Part shown: one piece after another, positions 1 to 45,185 of the stretch | Numbering within the stretch: the stretch's first letter is position 1 | Layout: each line of letters starts with the position of its first letter | Source: Betaproteobacteria bacterium | GTDB lineage: Bacteria > Pseudomonadota > Gammaproteobacteria > Burkholderiales > SG8-41 | Reading direction: 5' to 3' | Length of the DNA: 45,185 nucleotides | NCBI GenBank assembly: GCA_016868015.1 | Contig: VGIF01000009.1 | Span: forward strand, 1 to 45,185 | The notes under the pieces: generated by a model | What the model was told of the DNA's origin: nothing | Databases searched by the model: none | The model's input: the letters and a program-made list of their open reading frames with translations, nothing else | Position numbers and translations under genes: made by a program

Positions 1-113
1 TTGTTGCTGGTAGGCACTCAGCGGACGAATGTCGAGGACGACCAGCCCGCTGCAGATGCTGAGGGGTGTCTGACGCACACTGCCGGGACTCTGCGGCAAG
101 GGTCCTTCGGGAT
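1..113. other. window edge downstream of glmS, no gene seen
   Basis: This short stretch lies beyond the glmS stop codon. I see no convincing gene, tRNA or terminator. A plus-strand open frame running from base 1 into glmS is the antisense of the conserved GlmS C-terminus and is not a gene. Confidence 0.5.
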
Positions 114-1940
114 TTATTCGACCGTGACCGATTTTGCGAGGTTTCGAGGTTTGTCCACATCATTCCCGCGTTCGAGGGCCGCGTGATACGCCAGCAACTG
201 CAGCGGTATGGTGTGCAAAATCGGCGACAGCATGCCCGCGTGATCGGGCATGCGTATGACGTGTAGCCCTTCAGCCGGCATGATGCGGGTGTCTTGATCG
301 GCGAGCACGTGCAGCTCGCCGCCGCGCGCGCGCACTTCTTGCAGATTTGATTTGAGTTTTTCCAGCAGCGCGTCGTTGGGTGCGATCGCCACCACTGGCA
401 TGGTTTTGTCGACCAGCGCCAGCGGGCCGTGTTTCAATTCGCCGGCGGCGTAGGCTTCGGCGTGGATATACGAAATCTCTTTGAGCTTTAACGCGCCTTC
501 CATGGCGATGGGCCAATGAATGCCGCGGCCCAAGAACAGCGCATGCTGCATGTTGGTGAATTTTTCCGCCCACATTTTCACTTGCGGCTCGACGTGCAGC
601 ACCGTGGTCAGCGCCGAGGGCAGGTGCCGCAACTCTTTGAGCAACTGCGCTTCGCGCTCGGCGGTGAGCCGGCCTTTGAGTTTGGCCACCGCCAGTGTGA
701 GCAACGCCAGCGCCGCCAACTGCGTGGTAAAAGCCTTGGTCGAAGCGACACCGATTTCCGGCCCCGCGCGCGTCAAAAACCGCAAATCGGAGGCGCGCAA
801 CAGCGCCGACTCCGGCACATTGCAAATCGACAGGCTATGCTTGTGGCCCAGCGACTTCGCGTACTGCAACGCGGCCAGCGTATCCGCGGTTTCACCCGAC
901 TGCGAAATGGTGATCACCAGGCAGCGCGGATCGGGCACCGAATCGCGATAACGGTATTCGCTCGCGATCTCGACGTTACACGGCACGCCCGCAATGCCTT
1001 CGAGCCAATAACGCGCCACCACGCCGGCGTGGTAGCTGGTGCCACAGGCGAGTATAAGCATTTGATTTATTTGAGATAATATATTTTCGGCTTCAACCCC
1101 GAACAGATTCGCCGAGAGCGTTTGCGCGCTGGTCACCATTTCCAGCGTGTTGGCCACCGCCATCGGCTGCTCGAAGATTTCTTTTTGCATGTAGTGCCGG
1201 TAGCTACCGAGCTCGACCGCGTCGGGTGTGAGTTGCGACACATGCACCGCGCGATTGGTGGCGTTGCCTTTATCGTCGAAAATTTTCGCGCCATCGAGTG
1301 TGAGCTCCGCGCAATCGCCGTCTTCGAGGTAGATGATTTTTTGCGTCACTTGCACCAGCGCGGAGGCGTCGGAGGCCGCAAACAACTCGCCTTCGCCCAC
1401 GCCCAGCAACAGCGGCGCACCGTGACGCGCCACCACCAAATGCGTTTTATCTTTTTCGTTGAGCACCGCGATCGCGTACGCACCGACCAGCTCGCTGGTG
1501 GCTTGGCGCACCGCTTCAAACAAACCGCGCCCCGTTTTCACATGCGAATGCACCAGATGCGCGATGACTTCGGTATCGGTGTCGGATAAAAATTCATAGC
1601 CCAGCGCGCGCAGCTTTTGGCGCATTGCCTCGTGGTTTTCGATAATGCCGTTGTGCACCACCGAAATGCCGCCGGAGACATGCGGATGCGCGTTACGTTC
1701 GGAGGGCACGCCGTGCGTCGCCCAGCGCGTGTGCGCGATGCCCAGATCGCCGCTGACGCCTTGCGAGGCCGCCATTTTTTCGAGTTCCGCCACGCGCCCG
1801 GTGCTGCGCACGCGTTGCAGCGTGCCATTTAACACCGCCACGCCGGCGGAGTCGTAGCCGCGATATTCGAGGCGCTTCAAACCCTCGATCAGGATGGGTA
1901 CTACATTGCGTTTGGCGATGGCGCCGACGATGCCGCACAT
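114..1940 (-). CDS. glmS: glutamine--fructose-6-phosphate aminotransferase (isomerizing)
   Basis: GlmS makes glucosamine-6-phosphate from fructose-6-phosphate and glutamine, the first committed step to UDP-GlcNAc, in the cytoplasm. The 608-residue product starts MCGIVGAI, so Cys2 is the N-terminal nucleophile of the class II glutaminase domain, followed by HTRWATHG. Two SIS sugar-isomerase domains follow, with CGTSYHAG and [10 protein letters not shown] loops, and the protein ends in the conserved [12 protein letters not shown] tail. Length is close to the family norm (E. coli about 609). It lies downstream of glmU on the same strand across a 112-base gap with repeats. Oddity: bases 1051-1087 are abruptly AT-rich and encode [11 protein letters not shown] just before LACGTSYH; this is a copy of the dispersed AT-rich motif. 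Confidence 0.98.
1051..1087 (-). repeat. AT-rich dispersed motif, copy 1 (inside glmS)
   Basis: On the minus strand the core reads AATAAATCAAATGCTTAT, one base short of the intergenic copy at 42322-42362 (AATAAAATCAAATGCTTAT). It lies in frame within glmS and encodes part of [11 protein letters not shown]. Confidence 0.7.
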
Positions 1941-1950
1941 GAGCTTTCTC

Positions 1951-2063
1951 CGTTAGGCGTGAGGCGTTAAGCGTGAGGCGTAACTCAGCACGTTGAAACC
2001 AACGCGTTTAGTTGAAATCGGTGACAGTGCCGTTGGCCTCAAGCCTCACCCCTCACGCCTTAC
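1951..2063. repeat. inverted GTGAGG-rich repeat between glmU and glmS
   Basis: Two tandem units of the GTTAAGCGTGAGGC type at 1951-1985 face an inverted partner at about 2036-2063 (CCTCACCCCTCACGCCTTAC). The right arm overlaps the last four codons and stop of glmU, so glmU ends inside the repeat. The transcript could fold into a hairpin between glmU and glmS. Confidence 0.6.
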
Positions 2064-3450
2064 TCTTCTTCACCGGCCGCTTCCAATCGGCGCGATGAAG
2101 TTGCGTTTTGGTATTGAGAATCAGGCCTTCGGGCGGCGTGTTCTTCCACACCGTCGTACCGGCGCCGACCGTGGTGCCGCGCGCTACGGTCACCGGCGCC
2201 ACCAGCTGCACGTCGGAACCGATATGCACGTCGTCCTCGATCACCGTGCGGTGCTTAAAAGCGCCGTCGTAGTTGCAGGTGATGGTGCCCGCCCCGATGT
2301 TGCAGTTTTTGCCGACGCTGCTGTCGCCGATGTAAGTGAGGTGATTCACTTTGGACGCAAAACCGATCTCGCTCGCCTTCACCTCGACAAAGTTGCCGAT
2401 GTGCACTTCGTCTGACAACTGTGTGCCCGGCCGTATGCGCGCGTACGGCCCTAAAATACAATTGGCGCCGATATTCGCCTCGACCATATGCGTGAACGGC
2501 TCGATGCGCGTCGCCATGCCGATGGCAACATTATTCAACACGCAATGCGCACCCAGGCGCACGCCGTCCGCCAGCGTGACTTTGCCTTCGAACACGCAGC
2601 CCACGTCGATGAACACATCCTTGCCGCAAGTGAGTTCGCCACGCACGTCAATGCGCGCCGGGTCGGCGATCGCCACGCCTTGTTCCATCAATTTGTTGGC
2701 GTTGCGTTGCTGATACACGCGCTCCAACTGCGACAGTTGCGCGCGGTTGTTGATGCCCTCGACCTGCGCCGCGTCTTCACACACCACGCCCTCGACCGGC
2801 ACGCGATCCCTGATCGCCATCGGCACCAGGTCGGTGACGTAGTATTCCCGCTGCGCGTTGTTGTTTTTCAACTTACCGAGCCAGCCGCCAAGCCTGACGG
2901 TGGGGTAGGCAAAAATGCCGGTGTTGATTTCGCGAATTTTGAGTTGCGCGCCGTTGGCGTCTTTTTGCTCGACCACGCATTTCACTTTTTTCCGCGCGTC
3001 ACGCACCACACGGCCGTAACCGTGCGGGTTGTCGAGCACCGCGGTTAACATCGACACGCGATTGACCGCGCCTTCGATTAGCGGTTTTAACGTCGCCGCT
3101 TGAATCAGCGGCACGTCACCCAACAGCACCAGCGTTTTGCCGCCGGGCGTAAGCTCCGGCAGCGCTTGTTGCACGGCGTGGCCGGTACCGAGTTGCGGCG
3201 ATTGATTCACAAACACGACATCAGGCGCGGCGGCGACCTTGCGCACTTCATCGGCGCGATGGCCGGTAACCACAATAATTTTCGTCGGCGACAATGCCCG
3301 CGCCGCGTCGAGCACATGCGCCAGCAGTGGCCGCCCGGCGAGGGTGTGCAGCATTTTGGGCAAGTCGGAATGCATGCGCTTGCCCATGCCCGCGGCCAGA
3401 ATCACAATGTTCAGAGGGGCGCTGGGGTTTCTTTGGCTGGTTTGGCTCAT
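2053..3450 (-). CDS. glmU: bifunctional N-acetylglucosamine-1-phosphate uridyltransferase / glucosamine-1-phosphate acetyltransferase
   Basis: GlmU acetylates glucosamine-1-phosphate and couples it to UTP, giving UDP-GlcNAc for peptidoglycan and LPS. The 465-residue product has an N-terminal nucleotidyltransferase domain (ILAAGMGKRM with the following LPKMLH, then LLGDVPLI) and a C-terminal left-handed beta-helix with hexapeptide repeats (GANCILGPYARIRPGT, VGKNCNIGAGTITCNYDG). Its start is 4 bases after the glpD stop, implying translational coupling. The last codons lie in a dispersed repeat. With glmS it supplies the amino-sugar pathway. Confidence 0.98.
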   Translation of the reverse strand: MSQTSQRNPSAPLNIVILAAGMGKRMHSDLPKMLHTLAGRPLLAHVLDAARALSPTKIIVVTGHRADEVRKVAAAPDVVFVNQSPQLGTGHAVQQALPELTPGGKTLVLLGDVPLIQAATLKPLIEGAVNRVSMLTAVLDNPHGYGRVVRDARKKVKCVVEQKDANGAQLKIREINTGIFAYPTVRLGGWLGKLKNNNAQREYYVTDLVPMAIRDRVPVEGVVCEDAAQVEGINNRAQLSQLERVYQQRNANKLMEQGVAIADPARIDVRGELTCGKDVFIDVGCVFEGKVTLADGVRLGAHCVLNNVAIGMATRIEPFTHMVEANIGANCILGPYARIRPGTQLSDEVHIGNFVEVKASEIGFASKVNHLTYIGDSSVGKNCNIGAGTITCNYDGAFKHRTVIEDDVHIGSDVQLVAPVTVARGTTVGAGTTVWKNTPPEGLILNTKTQLHRADWKRPVKKSKA

Positions 3451-3454
3451 GGAA

Positions 3455-4978
3455 TCATTTTCTCATAGCCGCCGAAACGCGCATTGTGACACATTGCTCA
3501 AGCATTTGTTTTTGCGAAACATTTACGTGTAAGCCGCACTTGGTGCGCCGCCACAGAATGTCCGCCGCCGAGCGCGCCCACTCGTGCGTCATGAAGTAGT
3601 CTACCTCGCGCGCGTAAAGCGTGTGGCCGAAATGTTTACCGAGGTCGGCGGGGGTTTGTGCGTCGCCCAAGACTGCGCGCGCCGCGGCGCCGTGGCGCGC
3701 GGCGAGCGCGTGCAACAGCGGCTGCGATAACTGTGGATGATCGCCAGCGAGTTGCTGCACATAGGCAGGCAAGGACTTGCCGCGTAGCGCCCCGCCAGGC
3801 AATAGCGCGGAGTGCGTCCACGGCGCGTTCATACGTGGGAGCCACGGTTGCAATTTCTCCAGCGCGTGCTCGGCGAGTTTGCGATAGGTGGTGATTTTTC
3901 CGCCGAACACCGACAGCAAAGGCGCTTCATTCGCGTCACCATCGACACGCAAGGTGTAATCGCGCGTGATATGCGAAACGTTTTTTTGGCCGTCGTCGAA
4001 CAACGGGCGGATGCCACAGTAGTGCCACACCACGTTCGCCGGCGTGAGGGTGCGCGCGAAATAGCGATTGACGGCGCGGCATAAATACTCGATTTCCTCG
4101 GCACTCGCGGTGCACTCGCCGGGTTCACCCTCGTGCGCGACATCGGTCGTGCCGATGAGGGTGTAGTGCTCTTCGTACGGGTAGACGAAGATCACGCGCC
4201 GATCGTCGTTTTGCAAAATAAACGCGTGGTCGCCCTCATACAGCCGCGGCACGATGATGTGGCTGCCCTTGACTAATCGCAGCTTAAAATCGAATTTCTG
4301 TAAGTAGTTGATTTTATTGAATATTTCTTTCCTCCACGGGCCGGCGGCGTTGATCAATGCGCGCGCGCCGATGTCGACCGGGGGGGCGTTTTCCGGTTGC
4401 AGCGTGACGCGCCAGTGCGTGCCGTCGCGCTCGCCCGCGACACATGCGGTGCGCGTGAGGATGGTGGCGCCGAGCTGCGCTGCCGCGCGCGCATTGGCGA
4501 GCACCAGCCGCGCATCGTCGACCCAGCAATCGGCGTAGACGAAACCTTTGCGCAAGCGCGACTGCAATCCGCTGTTATAAGACGGCGTGCGTAGATCGAT
4601 GACTTGCGATTTGGGCAGCCTGTCGCGCCGCGCGAGGTAGTCGTACAAAAACAAACCGATGCGGATCATCCACGCCGGGCGCAGCTGCGGCACATGCGGC
4701 ATGACGAAGCGCATGGGGTGCACGATGTGCGGTGCGGCGCGCAGCAGCACCTCGCGCTCGCCGAGCGATTCGCGCACCAGGCGAAATTCGTAGTGCTCCA
4801 GGTAACGCAGGCCGCCGTGCACCAGCTTGCTGCTGGCCGACGAGGTGTGTTGCGCGAGGTCGTGTTGTTCGCATAACAACACTTTTAGGCCGCGGCCCGC
4901 CGCGTCGCGCGCGATGCCGGCGCCGTTGATGCCGCCGCCGATGATGAGGAGATCGACTTCGTTGGGGATGCTGATCAT
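3455..4978 (-). CDS. glpD: FAD-dependent glycerol-3-phosphate dehydrogenase
   Basis: GlpD oxidises sn-glycerol-3-phosphate to dihydroxyacetone phosphate and passes electrons to quinone at the inner membrane. The product starts MISIPNEVDLLIIGGGINGAG (FAD Rossmann motif), followed by HGGLRYLEHYEF, LVKGSHIIVPR and GTTDVAHEGEPGE. I chose the ATG at 4978, giving 507 residues, over a TTG 14 codons upstream, because the FAD fold begins a few residues after it. The gene lies between atpC and glmU, where many betaproteobacteria have glmU directly. Bases 4301-4331 carry a copy of the AT-rich motif in frame (IFNKINYL) in a region that varies in the family. Confidence 0.95.
   Translation of the reverse strand: MISIPNEVDLLIIGGGINGAGIARDAAGRGLKVLLCEQHDLAQHTSSASSKLVHGGLRYLEHYEFRLVRESLGEREVLLRAAPHIVHPMRFVMPHVPQLRPAWMIRIGLFLYDYLARRDRLPKSQVIDLRTPSYNSGLQSRLRKGFVYADCWVDDARLVLANARAAAQLGATILTRTACVAGERDGTHWRVTLQPENAPPVDIGARALINAAGPWRKEIFNKINYLQKFDFKLRLVKGSHIIVPRLYEGDHAFILQNDDRRVIFVYPYEEHYTLIGTTDVAHEGEPGECTASAEEIEYLCRAVNRYFARTLTPANVVWHYCGIRPLFDDGQKNVSHITRDYTLRVDGDANEAPLLSVFGGKITTYRKLAEHALEKLQPWLPRMNAPWTHSALLPGGALRGKSLPAYVQQLAGDHPQLSQPLLHALAARHGAAARAVLGDAQTPADLGKHFGHTLYAREVDYFMTHEWARSAADILWRRTKCGLHVNVSQKQMLEQCVTMRVSAAMRK
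4301..4331 (-). repeat. AT-rich dispersed motif, copy 2 (inside glpD)
   Basis: The minus-strand sequence ATATTCAATAAAATCAACTA continues into CTTAC. It matches the intergenic copy at 32470-32504 over about 24 bases with one difference in the core (CAACTACTTAC against CAATTACTTAC). It is read in frame as IFNKINYL. Confidence 0.75.
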
Positions 4979-5019
4979 GCGGCTTGCGTAGCGTGTTTGC
5001 AGGGACGATGCCTTATCCA

Positions 5020-5189
5020 ACGCCGTCGTTCCGGCGAAAGCTGGAACCCAGGTTGTGCTTTGGCGCGAAGCACTTAAATTTTGCGCCTGCGGCGTGGGTT
5101 ACGTCGTTCCCCCATCCTACCTTCCCCCGCTCGCGGGGGAAGGGGATACCAGCTTTCGCTGGAATGACAATGTAGCCAGCGGGGCGCCC
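5020..5189. repeat. intergenic repeat cluster between atpC and glpD
   Basis: CGTCGTTCCGGCGAAAGCTGG (5026-5046) is inverted relative to ACCAGCTTTCGCTGGAATGA (about 5148-5167). This resembles the TCGTTCCCGC repeats at 40.5, 43.5 and 45.0 kb. Between the arms is a perfect 10-bp stem, CCTTCCCCCG / CGGGGGAAGG (5120-5129 / 5134-5143), with a four-base loop. No gene is seen here. Confidence 0.6.
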
Positions 5190-5225
5190 ATATAAAAATG
5201 AAAAGGGCAGCAAAACGCTGCCCTT
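5185..5225 (-). terminator. Rho-independent terminator of the atp operon
   Basis: On the minus strand AAGGGCAG (5225-5218) pairs with CTGCCCTT (5210-5203) around a 7-base loop, followed by TTCATTTTTATA. It lies 21 bases past the atpC stop. The stem plus T-run is typical of an intrinsic terminator and separates the atp operon from glpD. Confidence 0.85.
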
Positions 5226-5246
5226 AGGTTTGGATATACCCCGGTA

Positions 5247-5678
5247 TCAACGCCTGCCGCGCAACTTCCTCGCCGCGGCAATTTGCGCCGCCAGCATCGC
5301 CAATTCCGCTTCGACCACCGCGACTTCTTGTTTGCCTTGCGCGTTTTTCTTGGCTTCTTCGGCTTGTTTCAAAGCTTCCACGGCCTTGGCCTCGTCGAGG
5401 TCTTTGCCACGAATCGCGGTATCGGCGAGCACCGTCACCACCTTGGGCTGCACTTCCAGCACACCCCCGGCAACGAACACAAATTCTTCCTCGGCCTGGT
5501 TGGGGACTTTGATGCGCACCGCGCCGGGTTTGATGCGCGTGATCAGCGGCGTGTGGCGCGGGTAAATGCCGAGCTCGCCGGCTTCGCCCGGCAGCACCAC
5601 GAATTCCGCCTCGCCGGAGTAGATTTGCTCTTCGGCGCTAACGACGTCGACGTGTAAAGTGTGTACCGCTTCAGCCAT
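5247..5678 (-). CDS. atpC: F1Fo ATP synthase subunit epsilon
   Basis: Epsilon is part of the F1 central stalk and couples gamma rotation to the c-ring; in bacteria it also inhibits ATP hydrolysis. The 143-residue product opens with the beta-sandwich signature [21 protein letters not shown], followed by [18 protein letters not shown]. It ends with a basic, helical C-terminal hairpin ([25 protein letters not shown]). It is the last gene of the operon, 15 bases after atpD and just before the terminator. Confidence 0.97.
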
Positions 5679-5693
5679 GTTGATCCCCGGCGA

Positions 5694-7103
<1,410 letters not shown>

Positions 7104-7130
7104 CTAATCTGTAAACTGCAAATCTAACTG

Positions 7131-7229
7131 CTTCACCGCAGAGACGCGGAGACGCAGAGGTTACGCAGAGAACGGCATAAAACGATTCTCTCTGCGCCTC
7201 CTCTGCGTCTCTGCGCCTCTGCGGTGAAG
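7131..7229. repeat. large inverted repeat inside the atp operon (atpG-atpD gap)
   Basis: The left arm (7131-7172) begins CTTCACCGCAGAGACGCGG and the right arm (7185-7229) ends CTCTGCGGTGAAG, with a loop of about 12 bases. Each arm repeats CGCAGAG units. The atpG-atpD transcript would form a long imperfect hairpin. CACCGCAGAG-type repeats occur in many proteobacterial genomes, but position within this operon is unusual. Confidence 0.8.
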
Positions 7230-7239
7230 TTGTTCGAAC

Positions 7240-8103
7240 TCATACTGCCGCTGCGCCGCCCACAATTTCCGACAATTCCTTGGTAATACTCGCCTGCCGC
7301 GACTTGTTGTAAATCAACGTGAGTTCGTCGATCACGTTACCGGCGTTATCCGACGCGGCTTTCATCGCCACCATGCGCGCGGATTGTTCGGAGGCCATGT
7401 TTTCAGCCACCGCCTGGTAAATCAGCGACTCGACGTAGCGCGTCAACACTTGATCGAGCACCAGCTTGGCATCAGGCTCGTAGATGTAATCCCACGAGCC
7501 TTCCGGCGCACCGAGCGCATCGCCCGATAACGGCAGCAACTGCTCCATCACCGGCTCTTGCTTCATGGTGTTGATGAACTTGGTGTAAAAAATCATCAGC
7601 CGGTCGAAGCGGTCGGTGGTGTAGCCATCGAGCATCACTTTCACCGCGCCGATCAGTTTTTCCATTTGCGGCTGATCACCCAAGCCGGTCACTTGCGACT
7701 CGATCTTCGCGCCCAAGCGCTGCATGAAACCCAAGCCCTTGTTGCCGATGGTGCAAACTTCGATTTCTTCGCCTTCGGCTTCCCATGCTTTGATTTGATT
7801 GAGCGCCATGCGCAGGATGTTGGTGTTCAGGCCGCCGCACAAGCCTTTGTCGGTGGTGATAACGATGATGCCGACGCGTTTGACCGAATCGCGCGCAACC
7901 AAAAACGGATGCCGATATTCCGGATTAGCGTGGCTGATGTGCGAGGCGACGTTGCGGATTTTTTCCGCGTACGGACGCGCCATGCGCATGCGATCTTGCG
8001 CCTTGCGCATTTTGGAGGCCGCAACCATTTCCATCGCCTTGGTGATCTTGCGCGTGTTTTGCACGCTCTTGATCTTGGTGCGGATTTCCTTCGAGCCGGG
8101 CAT
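7240..8103 (-). CDS. atpG: F1Fo ATP synthase subunit gamma
   Basis: Gamma is the rotating central shaft linking the c-ring to the alpha3beta3 hexamer. The 287-residue product starts [32 protein letters not shown], the conserved N-terminal helix, and has [14 protein letters not shown] in the middle. It ends with the C-terminal helix [25 protein letters not shown], also characteristic. It lies between atpA and atpD as in other bacteria; length is normal. Confidence 0.98.
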
Positions 8104-8113
8104 GGGGCGTTAC

Positions 8114-8146
8114 GCTAACTATTTGATTTAATTGATATTTTTATAG
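8114..8146 (-). repeat. AT-rich dispersed motif, copy 3 (atpA-atpG gap)
   Basis: On the plus strand it reads AACTATTTGATTTAATTGAT followed by ATTTTTATAG. It is almost the same as the copy at 31362-31396 (AACTAGCTGATTTAATTGAT then CTTTTTATGAG). It sits between atpG start and atpA stop, inside the operon transcript. Confidence 0.8.
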
Positions 8147-8161
8147 AGCCGGTGCCACAGC

Positions 8162-9703
<1,542 letters not shown>

Positions 9704-9737
9704 GGTTTTTACTCCGTGTCCTGCTCTTAATGGGTCA

Positions 9738-10274
9738 CTATGACGTAAGTGAGGCGGTCATGGCATCGAGCTTGCCGCGCACCGTGGCATCGATCACCTT
9801 GTCGCCGACGATGATTTTGACGCCGCCGATTAACGTGGCATCGGTCTCGACTTGCGCGGTCACCTTGCGCTGGTATTTGGTTTCGAGCTGCGCGACGAGC
9901 TGCTTCACTTGCGCATCGTCGATCGGCAGCGCAGAGATGATTTTTGCTTCGAGCACGCCTTCTTGTTCACGCTTTAACGCCTCGAAATGCGCGCGGATGT
10001 GCGGCATCAGATCGAGCCGGTTATTGCTCACCAGCACCTGCACGAAATTGCGCGCTTCGCCGGAAACTTTATCGCCGACCACGCCCAGCACCAAGCCTTC
10101 GAGTTGCTGGCCGCTGATGTTGGGGTCGCTGATCAAACGCTGCACGTTTTGATCGGCCACCACGCCGTCGATATTCGCCAGCGCATCCGACCACGCGGCG
10201 AGCGCGTTGTGTTGCGCAGCCAGCTTGAAAACGGCTTCGGCGTAGGGGCGGGCGACGGTGACGGGTTCGGCCAT
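9738..10274 (-). CDS. atpH: F1Fo ATP synthase subunit delta
   Basis: Delta sits on top of F1 and ties it to the peripheral stalk made by subunit b. The 178-residue product begins [19 protein letters not shown], the typical N-terminal helix. It has the C-terminal family signature of the form [20 protein letters not shown], then [22 protein letters not shown]. It lies between atpF and atpA, 22 bases after atpF. Confidence 0.97.
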
Positions 10275-10296
10275 GATCCGTGGTTACAAGCGGTAA

Positions 10297-10767
10297 TTAC
10301 AGTTGGCGTTGCACGTCGGCGAGCAGCGCGGCGTGCGCGCGGGCGTCGACTTCGCGTTTCAAAATTTGCTCGGCGCCGGCCACCGCGAGTTGCGCCACTT
10401 GCGCGCGCAGGGTTTCCTTGGCGCGCGAGACTTCCTGCGCGATTTCGGATTTTGCTGCGGCAAGCTCGCGTTCGCCTTCGGCCTTGGCTGCCGTCTTGGC
10501 TTCTTCGATCATCTGGCTTTGGCGTTTTTCAGCCTGTGCGACGATCTCCGCGGCGCGGGCGCGCGCCTGTGCGATCTGCTCCTCGGCCTGGCGGGACGCG
10601 TTTTCCAGCGATTTTTTGCCTTCTTCGCCCGCGGCAAGGCCGTCGGCGATTTGTTTCTGGCGCGTCTCGATGGCACGCATCAGCGGCGGCCATATGAACG
10701 CCTTGCAAAACCAGATGAAGGCGAAGAACGCGATCGCCTGAACGATCATCGTAAGGTTGATGTTCAT
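10297..10767 (-). CDS. atpF: F1Fo ATP synthase subunit b
   Basis: Subunit b dimerises into the peripheral stalk. The 156-residue product has one N-terminal membrane helix ([20 protein letters not shown]) followed by [19 protein letters not shown] and a long charged, alanine-rich helix likely to form a coiled coil. Length matches E. coli (156). It lies 36 bases after atpE. Confidence 0.97.
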
Positions 10768-10803
10768 GGTGTTTCCCTACGCACGTGCGTGCGAACGAAC
10801 CGG

Positions 10804-11088
<285 letters not shown>

Positions 11089-11090
11089 TC

Positions 11091-11124
11091 AAAAAATGTA
11101 ATTAAATCAAATACTTATGTATTA
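11091..11124 (+). repeat. AT-rich dispersed motif, copy 4 (atpB-atpE gap)
   Basis: The plus strand reads AATTAAATCAAATACTTATG after AAAAAATGT. It resembles the copy at 42322-42362, which also has AAAAAATG before AATAAAATCAAATGCTTAT. It extends up to the atpB stop codon. Confidence 0.75.
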
Positions 11125-11931
11125 GTGGCTTTCGTGTGCCATGGCCATGTAGACGGCGGTGAGCATCATGAAGATGTAGGCCTGCAACGCAACAATCAGA
11201 ATGTGAAAGATCAGCCAGCCCAAGGCGAGCACGCCGCCGAAGATCGAGCCCATGAGCCCCGAGGCCGCCCACATCCACAGCAGCAGAAAGATGATTTTGC
11301 CGGCGTAAATGTTGCCGTATAGCCGCAGCGAGTGTGACAACGGTTTGGACAGATATTCAACCGCATTAAACAGCAGGTTAAGCGGCCACATCAGCGGGTT
11401 GGAGCCAAACGGTGTGCACGTCAGCTCGTGCACCCAGCCGCCCACGCCTTTAACCTTGACGTTATAGAACAGCATCAAAAACCACACCGACAACGCGAGC
11501 GCAAAGGTGGTATTGACGTCTGCGGTGGGCACCGGGAACCATTCTTTTTGCTGCATCACCTTGCCGGTAAACAGCCCGACTAAATCGATGGGGATGAACT
11601 TGGTGGCGTTCATCAAAAACACCCACACGAATACGGTAAGCGCCAGCGGGCCGACAAAAGCGCGGCTGCCGTGAAAGATGCCTTTGACTTGCTCGTCGAC
11701 AAAGCCGATCAGTAGCTCGACAAAGGCCTGGCGTTTGGTGGGGACGCCGGACGTCGCGCCGCGCACCACCCACCACAAAAACCCGAAGCCGATCACGCCC
11801 AGGAAAACAGCGGTAAGAAAGGTGTCGATGTGCAACGTCCAAAATGGGCTGTCGCCCAGTTTGATCGTGCGATTAGAAAGATGGTGACCGATATAACTGG
11901 TCGGAGTGAGTGCTTCGCCGGCGGCTGCCAT
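11122..11931 (-). CDS. atpB: F1Fo ATP synthase subunit a
   Basis: Subunit a forms the proton half-channels next to the c-ring. The 269-residue product has several membrane helices and the essential arginine at 203 in [14 protein letters not shown]. The later helix [20 protein letters not shown] keeps the His and Gln important in E. coli. The residue after IYAG is Lys212 (codon AAA), where E. coli has Glu219 (NMYAGELIF) and betaproteobacterial proteins I recall also have Glu. This is a charge reversal in a half-channel position. It is otherwise normal in length and context. Confidence 0.97.
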
Positions 11932-11962
11932 CGTGATCTCGGGGACGAGAAAAAGTAACGCT

Positions 11963-12331
11963 TTATTCTTTAACCAAAATCGCCATGCGGAAAATGATCA
12001 CCGACACGACGAACGACAAAAACAACACGGGATGCAGCGCGGCCTTGTAGACCGACAGCAGCCCTCCAAGCAACACCACGATTAGCAGGACTCGAATGGC
12101 TTCCGCCCTGAAAAGCGTGCGCAGGGTTTGCCCTGCTGTTCTTATGCGGCTACCCCCGGTGAGCAGGGCGTAGGCCAAATCCGCGATTTGGTTGGATAGC
12201 CCCCCCAAAACCGCGGATATCGCGCCCGGCCACCCGGCGACAAGCCCGGCGCCCAACGCGATGACGCCGGTTGCGTACAGCTGCCAGCGCAAAACGGTGC
12301 GTATGGGTTTGCTGGTGATGCGATTCAACAT
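11963..12331 (-). CDS. atpI: ATP synthase subunit I
   Basis: AtpI is a small membrane protein at the head of many atp operons, thought to assist c-ring assembly and not part of the final enzyme. The 122-residue product has four hydrophobic segments: near 17-33, 37-57, 79-95 and 101-119. It starts [18 protein letters not shown], typical of the betaproteobacterial family. It lies 31 bases upstream of atpB and is preceded by a good promoter. Confidence 0.92.
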
Positions 12332-12359
12332 ACGAAACGGTGACCGAGCAAACTTGTTG

Positions 12360-12389
12360 ATTGTACGTGTTTTTGTGGTGCGGGGTCAA
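12360..12389 (-). promoter_or_regulatory. predicted sigma70 promoter of the atp operon
   Basis: On the minus strand TTGACC (12389-12384) and TACAAT (12365-12360) are separated by 18 bases. The -10 box ends 28 bases before the atpI start. Five of six positions match consensus in each box. Confidence 0.75.
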
Positions 12390-12425
12390 ATTTGCGGCAG
12401 CGCAAAAAAGTGGCAGGGCGCGGCG

Positions 12426-12926
12426 TCACAACATGAACAGGTGTTGCGGCGTGGCGTTGCGTACGGCGGCCAGCGGTATGCCCTGATCGAACGTCACCAG
12501 CGTGCCCTCATGCTTAACCGCCAGCGCCAGCAAATACAAATCGGTGATTTGGTTGTGGCCGTGCACGCGGTTGAAATCCACGGCAGCATCGTCGCGCAGC
12601 GTCACGTCATCCGCCCAGAATTGATGATCGAGGCTCGCGCACGCGTGCATGAGCTGCGCGCGTACGCGCTGCAAGCCGAGCGCACCGCGGCGGCCGTAGC
12701 TTGGCAGATTCAGCACGCGGATCACGCCGTTTTCCACCAGCGGACTGGTGGCGATTTTGATGCCGGGCGTATCGATTAACGCGTTGGCTTGCGGCGAGGC
12801 AATGTGCGCATCGTCGAACAACGCTACCCACACATTCACATCAAGCAGCAAGCGGCGTGTTGTGGGCAGTTCTGACGCAAGCACGCCATAGTGCGCGCGC
12901 GGCTCGCGCGCAGTGAGCACCACCAC
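12426..12926 (-). CDS. PIN-domain toxin, VapC type
   Basis: VapC proteins are Mg-dependent ribonucleases neutralised by a cognate antitoxin. The 166-residue reading has the acidic PIN residues Asp29 (LLLDVNVWVALFDDAH), Glu65 (VENGVIRVL), Asp129 (ITDLYLLALA) and Asp147 (VTFDQGI). The start is uncertain: no ATG precedes the PIN fold. A GTG at 12926, 2 bases after the antitoxin stop, gives about 25 extra residues before LLLDVN. It follows an 80-residue antitoxin gene. All four acidic residues are present, so the toxin looks active. Confidence 0.88.
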   Translation of the reverse strand: MVVLTAREPRAHYGVLASELPTTRRLLLDVNVWVALFDDAHIASPQANALIDTPGIKIATSPLVENGVIRVLNLPSYGRRGALGLQRVRAQLMHACASLDHQFWADDVTLRDDAAVDFNRVHGHNQITDLYLLALAVKHEGTLVTFDQGIPLAAVRNATPQHLFML

Positions 12927-12928
12927 CG

Positions 12929-13171
12929 TTAAATGCCTTCGCGTTCCATCAACTCACGCACATGTTCGACGGTGATCACTTCGTCACGCGCGGGCAGCAG
13001 CGCGAAGCGGCCGCGCAGCGGTGCTACATCGTAGGCCGCGCCGACGGTTTGCGCACGCGCGCCTTGGCGGATCAGCATCGATACCGCGTCGCCCAGCGAA
13101 ATATGCTCGCGCGCGGCGACGTGTTTGGCGACCAGCAGGGCGTCTTCGGCGAGAGTTATGGTGGTGCGCAT
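12929..13171 (-). CDS. VapB-type ribbon-helix-helix antitoxin
   Basis: The 80-residue product starts MRTTITLAEDALLVAKHVAAREHISLGDAVSMLI, the pattern of a ribbon-helix-helix DNA-binding domain of the DUF2191/VapB group. The C-terminal part (RGRFALLPARDEVITVEHVRELMEREG) would bind the toxin. I prefer the ATG at 13171 over one 8 codons upstream, because the family begins MRTTI and the upstream ATG abuts the predicted operator. It is coupled to the PIN toxin gene. Confidence 0.85.
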   Translation of the reverse strand: MRTTITLAEDALLVAKHVAAREHISLGDAVSMLIRQGARAQTVGAAYDVAPLRGRFALLPARDEVITVEHVRELMEREGI

Positions 13172-13195
13172 GGCGAGGTCCGGTAAATCACACAT

Positions 13196-13227
13196 CGCAT
13201 CATAACATCATTTTGATGCGATGAAAA
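13196..13227 (-). promoter_or_regulatory. predicted vapBC promoter and palindromic operator
   Basis: CGCATCA (13196-13202) and TGATGCG (13214-13220) form a perfect 7-bp inverted repeat with 11 bases between. On the minus strand TTTTCA (13227-13222) and TATGAT (13204-13199) are 17 bases apart, a plausible -35/-10 pair. The palindrome covers the -10 region, as expected for an autorepressing antitoxin. Confidence 0.6.
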
Positions 13228-13265
13228 CACTCGAAAAGCGGTGTTACTGAACATGCCTAAGCCAT

Positions 13266-13303
13266 AAATAAAAACACAATAAAATCAAATATTTATATAC
13301 GTC
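13266..13303 (+). repeat. AT-rich dispersed motif, copy 5 (upstream of vapBC)
   Basis: The plus strand reads CAATAAAATCAAATATTTAT. It lies between the vapBC promoter and the end of the secreted cupin gene. Apart from it, the 13228-13328 gap shows no feature. Confidence 0.75.
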
Positions 13304-13328
13304 TCGGCAAAGGCTGATACGGTGCCCG

Positions 13329-13673
13329 CTAATTCGCCGGCTGCGTCTTGCTGGCGTTGCGCGACACCGCGTGGATGTCGGTCGGGTTTTCGTAAAACGT
13401 CTGGCCAGGGCCTAGCTTCACCAGAGGCCCGCCGTCGACCTGCATTTCGACCGTGCCTTCCAGCACATACACAAACACGTTGCCGTTGTGGCGATGCCGC
13501 GGGGAGCTGGCGCCGGGGGCGTATTCCACCGTCAACACCTCGGCTTCCTTGCCGTCCAAGCCGATCAGCGCTTTGCTGATGAGGACGTTCGCCCGGCTTC
13601 CCGCCGGCGTTTGCGCTTGTGCGACAGAGGTGATGGACAGAAAAATAGAAACGATGGCGGCGATTGGTTTCAT
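13329..13673 (-). CDS. secreted cupin-domain protein
   Basis: This 114-residue protein has a signal peptide (MKPIAAIVSIFLSITSVAQA, cleavage likely after Ala20) and one small cupin barrel. His60, His62 and His101 are likely metal ligands (PRHRHNGN, TDIHAV), and VYVLEGTVEMQVDGGP is the usual beta-strand pair. The substrate cannot be told; similar small periplasmic cupins are often of unknown function. The ATG at 13673 is preferred to a GTG one codon upstream. It starts 36 bases after parB on the same strand, so it may be on the tail of the par operon. Confidence 0.8.
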   Translation of the reverse strand: MKPIAAIVSIFLSITSVAQAQTPAGSRANVLISKALIGLDGKEAEVLTVEYAPGASSPRHRHNGNVFVYVLEGTVEMQVDGGPLVKLGPGQTFYENPTDIHAVSRNASKTQPAN

Positions 13674-13709
13674 CACGATCTACCTTCGCTGCAACGTTAA
13701 CCGGCCGAA

Positions 13710-14573
13710 CTAGCGTTTGAGTTTTTCAATCAAGCTGTCGAGTTGCTCAAGGCTGCGATACTCGACGATCAACAGGCCGCGCCCCTTGCCCTTTTGCTTG
13801 AACTGCACGGCGGTGCCGAGCTTTTGTGCAAGTTCCTCTTGCAGCCGCTCGACATCGCGGTCGACCGTGCGCGGCACCCGCGGTTTGGGACGCGACACCA
13901 AATCGCCGACGCGCTTTTCGACCTCGCGCACATTCAAACCCTTGGCGGCGATTTCGTTGGCGAGTTCGACTTGACGCAACGCGGGCAAGGCGAGCAGCGC
14001 GCGCGCGTGGCCCATGTCGAGTTTGCCGATGGCGAGTAAATCGCGCACCGGCGGGGCAAGTTCCAGCAAGCGCAGCAAGTTGGTAATCGCGGTGCGCGAG
14101 CGGCCTAGCGCTTCGGCCGCGGCTTGGTGGGTTAGGCCGAATTCATTGGTCAGGCGTTGGATGCCGTGCGCTTGCTCCAGCGGATTTAGATCTTCGCGCT
14201 GGATATTCTCAATCAGCGCCACCGCCAGCGCTTGGTTGTCGGGAATGTCGCGCACCACCACCGGCACCGCTTGCAAACCCGCCATGCGCGCGGCGCGCCA
14301 ACGGCGTTCGCCGGCGATGATTTCATGTTTGCCGCCGTCGATCGGCCGCACCAGAATCGGTTGAATGACGCCCTGCGCTTTGATGGATTCGGAGAGTTCT
14401 TTCAGCGCATCGGCGTCCATGCGGCTGCGCGGCTGATATTTACCGGGCTGCAGTTGATCGACGCTTAACTCGCGTGGCGTGTCGCTCGAACCGGGTGTTG
14501 CCGCCGGCGCCGCGGGTTCGTCGCCTCCGAGCAGCGCATCCAGCCCGCGGCCCAAGCCTTTGAGTTTGGCCAT
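13710..14573 (-). CDS. parB: chromosome-partitioning protein ParB
   Basis: ParB binds parS, spreads on DNA with CTP and loads SMC. The 287-residue product has the N-terminal ParA-interacting start (MAKLKGLGRGLDALLG), then LSVDQLQPGKYQPR and the CTPase motif AGERRWRAARMAGL. The helix-turn-helix region is LTHQAAAEALGRSRTAITNLLRLL, and the C-terminal dimerisation segment ends in VEYRSLEQLDSLIEKLKR. It begins 5 bases after parA. Two perfect parS sites lie nearby. Confidence 0.97.
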   Translation of the reverse strand: MAKLKGLGRGLDALLGGDEPAAPAATPGSSDTPRELSVDQLQPGKYQPRSRMDADALKELSESIKAQGVIQPILVRPIDGGKHEIIAGERRWRAARMAGLQAVPVVVRDIPDNQALAVALIENIQREDLNPLEQAHGIQRLTNEFGLTHQAAAEALGRSRTAITNLLRLLELAPPVRDLLAIGKLDMGHARALLALPALRQVELANEIAAKGLNVREVEKRVGDLVSRPKPRVPRTVDRDVERLQEELAQKLGTAVQFKQKGKGRGLLIVEYRSLEQLDSLIEKLKR

Positions 14574-14578
14574 AGCGA

Positions 14579-15367
14579 CTACACCGCCGTCACGGGCGCA
14601 ACCGGGGCGCTCTGCCGATTCAACATCTCACCGGCGAGCGCCATATACGCCTGCGCGCCCTTGGACGCGCGATCGAAATGCATCACCGGCAGCCCGTGGC
14701 TGGGCGCTTCGGCAAGCCTGATGTTGCGCGGGATTACCGTGCGGTAGACCTTGTCGCCAAAGTGTGACACCAGTTGTTGCGACACTTGCTGCGCCAGCGT
14801 GTTGCGCGGGTCGTACATGGTGCGCAGCAGGCCCTCGATTTCCAGCGTTGGATTCAAACGCTCGCGTACTTTTTTCACCGTTGCGACCAGGTCGGACAAA
14901 CCCTCCAGCGCGTAGTACTCGCACTGCATCGGGATCATCACCGCTTGCGCGGCGGTGAGTCCGTTGACGGTAAGCAAATTCAACGCCGGCGGACAATCGA
15001 TCAACACGTAATCATAATCGGCGGCGTGCTTGGCGATCGCGTACTTCAAGCGCGTTTCGCGGTGCGCGAGCTCGACCATTTCCACTTCGGCGCCGGCGAG
15101 TTCGCGGTTAGCGGGCACCACGTCATAGGCGTCATTGCCGCCGCGCACACGCACTTCTTCTATGGTTTTTTCAGACAGCAGCACGTGATACACCGTTGCT
15201 TGCAACGTGCGCTTGTCGATACCGCTGCCCATGGTGGCGTTGCCTTGCGGATCGAGGTCGACCAGCAACACACGTTGTTTGGCCGCGGCAAGACTCGCCG
15301 CGAGATTAACACCGGTGGTGGTTTTACCCACGCCACCTTTTTGATTGGTAATCGCCAGGATGCGCAC
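14579..15367 (-). CDS. parA: chromosome-partitioning ATPase ParA (Soj)
   Basis: ParA is a Walker-type ATPase that binds DNA non-specifically and drives segregation of ParB-parS complexes. The 262-residue product has the deviant Walker A motif KGGVGKTT at residues 10-17, LVDLDPQGNATMGSGID and the switch DYVLIDCPPALNLLTVNGL. It has no N-terminal HTH, as expected for the chromosomal short form. It lies 8 bases after rsmG. Confidence 0.97.
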   Translation of the reverse strand: MRILAITNQKGGVGKTTTGVNLAASLAAAKQRVLLVDLDPQGNATMGSGIDKRTLQATVYHVLLSEKTIEEVRVRGGNDAYDVVPANRELAGAEVEMVELAHRETRLKYAIAKHAADYDYVLIDCPPALNLLTVNGLTAAQAVMIPMQCEYYALEGLSDLVATVKKVRERLNPTLEIEGLLRTMYDPRNTLAQQVSQQLVSHFGDKVYRTVIPRNIRLAEAPSHGLPVMHFDRASKGAQAYMALAGEMLNRQSAPVAPVTAV

Positions 15368-15375
15368 GATAAGTC

Positions 15376-16014
15376 CTATGCTGCTGCTTCAATAAACACC
15401 AGATGACGTTGCGCGTGCACGCCGGGCACGTTCAGCGGCACCACGCGGCTGACTTTGAAATCACCGGGTAGCTGCGCGATTTCTTCGCTGGGCAGCGCGC
15501 CTTTCATCGCCAGCAACGTGCCGCCGCGCGCGATCAAATGCCCTGCCAGCGCCACAAACTTTGCCAGCTCCGCGAACGCCCTCGAGACTACAAACGTAAC
15601 ACCTTGATTTAATTGAATATTTTCTACGAGATCACAAATGACGTTAACGTTGGCGAGTGGGAGCTCGATGGTGGCTTGTTGCAGGAAGGCGGCCTTTTTT
15701 TGGTTGCTGTCGAGTAGCGTCACTTGCGCATTGGGCAAAGCGAGCGCGAGCGGTATGCCGGGCAGCCCCGCGCCGCTGCCCGCGTCGAGTATGGTTTTGG
15801 CGTTGCGCACATGCGGCGCCACCGCCAGGCTATCGAGCAAATGATGGGTGAGCATTGCTTCGGCATTGCGGATGGCGGTAAGGTTGTAGACCTTGTTCCA
15901 CTTTTGCACCAGCGCAAGATAGTCGAGCAGCTTTTGTTGCGTTTCGCGCGGCAGTTCGAGTTGCAGCCGCGCAAGCCCGGCTGCGAGCGTCATCGGGGCA
16001 AGCGCGGTGCTCAT
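15376..16014 (-). CDS. rsmG: 16S rRNA (guanine527-N7)-methyltransferase
   Basis: RsmG methylates G527 of 16S rRNA with S-adenosylmethionine. The 212-residue product has [24 protein letters not shown] and the SAM-binding loop [15 protein letters not shown]. Its ATG overlaps the mnmG stop (ATGA), the standard gidA-gidB arrangement. Oddity: bases 15597-15632 carry an AT-rich motif copy read as [11 protein letters not shown] just before VVSRAFAE, with no obvious change in length. Confidence 0.97.
15597..15632 (-). repeat. AT-rich dispersed motif, copy 6 (inside rsmG)
   Basis: The minus strand reads AAAATATTCAATTAAATCAA. It shares AATATTCAAT and AAATCAA with the copies at 4301-4331 and 32470-32504. 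It encodes ENIQLNQ in rsmG. Confidence 0.7.
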
Positions 16015-17903
16015 GCGCTTTTGCGCTGGCCGACAAAGCCGCGCTTGGCGTAGACCATCAACACCGAAATCGTCGCCGGCGTAATGCCGGAAATGCGCGC
16101 GGCCTGGCCCAGGGTTTCGGGCTGATGCGTGGCGAGCTTTTGTTGCGCCTCGATCGACAAGCCGGAGATTTTGGCGTAGTCGATATCCGGCGGCAGGCGG
16201 GTATTTTCTTGCTGTGCGCTGCGCTCGATTTCTTCCTGTTGGCGCTCGATGTAGCCGTGATATTTGGCCTGGATTTGCACTTGCTCGGCGACGGATGGGT
16301 CGGTCACCGCCGGGCCGGCGCCCGGCAGGCTCATCAGCGATTCGTAACTCACATCGGGCCGGCGCAGCAAATCGAGCAACGCATATTCGCGTTCCATCGT
16401 CTGGCCGAGCACGCGCCGGGCAGCGGCGTCGCTTACGATACGCGGATTGACCCAGGTTGATTTCAAGCGCTCCTGCTCGCGCGCGATGGCCTCGCTTTTT
16501 TGCTCGAAGGCGGCCCAGCGCGCATCGTCCACCACACCCAACTTGCGGCCGATTTCGGTGAGACGCAGATCGGCGTTGTCTTCACGTAGCGAAAGCCGAT
16601 ATTCCGCGCGGCTGGTGAACATGCGGTACGGCTCCGACACGCCGCGGGTGATGAGATCATCGACCAGCACGCCAAGATAGGCCTCGTTACGTTTGGGGCA
16701 CCACGCCTCTTGTTGGTGCACCAAGCGCGCTGCATTCAAGCCCGCGAGCATGCCCTGCGCCGCGGCTTCTTCGTAGCCGGTGGTACCGTTGATTTGCCCG
16801 GCGAAAAACAAGCCACCGACGGCCTTGGTTTCTAGCGAGCTTTTTAAGCCGCGCGGGTCGAAATAGTCGTATTCGATGGCATAACCCGGGCGCGTAATGT
16901 GCGCGTTTTCCAAGCCCTTGATCGAACGCAGCAGCGCGTACTGCACGTCGTACGGCAGGCTGGTCGATATACCATTGGGATAAAACTCGTGGGTAGTCAG
17001 CCCCTCGGGCTCGAGGAATATCTGATGCGAGGTTTTATCCGCAAACCGCGTGATTTTGTCTTCGATCGATGGACAGTAGCGCGGGCCGATGCCCTCGATC
17101 ACGCCGGTAAACAACGGCGAGCGATCCAGGCCCGCGCGAATAATGTCGTGCGTGCCGGCGTGGGTGTGGGTGATCCAGCACGGCAATTGCGGCGGATGTT
17201 GCTCGCGTGTACCCAGGAATGAAAACACCGGCAGCGGGTCGTCGCCCGGCTGCTCGGTCATCACCGAAAAATCGATACTGCGCCCGTCGATACGCGGCGG
17301 CGTGCCGGTTTTTAAGCGCCCCACGCCCAGATTCATTTCGCGCAGCCGCTCGGCCAGCGTCAGCGCCGGCGGGTCGCCGGAGCGGCCGGCTTGGTAATTT
17401 TGCAAACCGACGTGCACTCGCCCGGCAAGAAAGGTGCCCGCGGTCAACACCACCGCGCGCGCGTGAAACTTGATGCCGATTTGCGTGACGACACCCGCCA
17501 CGCGGTCGCCTTCGAGAATCAAATCATCGACTGCTTGCTGAAACACCTTGAGCTTGGGGTGATTTTCCAAGCGCCCGCGCATGGCCTTGCGATACAACAC
17601 GCGATCGGCTTGGGCGCGGGTGGCGCGCACCGCCGGGCCTTTGCGCGAGTTGAGGATGCGAAACTGAATACCCGCCTCGTCGGTCGCTTGCGCCATGGCA
17701 CCACCCAGCGCATCGATCTCTTTGACCAAGTGGCCCTTGCCGATGCCGCCAATCGACGGGTTGCACGACATCTGGCCCAGGGTTTCCACGCTATGGGTCA
17801 ACAGCAGCGTGTTGCAACCCATGCGCGCGGCAGCCAGTGCAGCCTCGCTCCCGGCGTGTCCGCCACCGACTACAATAATATCATATAAATCAATTATTTG
17901 CAT
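16011..17903 (-). CDS. mnmG: tRNA uridine-5-carboxymethylaminomethyl modification enzyme MnmG (GidA)
   Basis: MnmG with MnmE makes cmnm5U at the wobble position of several tRNAs, using FAD, glycine and a folate. The 630-residue product has the FAD motif [19 protein letters not shown] at the N-terminus, [20 protein letters not shown] and [19 protein letters not shown]. The C-terminal domain ends in [19 protein letters not shown]. The start codon region ([10 protein letters not shown]) is a copy of the AT-rich motif, in contrast to GC-rich codons right after. Gene order mnmE-mnmG-rsmG is conserved. Confidence 0.97.
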
Positions 17904-17907
17904 TATA
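17871..17907 (+). repeat. AT-rich dispersed motif, copy 7 (mnmG start)
   Basis: The plus strand reads AATATCATATAAATCAATTA followed by TTTGC. It aligns with AATATTCAATAAAATCAATTACTTAC at 32470-32504. It covers the first ten or so codons of mnmG. Confidence 0.6.
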
Positions 17908-17975
17908 AAGTTGGGGCGCGCGAGGTACGCATTATAGCCAATAATGCAGGCGACTGATAGCGCTTTTTTGGGCGA

Positions 17976-17991
17976 TGTTTCACGTGAAACA
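17976..17991. promoter_or_regulatory. parS site 1
   Basis: TGTTTCACGTGAAACA is a perfect 16-bp palindrome identical to the consensus bacterial parS. It lies between mnmE and mnmG, with flanks GCGA and TCGC extending the symmetry. It is the ParB loading site for the parAB genes 3-4 kb away. Confidence 0.97.
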
Positions 17992-18005
17992 TCGCCGATA
18001 ACGGA

Positions 18006-19343
18006 CTACTTACCGATGCAAAAACGCGAAAAGATTTCACCCAATAGATCGTCCGCCGTAACTACGCCGGTAATCGACATCAGTGCCTCGTGCGCTCGGC
18101 GCAGCTCCTCGGCAAACAACTCTTGCCGCGCACCTTGTTCGCCGGCGTACGCGAGCTTGGCCTGCGCGGCACGCAATGCTTCCAAGTGTCGGGCGCGCGC
18201 CATAAACACCCCTTCCACATCGCCCTGCCAGCCAATGGCCTCGGCAACAGCCTGCTGAAATTCCGCCAGCCCCGCTCCGGTTTTGGCGGAAAGCACCACG
18301 CTTGATTCGACCTGCTGTCGGCGCCCCGGCGCCCATCCCGCCAGATCGCATTTATTGTAGGCGCGCAATCGCTTCAGGTTCTTGGGTAGCCGCTGGAGGA
18401 TGGCCTGGTCCGCCTGCGTTTCGCCCTTGCTGGCATCGATCACCAGCACAGCCAGATCAGCCTGTTCAATAGCCGACCAAGTGCGAGCGATGCCGATTCG
18501 CTCCACCGGGTCGGTCGAATCGCGCAGGCCGGCGGTGTCGACGAAATGCACCGGCACGCCGTGGAGGCTGATGCTCTGGCGGATGGCATCTCGCGTAGTA
18601 CCGGGAATTTCAGTGACGATGGCCACTTCTTCGCCCGCCAAACAGTTCAACAAGCTCGACTTCCCGGCATTGGGCTGGCCCGCCAAAACCACCAACGCAC
18701 CCTCCCTTAGCAGGCTGCCTTGGTCCGCCGAAGCCAGCAATCGCTGCAACCGACTACGCACCGCTTGCAACCGCTGCATTTGCTCGGAACGAGTACCCGT
18801 ATCGACTTCTTCTTCCGGGAAATCCAGGGTGGCTTCTGTCAAAGCGCGCAACTCCAATACCTGTGCCGCGACCGCATTTATTTCGGCCGAGAACTCGCCG
18901 TGGATAGACCGGCTGGCACAGCGCGCCGCCTGCTCGGTCGCGGCGTCGATGAGGTCAGCTACGCCCTCGGCCTGAGCAAGATCCATTTTGCCATTGAGAA
19001 AAGCGCGTTTGCTAAATTCCCCCGGCTCCGCCAGACGGGCACCCAGCGCCAGGCAGCGCTTGAGCAGACGCTGCAACACCACCGGGCCGCCGTGGCCTTG
19101 GAGTTCCAGCACGTCCTCACCGGTATAGGATTTGGGCGCCGGGAAAAACAACGCGATTCCCTGATCGATGGCGCTGCCTTCGCCATCGCCGAAATCACAT
19201 AAGGTGGCGGCGCGGGGCTCAAGCCTCCGAGCGCAAAACAATTGCGCGAATCCAGCCAAGTTCGCGCCCGACACCCGTACCACGCCTATGCCCGCCCGGC
19301 CAGGCGCCGTGGCTATCGCCGCGATGGTATCGGTGATCGCCAT
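18006..19343 (-). CDS. mnmE: tRNA uridine-5-carboxymethylaminomethyl modification GTPase MnmE (TrmE)
   Basis: MnmE is the GTPase partner of MnmG. The 445-residue product starts MAITDTIAAIATAPGRAGIG. It has the folate-binding N-domain, a P-loop GQPNAGKSSLLN in the G domain, DTAGLRDS, the G4 motif YNKCDL and the C-terminal FCIGK with the catalytic cysteine. I use the ATG at 19343. The reading frame is open upstream, but that part translates the parS palindrome (VSRET) and is not family-like. parS sites lie just before its start and just after its stop. Confidence 0.96.
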   Translation of the reverse strand: MAITDTIAAIATAPGRAGIGVVRVSGANLAGFAQLFCARRLEPRAATLCDFGDGEGSAIDQGIALFFPAPKSYTGEDVLELQGHGGPVVLQRLLKRCLALGARLAEPGEFSKRAFLNGKMDLAQAEGVADLIDAATEQAARCASRSIHGEFSAEINAVAAQVLELRALTEATLDFPEEEVDTGTRSEQMQRLQAVRSRLQRLLASADQGSLLREGALVVLAGQPNAGKSSLLNCLAGEEVAIVTEIPGTTRDAIRQSISLHGVPVHFVDTAGLRDSTDPVERIGIARTWSAIEQADLAVLVIDASKGETQADQAILQRLPKNLKRLRAYNKCDLAGWAPGRRQQVESSVVLSAKTGAGLAEFQQAVAEAIGWQGDVEGVFMARARHLEALRAAQAKLAYAGEQGARQELFAEELRRAHEALMSITGVVTADDLLGEIFSRFCIGK

Positions 19344-19349
19344 ACCTGA

Positions 19350-19365
19350 TGTTTCACGTGAAACA
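19350..19365. promoter_or_regulatory. parS site 2
   Basis: A second exact TGTTTCACGTGAAACA palindrome lies 6 bases upstream of the mnmE start and 12 bases past the yidC stop. Bound ParB would cover the mnmE ribosome-binding region at the DNA level and might affect transcription through it. Confidence 0.97.
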
Positions 19366-19377
19366 TAGGTGTCAGTC

Positions 19378-21114
19378 TTAGCCCGACTTATTCTCGCTCG
19401 GCTTGGCTTCCGCTCTTTCGACCGCCGGCTTTTTCGCCGCACCCTCGATCTTGCGATTGATGTGCCACTGCTGCGCGATCGACAGAATGTTATTCACCAG
19501 CCAATACAGTACCAACCCCGCAGGGAAGAAGAAGAAAAAGATACTAAAGGCGATCGGCATGATCTTCATTACCTTCGCCTGAATCGGGTCTGGCGGCACC
19601 GGGTTTAGCCGCATCTGGATCACCATCGACAGCCCCATCAGCACCGGCAGGATGTACCACGGATCGATCGACGACAAATCCTGAATCCACCCGTAGAACG
19701 GCGCATGCCGCAGCTCCACCGACGCCAAAATAACCCAATAAAGTGCAATAAAAACAGGCATTTGTACCAATATCGGCAAACACCCGGCCATCGGGTTGAC
19801 CTTTTCCTTCTGATACAGCTCCATCATCGCCTTTTGCATGCGTTGACGGTCGTCGCCGTAGCGCTCCTTCAACTGCTGCATCTTGGGCGCGATGACTTTC
19901 ATCCGCGCCATCGCCTTGTAACTGGCCTCCTGCAGCGGGTAGAACACCAACTTGATCAGCACCGTCAACAAAATGATCGCCACGCCCCAGTTACCGACCC
20001 AGCCATGGATCCACTGCAACACCCAAAACAGCGGCGCCGCAAAGATAGTGAGAATGCCGTAATCCACCACCAGCTCCAGCCCTGGCGCGAGCTTTTCAAG
20101 CGTCTTCTGGTCCTGCGGCCCCGCGTATAGCGGTGCGGACAGCACGCCCTTTTGACCCGCGGCTATCGGCGTGCCGACCACCTTCACCCCCGCCGCGTAC
20201 AAACCGCTTTCCAGCTTGCTGGTATAAAACTCGCGCTGGGTTTTTTCGCTGGGCAGATACGCACTCATGAAATAGTGCTGAATCATCGCCACCCAACCTT
20301 CTTCCAGCAGCCCCGTGCCGTACGGTTTTTTACCCTTGTCGATATCGTCGAAAGCGACCTTCTGAAATTTCTCCAATCGCGTAAACACCGCCGGACCGGT
20401 GTAGGTGGGCAGCATCATCGAATCACCATCCGGCGCCTTGCGATCGCGCACGAGCTGGTAATAGCCGAACGTCTGCAGCGGTTTATCGCTAGCGTTTGTG
20501 ATCTCGAACGACACGTCGATCAAGTAACTGCCACGGGTAAAACGGTATACCTGATCAATCTTGACGCCGTTGGCTTCGGGGGCCGATAAGCGCACCTCCA
20601 GTTGATCCGCGCCCTCTTTCATCACGAAGTTATTACCGGTCGTGGTGTAGAGGGTGTGGTGATTGGGCATGCCCTCGCCGATCAAACCCGATTGCGCCAC
20701 GTAGACATGATCCGCGGTGTTTTGAAACAACACGAACGGCTTGGTCTTATCCAGTGTTCCCTTGTGTTGCTTAAACTCGATATAGCGGACGTCACCACCC
20801 TTGGTGCTGATCTGCGCACGCAGCAGATCGGTCTCGATCTTGATAATCTCGCCACCCGCGCCCAAGGCGGTACTGGGCACCTTGGCCTCAGCCTGCGGCG
20901 AGGCCGGCGCGCCAGCCGCGCTTGGCACCGCAGGCGCTTGCGGCACCGGTATTGCGCTAGGCTCTGTTTTGCCGTTGGCCTTTGCTTCTACCTTGGCCTT
21001 GGCCTCAGGAATCGCAGGTCCGTGCTGCGCTCGCTGATCACTTTGATAAGCGTCCACCAACATGAACGCGGAGAACACAAACACAAAAAACAAAATAAGC
21101 CGCTGCGTATCCAT
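19378..21114 (-). CDS. yidC: membrane protein insertase YidC
   Basis: YidC inserts and folds inner-membrane proteins, alone or with SecYEG; subunits a and c of the ATP synthase are classic clients. The 578-residue product starts MDTQRLILFFVFVFSAFML (first membrane helix). A large periplasmic beta-domain with a proline/alanine-rich linker follows, then the conserved core GNWGVAIILLTVLIKLVFYPL, LVQMPVFIALYWVI and LVLYWLVNNILSIAQQW. The ATG at 21114 is used rather than a farther upstream in-frame start that would overlap rnpA. No yidD gene fits in the 55-base gap to rnpA. Confidence 0.97.
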   Translation of the reverse strand: MDTQRLILFFVFVFSAFMLVDAYQSDQRAQHGPAIPEAKAKVEAKANGKTEPSAIPVPQAPAVPSAAGAPASPQAEAKVPSTALGAGGEIIKIETDLLRAQISTKGGDVRYIEFKQHKGTLDKTKPFVLFQNTADHVYVAQSGLIGEGMPNHHTLYTTTGNNFVMKEGADQLEVRLSAPEANGVKIDQVYRFTRGSYLIDVSFEITNASDKPLQTFGYYQLVRDRKAPDGDSMMLPTYTGPAVFTRLEKFQKVAFDDIDKGKKPYGTGLLEEGWVAMIQHYFMSAYLPSEKTQREFYTSKLESGLYAAGVKVVGTPIAAGQKGVLSAPLYAGPQDQKTLEKLAPGLELVVDYGILTIFAAPLFWVLQWIHGWVGNWGVAIILLTVLIKLVFYPLQEASYKAMARMKVIAPKMQQLKERYGDDRQRMQKAMMELYQKEKVNPMAGCLPILVQMPVFIALYWVILASVELRHAPFYGWIQDLSSIDPWYILPVLMGLSMVIQMRLNPVPPDPIQAKVMKIMPIAFSIFFFFFPAGLVLYWLVNNILSIAQQWHINRKIEGAAKKPAVERAEAKPSENKSG

Positions 21115-21169
21115 TACTTCTTTACTCGTAGTTTTATGCGAGCCCCGTACGCGGCTATTTGCCACGACG

Positions 21170-21553
21170 TCATTGCCGTCCCGCCGTGCAGCGGGCAGCC
21201 ACGTCCCGCAAGAGCTTATCCAGTTCGCCGCGGACCTCCGCGCTACCCCTACGGCGCAAATCATTCCTCAGTTGCAACACCAAGTCGAGCGCCGGCAGCT
21301 TGTCTCTCACCGCGCGAAATGCTTCGCGCGCCAGCCGCTTGGCGCGATTACGGTCAACCGACCGCCGCGCCGCCCTCCGCCCCGCGATCAGCCCAAGTCG
21401 CGCACCCGTCAATTGGTTAGTGCTCGCTTTCAATACAAAGCCCAGCCCAGACCGCCGAAAGGGTGCTGCCAACACTGCGCGAAACTCCGCTCCCTTGGTG
21501 AGCTTGCGTGTATTGATGGCCTTCGGCCTGTGCGGCGATATCGGCACCAACAA
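21170..21553 (-). CDS. rnpA: ribonuclease P protein component
   Basis: RnpA is the protein cofactor of RNase P, which trims tRNA 5' ends. The reading frame has RKLTKGAEFRAVLAAPFRRSG, RLGLIAGRRAARRSVDRNRAKRLAREAFR (the RNR signature) and DLVLQLRND. There is no ATG in the open frame, which begins after a TAG at 21593. Candidate starts are TTG at 21553 or 21550 and GTG at 21547, none with a strong Shine-Dalgarno. It lies 79 bases after rpmH. The identity is firm, the start is not. Confidence 0.92.
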   Translation of the reverse strand: MLVPISPHRPKAINTRKLTKGAEFRAVLAAPFRRSGLGFVLKASTNQLTGARLGLIAGRRAARRSVDRNRAKRLAREAFRAVRDKLPALDLVLQLRNDLRRRGSAEVRGELDKLLRDVAARCTAGRQ

Positions 21554-21632
21554 TTTTGTACCGGACGGTAAGGTTGGCTACGCGATCGCCTAACTAAGCT
21601 CCGTACAACCACGCAGCAAGCATTAACTAACA

Positions 21633-21767
21633 CTAAACCGATAACGAGGCACGGCCCTTGGCGCGGCGCGCGCGCAATACCGCCCGGCCGCCCTTGGTTT
21701 TAAGCCTCGCCCGAAAACCGTGCGTGCGTGCGCGCTTTATTTTGGACGGTTGATAGGTTCTCTTCAT
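21633..21767 (-). CDS. rpmH: 50S ribosomal protein L34
   Basis: L34 is a small, very basic protein of the large ribosomal subunit. The 44-residue product reads [20 protein letters not shown], then [20 protein letters not shown] and ends SLSV, the standard length and sequence. AAGGG lies 7 bases before the ATG. It heads the minus-strand rpmH-rnpA-yidC-mnmE-mnmG-rsmG run and diverges from dnaA. Confidence 0.98.
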
Positions 21768-22266
21768 GACTTGCCCTTAGAAAAATACGATAAATACTTG
21801 TCGGAACATTGATGAGGTGCTGCCGCTGCTGCCTGTTACCCATAGCTCGTTTCACACGCGATGCGTCTTCGGTCTTCGTAGTCTTCGTGCCAAGTCCACC
21901 TAAGCAACTGCTGTGAAAGCGGCCTCCGCGCGTTCGCCAACACCCTCTCGAAGGAGAAACTAGCCCACTGATTCGAGCCCAAAGAAAACCGTTAATTACA
22001 TCGCGTTTACCCCCTACTTGTCAATCTACGGCTCATTTTTTAGGCACGAACCTTTTGCAACCCTTTCATTGTTTTACGCTTTCCATAATGGCGTTTAGCT
22101 TGTGGATAACTCACCTTGAACCACGTAAAATCAATACCGATTTTGGGGCTTACCAAGCATCGCTCAGCGGCACCGGCGTGTCGTAATGCGGGTGTTTTTT
22201 GAACGTTTTAGCCTATTTTCCGCAACAACTCAAAGCCCTCCACACTGCACCCGCCGCCCGCAAACC
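21768..22266. other. rpmH-dnaA divergent intergenic region
   Basis: About 500 bases without a gene separate two divergent genes. They should contain the promoters of both rpmH and dnaA; I could not pick a convincing -35/-10 pair for either. One perfect DnaA box is at 22101-22109. The plus-strand open frame allows dnaA to start at 22186, but that extension is not family-like. There is no AT-rich box cluster as dense as that after dnaA. Confidence 0.6.
22101..22109 (-). promoter_or_regulatory. DnaA box upstream of dnaA
   Basis: TGTGGATAA is the exact reverse complement of TTATCCACA. It lies 157 bases before the dnaA start, a position suited to autoregulation of dnaA by DnaA. Confidence 0.8.
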
Positions 22267-23649
22267 ATGAGCCCCTTTTGGACCGCCTGCCTCGCGAATT
22301 TTGAACAGGAGCTGCCCAACCAGCAGTTCATCACTTGGATTAAGCCCCTTAGCGCGCAGGTGCTCAACGGCAGCAAAGTAACCATCGTCGCCCCCAACCG
22401 CTTCGTACAGCAGTGGGTGCGCGACAAATACTTGAGCCGCATACGCGAGCTAGCCTTGGCGCACTTCGGCCACCCGATAGACCTGGATCTGTTGCTTGCG
22501 GAAAAAGGCATCACAACGAGCAACGCGACCCCCGAAACGCTGCCGCTTGCACAAACTGCTCCCGCCCTCCCGGCCGCCCCCGCCCCGGTGTCTTCAGTAA
22601 CCGATCGCGTCACCCAATTGCCGCGCGACCTCACCCGGCTCAATCCGGCGTTTACCTTCGACACCTTTGTCACCGGCAAGGCCAACGAGCTCGCCCGCGC
22701 AGCCGCCTCGCAAGTGGCCGAAAAAATCGGCACCGCCTATAACCCGCTATTCATTTATGGCGGCGTGGGTCTGGGTAAAACCCATTTGGCCCACGCCATC
22801 GGCAATTATTTCCGCCAACATCACCCCCAAGCGAAGATTCGCTATATCCACGCCGAGCAATATGTCTCGGACGTGGTGCGCGCCTATCAGCACAAAGCGT
22901 TCGACGATTTCAAGCGTTACTACCATTCGCTCGACATGCTGCTGATCGACGACATTCAGTTCTTCAGCGGCAAGAGCCGTACCCAGGAAGAATTTTTTTA
23001 TGCGTTTAACGAATTAATCGAATCGCACAAACAAGTAGTCATCACCTCAGACGCCTATCCCAAGGAAATAGCCGGCATTGAAAACCGCTTGATTTCGCGT
23101 TTTGGCTGGGGCCTCACCGTGGCGATTGAACCGCCCGAACTGGAAATGCGCGTCGCGATTCTGATCAAAAAAGCGGCTCACGACTCCATCCCGCTAGCCG
23201 ATGACGTCGCGTTTTTCCTCGCGCGCCACATCCAGTCGAATGTGCGCGAGCTGGAGGGTGGATTAAAGCGTGTGCTGGCATACGCCCGCTTTAATCAGCA
23301 AGAACTCAGCGTCGATTTGTGCCGCGAAGCGTTGCGCGACTTACTCGCCATGCAAAATCGCCAAATCTCCATCGAGAATATTCAAAAAACCGTCGCGGAC
23401 TATTACAAAATTAAGGTTTCGGAGATGTATTCCAAAAAGCGCACGCGTAACGTCGCTCGCCCGCGCCAAATCGCCATGGCGCTAGCCAAGGAACTCACGC
23501 AAATGAGCTTGCCCGATATCGGCGAGGCTTTCGGCGGCCGCGATCACACGACAGTCCTGCATGCGTGCCGCAAGATCATGGATTTGCGCACCACCAACGG
23601 CGATATTAGCCGTGATGTCAACTCCTTACTGAAAGTATTACGGTTCTAA
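22267..23649 (+). CDS. dnaA: chromosomal replication initiator DnaA
   Basis: DnaA binds oriC and melts it to start replication. The 460-residue product starts [20 protein letters not shown] (domain I). A proline/alanine-rich linker follows, then the AAA+ domain: [18 protein letters not shown], Walker [16 protein letters not shown] and Walker [13 protein letters not shown]. The C-terminal HTH domain contains [16 protein letters not shown] choose the ATG at 22267; an in-frame ATG at 22186 would add 27 residues not seen in the family. It is followed by the likely oriC and dnaN. Confidence 0.98.
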
Positions 23650-23877
23650 ACGGTGTAGAGACCATTTTGCTTTGTTGATAGCCAGCGGACACTTTGTGCA
23701 TAACCCCAGATTATCGCCTCACTAGAAAAACCATCCACATTGTTTGCGCGATTAAACGTTTTGTTATCCATAACCTTACGCCCGAACTTAAGCGTTTTAG
23801 CTCAAGGTATTGCCAACTTATCCACAGCAAAACAGACGCCTTATTAGACTTATTGGTTTTATTAAAGAAATAAATAC
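23650..23877. other. probable replication origin (oriC) between dnaA and dnaN
   Basis: This 228-base gap holds an exact DnaA box TTATCCACA (23818-23826) and near-boxes TTATCCATA (23764-23772), CCATCCACA (23731-23739) and TGTGCATAA (23695-23703, reverse of TTATGCACA). An AT-rich stretch at 23839-23877, next to the exact box, could be the unwinding element. Genes diverge from this neighbourhood and parAB/parS lie within 10 kb. The AT-rich stretch also weakly resembles the dispersed motif (ATTGGTTTTATTAAAG). Confidence 0.75.
23818..23826 (+). promoter_or_regulatory. DnaA box (exact) in oriC candidate
   Basis: TTATCCACA matches the consensus exactly, immediately before the AT-rich stretch that precedes dnaN. 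Confidence 0.85.
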
Positions 23878-24984
23878 ATGAAACTACTTCAAATCGAGCG
23901 CGACGCTTTATTGTCACCGCTCCAAGCGGTGACCGGCATTGTCGAAAAACGCCACACCCTGCCGATACTCTCCAACGTTCTAATCGAACGTAAAAGCGAT
24001 AAACTGAATCTCATCGCCACCGACCTCGAAATTCAAATCACCACCTCATGCGACGTCGGCGGTAAGGCAGATGATCAAAGCTTGACGCTCTCCGCGCGCA
24101 AGCTGCAGGACATCTTACGCTCGCTGCCGGAAGGTTCGGAAACCACGCTGGATCTGCAGGCCAATAAGGTCCAACTCAAAGCGGGCAAAAGCCGTTTTAA
24201 CTTGCAAACCATGCCGGCGGATGATTTCCCGAAAATGGCCAATGCCGGCGACCGCCAGGCCGGCTTTTCGATTTCGCAAAAACTGCTGCAAGAGCTGTTG
24301 CTGCTGGTGCAATTCGCGATGGCGCAACAAGACATACGCTACTACCTGAACGGGCTGTTGCTGGTGCTGGACGGTGACAAAATCAAAGTCGTCGCCACCG
24401 ATGGCCATCGCCTAAGCTACGCCGAAGGCAAGCTCGACGGTGCCAGCGACAAGCGTGAAGTCATTTTGCCGCGCAAGGCCGTGCTGGAACTATCCCGCCA
24501 ATTGGGGTCGACGGACGCCGCTGTAGACATCGAGATTTATGCCTCGCAAGTGCGTTTCCGTTATGGCGATAGCGAACTTATCACCAAAGTCATTGACGGC
24601 AAGTTTCCCGACTATACACGGGTGATTCCGGTCAACTACCAACAGAAAATTACCGTCAACCGCCAGGATTTGCTGCATTCGTTGCAACGGGCGGCAATTT
24701 TGTCCAATGAGAAATTTCGCGGCGTGCGTTGGATGTTAACCGCGGACAGCCTGCGGATCTCCTGCACCAACACCGAACAAGAAGAAGCGCAGGAAGAAAT
24801 GGAAGTGAACTACAACGGTGACGCGCTGGATGTCGGTTTTAACATCACTTACTTGCTTGACGTACTTAACAACGTCAGCAACGAAAACGTCGAATGCGCG
24901 TTTGGCGACGCTAATAGCAGCATGCTGATCACGCTCCCTGGACGCACGGATTTCCGTTATGTGGTGATGCCGATGCGAATTTAA
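23878..24984 (+). CDS. dnaN: DNA polymerase III sliding clamp (beta subunit)
   Basis: DnaN forms the ring clamp that holds DNA polymerase III on DNA. The 368-residue product starts MKLLQIERDALLSPLQAVTGIVEKRHTLPIL, has LRSLPEGSETTLDLQ and the middle-domain ATDGHRLSYAEGKL. It ends with the canonical LPGRTDFRYVVMPMRI, which forms part of the hydrophobic partner-binding pocket. Length is normal. It lies between dnaA and gyrB. Confidence 0.98.
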   Translation: MKLLQIERDALLSPLQAVTGIVEKRHTLPILSNVLIERKSDKLNLIATDLEIQITTSCDVGGKADDQSLTLSARKLQDILRSLPEGSETTLDLQANKVQLKAGKSRFNLQTMPADDFPKMANAGDRQAGFSISQKLLQELLLLVQFAMAQQDIRYYLNGLLLVLDGDKIKVVATDGHRLSYAEGKLDGASDKREVILPRKAVLELSRQLGSTDAAVDIEIYASQVRFRYGDSELITKVIDGKFPDYTRVIPVNYQQKITVNRQDLLHSLQRAAILSNEKFRGVRWMLTADSLRISCTNTEQEEAQEEMEVNYNGDALDVGFNITYLLDVLNNVSNENVECAFGDANSSMLITLPGRTDFRYVVMPMRI

Positions 24985-24988
24985 GTTA

Positions 24989-27630
<2,642 letters not shown>

Positions 27631-27632
27631 TC

Positions 27633-28187
27633 ATGAATTTCTCGGAAACGATAGCCAATCTTAACCGCGCTTCGGCCTTCGAGTTGTACCGATTGCGCGC
27701 CGCCATCGATCGTGTCCTTCATCGACCGGACTGGATGATGGCGGTAAGAGCACGCCTGCGGATTGGTCAGGCCATTCAATACTTCGACTCAGTTGCCAAT
27801 CGTGCCCAGCAGGGGCAAGTGTTGGAACTGCGGCGCAAACAAGTGGTGGTGCTTGATATTGCCACGCGCAAGCGCTGGCTGATTTCGTACGCCGCGATCA
27901 ACCTCGACGGGGCAGACGTGGAAATTCGCGAAAAGCCCAAACAAGGATTGGGACGAAATGAAGTTGCCGCCGGCGATATCGTTGGCTTTATGGATCGCAA
28001 CCAGCAACAGCGTAGCGGTCGGATCGTGAGACTCAACGACAAGACCGTTACCCTGCTGTGCGGCCAGCAGCAGTGGCGGGTCGCCTATGGTCTGTTGCAC
28101 CGTGTGGTGGACGGCGATAGCGCGCAGGGCGAGCTGCGGGAACTGGATGTCCAATATCAGCCGCTTGATACCCCGCGCGATAGCTAA
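27633..28187 (+). CDS. uncharacterised conserved-looking protein
   Basis: I do not recognise this 184-residue protein with certainty. It starts MNFSETIANLNRASAFELYRLRAAIDRVL, a helical N-terminal part. It then has repeated short beta-rich stretches (GQVLELRRKQVVVLDIATRKRWLISYAAINLDGADV and GDIVGFMDRNQQQRSGRIVRLNDKTVTLLCGQQQWRVAY). The two halves look like tandem small barrels of a KOW/SH3 kind, with the pattern G-x-V-hydrophobic-x-x-x-R. No signal peptide or membrane segment is seen. It follows gyrB by 162 bases and faces the Fic remnant. Calling it coding rests on length and a protein-like pattern. Confidence 0.65.
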   Translation: MNFSETIANLNRASAFELYRLRAAIDRVLHRPDWMMAVRARLRIGQAIQYFDSVANRAQQGQVLELRRKQVVVLDIATRKRWLISYAAINLDGADVEIREKPKQGLGRNEVAAGDIVGFMDRNQQQRSGRIVRLNDKTVTLLCGQQQWRVAYGLLHRVVDGDSAQGELRELDVQYQPLDTPRDS

Positions 28188-28210
28188 AGCCAAGTCAATT
28201 CCAGTCGCGG

Positions 28211-28350
28211 CTATTCCGGTAGATCGTTCAGTTCGTAGCTGGTGCTGCGCCCGCCCCCATCTGATTTGCGCAGCACGCCACGCGCAAGCAGGTCGTTGAT
28301 GTCGCGCAGCGCCGTGTCCTGCGCGCACTTGGTTGCGCGCCCAATCCGCC
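28211..28350 (-). pseudogene. C-terminal remnant of a Fic-family protein
   Basis: The minus strand encodes WRIGRATKCAQDTALRDIND, then LLARGVLRKSDGGGRSTSYE and ends LNDLPE with TAG at 28211-28213. This matches the C-terminal winged-helix of Fic-domain proteins, where SQDTALRDI and GGGRSTSY are typical. The catalytic HPFxxGNGR part is absent; the frame is cut off near 28350, right at the end of the neighbouring CoxL-like gene. It is a truncated fragment probably left by a rearrangement. Confidence 0.65.
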
Positions 28351-28364
28351 AAGCGTTTAACCCG

Positions 28365-30668
28365 TTACGCTTTGCCGTGTTGAATAGCCGCCCAAATTTT
28401 CGCGAGCGTTAATGGCATGTTCAGATGTGTGATGCCCAGGGGGCGCAAGGCGTCCATCACCGCGTCCACCAAGGCCGGCAGCGCGCCCGCCACGCCGGCT
28501 TCACCCACGCCTTTCACGCCCAGCGGACTTACGCTTGATGGCGTGGGGTGATGCAGCAAGGTCATGTCGCGGATCAGGTTTGCGCGCGGCATCACATAAT
28601 CCAGAAAGCTTGCCGTGAGCATTTGTCCGCTGCGGCGATCGTAATACGCGTGTTCGCCGAGGACTTGCCCCGCGCCCTGCAGCACCGCGCCGTGCACTTG
28701 GCCTTCGACGATCTGCGGATGGATCACGGTGCCGAAATCGTCGACCGCGACATACGACACCACGTCGACGAAACCCGTCTCCGGATCGATTTCCACTTCG
28801 GCGATATGGCAGCCGTTGGGGTAGGTCGAGCCGTACAAGGCTTCGCCGATGAGGCTTAACGGTTTGTCCGCGGCCAGCGCGCTTAACGACAACGCGCGCG
28901 TGGGCTCAACGCAGCGGAATACGCCATCGGCATAGTCGACTTGCGAAGGCTCCACGCTCCATTGTTCGGCCACCGTACGCTTAGCCTGCTCGATCAGTTG
29001 ATGCGCCGTCACATGCGCCACCGAGCCGTTACCCACCGCGTTGCGCGAGCCGCCGGTGTGGTTGCCGATCAACGGCGGATCGTTCGCGCCCTGGCGCACG
29101 CTGACGCGCGCCGGCGCGATCTGCAACGCCCGCGCGACTACCAGCGCCAGCGTGGTCTCTTGCCCCTGCCCTTGCGCGTGCGAGGCGCAGTGCACCATGA
29201 CCTTGCCATCGGCGCCGACGATGATGGCGATTTGATCCTTGTCCACCGCGCCGGCGCTGGTGTTTTCGATCACCGTGCAGATACCCCGGCCGCGCAATTT
29301 ACCGGCGGCGCGCGAGGCCGCCGCGCGTTGCGCAAAACCATCCCATTGCGCCGCGGGCAAAGCCTTTTGCGTGAGGCCTGCGAAATCTGCAATCTCGTAG
29401 GTGGAATCCACCGGCGAGGTGTACGGGAACGCCTCACGCGGGATCCAGTTCTTTTGGCGCATGGCAACCGGATCGAAGTTCATTTCCACCGCCGCGCGGC
29501 TCACCAGGCGCTCCACCACGTACGCGATATCGGGCCGCCCGGCGCCGCGATAGTTGCCGATGGGCGCGGCGTTGGTAAAACACACCCGCCAACGCCCATA
29601 CAACGCCGGGATTCGATACGCGCCGGTAAAACACGTGATCGGATTGCGGATAGTGGCCGCGGCGCCCGGCGGCGTCATGTACGCGCCGACCTCGGCGATC
29701 CAATCCAAGCGCAGCGCAAGTATCCGGCCATCGGCATCGAGCGCCAATTCGCCTTCGACCACGCTGCCGCGGCCATGGGTATCCGACAACAACGCCTCGG
29801 TGCGTGTCGACACCCACTTCACCGGCCGGCCGGTGGCGCGAGCCGCGAGCATCACCGTGCAATACTCGGGGTAACCCATGCTGCGGCTGCCGAAACCGCC
29901 GCCGACATCTTGCGCGACGATGTGAAATTTATCTTCAGCGAGCCCGGTATAACCCGCCAACTGCAAGCGCAGCATGTTCACACCCTGCACACACGAATTG
30001 ATGTGGTAGCAGTCCGCTGCGCCGTCGTAAGCGATGAGACACGCACGCGGCTCCATCGGGCTGGGCACCACGCGTTGGCTGTCGAGCGTCAAGCGTGTTA
30101 CATGCGCGGCGCGCGCGAACGCGGCAGCGACGGTGGCTGCATCGCCCGCTTCGCATTCGAAGGCCTGGTTGCGCGGAACACCCTCGTGCAGTTGCGCCGC
30201 ATCGGGCGCGAACGCGGTTGCGGGGTCGATCACGCACGGTAAGTCTTCATAACGTATGGTGATCAACGCGCCTGCATCGCGTGCGATGTTTTCGCTATCG
30301 GCCACCACCAGCGCCACCGGCTCGCCGACAAAACGCACGCGTTCATGCGCCAGCACCGGGCGCCGCGGGCGCTTGGCGCGCTGGCCGTCCGTGCCTTCGA
30401 AGGTAAAAAAGCTCACCGGCTGCACATAACCCGCGCGCACGGCGTCTTCACCGGTGATCACCGCGTGCACGCCTGGAGCGCGGCGTGCCGCCGTGACATC
30501 GAGTTCGACGATGCGCGCATGCGCCCGATCCGAGCGCAAAAAATAGCCGTAAAGCTGCCCCGGCAAATTCCAGTCGGCGGCAAAGCGGCCGTGCCCGGTG
30601 ATCAGCCGCAGGTCTTCCAGGCGCGTAACGCGCATGCCGTCGACGGTGAACGATGCATCGTTACCCAC
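28365..30668 (-). CDS. xanthine dehydrogenase/CoxL-family molybdopterin-binding subunit
   Basis: This 767-residue protein is the large Mo-cofactor subunit of a molybdenum hydroxylase. It has the a/b hammerhead region (ITGHGRFAADWNLPGQL, RFVGEPVALVVAD), GGGFGSRS at 256-263, YRGAGRP at 373-379 and KGVGEAG at 719-725 with the catalytic Glu723. YRGAGR is the active-site pattern of form II CoxL-like enzymes; true CO dehydrogenases have CSFR. The partner FAD (CoxM) and [2Fe-2S] (CoxS) subunits are not in the window. The start is a GTG at 30668 with no clear Shine-Dalgarno; an ATG 11 codons inside is an alternative. It follows the epimerase-like gene by 31 bases. Substrate unknown. Confidence 0.88.
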   Translation of the reverse strand: MGNDASFTVDGMRVTRLEDLRLITGHGRFAADWNLPGQLYGYFLRSDRAHARIVELDVTAARRAPGVHAVITGEDAVRAGYVQPVSFFTFEGTDGQRAKRPRRPVLAHERVRFVGEPVALVVADSENIARDAGALITIRYEDLPCVIDPATAFAPDAAQLHEGVPRNQAFECEAGDAATVAAAFARAAHVTRLTLDSQRVVPSPMEPRACLIAYDGAADCYHINSCVQGVNMLRLQLAGYTGLAEDKFHIVAQDVGGGFGSRSMGYPEYCTVMLAARATGRPVKWVSTRTEALLSDTHGRGSVVEGELALDADGRILALRLDWIAEVGAYMTPPGAAATIRNPITCFTGAYRIPALYGRWRVCFTNAAPIGNYRGAGRPDIAYVVERLVSRAAVEMNFDPVAMRQKNWIPREAFPYTSPVDSTYEIADFAGLTQKALPAAQWDGFAQRAAASRAAGKLRGRGICTVIENTSAGAVDKDQIAIIVGADGKVMVHCASHAQGQGQETTLALVVARALQIAPARVSVRQGANDPPLIGNHTGGSRNAVGNGSVAHVTAHQLIEQAKRTVAEQWSVEPSQVDYADGVFRCVEPTRALSLSALAADKPLSLIGEALYGSTYPNGCHIAEVEIDPETGFVDVVSYVAVDDFGTVIHPQIVEGQVHGAVLQGAGQVLGEHAYYDRRSGQMLTASFLDYVMPRANLIRDMTLLHHPTPSSVSPLGVKGVGEAGVAGALPALVDAVMDALRPLGITHLNMPLTLAKIWAAIQHGKA

Positions 30669-30699
30669 GGCGAGCGGCCACGCGCTAGCGCGAGAAGGC

Positions 30700-31128
30700 T
30701 TACCCGTGATGCGCCTTAGTCACGCCCTCGGGCAATTGCGCAAGCTCGATCAAACAACCGTCGGTGCCTTTCGGATCGAGGAACGCGATGCGGCAGCCCG
30801 CGTGGCCGATGCGCGGCGTTTGATCGAGCAGCGGCACGCCCTTCGCTTTTAACTCGGCGAGCGCTTCATCGATGTTTTCCACCTCGAAGCAAATATGGTT
30901 GATGCCGCCCTTGCCCTCGGCGACCATTTTGGCGTGGCGGCTGTCGGGCCCGATGCCGGAGATCAACTCCACCATCGACTCCTCGCCCACCGGATAAAGG
31001 CCAAGCTTGCGTATGTTATTCGCCTCTTCGCCGCCGAACTTAAGTCCAAAGCAGCCTTCCCACAGCGCGCGGCTTTTTTCCACGTCCGCCACCACCACCC
31101 CGACATGTTCGATGCGTTTGATTTTCAT
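30700..31128 (-). CDS. methylmalonyl-CoA epimerase-like VOC protein
   Basis: The family epimerises (R)- and (S)-methylmalonyl-CoA. The 142-residue product has the VOC metal ligands His8 (IEHVGVVVAD), His78 (GGINHICFEV), Glu54 (MVELIS) and Glu128 (CLIELAQ), with the IGHAGCRIAFLDPKGTDG loop before the last ligand. Length and layout fit the family. No mutase is nearby; the downstream gene is the CoxL-like subunit. A related VOC enzyme with another CoA substrate is possible. Confidence 0.85.
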   Translation of the reverse strand: MKIKRIEHVGVVVADVEKSRALWEGCFGLKFGGEEANNIRKLGLYPVGEESMVELISGIGPDSRHAKMVAEGKGGINHICFEVENIDEALAELKAKGVPLLDQTPRIGHAGCRIAFLDPKGTDGCLIELAQLPEGVTKAHHG

Positions 31129-31245
31129 GGTTGCTCCTGATTGACAGCTGAAGTGTAGCGGTTTTCGCCGGCGTGCTTAGAGCGTGTTACGCAACTAAGT
31201 ATTCTGCGCAAAATCAAAACTTTGCAGAAAATATCAAGCACTTAC

Positions 31246-31308
31246 GCGTAGGGTGCGCATCGCGCACGCGTGGCGATCGGTGACGCGTGTGCGATGCGCA
31301 CCCTACGC
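31246..31308. repeat. GC-rich hairpin with 26-bp arms
   Basis: The left arm (31246-31271) begins GCGTAGGGTGCGCATCGC and the right arm (31283-31308) is its reverse complement with a single mismatch, loop 11 bases. It is of the GTAGGGTGCGCA type seen dispersed in many betaproteobacteria. No T-run follows, so it is not a typical terminator. Confidence 0.85.
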
Positions 31309-31361
31309 GGATTAAATTCCCGCAAGCTCATGACAGGCTACAAGCCACCCGCGGATAAATC

Positions 31362-31396
31362 ATAACTAGCTGATTTAATTGATCTTTTTATGAGAC
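31362..31396 (-). repeat. AT-rich dispersed motif, copy 9
   Basis: The plus strand reads AACTAGCTGATTTAATTGAT then CTTTTTATGAG, nearly the same as copy 3 in the atp operon. It lies between the phosphoesterase pseudogene and the large hairpin. Confidence 0.8.
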
Positions 31397-31441
31397 CATC
31401 ACGTCGCGCAAGCAAGCGCAAATGAGCGTAGGGCGTTGCAT

Positions 31442-31930
31442 TCAAGTGCTTGTGAGCGTGGGAAACGCTGCCTGCTGCAGGTTCACCACGCGCGCTACTA
31501 CCGATCTACCGCGTATCAGCAACTCACCCGCCGCAATCGGCAGCGTAAAACGCCGCGGCCCCGCGCTGCCGGGGTTGACGTAAAGCACGCCATCGTGGGT
31601 TTCGATCTTGGGTTTGTGCGAATGCCCGGAAATCACCACGCGCACGCTGGCGGCGGTGGGGTCGATATCGAGCTGCGCGATGTCGTGTATGGCTTATAGC
31701 CAGGTATCGCTGAATTTCACCAGCTCGGTTTCGCACACGCGCTCGGCCCAGGCGCCGGTGTCGTTGTTGCCACGCACCGCCGTCACCGGCGCAATCTGCG
31801 CCAGCGCTTGCAGGATATCGGCGTGCCCGATATCACCGCCGTGAATAATCGCATCACAGCCGCGCAAAAACGCCGTCGCTTCCGGCCGCAGCAGGCCGTG
31901 GGTGTCGGAGATAAGGCCGATGCGGGACAT
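31442..31930 (-). pseudogene. YfcE/MJ0936-type metallophosphoesterase, broken by one TAA
   Basis: The frame starts MSRIGLISDTHGLLRPEA, with IIHGGDIGH and RGNNDTGAW, the metal ligands of calcineurin-like phosphodiesterases. It stops at TAA 31694-31696 after FSDTWL. The same frame resumes without a shift: AIHDIAQLDIDPTAASVRVV, then ISGHSHKPKIE and LYVNPGSAGPRRF, which holds the remaining His ligands. I infer a Tyr-to-ochre change (TAC/TAT to TAA). No frameshift exists, so either a recent loss of function or a sequence error is likely. Confidence 0.85.
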
Positions 31931-31940
31931 GGCGTGGTTA

Positions 31941-32219
31941 CTATTTATGCGCTTCCATATAAGCGCGCGACAGCGCGTTCATGCGCGATTGATAGCCCGC
32001 GCCCCGAGAGCGAAACCATTCGATCACGTCGGAATCGTCGCGTAGCGACAGCAATGATTTACGCGGCACCGGTTTTAGACCTTTGCGCGCGACGGATTTA
32101 GCGAACATTTCGGGTGTGAATTCCGGCGCATCGCCGTCGTGCACGATCACGGCGTCGGTGAGCTTGCGCAGACAGTTTAAATTAGTACGGGATTTGGGAG
32201 AAGTAGAAACGCGCTTCAT
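31941..32219 (-). CDS. brnA: BrnA-type antitoxin
   Basis: BrnA neutralises the BrnT ribonuclease toxin and represses the operon. The 92-residue product ends with the family C-terminal ribbon-helix-helix LLSLRDDSDVIEWFRSRGAG then YQSRMNALSRAYMEAHK, with RKGLKPVPRKS just before. The ATG overlaps the end of brnT by 38 bases. The antitoxin appears intact while its toxin gene is interrupted. Confidence 0.85.
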   Translation of the reverse strand: MKRVSTSPKSRTNLNCLRKLTDAVIVHDGDAPEFTPEMFAKSVARKGLKPVPRKSLLSLRDDSDVIEWFRSRGAGYQSRMNALSRAYMEAHK

Positions 32220-32454
32220 GTTTGGTCTTGCGTATGGAAATGATACGGATGCTATCTCCGCGTTCCGTGTGAGTGACCGAGATCACTTGGTCTTAGAGCA
32301 GCATCAGCGTAAGAAAACGTTGTTCGCCGTATGCACCGCGGTCGTCTTCCACCGTAAGCGTAAAACCGCGAAAGATCTTTTCCGCGTCCACGAAATCTAT
32401 GCCGTGCTTGCGCAAATGTATGGGGCGCGCGGGGTAGTTTTGCGCGCGCACCAC
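32182..32454 (-). pseudogene. brnT: BrnT-type toxin, broken by one TAA
   Basis: The frame contains LRKHGIDFVDAEKIFRGF and LTVEDDRGAYGEQRFLTLML, the BrnT core. It stops at TAA 32293-32295, then resumes in the same frame as DQVISVTHTERGDSIRIISI and RKTKHEARFYF to a stop at 32182. This matches the usual RIIS-R-KA-R-E end of BrnT. The start is uncertain; GTG at 32454 is plausible, since the open frame farther upstream is made of the AT-rich motif. A single nonsense change separates it from a whole toxin. Confidence 0.75.
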
Positions 32455-32469
32455 TGCGCAACATGTAAC

Positions 32470-32504
32470 AAATAAAATATTCAATAAAATCAATTACTTA
32501 CTAA
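32470..32504 (+). repeat. AT-rich dispersed motif, copy 10 (upstream of brnT)
   Basis: The plus strand reads ATATTCAATAAAATCAATTA then CTTAC, nearly the same as the in-gene copy in glpD. The remaining gap to 32603 shows no further feature. Confidence 0.8.
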
Positions 32505-32603
32505 ACATCCTGTATCAGGCTTTAGGATGCTTTGCATGCCATTTTGGCGCAACGCGCTTTGCTGACGATCATGCGCCCCGCGTGCTTTCGCCCACACGCC
32601 GCG

Positions 32604-33179
32604 CTAGCGCGATTCGCCAAAGCGTATGCCGATCGCCGCCATCGCCTGCAGCGTCTGCGGGCCCCAGCGCCGCACGATTTCTTCGCCGGTGGAGGCAGCG
32701 TGATACACCGCATCCTGCTTTTCATCCGGATCGGGTTGGATCATCACCAGCAAGCGCCCGAGTTCGTTTCCGACGTTTTTGAAATCGCGATAAACACCCG
32801 CTGGCACCGAAATAAAATCCAGCGGCTCGAGCACGGTGGAAAACTCACCCTTCTCGCCCCAGGTGATTTCAAAGCGGCTTTGCACGCAAAAAAAGTTTTC
32901 CACCGAGCCGGTGTGTTTGTGTAAGCCCGCGCTGTCGCCCGGCGGGCATTCGGCGAGCGTCACAGTGAGCCCCGGCGCGCCTTTTACCGGTGCCACCTTG
33001 CTGCGGCCTTCCCAGCCCGCGGGCGCCATGATCGGCATCACCTTGTCGGGCGACATCATCATCACCGCTTCTTGAGGCACGCCGCTGTCGGCGTTGATCG
33101 AATCTTTGTACGGCACCAGCGTTTTGTAACGCGCGATGCGTTGCTTGATGGTGTCGTTCAGTGGGTTGTGGCCGTCCAT
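32604..33179 (-). CDS. cupin-domain protein, cytoplasmic
   Basis: The 191-residue product begins MDGHNPLNDTIKQRIARYK and has a cupin barrel with GLHKHTGSVENFFCVQSRFE and LDFISVPAGVYRDFKNVG, likely giving His and Glu metal ligands. No signal peptide is seen. AGGAG lies about 8 bases before the ATG. Similar proteins occur next to genes for aromatic or carboxylic acid breakdown, but no reaction can be given. The frame is open far upstream, yet that part is antisense to the Bug gene and not family-like. Confidence 0.75.
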   Translation of the reverse strand: MDGHNPLNDTIKQRIARYKTLVPYKDSINADSGVPQEAVMMMSPDKVMPIMAPAGWEGRSKVAPVKGAPGLTVTLAECPPGDSAGLHKHTGSVENFFCVQSRFEITWGEKGEFSTVLEPLDFISVPAGVYRDFKNVGNELGRLLVMIQPDPDEKQDAVYHAASTGEEIVRRWGPQTLQAMAAIGIRFGESR

Positions 33180-33434
33180 GGCTGGAGCTCCTGAGTTAAA
33201 CGATGGTATGCACCAGTATCGCAGCGCCGCTAAAATTTCGCGCGCCGCCGGCGGTTCGATGGTCAGCACCGCACCGCGCAGCGGCAGTTGATCGGCACGC
33301 CCGATCAAACACTGCATGCCCGTGCCCGCCTTTCCGCATGCTGAGATGCCGACGTTTAAGGCGAACCGCAGGCGTAATATGGTAGCGCGCCCGCACCACA
33401 CGCGTGGCACAATTTCGAAGAGAAGGGATGCCTC
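33180..33434. other. divergent intergenic region, cupin / Bug gene
   Basis: 255 bases between divergent genes. It should hold both promoters, but I see no clear -35/-10 boxes. The minus-strand frame through it (CLIGRADQLPLRGAVLTIEP) is protein-like over about 40 residues and could be part of a lost gene; I could not identify it. Confidence 0.4.
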
Positions 33435-34409
33435 ATGCTCGCACGCAACTGTAGCGCCGTGTTGCTCGCCGCCGCAGCCCTCGCCAGCACCCCGTTGGCG
33501 GCGTGGGCGCAAGCGCCTTACCCCGCACGACCGATCCGCTTGATCGTGCCGTTCCCGCCTGGCGGCAGCACCACCATCGTCGCTCGCATCATCGGGCAAC
33601 GATTGACCGACGCCTGGGGCCAGCAAGTGGTGGTCGACAACCGCGGCGGCGGCAACACCATCATCGGCTCGGAGGCGATGGTGAGGGCCGCGCCCGATGG
33701 TCACACCCTGCTGCATGTTACCAGCACGCACACGATTAACCCAAGCCTGCTCAAAACGCCCTACGACGCGGTGAAGGATTTCACGCCGGTCACCACCATG
33801 GTCGCCACGGAAATTTTGCTGGTGATCAACCCGCAACTGCCCGCGCATAACTTGCAGGAATTCATCGCGCTCGCCAGGGCCAAACCGGGGGCGCTTAATT
33901 TTGCGTCCTCCGGCAGCGGCACCTCCAATCACCTGGCGGCGGAGTTGTTGTGCCTCATGACCGGCATGAAAATGCAGCACATCCCGCACAAGGGCGCGGG
34001 GCCGGCGACTACCGATCTGATGGGCGGCCAGGTGCAGATGTTCATGAACAACGCGCTGCCGTTAACGCCGTTTGTGAAAACCGGGCGCATGCGCGCGATC
34101 GCCGTCTCCGGCGAAAAGCGCTTGCTGTCGCTGCCCGATGTACCGACGTTCACACAGGCGGGCTTGCCCGGTTACCAGGGCAGGTCATGGCAAGGCATCA
34201 TGGCGCCGGCCAAGACGCCGCAACCCATCGTAGACAAACTCGCGCAGGAAATCACGCGCATCTTGCGCCTGCCCGAAGTGCACGATCAATTCGTGACCAT
34301 GGGCGCCGACCCGTTGATCAGCACGCCCCAGCAATATGCGGACTTGATCAAGACGGACTTGGTGAGATATGCGAAGCTGATCAAGGAAGCGAAGATCAAG
34401 CTGGAGTGA
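33435..34409 (+). CDS. Bug-family tripartite tricarboxylate transporter substrate-binding protein
   Basis: Bug/TctC proteins bind carboxylates and other small acids in the periplasm. The 324-residue product has a signal peptide (cleavage likely after Ala25, AWA|QAPYP) and the family start YPARPIRLIVPFPPGGSTTIVARI. It also has VVDNRGGGNTIIGSEAMVRA, MQHIPHKGAGPATTDLMGGQVQM and LPDVPTFTQAGLPGY. No TctA/TctB membrane genes are in the window, as is common for orphan Bug proteins. It heads the plus-strand metabolic island and may bring in its substrate. Length is normal. Confidence 0.93.
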   Translation: MLARNCSAVLLAAAALASTPLAAWAQAPYPARPIRLIVPFPPGGSTTIVARIIGQRLTDAWGQQVVVDNRGGGNTIIGSEAMVRAAPDGHTLLHVTSTHTINPSLLKTPYDAVKDFTPVTTMVATEILLVINPQLPAHNLQEFIALARAKPGALNFASSGSGTSNHLAAELLCLMTGMKMQHIPHKGAGPATTDLMGGQVQMFMNNALPLTPFVKTGRMRAIAVSGEKRLLSLPDVPTFTQAGLPGYQGRSWQGIMAPAKTPQPIVDKLAQEITRILRLPEVHDQFVTMGADPLISTPQQYADLIKTDLVRYAKLIKEAKIKLE

Positions 34410-34469
34410 GCGGGCTTGCCTGCATTCTTGAGCCGCGCATAATTTGCGGCACCTCGCGGCTTAAACTTT

Positions 34470-34550
34470 TTCCTCACCCTCGAACCCTCTTCCGAGGGGA
34501 GAGGGAAGACACCACCCTTCTCACCCGGAGAAAGAACGGGGATGAGGGAG
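34470..34550. repeat. inverted repeat between the Bug and first CitE-like genes
   Basis: CCTCACCCTCGAACCCTCTT (about 34472-34491) faces an inverted partner GGAGAAAGAACGGGGATGAG (about 34527-34546), with a local hairpin at CCCTCTTCCGAGGGGAGAGGG. It is a dispersed-repeat type common in betaproteobacterial intergenic regions. It may separate expression of the Bug gene from the CitE-like operon. Confidence 0.6.
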
Positions 34551-34594
34551 CATCTGTTAGGGAATATGCAATTTTCAGAATCAAAAGGTGCAAC

Positions 34595-35314
34595 ATGCCC
34601 AACCCCCGACGCTCCTGGATGATCGTCCCCGCCCACGACCCCGCGGCGGGTGCGCTCGTGGCCACGCACAACGCCGACATCGCCGTGCTCGATCTCGAAT
34701 ACAGCGTTGCGCCCAAGCACAAAGAAGCCGCGCGCGATGGCCTCGGCGCGCTGGTTAAAAAACTCGCCGACAGCCAAGTAACAGTGTTCGTGCGCATCGG
34801 CCGCGGCACGCGCTGGGCCGATGTGCGCGCGGCGGTGCATCGCGGCATCAAAGGTATCGTGTTCCCCGGCGCGGATTCGCCGGAGGAAGTCACCGAAGTG
34901 TGCGAACTCATCACCAGCATGGAAAAAGCACGCGGCGTCGATGTTGGCGCCACCGAACTTGCGCTGATGTTCGAATCCGGCAAGGGCTTTTGGAACGCCG
35001 CGGCCATCGCGCAGGCGAGCCCGCGCGTCACCACGCTGGGCGTGGGGCGCATCGACCTCACGATGCGACTGGGGCCGGTGCCGCAAAACGAGTTTCGCTT
35101 GTATCGCTTTTTGATGACGCGTGCGCTGGTGCTGGCGCGCATGCTCGGTAAACAGCCGTTGGGCGCACTGTGGCGGCCCGGTTCGCGCGGCGGTGTGGCC
35201 GATGACGCGGCCACGGCTAAGGCCGCGCGCGAAGCCAGGCTGATGGGCTTTACCGGTTGTGTGTGCGCAACGGCCGCACAAGTGGCGCCGGTCAACCAGG
35301 GATTTCAATCATGA
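34595..35314 (+). CDS. HpcH/HpaI aldolase/CitE-like protein A (atypical metal site)
   Basis: The 239-residue product has the CitE-type barrel pattern: AVLDLEYSVAPKHKEAARDG (31-50), TVFVRIGRGT with Arg67, IVFPGADSPEEV, ALMFESGKGFWNA with Glu127, and GVGRIDLTMRLG with Asp154. In the usual family motif LDLEDAVAP the second acidic residue is Asp; here it is Tyr36. The LPK of strand 4 is FPG. It is shorter than typical CoA-ester lyases (about 280-320), lacking the C-terminal cap. AAAGGTG lies 4 bases before the ATG at 34595. Its stop overlaps the next start (ATGA). A lyase-like fold is likely, the activity uncertain. Confidence 0.82.
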   Translation: MPNPRRSWMIVPAHDPAAGALVATHNADIAVLDLEYSVAPKHKEAARDGLGALVKKLADSQVTVFVRIGRGTRWADVRAAVHRGIKGIVFPGADSPEEVTEVCELITSMEKARGVDVGATELALMFESGKGFWNAAAIAQASPRVTTLGVGRIDLTMRLGPVPQNEFRLYRFLMTRALVLARMLGKQPLGALWRPGSRGGVADDAATAKAAREARLMGFTGCVCATAAQVAPVNQGFQS

Positions 35315-36297
35315 TGCCCGCCAATTTGCCCGAAATCCCCGATCAAATTTTCGTCGGCGAAATGCCCATGCCTAAGTGCATACGCCGCTCGGTGTATGTG
35401 TTGTCGATGGACGATCCGCGCTTGGGCGACAAAGCCTACGCCTCGTGGGCCGATGCGATTTTGCTCGATTGGGGCAAACAACCCGGTCACGATTGGCAAG
35501 CGGACCTTAAGTCGCGGATGCCCGTGGCGATCGGCGCGGTAGTGAAGGGCGGCGCGGAGGTGTTTGTGCGCATCAACGCCGCCAGCGCGTTGGCCGAGCT
35601 CGACGCGGCGGTGTTCAGCGGCTTGACCGGCGTGGTGGTGAAGGGTGTCACCAGCGCACAAGAAATCGCGAATATCGCGCAGCGCCTCGACACCCTCGAA
35701 GTAACTCGCGGCATCGCCAAGGGCGCGACGGCAATCGACATCGAAGTCGATACCGCCGCCGCGGTGTGGCTCTCGCTCGACATCGCGCGCGCAAGCGAAC
35801 GCTTAGGCTGTTTTCTGTTGAACGAGCCGGTGTTGTGCACGGCGCTGGGCATGCAAACCACGCCCATGCTCGAGTTCGATCCGCTGGAATACATCAAATC
35901 GCAGCTCATCACCGTGGCGGTGTCGGTGGGCGGTATGGTGCTCGGCATGAGTTACCCGCTGGGCCTCACCGAAGAAAACGCTGCCGAGGATGTGGTGAAA
36001 GCCGCGATCAAGCGCGCGCGCGACACCGGGTTCAAGGGGGCGGTGTGCCCGCACCCGGCGTGGATCAAGCATTGCAACGACGGTTTTCGCCCGACCGAAA
36101 AAGAAGCGGAGACTTACATCAAGATGATCGAATTGTTCGCCGACGGCATCAAGCGTGGCATGGCCTCGGTGCCGATGGACGGCAAAATGATCGACGTGCC
36201 GGTGGATTTGCGCGCCAAGCTTTATCTGAAGTGGGCGCTGCGTGCGCAAGCGCGCGATGACGCCAAAGCCAAAGCGCATCAGTCGCCGGCGGCATAA
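35311..36297 (+). CDS. HpcH/HpaI aldolase/CitE-like protein B (degenerate metal site)
   Basis: The 328-residue product follows the same barrel order as its neighbours: RRSVYVLSMDDPRLGDKA, ADAILLDWGKQP where others have LDLEDAV, EVFVRINAASALAELDA with Arg87, VVVKGVTSAQEIANIA, AIDIEVDTAAAVWLS, and KGAVCPHPAWIKHCNDGF near the end. The two acidic residues after Asp53 are replaced by Trp-Gly-Lys and the IE-x-A-x-G segment is altered. It probably does not bind Mg like CitE and may be a structural partner. The ATG overlaps the preceding stop; a second ATG follows directly. Confidence 0.78.
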   Translation: MMPANLPEIPDQIFVGEMPMPKCIRRSVYVLSMDDPRLGDKAYASWADAILLDWGKQPGHDWQADLKSRMPVAIGAVVKGGAEVFVRINAASALAELDAAVFSGLTGVVVKGVTSAQEIANIAQRLDTLEVTRGIAKGATAIDIEVDTAAAVWLSLDIARASERLGCFLLNEPVLCTALGMQTTPMLEFDPLEYIKSQLITVAVSVGGMVLGMSYPLGLTEENAAEDVVKAAIKRARDTGFKGAVCPHPAWIKHCNDGFRPTEKEAETYIKMIELFADGIKRGMASVPMDGKMIDVPVDLRAKLYLKWALRAQARDDAKAKAHQSPAA

Positions 36298-36316
36298 ACG
36301 TTCGCAGGGAACCAAC

Positions 36317-37258
36317 ATGAATAATCGCGTAGCCCGTGTATCGATGTTCGTCACCCCTACCAACCCGCGTTTTATCGACAACGCGTGGAAGCGCGGCGGC
36401 GACGTTTACATCCTCGATATCGAAGACTCCATCGCGCCGGCGGAGAAAGAACGCTGCCGCACGCTAATTCGCGAATCGATCGACAAGGCGAGCAAAGGCG
36501 GCGCGTCGATTTACGTGCGCGTGAATAAACCGTTTGTCGATGCCGATCTGCCGTACGCGGTGTGGCCGGGTGTGGCGCGCATCATGCTGCCCAAAACCGA
36601 ATCGGCGCAGGAATATCAACGCGTGCATGAAATCATTTCGCAGCTTGAAAAAGAGCGCGGCTTAACACCCGGCGACATCGAGTTGTATCCGATGATCGAA
36701 TCGGCGCTGGGTGCGGTGAACATTTACGAGATCCTCACTTCCACGCCGCGCAAACTGGGTTCGTTCGGCGGTGGTACCGGTTACGACATGGCGATGAATC
36801 TGGGCATCGAAATGTTCGCGGCCTTCGATCAGTATGCCTGGCCCGCGGGCAACATTGCCTTGGCCTGCATGGCGCTCGATATCGAACCCACTGGCGGGGT
36901 GTTCGTGCCGAATGAGTCGGGCCGCGTCGATCAAGGCGATCAGGCGGCGAAACAAGCCGCGGCGTTACACGCGGCCGGCGTGCATCACGCCAGCGCCTTG
37001 CATCCGAATTTTATCGAGCCGCTGGTCAAAGGCTTGTCGGCCAGCGCGGAGGAAATCGCGTGGGCCAATAAAGTAATCACGGCGTACGAAAAATTCATCG
37101 ACGAAGGCGAAGCCGTGAGTGAACTCGACGGCAAAGTCATCGACCAATACGAATACGATCTCGCGCAGCGCACGCTGGCATGGGCGGCGGCGTGCGCGGC
37201 AAAAGATGCGTACAAAGCGCAAGCCCTGGCGCGCACCCGGGCCGCCGCGGGAGATTAA
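36317..37258 (+). CDS. CitE-like CoA-ester lyase C (canonical site)
   Basis: The 313-residue product keeps the whole family signature: YILDIEDSIAPAEKERC with Asp34, Glu36 and Asp37, YVRVNKP with Arg68, IMLPKTESAQEY, YPMIESALGAVNIYE with Glu128, and GGGTGYDMAMNLG with Asp157. CitE/malyl-CoA/citramalyl-CoA lyases cleave or form C-C bonds in CoA esters with Mg2+. The specific substrate is unknown. It is 19 bases after protein B; the ATG at 36317 is used because the preceding 25 codons overlap B and are unlike the family. It is likely the active subunit of the trio. Confidence 0.88.
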   Translation: MNNRVARVSMFVTPTNPRFIDNAWKRGGDVYILDIEDSIAPAEKERCRTLIRESIDKASKGGASIYVRVNKPFVDADLPYAVWPGVARIMLPKTESAQEYQRVHEIISQLEKERGLTPGDIELYPMIESALGAVNIYEILTSTPRKLGSFGGGTGYDMAMNLGIEMFAAFDQYAWPAGNIALACMALDIEPTGGVFVPNESGRVDQGDQAAKQAAALHAAGVHHASALHPNFIEPLVKGLSASAEEIAWANKVITAYEKFIDEGEAVSELDGKVIDQYEYDLAQRTLAWAAACAAKDAYKAQALARTRAAAGD

Positions 37259-37300
37259 ACATAACCCATTGATTTTAAACACTATTTTTAATATTTAAAG
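37258..37300 (-). repeat. AT-rich dispersed motif, copy 11
   Basis: The plus strand reads ATAACCCATTGATTTTAAAC followed by ACTATTTTTAATATTTAAAG. It fits the core less well than the others (TTGATTTTA kept, with an insertion after it). It fills the gap between CitE-like C and the epimerase. Confidence 0.5.
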
Positions 37301-37307
37301 TCTTACC

Positions 37308-38432
37308 ATGAAAGCGTTGGTCATCGGCGGCACCGGCCCCACCGGGCCGCATGTGGTGAATGGGCTGCTCGCGCGCGGCTACGCCGTCACCATTCTGCAC
37401 GGCGGCCAGCACGAGGTTGAGTTCGATCAAGAAGTCGAGCATATCCACACCGATCCGCATTTCGCCGAGACGTTGGAGCCTGCGTTAAAAGGGCGCAGTT
37501 TCGATCTGGCGCTGGTGACTTACGGCCGCATGCGCATCATCGCCGAATTGATGAAAGGCAAAACCGGGCGCTTCATCGGCGTGGGCGGTTCCAGTGTTTA
37601 CGCGCCGCGCAACGATCCGCGCTGGGGGCCGCTCGGCCAGCCGCATCAAATTCTCGAAGACAGCCCGCGCTGCGACGACCCCGCGGGGGCGAAGTTCAAT
37701 TACCTGATGTGGGTGAGCGAAGAAACGGTGATGCGCGCACATCGCGAAGGCCATTACAACGCGACTTACTTTCGCTACCCGCTGGTCTACGGCCCGCACG
37801 CGCCGGGCAACCCCGATTGGAGCATGGTGCGGCGCGTGCTCGATGGCCGCAAACACCTGATCATCGCCGCCAACGGCCTGATGCGCCGGCGCGGTTACGC
37901 GCGCAACGCCGCGCACGCGTTGCTGCTGACGGTGGATAAACCCAAGGAATCCGCCGGGCAGTTTTACAACATACGCGACGATCAACAGTTCACCCAGCGC
38001 CAGCACGCCGAGTTCATCGCGCGGCATTTGCAGCGCGAGTGCGACATCGTCGAAGTGCTGCCGCTGCTCGCGCAGCGTGTCTACCAGGGCAGCAGCGATC
38101 AAACCCGCGCGCGGGCGGTGGAGTTCGATATCGGTAAAATCAAAACGCAATTGGGCTACCGTGATCTCGTCACACCTGCCGCGGCCCTCGCCGCCTCGGT
38201 CGATTGGCTCGTCGCGAATCGCCCGGCGCCCGGCGGCGAAGTCGAACGCCAGTCGGGCGACCCGTTTGCTTATGCGGCCGAGGATGCGCTGATCGCCGCG
38301 TGTAAAACGGGCGAGGCCGCCGCGCTCGCGGTGCAATTCCCCGACATGCAGTTGGGCCACATGTATCGCCACCCGAAAAAACCCGGTGACGCGTGGGCGC
38401 CGCCGGCGCGCGGCGCGCCGGTGCCGGGATAA
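37308..38432 (+). CDS. NAD(P)-dependent epimerase/reductase of the extended SDR type
   Basis: The 374-residue product has the Rossmann motif VIGGTGPTGPHVVNGLLARG at residues 5-24, GVGGSSVYAP for the second nucleotide/substrate strand, and RYPLVYGPHAPGNP, typical of extended SDRs. The C-terminal part, about 60 residues (GDPFAYAAEDALIAACKTGE), is beyond the usual fold. The standard Tyr-x-x-x-Lys is not clear: around YLMWVSEETVMRA the Lys is missing. The substrate is unknown. It lies 49 bases after the CitE trio and 35 before the CoA ligase. Confidence 0.75.
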   Translation: MKALVIGGTGPTGPHVVNGLLARGYAVTILHGGQHEVEFDQEVEHIHTDPHFAETLEPALKGRSFDLALVTYGRMRIIAELMKGKTGRFIGVGGSSVYAPRNDPRWGPLGQPHQILEDSPRCDDPAGAKFNYLMWVSEETVMRAHREGHYNATYFRYPLVYGPHAPGNPDWSMVRRVLDGRKHLIIAANGLMRRRGYARNAAHALLLTVDKPKESAGQFYNIRDDQQFTQRQHAEFIARHLQRECDIVEVLPLLAQRVYQGSSDQTRARAVEFDIGKIKTQLGYRDLVTPAAALAASVDWLVANRPAPGGEVERQSGDPFAYAAEDALIAACKTGEAAALAVQFPDMQLGHMYRHPKKPGDAWAPPARGAPVPG

Positions 38433-38467
38433 ACGACTCGCGGGCACCACACTCGTTTTCTCATCCC

Positions 38468-39583
38468 ATGTTACTCACCGAATCGCAAAGCAAGGACATG
38501 CTGCGCGCGCACGGCATCGCCGTGCCCGAGGGCTTGTTGATCCGCAAGCCCGATCAAATCAAACGTTGGCGCGGGGAACTCCCCGTCGCGATCAAAGCGC
38601 AAGTGGCTTCCGGCGGGCGTGGCAAGGCGGGCGGCGTGTTGCGCGCCAACGGCGTTGCCGAGGCGCAATTCGCGGCGAAGCAACTCTGCGACATGAAATT
38701 TGGCGGTGAAGCGCCGCGCGCGTTGTTGGTGGAGCCGTGGGTCGCGCACGAGCGCGAAATGTATCTCGCGATCACCATCGATGTCACTGCCGGCGGCTAC
38801 GTCGTGCTGTATTCGCCCAAAGGTGGTGTCGAAGTCGAAAACAACGCGCCGCTGCAATATGCGTTCGGCTCACCGCGCGCGTTTCGCGCGCACGCGCTGC
38901 GCAAGTTGTTGGGTGAAGCCGAGCCCGACGCGGGCCTGCGTGAACGCCTGATCACGCTGGTACGGCGCATGCTATATCTCGCCACGGCGGCGGACGCGAT
39001 GACGGTGGAAATCAACCCGCTCACCGTGGTCGACGGCAAGCTCATCGCGCTCGATGCCAAAATCGTGCGCGACGAAGCCGCGGCGTTTCGCCACGCCGAT
39101 CTCGCGGCCGAAATGGAAGATGCGCGCAAGCGCGAGCCCAAGGCGATGGCGCGCGCGCTCGCCGACAATTTGATGATGGTGTGGCTCGACGGCGAGGTGG
39201 GCCTCATCTCCGGTGGCGCGGGCATGACCATGGCGGCGATGGACATGATCGCCGACGCGGGGGCGAAACCCGCGTGTTTTCTCGATTGCAGCTCCAACCC
39301 CACGCCGGCGGGGTACAAGTTGGCGTTCAGTATTCTCGATAGCGAACCGCAAGTGAAAGCGATTTTGTTCAGCATCTTCGGCGGCGGCACGCAAATCGAC
39401 CGCGTGGCGCTCACCTTGCACGATGTGTTGAAAGCGCGCAAAAGCAAAAAACCGGTGGTGATCCGCATGAATGGCACCGGGCGCGAGGCGTGTGATGCGT
39501 ATATGAAAGAAGTCGGTTTGTTGAATCACGATTCGCTGGAAGCTGCGGTCGCCGACGTGGTGCAGAAAGCGGGCGCCGCATGA
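38468..39583 (+). CDS. ADP-forming acyl-CoA ligase beta subunit (succinate/malate-CoA ligase type)
   Basis: The 371-residue product is SucC/MtkA-like: MLLTESQSKDMLRAHGIAVP, ATP-grasp VAIKAQVASGGRGKAGGV with Lys43, the metal site VEINPLTVVDGKLIALDAKI, and the CoA-ligase domain ISGGAGMTMAAMDMIADAGA. Differences from SucC: FLDVGGGA is FLDCSSNPTPAGY, and the GGIVRCD loop is GGGTQID. That loop is reported to hold the carboxylate in succinyl-CoA synthetase, so another acid is likely. The gene is coupled to the alpha subunit by ATGA and sits after three CitE-like genes, the logic of the malate thiokinase/malyl-CoA lyase pair. The start at 38468 gives the family N-terminus. Confidence 0.88.
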   Translation: MLLTESQSKDMLRAHGIAVPEGLLIRKPDQIKRWRGELPVAIKAQVASGGRGKAGGVLRANGVAEAQFAAKQLCDMKFGGEAPRALLVEPWVAHEREMYLAITIDVTAGGYVVLYSPKGGVEVENNAPLQYAFGSPRAFRAHALRKLLGEAEPDAGLRERLITLVRRMLYLATAADAMTVEINPLTVVDGKLIALDAKIVRDEAAAFRHADLAAEMEDARKREPKAMARALADNLMMVWLDGEVGLISGGAGMTMAAMDMIADAGAKPACFLDCSSNPTPAGYKLAFSILDSEPQVKAILFSIFGGGTQIDRVALTLHDVLKARKSKKPVVIRMNGTGREACDAYMKEVGLLNHDSLEAAVADVVQKAGAA

Positions 39584-40461
39584 GCGTGCTGATCGACCAA
39601 ACCTCGCGCGTGCTGATTCAAGGCATCGCCGGAAACTTCGGCAAGTTTTCCGCGCGCGATCTCAAATCTTATGGCACGCAAGTGGTCGCCGGCGTCGCGC
39701 AAGGCCGTGAGGTGAAAGAGGTCGAAGGCGTGCCGGTGTACCCCGACGTGCGCAGCGCATGCCGCGAAACCGGGGCGAATGCCATCATCACCTATGTGCC
39801 CGCGGTGGTGGCATTTGATGCCGTGCTCGATGCCTGCGACGCCGGCTGCAAAGTGGTGGTGTATCCCGGCGACGGCCTGCCGGTGCAAGACGCGATCGAA
39901 GTGCGCGCGGCGGCGCGCGCCAACGGCGCGGTGATTGTCGGGCCGAATACGCCGGGGGTGATTTCACCGGGCAAAGCCAAGCTTGGTTTCATGCCGTCGT
40001 TTTGTTATACGCAGGGCAGGCTGGGCGTGATTTCGCGCAGCGGTTCGTTGTCGTACGAGGCGTGCTTGCGTTTGACCAACGCCGGCATTGGCCAAAGCAC
40101 GGTGATCGGCATCGGCGGCGATCCGGTGAAAGGCTTGAATGCGGCCGAAGCGGTGGAGCTGTTGCACAACGACGCCGACACCGACGCGATACTTTATTTG
40201 GGCGAGATCGGCGGCAACGACGAATACGCCGTGGCGCGCTATGCCGCGCGCGCCGGCGCCAAGCCTACTGCTGCGCTGATCGTCGGCAAAGCCGCCCCGC
40301 CGGGCAAAAAAATGGGCCACGCCGCGGCGATGGTCGGCTCGCACGCCGATTCGCATGGCGCGAAAGTGGCCGCGCTGCGCGCGGCGGGGGTGCGGGTGGC
40401 GGATAAATTGGCGGGGCTCGCTGCTGCGGCGCAGGCCGCGCTTGATGCGGCTAAATCATAA
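39580..40461 (+). CDS. ADP-forming acyl-CoA ligase alpha subunit (succinate/malate-CoA ligase type)
   Basis: The 293-residue product is SucD/MtkB-like: MSVLIDQTSRVLIQGIAGNF (CoA-binding Rossmann fold), GANAIITYVPA, GPNTPGVISPGKAKLGFMP, and VISRSGSLSYEA. GEIGGNDE contains Glu209, and GKKMGHAAAM contains His247, the residue phosphorylated in this family. It therefore looks active. The ATG overlaps the beta stop. With the beta subunit it should make a CoA ester from a carboxylic acid, ATP and CoA. It is followed by a hairpin repeat. Confidence 0.9.
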   Translation: MSVLIDQTSRVLIQGIAGNFGKFSARDLKSYGTQVVAGVAQGREVKEVEGVPVYPDVRSACRETGANAIITYVPAVVAFDAVLDACDAGCKVVVYPGDGLPVQDAIEVRAAARANGAVIVGPNTPGVISPGKAKLGFMPSFCYTQGRLGVISRSGSLSYEACLRLTNAGIGQSTVIGIGGDPVKGLNAAEAVELLHNDADTDAILYLGEIGGNDEYAVARYAARAGAKPTAALIVGKAAPPGKKMGHAAAMVGSHADSHGAKVAALRAAGVRVADKLAGLAAAAQAALDAAKS

Positions 40462-40502
40462 GTAGACGTTTCATTTGCTCGAGGCCACAGAAAAACCACC
40501 AC

Positions 40503-40590
40503 TGTCGTTCCCGCGTAGGCGGGAACCCATATCACAGCGGCACTTGAGACGCTGCATGGATTCCCGCCTACGCGGGAATGACAGCGAGGG
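40503..40590. repeat. TCGTTCCCGC hairpin repeat, copy 1
   Basis: TCGTTCCCGCGTAGGCGGGA (about 40505-40524) is inverted relative to TTCCCGCCTACGCGGGAATG (about 40560-40579). Each arm also folds on itself. The inner part (CCCATATCACAGCGGCACTT) is shared with the copies at 43.5 and 45.0 kb. Confidence 0.85.
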
Positions 40591-40679
40591 ATTTCACGGC
40601 CGTTGCTAAATGACACTGACCAACTCGTGCAAATCTTCGTAAAATCCGCCTTCTTAAATTTCCTACTCACCGAAAAGCA

Positions 40680-41522
40680 ATGACTGCACTACAAGCAGCA
40701 AATAGCACCGACCACTTCATCGAAGCCAACGGCGTCAACCTGCACTACCTCGATTACGGCACGCGAGGCCGCCGCCCGATGCTGTGCCTACACGGCGGCG
40801 CGGCGCACGCGCATTGGTTCGATTACGTCGCACCCGGTTTCACCGCGGAGCATCATGTTTACGCCATGGATTCCCGCGGCCACGGCGACAGCGCCCGCGC
40901 CGATGCGAAAACTTATACGTGGCACACCTTCGCCGCGGATGTGAACGCGCTCGCCGAAAAACTCGATCTGCAAGACTACGTGCTGGTGGGCCACTCGATG
41001 GGCGGCATGATTTCGCTGGTGAATGCCGCGACGCATCCGGGGCGTATCGGGGCGCTGATCATTGTCGACAGCGTGATGCTAATGCCGATGGAGCGGGTGA
41101 CCCGCATGAACGCCTTCGGCACGGTGCCCGCGCGAGCGTACGCCACGCAAGAGGAATTGATCGCGCGTTATCGCCTCGAAGGCGGCGAAAAGCAATTGAC
41201 GGCACCCGCAGTGCTGCGCCGCATGGCCACCTACGGCAGCCGCCAAAACGCCGACGGTACCTGGCAGCACAAGTCCGATCGCGGCGTGTACGCGAATTTT
41301 TCGCAGATCGAAGGCGTGCCGTTTTGGGAAAAAATCAAAGTGCCGGCTCTGGTGATCCGTGGCGGCGCGCATAGCCCGCGCTTCACGCCGGAGATGATGG
41401 CTGAGATTCACGCGCGCGCGCCGCAGGTGCAAGTGGCGACGGTGGACGATTCGGATCACCATGTCACGCTGGATAATCCGCAGGGGTTTATCGAGGTGGT
41501 GCGCAATTTTTTGCGCGCGTGA
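40680..41522 (+). CDS. alpha/beta hydrolase
   Basis: The 280-residue product is a standard alpha/beta-hydrolase: oxyanion HGGAAHAHWFD (38-48), DSRGHGDSARAD, nucleophile elbow GHSMGG with Ser106, and the C-terminal SDHHVTLDNPQGF with the catalytic His at 260 or 261. The acid is in or near VIRGGAHSPRF. It lacks a signal peptide. It could hydrolyse an ester, a CoA thioester or a C-C bond (as in meta-cleavage hydrolases). It lies 218 bases after the CoA ligase genes with a repeat between, so it may have its own transcript. Confidence 0.88.
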   Translation: MTALQAANSTDHFIEANGVNLHYLDYGTRGRRPMLCLHGGAAHAHWFDYVAPGFTAEHHVYAMDSRGHGDSARADAKTYTWHTFAADVNALAEKLDLQDYVLVGHSMGGMISLVNAATHPGRIGALIIVDSVMLMPMERVTRMNAFGTVPARAYATQEELIARYRLEGGEKQLTAPAVLRRMATYGSRQNADGTWQHKSDRGVYANFSQIEGVPFWEKIKVPALVIRGGAHSPRFTPEMMAEIHARAPQVQVATVDDSDHHVTLDNPQGFIEVVRNFLRA

Positions 41523-41612
41523 TCGGCACGTCAGTAACGGCGCGGCGCGATGGGTTTACGTGGCAGAATGCGTATTGCGAGGTAACCTCACACCGTTGCA
41601 AGGAGTAGGCCC

Positions 41613-42317
41613 ATGAGCTTCGCCAACCGTACTGTCATCGTCACCGGCGCCGCCGGCAATCTGGGTAAAGCCGTGGCGCAAGCGTTTGCCGAGCAAGGCG
41701 CGAATCTGGTTTTGGTGGATCTCAAACGCGACGCTCTTGCAGCGGCATTCGGCGCAGAGAACGATCGCCGTCTATTCGCGCCCGCCAATCTGCTGGAAAC
41801 AGCCGGCGCAACCAGCGTCACCCAAGCCGCGCTCACGCGCTACAAACGCATCGACGTGTTGTGCAACATCGCCGGCGGTTTTCGCATGGGCGAGGCGGTG
41901 CACGAAACCTCGAACGAGAACTGGAATTTTTTGTTCGACATCAATACGCGCACCTTGCTTAACATGGTGCGCGCGGTGGTGCCGCACATGGTCGCTGCGG
42001 GCGGCGGTAAAATCGTAAACGTCGGCGCGTTCGCCGCGCAAAAAGGCGTGGCGCAAATGGGCGCCTACACCGCATCGAAAGGCACGGTAATTCGCATGAC
42101 CGAGGCAATGGCTGCCGAGTTGCGCGATAAAAACATCAACGTCAATTGCGTGCTGCCGACGATCATCGACACGCCAGAGAACCGCGCCGCCATGCCTAAG
42201 GCCGACCCGGCGAAGTGGGTGGCACCGGCGGATTTGGCCAATGTGATTGCATTTTTGGCATCGGACGCGGCGCGCGCGGTGCATGGGGCGGCGGTGCCGG
42301 TGACGTCGCTTAGTTAG
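41613..42317 (+). CDS. classical SDR-family protein lacking the catalytic Ser
   Basis: The 234-residue product has the cofactor motif VTGAAGNLGKAVAQAF (10-25), NIAGG, Asn111, and Tyr152/Lys156 in AYTASKG. The position 13 before Tyr, usually Ser, is Ala139 in VNVGAFAAQKG. The loss of Ser with Tyr and Lys kept occurs in a subset of SDRs, and function there is uncertain. The C-terminus WVAPADLANVIAFLASDAAR is typical of 3-oxoacyl reductase-like proteins. It is preceded by AAGGAG about 9 bases before the start. Confidence 0.85.
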   Translation: MSFANRTVIVTGAAGNLGKAVAQAFAEQGANLVLVDLKRDALAAAFGAENDRRLFAPANLLETAGATSVTQAALTRYKRIDVLCNIAGGFRMGEAVHETSNENWNFLFDINTRTLLNMVRAVVPHMVAAGGGKIVNVGAFAAQKGVAQMGAYTASKGTVIRMTEAMAAELRDKNINVNCVLPTIIDTPENRAAMPKADPAKWVAPADLANVIAFLASDAARAVHGAAVPVTSLS

Positions 42318-42321
42318 CACG

Positions 42322-42362
42322 TTTAAAAAATGCCAATAAAATCAAATGCTTATCAAATATCC
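42322..42362 (+). repeat. AT-rich dispersed motif, copy 12 (upstream of mazE)
   Basis: The plus strand reads AATAAAATCAAATGCTTATC with AAAAAATG a few bases before. It is close to copies 1 and 4. It lies just upstream of the mazEF promoter. Confidence 0.8.
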
Positions 42363-42368
42363 CGAGTT

Positions 42369-42411
42369 ATAACATTGTCTTGACCGACCTCGCCGGAAGG
42401 CATAACATTGT
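42369..42411 (+). promoter_or_regulatory. predicted mazEF promoter with direct-repeat operator
   Basis: TTGACC (42380-42385) and TAACAT (42403-42408) are 17 bases apart. ATAACATTGT occurs twice (42369-42378 and 42402-42411), 33 bases apart, flanking the -35 and covering the -10. The repeat is a likely site for the MazE-type antitoxin. Confidence 0.55.
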
Positions 42412-42435
42412 TAGTCCGTTGATTAAGGGTGCTGC

Positions 42436-42687
42436 ATGAAGACATCGATTCGCAAAATGGGCAATTCGCAAGGGGTGCTGATTCCGAAACCGTTTCTCGC
42501 GCAGACCGGCATGGATGTGGGCGAGGTCGACATTGAAATCGAAAGCGATGCGATCGTGATTCGCAAGCCCGCGAAGAAAACGCGCCAGGGCTGGGCGGAA
42601 GCCAGCAAAGTCATAGCGGCCGCACGCGACGACGGCCTGGTCTGGCCGGAATTTAGCAATGAAGGCGACAAGGATCTTACGTGGTGA
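42436..42687 (+). CDS. mazE: MazE/AbrB-type antitoxin
   Basis: The 83-residue product starts MKTSIRKMGNSQGVLIPKPF, the swapped-hairpin AbrB/MazE DNA-binding domain, followed by VDIEIESDAIVIRK. The C-terminal part (GWAEASKVIAAARDDGLVWP and EFSNEGDKDLTW) is the toxin-binding tail. It overlaps the toxin gene by 7 bases. Confidence 0.9.
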   Translation: MKTSIRKMGNSQGVLIPKPFLAQTGMDVGEVDIEIESDAIVIRKPAKKTRQGWAEASKVIAAARDDGLVWPEFSNEGDKDLTW

Positions 42688-43001
42688 AACGGGGTGAAAT
42701 CTGGCTGGCTGCGCTAGACCCCACCGTTGGCAGCGAGATTCAAAAAACGCGGCCTTGCGTAATCGTGTCCCCGCGGGAGATGCACGACTATTTGCGCACG
42801 GTAATCGTGGCGCCAATGACCACCGGCAACAGGCCGGCGCCCTATCGCATACCCATTACCTTTCGCCGAAAATCGGGACTGATCTTACTGGACCAAATCC
42901 GCACGCTCGACAAAACGCGTTTGGTCAGGAAAGTGGGCGCTGCAAGCGACAAAACCTTGGCCGACACGTTGCGTACACTGCAAGAAGTGTTTGCTGAATA
43001 A
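42681..43001 (+). CDS. mazF: MazF/PemK-type endoribonuclease toxin
   Basis: MazF cleaves single-stranded RNA at short sequences. The 106-residue product has VKRGEIWLAALDPTVGSEIQ, KTRPCVIVSPREMHDY, VIVAPMTTGNRPAP and LLDQIRTLDKTRLV, the full family pattern. The conserved Arg of KTRP and the Thr of MTTG are present. Start GTG at 42681, or the next GTG, overlaps the antitoxin gene. It appears intact. Confidence 0.92.
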   Translation: MVKRGEIWLAALDPTVGSEIQKTRPCVIVSPREMHDYLRTVIVAPMTTGNRPAPYRIPITFRRKSGLILLDQIRTLDKTRLVRKVGAASDKTLADTLRTLQEVFAE

Positions 43002-43026
43002 ACTGGAATATTTCGAGAGGGAATCC

Positions 43027-43422
43027 ATGGATGCACTCAAACCCGGCCTCAAAGGCGTGAGCGAACTCACGGTCGCTCGCGAACACTGCACCTCGCGCGG
43101 CGGGCCGTTCGTGTTTATGACGCCTGCGATGGTGCAGTTTTGCGAACTGTCGTGCCATAAACTGGTGGCGCCGCTACTCGCGGCGGGGCAGAACTCCGTC
43201 GGCACCGTGGTGCACATCAAACACCTCGCGCCCACGCCCGAAGGCATGAAGGTGCGCGCGGAAGTTGAATTGGCGGAAGTCGATCGCCGGCGTTTAAAAT
43301 TCAAAGTGCAAGTGTTCGATGAAATGGAACTCGTCGGTGAATGCGAGCATGAGCGCTTTGTGATCGATGTCGAAAAAGCCGGCGAGCGGCTGGCAAAGAA
43401 AATTGCGGCGATGAAGAAGTAA
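43027..43422 (+). CDS. FlK-like acyl-CoA thioesterase
   Basis: The 131-residue product is a single hotdog domain: FVFMTPAMVQFCELSCHKLV, GTVVHIKHLAPTPEGMKV, and KVQVFDEMELVGECEHERFVI. Thr32, Glu40 and His66 have the same spacing (8 and 26) as the Thr42-Glu50-His76 triad of fluoroacetyl-CoA thioesterase FlK. The family hydrolyses small acyl-CoA esters; the substrate here is unknown. It starts 25 bases after mazF, which may place it on the toxin-antitoxin transcript. The ATG at 43027 is chosen; the 12 codons upstream are unlike the family. Confidence 0.8.
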   Translation: MDALKPGLKGVSELTVAREHCTSRGGPFVFMTPAMVQFCELSCHKLVAPLLAAGQNSVGTVVHIKHLAPTPEGMKVRAEVELAEVDRRRLKFKVQVFDEMELVGECEHERFVIDVEKAGERLAKKIAAMKK

Positions 43423-43477
43423 CCACGAAAATTCAACAAGCACCATCAAAGCAAGGGAAAGCCTCGTTTACCACTTC

Positions 43478-43562
43478 TGTCGTTCCCGCGCAGGCGGGAA
43501 CCCATAGCACAGTACCACTTGCGACACCGTAGGGATGCCCGCCTGCGCGGGAATGACGCCGT
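43478..43562. repeat. TCGTTCCCGC hairpin repeat, copy 2
   Basis: TCGTTCCCGCGCAGGCGGGA (about 43480-43499) faces an inverted TGCCCGCCTGCGCGGGAATG (about 43536-43555). The inner segment CCCATAGCACAGTACCACTT is shared with copy 1 and copy 3. It lies between the thioesterase and MmgE/PrpD genes. Confidence 0.85.
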
Positions 43563-43605
43563 GGTCTAGTCGCGATTTTTGAGAAGGAAACTCAAAGGAA
43601 GTCCG

Positions 43606-44961
43606 ATGACTCAAAACACCCCTATCACCGACGCCGCCGTAAACTTCGTCGCCGCCACCCCCACGCGCACCCTCGCCCCCGAAGTGCTCGACGCCGCCAA
43701 AATGGCGCTGGTCGATTGGTTCGGCTGCGCCTTGGGCGCAGTCAACGAACCCGCCGCGAAAGCGGTGCGCAAGGTCGCGCAAAGCTGGGGCCAAATCAGC
43801 GCGGGCGGCAAGGCGCACATGCTGTTAGGCCCCGCGCTCGCGCCCTCGGCGGCGGCACTCGCCAACGGCACCATCGTGCACTGCATGGATTACGACGACA
43901 CGCATCTGGACGGCGCCGGCCACATCAGCGGGCCGACGTGGGCGGTGGCGTTGGCCCTAGCCGAGGCGCACGGCAAGAGCGAACGCGAGGCGCTGGCGGC
44001 GTATGTCACCGGGTTTGAAATCTCAGCACGCTTGGGCGCGGGCGGCTTCGGGCGCAAGCTGCAATACAAGGGCTTTCATCCCAGCTCGGTGTTCGGGCGC
44101 TTTTCGGCGGCGGCGGCCGCGAGCGCGTTGTTGGGACTTGACCGCGGGCAGATCGCGCATGCGCTGGGCGTGGCGAGCACCACGGTGAGCGGGCTTAACG
44201 CCTCGTTTGGAACCATGAGTAAACCCTTTCACCTGGGCAAAGCCGCGATGGACGGCATGCTTGCCGCCGACATGGCCAGTGCAGGCTTCGAAGCCGCCAC
44301 ACATCTACTCGACGCCGAGAACGGCATCTCCGGCACGTTGGTGCAAGACCAGTCGGTCAAAATCGAGCCCACCGAATTTTCCGATGGCTTGGCGCTGCTG
44401 CGTAATGCCTACAAACCGTACGCGTGTTGCAAAGCCACGCACGCCTGCGTGGACGCCGCGCGCAAGTTAAGCGCGAACGTTAAGCCGGGGCTGATCCAGC
44501 GTATCGTGTTGGGCGCCTCACCGATGACGCTAGCGGTGGCCGCCAAACCCAACCCGCAGACGCCGCTCGAAGGCAAATTCAGCGTCGCCTACTGCGCCGC
44601 GTTGGGGCTATCCGGCTACGCCGCAGTGGAAAGCGATTTCAACGACACGCGTCTGCGTGATCCGCAACTGCGCGAGCTGATTAAAAAAAGCGAAGTGCGC
44701 GAACAACCCGGCACCGAGCTCACCGAAGGCTTTGTCGAAGTCGAACTCACCGACGGCCGCAAACTGCGCGAGCATATTCCGCTCGCACTCGGCAACCCCG
44801 GCAACCCAATGAGCTGGGCGGGGATGGAAGCGAAGTTCGCCGGGCTGGTGACGCCGGTACTGGGGAATGAGACGCGCGCGCTGTTTGACCTGCTGCGGCG
44901 GTTTGAGGAGCCGGGGACGTTGGCTCGCGTGATGAAGATGGTCGCGCGCAGTTCGATTTGA
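43606..44961 (+). CDS. MmgE/PrpD-family protein
   Basis: The family includes 2-methylcitrate dehydratase, cis-aconitate decarboxylase and iminodisuccinate epimerase. The 451-residue product has MALVDWFGCALGAVNEPAAK, ALANGTIVHCMDYDDTHLDG (the active-site His/Asp region), GFEISARLGAGG, KGFHPSSVFGRFSAAAAAS, YKPYACCKATHACVDAA, and EGKFSVAYCAALGL. Length fits. The ATG at 43606 has AAAGGAAG 6 bases upstream. With CitE-like lyases and the CoA ligase it suggests dicarboxylate or tricarboxylate chemistry, but the exact reaction is not clear. Confidence 0.9.
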   Translation: MTQNTPITDAAVNFVAATPTRTLAPEVLDAAKMALVDWFGCALGAVNEPAAKAVRKVAQSWGQISAGGKAHMLLGPALAPSAAALANGTIVHCMDYDDTHLDGAGHISGPTWAVALALAEAHGKSEREALAAYVTGFEISARLGAGGFGRKLQYKGFHPSSVFGRFSAAAAASALLGLDRGQIAHALGVASTTVSGLNASFGTMSKPFHLGKAAMDGMLAADMASAGFEAATHLLDAENGISGTLVQDQSVKIEPTEFSDGLALLRNAYKPYACCKATHACVDAARKLSANVKPGLIQRIVLGASPMTLAVAAKPNPQTPLEGKFSVAYCAALGLSGYAAVESDFNDTRLRDPQLRELIKKSEVREQPGTELTEGFVEVELTDGRKLREHIPLALGNPGNPMSWAGMEAKFAGLVTPVLGNETRALFDLLRRFEEPGTLARVMKMVARSSI

Positions 44962-44998
44962 GAAAACGCGTTGGCGAGTAGGATTGGTTTCACAACCA

Positions 44999-45076
44999 AT
45001 ACGGGTCGTTCCCGCGCAGGCGGGAACCCATAACACAGTGCCATTTGAATCACCGTATGGATTCCTGCCTGCGAGG
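44999..45076. repeat. TCGTTCCCGC hairpin repeat, copy 3, truncated
   Basis: TCGTTCCCGCGCAGGCGGGA (about 45006-45025) begins a copy like those at 40.5 and 43.5 kb. The right arm ATTCCTGCCTGCG breaks off at about 45075 where GGGAATGAC would be expected. Confidence 0.75.
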
Positions 45077-45185
45077 CTGTTACGAAACTCATTTTGAAGT
45101 TTGATTTTGGGGTCGTCAGACCATTGCCGAGGTGCCAATCGTCGATCCTGGCGCGATCTGAGAGGTCGAAATTTTTGAGTACCCC
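45074..45185. other. possible mobile-element end
   Basis: From GAGGCTGTTACGAAACTC onward the sequence no longer matches the repeat. GAGGCTGTT-type ends occur in several insertion sequences, and the break falls inside a repeat. No transposase is seen before the window ends. I cannot name the element. Confidence 0.35.

What the first reader, a model, noticed from the sequence alone, without database searches (positions are those of the whole stretch)
34595..37258. Three tandem CitE-like proteins, only one with the full metal site
A, B and C follow one another with ATGA overlap or a 19-base gap. C keeps LDIEDS, Arg68, Glu128 and Asp157. A has LDLEYS (Asp to Tyr) and lacks the C-terminal part; B has LDWGKQ and an altered Glu strand. 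A set of one active and two degenerate paralogs under joint translation suggests a hetero-oligomeric lyase, with the altered subunits serving structural, substrate-binding or regulatory roles.
Basis: partly seen in the sequence, partly recalled or inferred. Interest (0 to 1): 0.62.

Follow-up and report, generated by a model that had tools for sequence, protein, structure and literature searches.

The report
Three-gene CitE-like lyase, probably heteromeric
Three neighbouring genes encode related enzyme subunits that travel together in many related genomes, and their sequences suggest that one provides the catalytic core, a second the lid that closes it and a third a lidless partner, so that a normally self-sufficient enzyme seems to have been divided among three proteins.

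Summary
In detail: A (239 aa), B (328 aa) and C (313 aa) are CitE-like (PF03328) proteins in tandem. The trio is not local. Type I, in the window's order, is in 32 loci, 26 with all three genes and the rest cut by contig ends; type II, order A'-C'-B', is in 20, 15 with all three. In a tree A+A', B+B' and C+C' are each one supported group. All three are under purifying selection. Of seven catalytic positions C keeps all. A keeps both direct Mg ligands but not the Asp45 equivalent, and with two exceptions has no lid; type I B lacks the Mg ligands but keeps the lid and its catalytic Asp. In solved relatives each lid closes the neighbour's barrel (PMC3832036). Here the constrained parts are C's barrel and B's lid: lid/barrel divergence is 0.58 and 0.45 in B, 2.89 and 1.77 in C, about 1 in single CitEs. 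I conclude that it is probably a heteromeric CoA-thioester lyase whose working site is C-barrel plus B-lid. No complex or activity has been measured; the substrate is unknown.

The parts
34595..35314 (+). Subunit A: lidless CitE-like TIM barrel, 239 aa; direct Mg ligands E127 and D154 kept, second-shell Asp replaced by Tyr (LDLEYS)
   Evidence: AlphaFold2 model pLDDT 86.3; aligns with MCL 4l9y residues 10-265, whose lid is given as 264-318 in PMC3832036
35311..36297 (+). Subunit B: CitE-like barrel without the usual metal site (LDWGKQ; Asp and Val in the two Mg-ligand columns) plus canonical C-terminal lid (DGKMIDVPVD, catalytic Asp D295), 328 aa
   Evidence: AlphaFold2 model pLDDT 91.1 with barrel and helix-hairpin-helix lid
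36317..37258 (+). Subunit C: CitE-like lyase with all seven catalytic positions (D34, E36, D37, R68, E128, D157, lid D276), 313 aa
33435..34409 (+). TctC/Bug solute-binding protein (tripartite tricarboxylate transporter receptor); a 70-77% identical relative stands directly before A in 13 other type I loci
37308..38432 (+). NAD-dependent epimerase/dehydratase-like protein, probably same operon; no tblastn match (E 1e-15) in the other 51 trio loci
38465..39583 (+). SucC/MtkA-like CoA ligase beta subunit (candidate activator of the substrate to its CoA thioester)
   Evidence: relatives (51%) in trio loci L057 and L058
39580..40461 (+). SucD/MtkB-like CoA ligase alpha subunit, ATGA overlap with 38465-39583
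40680..41522 (+). alpha/beta hydrolase (3-oxoadipate enol-lactonase-like match, far under its cut-off), possible pathway gene
41613..42317 (+). short-chain dehydrogenase, possible pathway gene
42991..43422 (+). FlK-family (fluoroacetyl-CoA thioesterase) protein, possible pathway gene

Best explanation
A, B and C are subunits of one heteromeric CoA-thioester C-C lyase, most simply an A-B-C ring in place of the usual CitE-like homotrimer. Known CitE-like enzymes are trimers in which the C-terminal lid of each subunit closes the active site of its neighbour and brings the catalytic Asp. Here the lid of B closes the barrel of C, which holds Mg, the substrate-orienting Arg and the other barrel residues. 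In a three-membered ring this places the lid of C over the barrel of A, and leaves uncovered only the barrel of B, which is the one that has lost its metal site. The substrate is an imported carboxylic acid, converted to a 3-hydroxyacyl-CoA (in this genome perhaps by the SucCD-like ligase downstream) and cleaved by retro-aldol reaction to an acyl-CoA and a 2-oxo acid. Shown by sequence: conserved trio, residue pattern, selection, domain-specific constraint, neighbours. Inferred: physical complex, ring order, one main active site, the reaction. Unknown: the substrate, and what A's half-kept site does.
For: Co-occurrence: 32 type I loci, window included; A in 31 and C in 27, every miss at a contig end. 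In samples of 200 genomes of the order, A, B and C mark the same 8 loci in 6 genomes, A off the contig in one. Where a type II B stands apart (3 loci), a C' with a neighbouring A-like match lies elsewhere in that genome (3 of 3). Tree of 98 rows: A1+A2 100/99, B1+B2 100/98, C1+C2 100/100; A, B and C together apart from 29 other CitEs, 97/93. Type I median dN/dS: A 0.137, B 0.148, C 0.105. Seven catalytic positions: C keeps all in 26 of 27 type I rows (the other is cut before the lid) and 17 of 17 type II. Lid/barrel divergence ratio with bootstrap intervals: B 0.58 [0.38-0.84] and 0.45 [0.31-0.65], C 2.89 [2.08-4.09] and 1.77 [1.34-2.47], single CitEs 0.97 [0.77-1.31]. Models from single CitEs give the barrel of C the highest median (166 bits in both types) and the lid of B the highest median (67, 66; C 32, 29). 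Partial rank correlation of divergence, B lid with C barrel: 0.52 and 0.51; B lid with A barrel: -0.11 and 0.02. Structural basis: PMC3832036 and PMC6689899.
Against: No complex, activity or structure was measured, and no complex model could be run. C has a full set of residues, its own lid Asp included, so a C homotrimer might work alone. The correlation support is soft: B lid with C barrel beats B lid with A barrel in 91% and 88% of bootstraps but beats B lid with B's own barrel in only 69% and 46%, and C lid with A barrel is not separable from C lid with B barrel. Type II B is less degenerate: of 20, 17 keep the Glu, 9 the Asp ligand and 5 all seven positions; barrel scores of type II B overlap those of C. 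B has other conserved acidic residues near the ligand columns, so a shifted metal site is not excluded. Two of 15 type II A proteins have a lid-like tail (L090, L097). Why A keeps its metal ligands is not explained.
Confidence: 0.62

Rival explanations
1. C alone forms the active homotrimer; A and B are pseudo-enzymes that bind or regulate it, or bind CoA or substrate elsewhere, without giving residues to its site.
For: C has all seven catalytic positions including its own lid Asp. Type II B genes unlinked from A and C show that tight linkage of B is not strict.
Against: The lid of C is its fast-evolving part (lid/barrel 2.89 and 1.77) and scores low against single CitE lids, whereas B's lid is its slow part and canonical; a merely regulatory B should not show this.
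Confidence: 0.2
2. The three act as separate enzymes on successive steps: for example C a CoA lyase, A a lidless aldolase on a free acid, B a thioesterase or CoA-binding protein.
For: A keeps direct Mg ligands, and in type I also the Arg. Lidless class II aldolases exist in the same superfamily (recalled).
Against: Type I B lacks the usual pair of metal ligands (0 of 32 rows acidic in both columns). A's nearest solved folds are lid-bearing malyl-CoA and citramalyl-CoA lyases, two type II A proteins have a lid-like tail, and A, B and C have parallel trees.
Confidence: 0.13
3. A and B are decaying duplicates of C.
For: A is shorter and B has lost its metal ligands. Two loci have a short or split A gene (L074, L094).
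Against: Type I A and B recur at 53-80% identity to the window or L044 proteins, median dN/dS 0.14-0.15, and the same replacements are fixed in type I: Tyr in 31 of 31 A; Lys or Arg in 31 of 31 readable B.
Confidence: 0.02

Closest known systems
Malyl-CoA lyases (R. sphaeroides 4L9Y, M. extorquens 5UGR, C. aurantiacus 4L80)
   Same: Fold; in C all catalytic residues; lid exchange between neighbours as the inferred mechanism. Top Foldseek hits for B and A and best solved sequence match of the C profile (5ugr, 2.4e-33).
   Different: The known enzymes are homohexamers, dimers of trimers (PMC3832036); here three paralogs with split domains, and in the pairwise alignment C lacks a stretch that 4l9y has after the Asp strand.
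(S)-Citramalyl-CoA lyases / CitE-like lyases (Rv2498c, CLYBL, RipC)
   Same: PF03328; in Rv2498c the Mg site and a C terminus that caps the neighbour (PMC6689899, section 12).
   Different: Rv2498c is a trimer of one protein. A, B and C stay far under the NCBIfam cut-offs for citE (at best 112 of 443), RipC (73 of 375) and haloarchaeal malyl-CoA lyase (36 of 500).
Citrate lyase CitDEF
   Same: The beta subunit CitE is a homologue.
   Different: CitDEF joins CitE to the unrelated CitD and CitF (family facts recalled); here all three subunits are CitE paralogs, and none of the window neighbours scanned is CitD or CitF.
Malate-CoA ligase MtkAB plus malyl-CoA lyase (serine cycle; recalled)
   Same: SucCD-like ligase and CoA lyase in one gene group.
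   Different: The window ligase beta subunit scores below the MtkA cut-off (181 of 604) and both subunits below the SucC and SucD cut-offs. Only 3 of 52 trio loci have the SucCD-like pair; 25 have a CoA-transferase and 10 an ADP-forming ligase match.

Membership tests
HpcH_HpaI / CitE-like superfamily (PF03328) | Profile match above the curated cut-off | tested here: met
   A 85.4, B 42.3, C 82.8 bits, cut-off 25
HpcH_HpaI / CitE-like superfamily (PF03328) | TIM barrel fold | tested here: met
   AlphaFold2 models of B and A match malyl-CoA lyases (A); C was not modelled
Catalytic CitE-like lyase (seven conserved positions of PMC3832036) | All seven residues in C | tested here: met
   26 of 27 type I (the other cut before the lid) and 17 of 17 type II rows
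Catalytic CitE-like lyase (seven conserved positions of PMC3832036) | All seven residues in A | tested here: not met
   0 of 31 and 0 of 15 rows: Asp45 equivalent is Tyr in 31 of 31 type I, Glu in 15 of 15 type II; a lid Asp is aligned only in the lid-like tail of L090
Catalytic CitE-like lyase (seven conserved positions of PMC3832036) | All seven residues in B | tested here: not met
   Type I 0 of 32 (Mg Glu column D, T, N or A; Mg Asp column A, E, V or T; lid Asp kept in 30 of 30 readable); type II 5 of 20 do carry all seven
CitE-like lyase | Homotrimeric assembly with lid exchange | not testable with these tools
   No complex modelling or biochemistry here
Malyl-CoA lyase | Insertion of about 30-40 residues after strand 6 (PMC3832036) | tested here: inconclusive
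   C lacks a stretch there in the pairwise alignment with 4l9y; no structure of C was made
Named NCBIfam equivalogs citE, RipC, haloarchaeal MCL | Score above the curated cut-off | tested here: not met
Citrate lyase CitDEF | citD and citF beside citE | tested here: not met
   Not among the window neighbours scanned; only part of the neighbourhood was scanned

The most novel reading that the evidence does not exclude
An obligate A-B-C heterotrimeric CoA lyase in which a three-fold homotrimer with three identical sites has become an asymmetric ring with essentially one site, built from the barrel of C and the lid of B, while the lidless A closes the ring so that the only uncovered barrel is the dead one of B. 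The division arose once, before types I and II parted, and was then inherited by both.
Probability: 0.5. Interest if true: 0.7.

Novelty: new variant of a known kind. Interest (0 to 1): 0.62.

Why it matters
The CitE-like lyases I could read about are homo-oligomers in which each site is built from two copies of one gene product (PMC3832036, PMC6689899). Here a domain-swapped active site seems to have been divided among paralogs, barrel to one and lid to another, and the division is readable from the opposite evolutionary rates of the two domains. It gives a clean, testable case of how a homomer becomes an obligate heteromer. It also warns against naming A, B or C singly as citrate lyase subunits, and marks an unknown carboxylic acid pathway in uncultured Betaproteobacteria, Rokubacteria and Dehalococcoidia.

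Tried and rejected
Decay of A and B: rejected. A trio private to this genome: rejected. Fused A-B-C genes that would hint at association: the coarse in-frame test in the script printed none. Plasmid and phage records: the rows listed show distant CitE relatives only (best place under 60% identity in every record); I did not look for trios there. B in a sample of 369 genomes of the whole class: outside the own genome only distant relatives, E 4e-26 at best, in 3 genomes, so the trio looks confined. Divergence correlations were tried as a test of which lid covers which barrel: suggestive for B lid with C barrel, silent on C lid; the first, linear version gave 0.51 and 0.29 for B lid with C barrel, the ranked version with a rate-matched control 0.52 and 0.51. 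CoA-activating genes as a mark special to trios: rejected, since 27 of 31 single CitE loci have one too; TctC is commoner beside trios (26 of 32 and 17 of 20 against 4 of 31), but the singles come largely from other taxa by their titles. A complex model of A-B-C was not possible, since only single chains can be predicted here. Literature searches for a heteromeric CitE or a CitE trio listed no title or abstract start that reports one; only open-access full texts are held, and searches listed 10 of 383 and 10 of 649 papers. Papers seen: PMC3832036 (outline with abstract, passages, sections 9 and 13, part 1 of 2 of section 14), PMC6689899 (passages and section 12); all others as search listings only. 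Rows dropped before counts: five loci that repeat others (L062, L069, L084, L093, L102); the two pieces of the A gene of L094; single CitEs of 250 aa or less in the alignment. The tree used 98 of the available rows, chosen by hand for spread. The 80 loci are the best of 247 confirmed stretches. Some loci come from the same genome, so loci are not independent genomes.
Full report
OBSERVATION. A is 34595-35314 (239 aa), B 35311-36297 (328 aa), C 36317-37258 (313 aa); A and B share ATGA, and 19 bases part B from C. Each passes the Pfam cut-off for PF03328. The genome holds 12 PF03328 matches, three of them this trio. The locus lies about 7 kb after a dnaA-dnaN-gyrB cluster.

THE TRIO ELSEWHERE. 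A search of 200 genomes of the same order with B gave close B proteins beside A and C relatives. A scan of GTDB species genomes with a B alignment and a classification by best query gave two kinds. Type I keeps the window's order A-B-C: 32 loci, window included, after removing repeats; A is present in 31 and C in 27, all three in 26, and each absence is at a contig end. Type II has the order A'-C'-B': 20 loci with B', 15 of them with all three, one more with A' in two pieces (L094), one cut before A' (L100), and three with B' alone (L091, L095, L103). A' is 32-39%, B' 31-36% and C' 38-43% identical to the window proteins in the rows. In six type II loci 1.9 to 4.5 kb separates C' from B'; TctC and amidohydrolase genes lie between. 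The genomes of the three loci with B' alone each hold a C' on another contig with an A-like match next to it. In the 200-genome samples (same handles listed), A hits at E below 1e-95 (7), C hits below 1e-140 (8) and B hits below 1e-44 (8) mark the same 8 loci in 6 genomes, with a wide score gap to the next hits. By record titles the organisms are mostly uncultured Betaproteobacteria, with type II also in Rokubacteria and Dehalococcoidia. Several titles read 'MAG: Bordetella parapertussis'; I suspect naming artefacts of environmental bins, did not test it, and draw nothing from them.

ORIGIN AND SELECTION. A maximum-likelihood tree of 98 proteins puts A1+A2 (100/99), B1+B2 (100/98) and C1+C2 (100/100) each on one side of a branch, and all three together apart from 29 other CitE-like proteins (97/93). 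The simplest reading is that a triplication came first and the trio then split into types I and II. By handles and record prefixes, G373, CANKUB01 (= G496), DHVE01, CAMDLH01, CANIID01 and CAITMU01 carry both types. Pairwise dN/dS (Nei-Gojobori, dS 0.05-1.5) has medians of 0.137 (A), 0.148 (B), 0.105 (C) in type I and 0.22, 0.205, 0.181 in type II: purifying selection on every subunit. The type I gaps are short: A-B at most 60 bases in 21 of 31, B-C in 19 of 27.

ACTIVE-SITE ANATOMY. PMC3832036 (sections 9 and 13) names the conserved residues of R. sphaeroides malyl-CoA lyase: Asp42, Glu44, Asp45, Arg76, the Mg ligands Glu141 and Asp168, and Asp299 in the lid. The lid of each subunit closes the neighbour's site, and the authors conclude that monomers cannot be active. 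PMC6689899 describes the same capping in Rv2498c. I mapped these positions by a joint alignment of 177 proteins (the pairing of Asp299 with C Asp276 is my reading of that alignment and). C keeps all seven in 26 of 27 type I rows, the other being cut before the lid, and in 17 of 17 type II rows. Type I A keeps Asp42, Glu44, Arg76, Glu141 and Asp168 in 31 of 31, has Tyr at 45 in 31 of 31, and ends with the barrel. Type II A keeps the Mg Asp (15 of 15) and Glu (14 of 15) but in no row Glu44 or Arg76. Type I B has Lys or Arg at 45 in 31 of 31 readable rows, D/T/N/A for the Mg Glu and A/E/V/T for the Mg Asp, never acidic in both (0 of 32), yet keeps Arg76 (31 of 32) and the lid Asp (30 of 30). Other acidic residues near these columns are conserved in B, so a shifted site is not excluded. 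Type II B is less changed: lid Asp 20 of 20, Mg Glu 17 of 20, Mg Asp 9 of 20, and 5 of 20 carry all seven letters. The 35 single CitEs kept for comparison have the canonical residue at each of the seven positions in 35 of 35.

FOLDS. AlphaFold2 gives B a full barrel plus the helix-hairpin-helix lid (mean pLDDT 91.1) and A a full eight-stranded barrel without lid (86.3, with weak loops near 155-170 and 191-200). The best solved matches are malyl-CoA lyases. A aligns with residues 10-265 of 4l9y (Z 25.9, rmsd 2.7, 232 aligned), and the paper gives that enzyme's lid as 264-318: A ends where the lid begins. Two of 15 type II A proteins, L090 and L097, have a lid-like tail, as expected if the lid was lost within the A line.

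DIVISION OF LABOUR. If the site were shared between subunits, the halves in use should be the constrained ones. Lid/barrel divergence (bootstrap intervals) is 0.58 [0.38-0.84] in 29 type I B and 0.45 [0.31-0.65] in 20 type II B; 2.89 [2.08-4.09] in 26 type I C and 1.77 [1.34-2.47] in 17 type II C; and 0.97 [0.77-1.31] in 35 single CitEs. Models built from single CitEs say the same: median barrel scores are highest in C (166 in both types; B 113 and 152, A 152 and 149), median lid scores highest in B (67 and 66; C 32 and 29); in type II the barrel ranges of B and C overlap. Partial rank correlations of divergence link the lid of B with the barrel of C (0.52 in 25 type I trios, 0.51 in 15 type II), not with the barrel of A (-0.11, 0.02); barrel columns of B matched for rate give -0.08 and 0.21. 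This last test is weak: the order against A's barrel holds in 91% and 88% of bootstraps, against B's own barrel in 69% and 46%, and the partner of C's lid is not resolved.

MECHANISM. The simplest reading is a heterotrimer in which B's lid closes C's barrel. In a three-membered ring this sets the rest: C's lid on A's barrel, and no lid on B's barrel, because A has none. The uncovered barrel is then the one without the usual metal site. The ring is inference; the constraint pattern is measured.

PATHWAY. A TctC-type binding protein lies in 26 of 32 type I and 17 of 20 type II loci, and a CoA-activating enzyme (family III CoA-transferase, SucCD-like or ADP-forming ligase) in 21 of 32 and 15 of 20. 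The window has the SucCD-like pair. In ten type I loci a CoA-transferase of one close family (92-100% identical to that of L078) ends a short way before A. Controls: 31 single CitE loci have a CoA-activating gene in 27 and TctC in 4, so only TctC differs, and taxon could explain that. The type II amidohydrolase (11 of 20) resembles 4-sulfomuconolactone hydrolase far below its cut-off (150 of 500 bits), which hints at a lactone-derived acid. The substrate is unknown.

VERDICT. The finding is real and better than stated: a conserved paralog trio with parallel descent, and with the two halves of a shared active site under opposite constraint in two subunits. I rate it a new variant of the CitE-like lyases, probably heteromeric, at 0.62.

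Noticed in passing
window 22186-27470: dnaA, dnaN and gyrB homologues stand in order about 7 kb before the trio, so the locus is probably near the chromosome's replication origin.
   Followed up: partly
L074 and L094: The A gene of L074 is short (195 aa) and that of L094 is in two frames (75 and 222 aa), either assembly error or real damage.
   Followed up: no
L053, L054, L056-L058, L067, L072, L073, L103: Record titles of these environmental-looking MAGs from several isolates read Bordetella parapertussis; probably automatic misassignments, not tested.
   Followed up: no
L052:13109-15697 and L067:14883-17423: A double-length family III CoA-transferase (about 850 aa, two matched stretches) lies downstream of type I trios.
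   Followed up: no
window 34470-34545: The gap between tctC and A holds a G+C-rich stretch with inverted complementarity (ccctcttccgaggggagaggg) that may be a terminator or a repetitive element.
   Followed up: no
L098, L099, L101: Rokubacterial single CitE proteins form a separate group with about 40% identity to the window genome's single CitE on contig C156.
   Followed up: no
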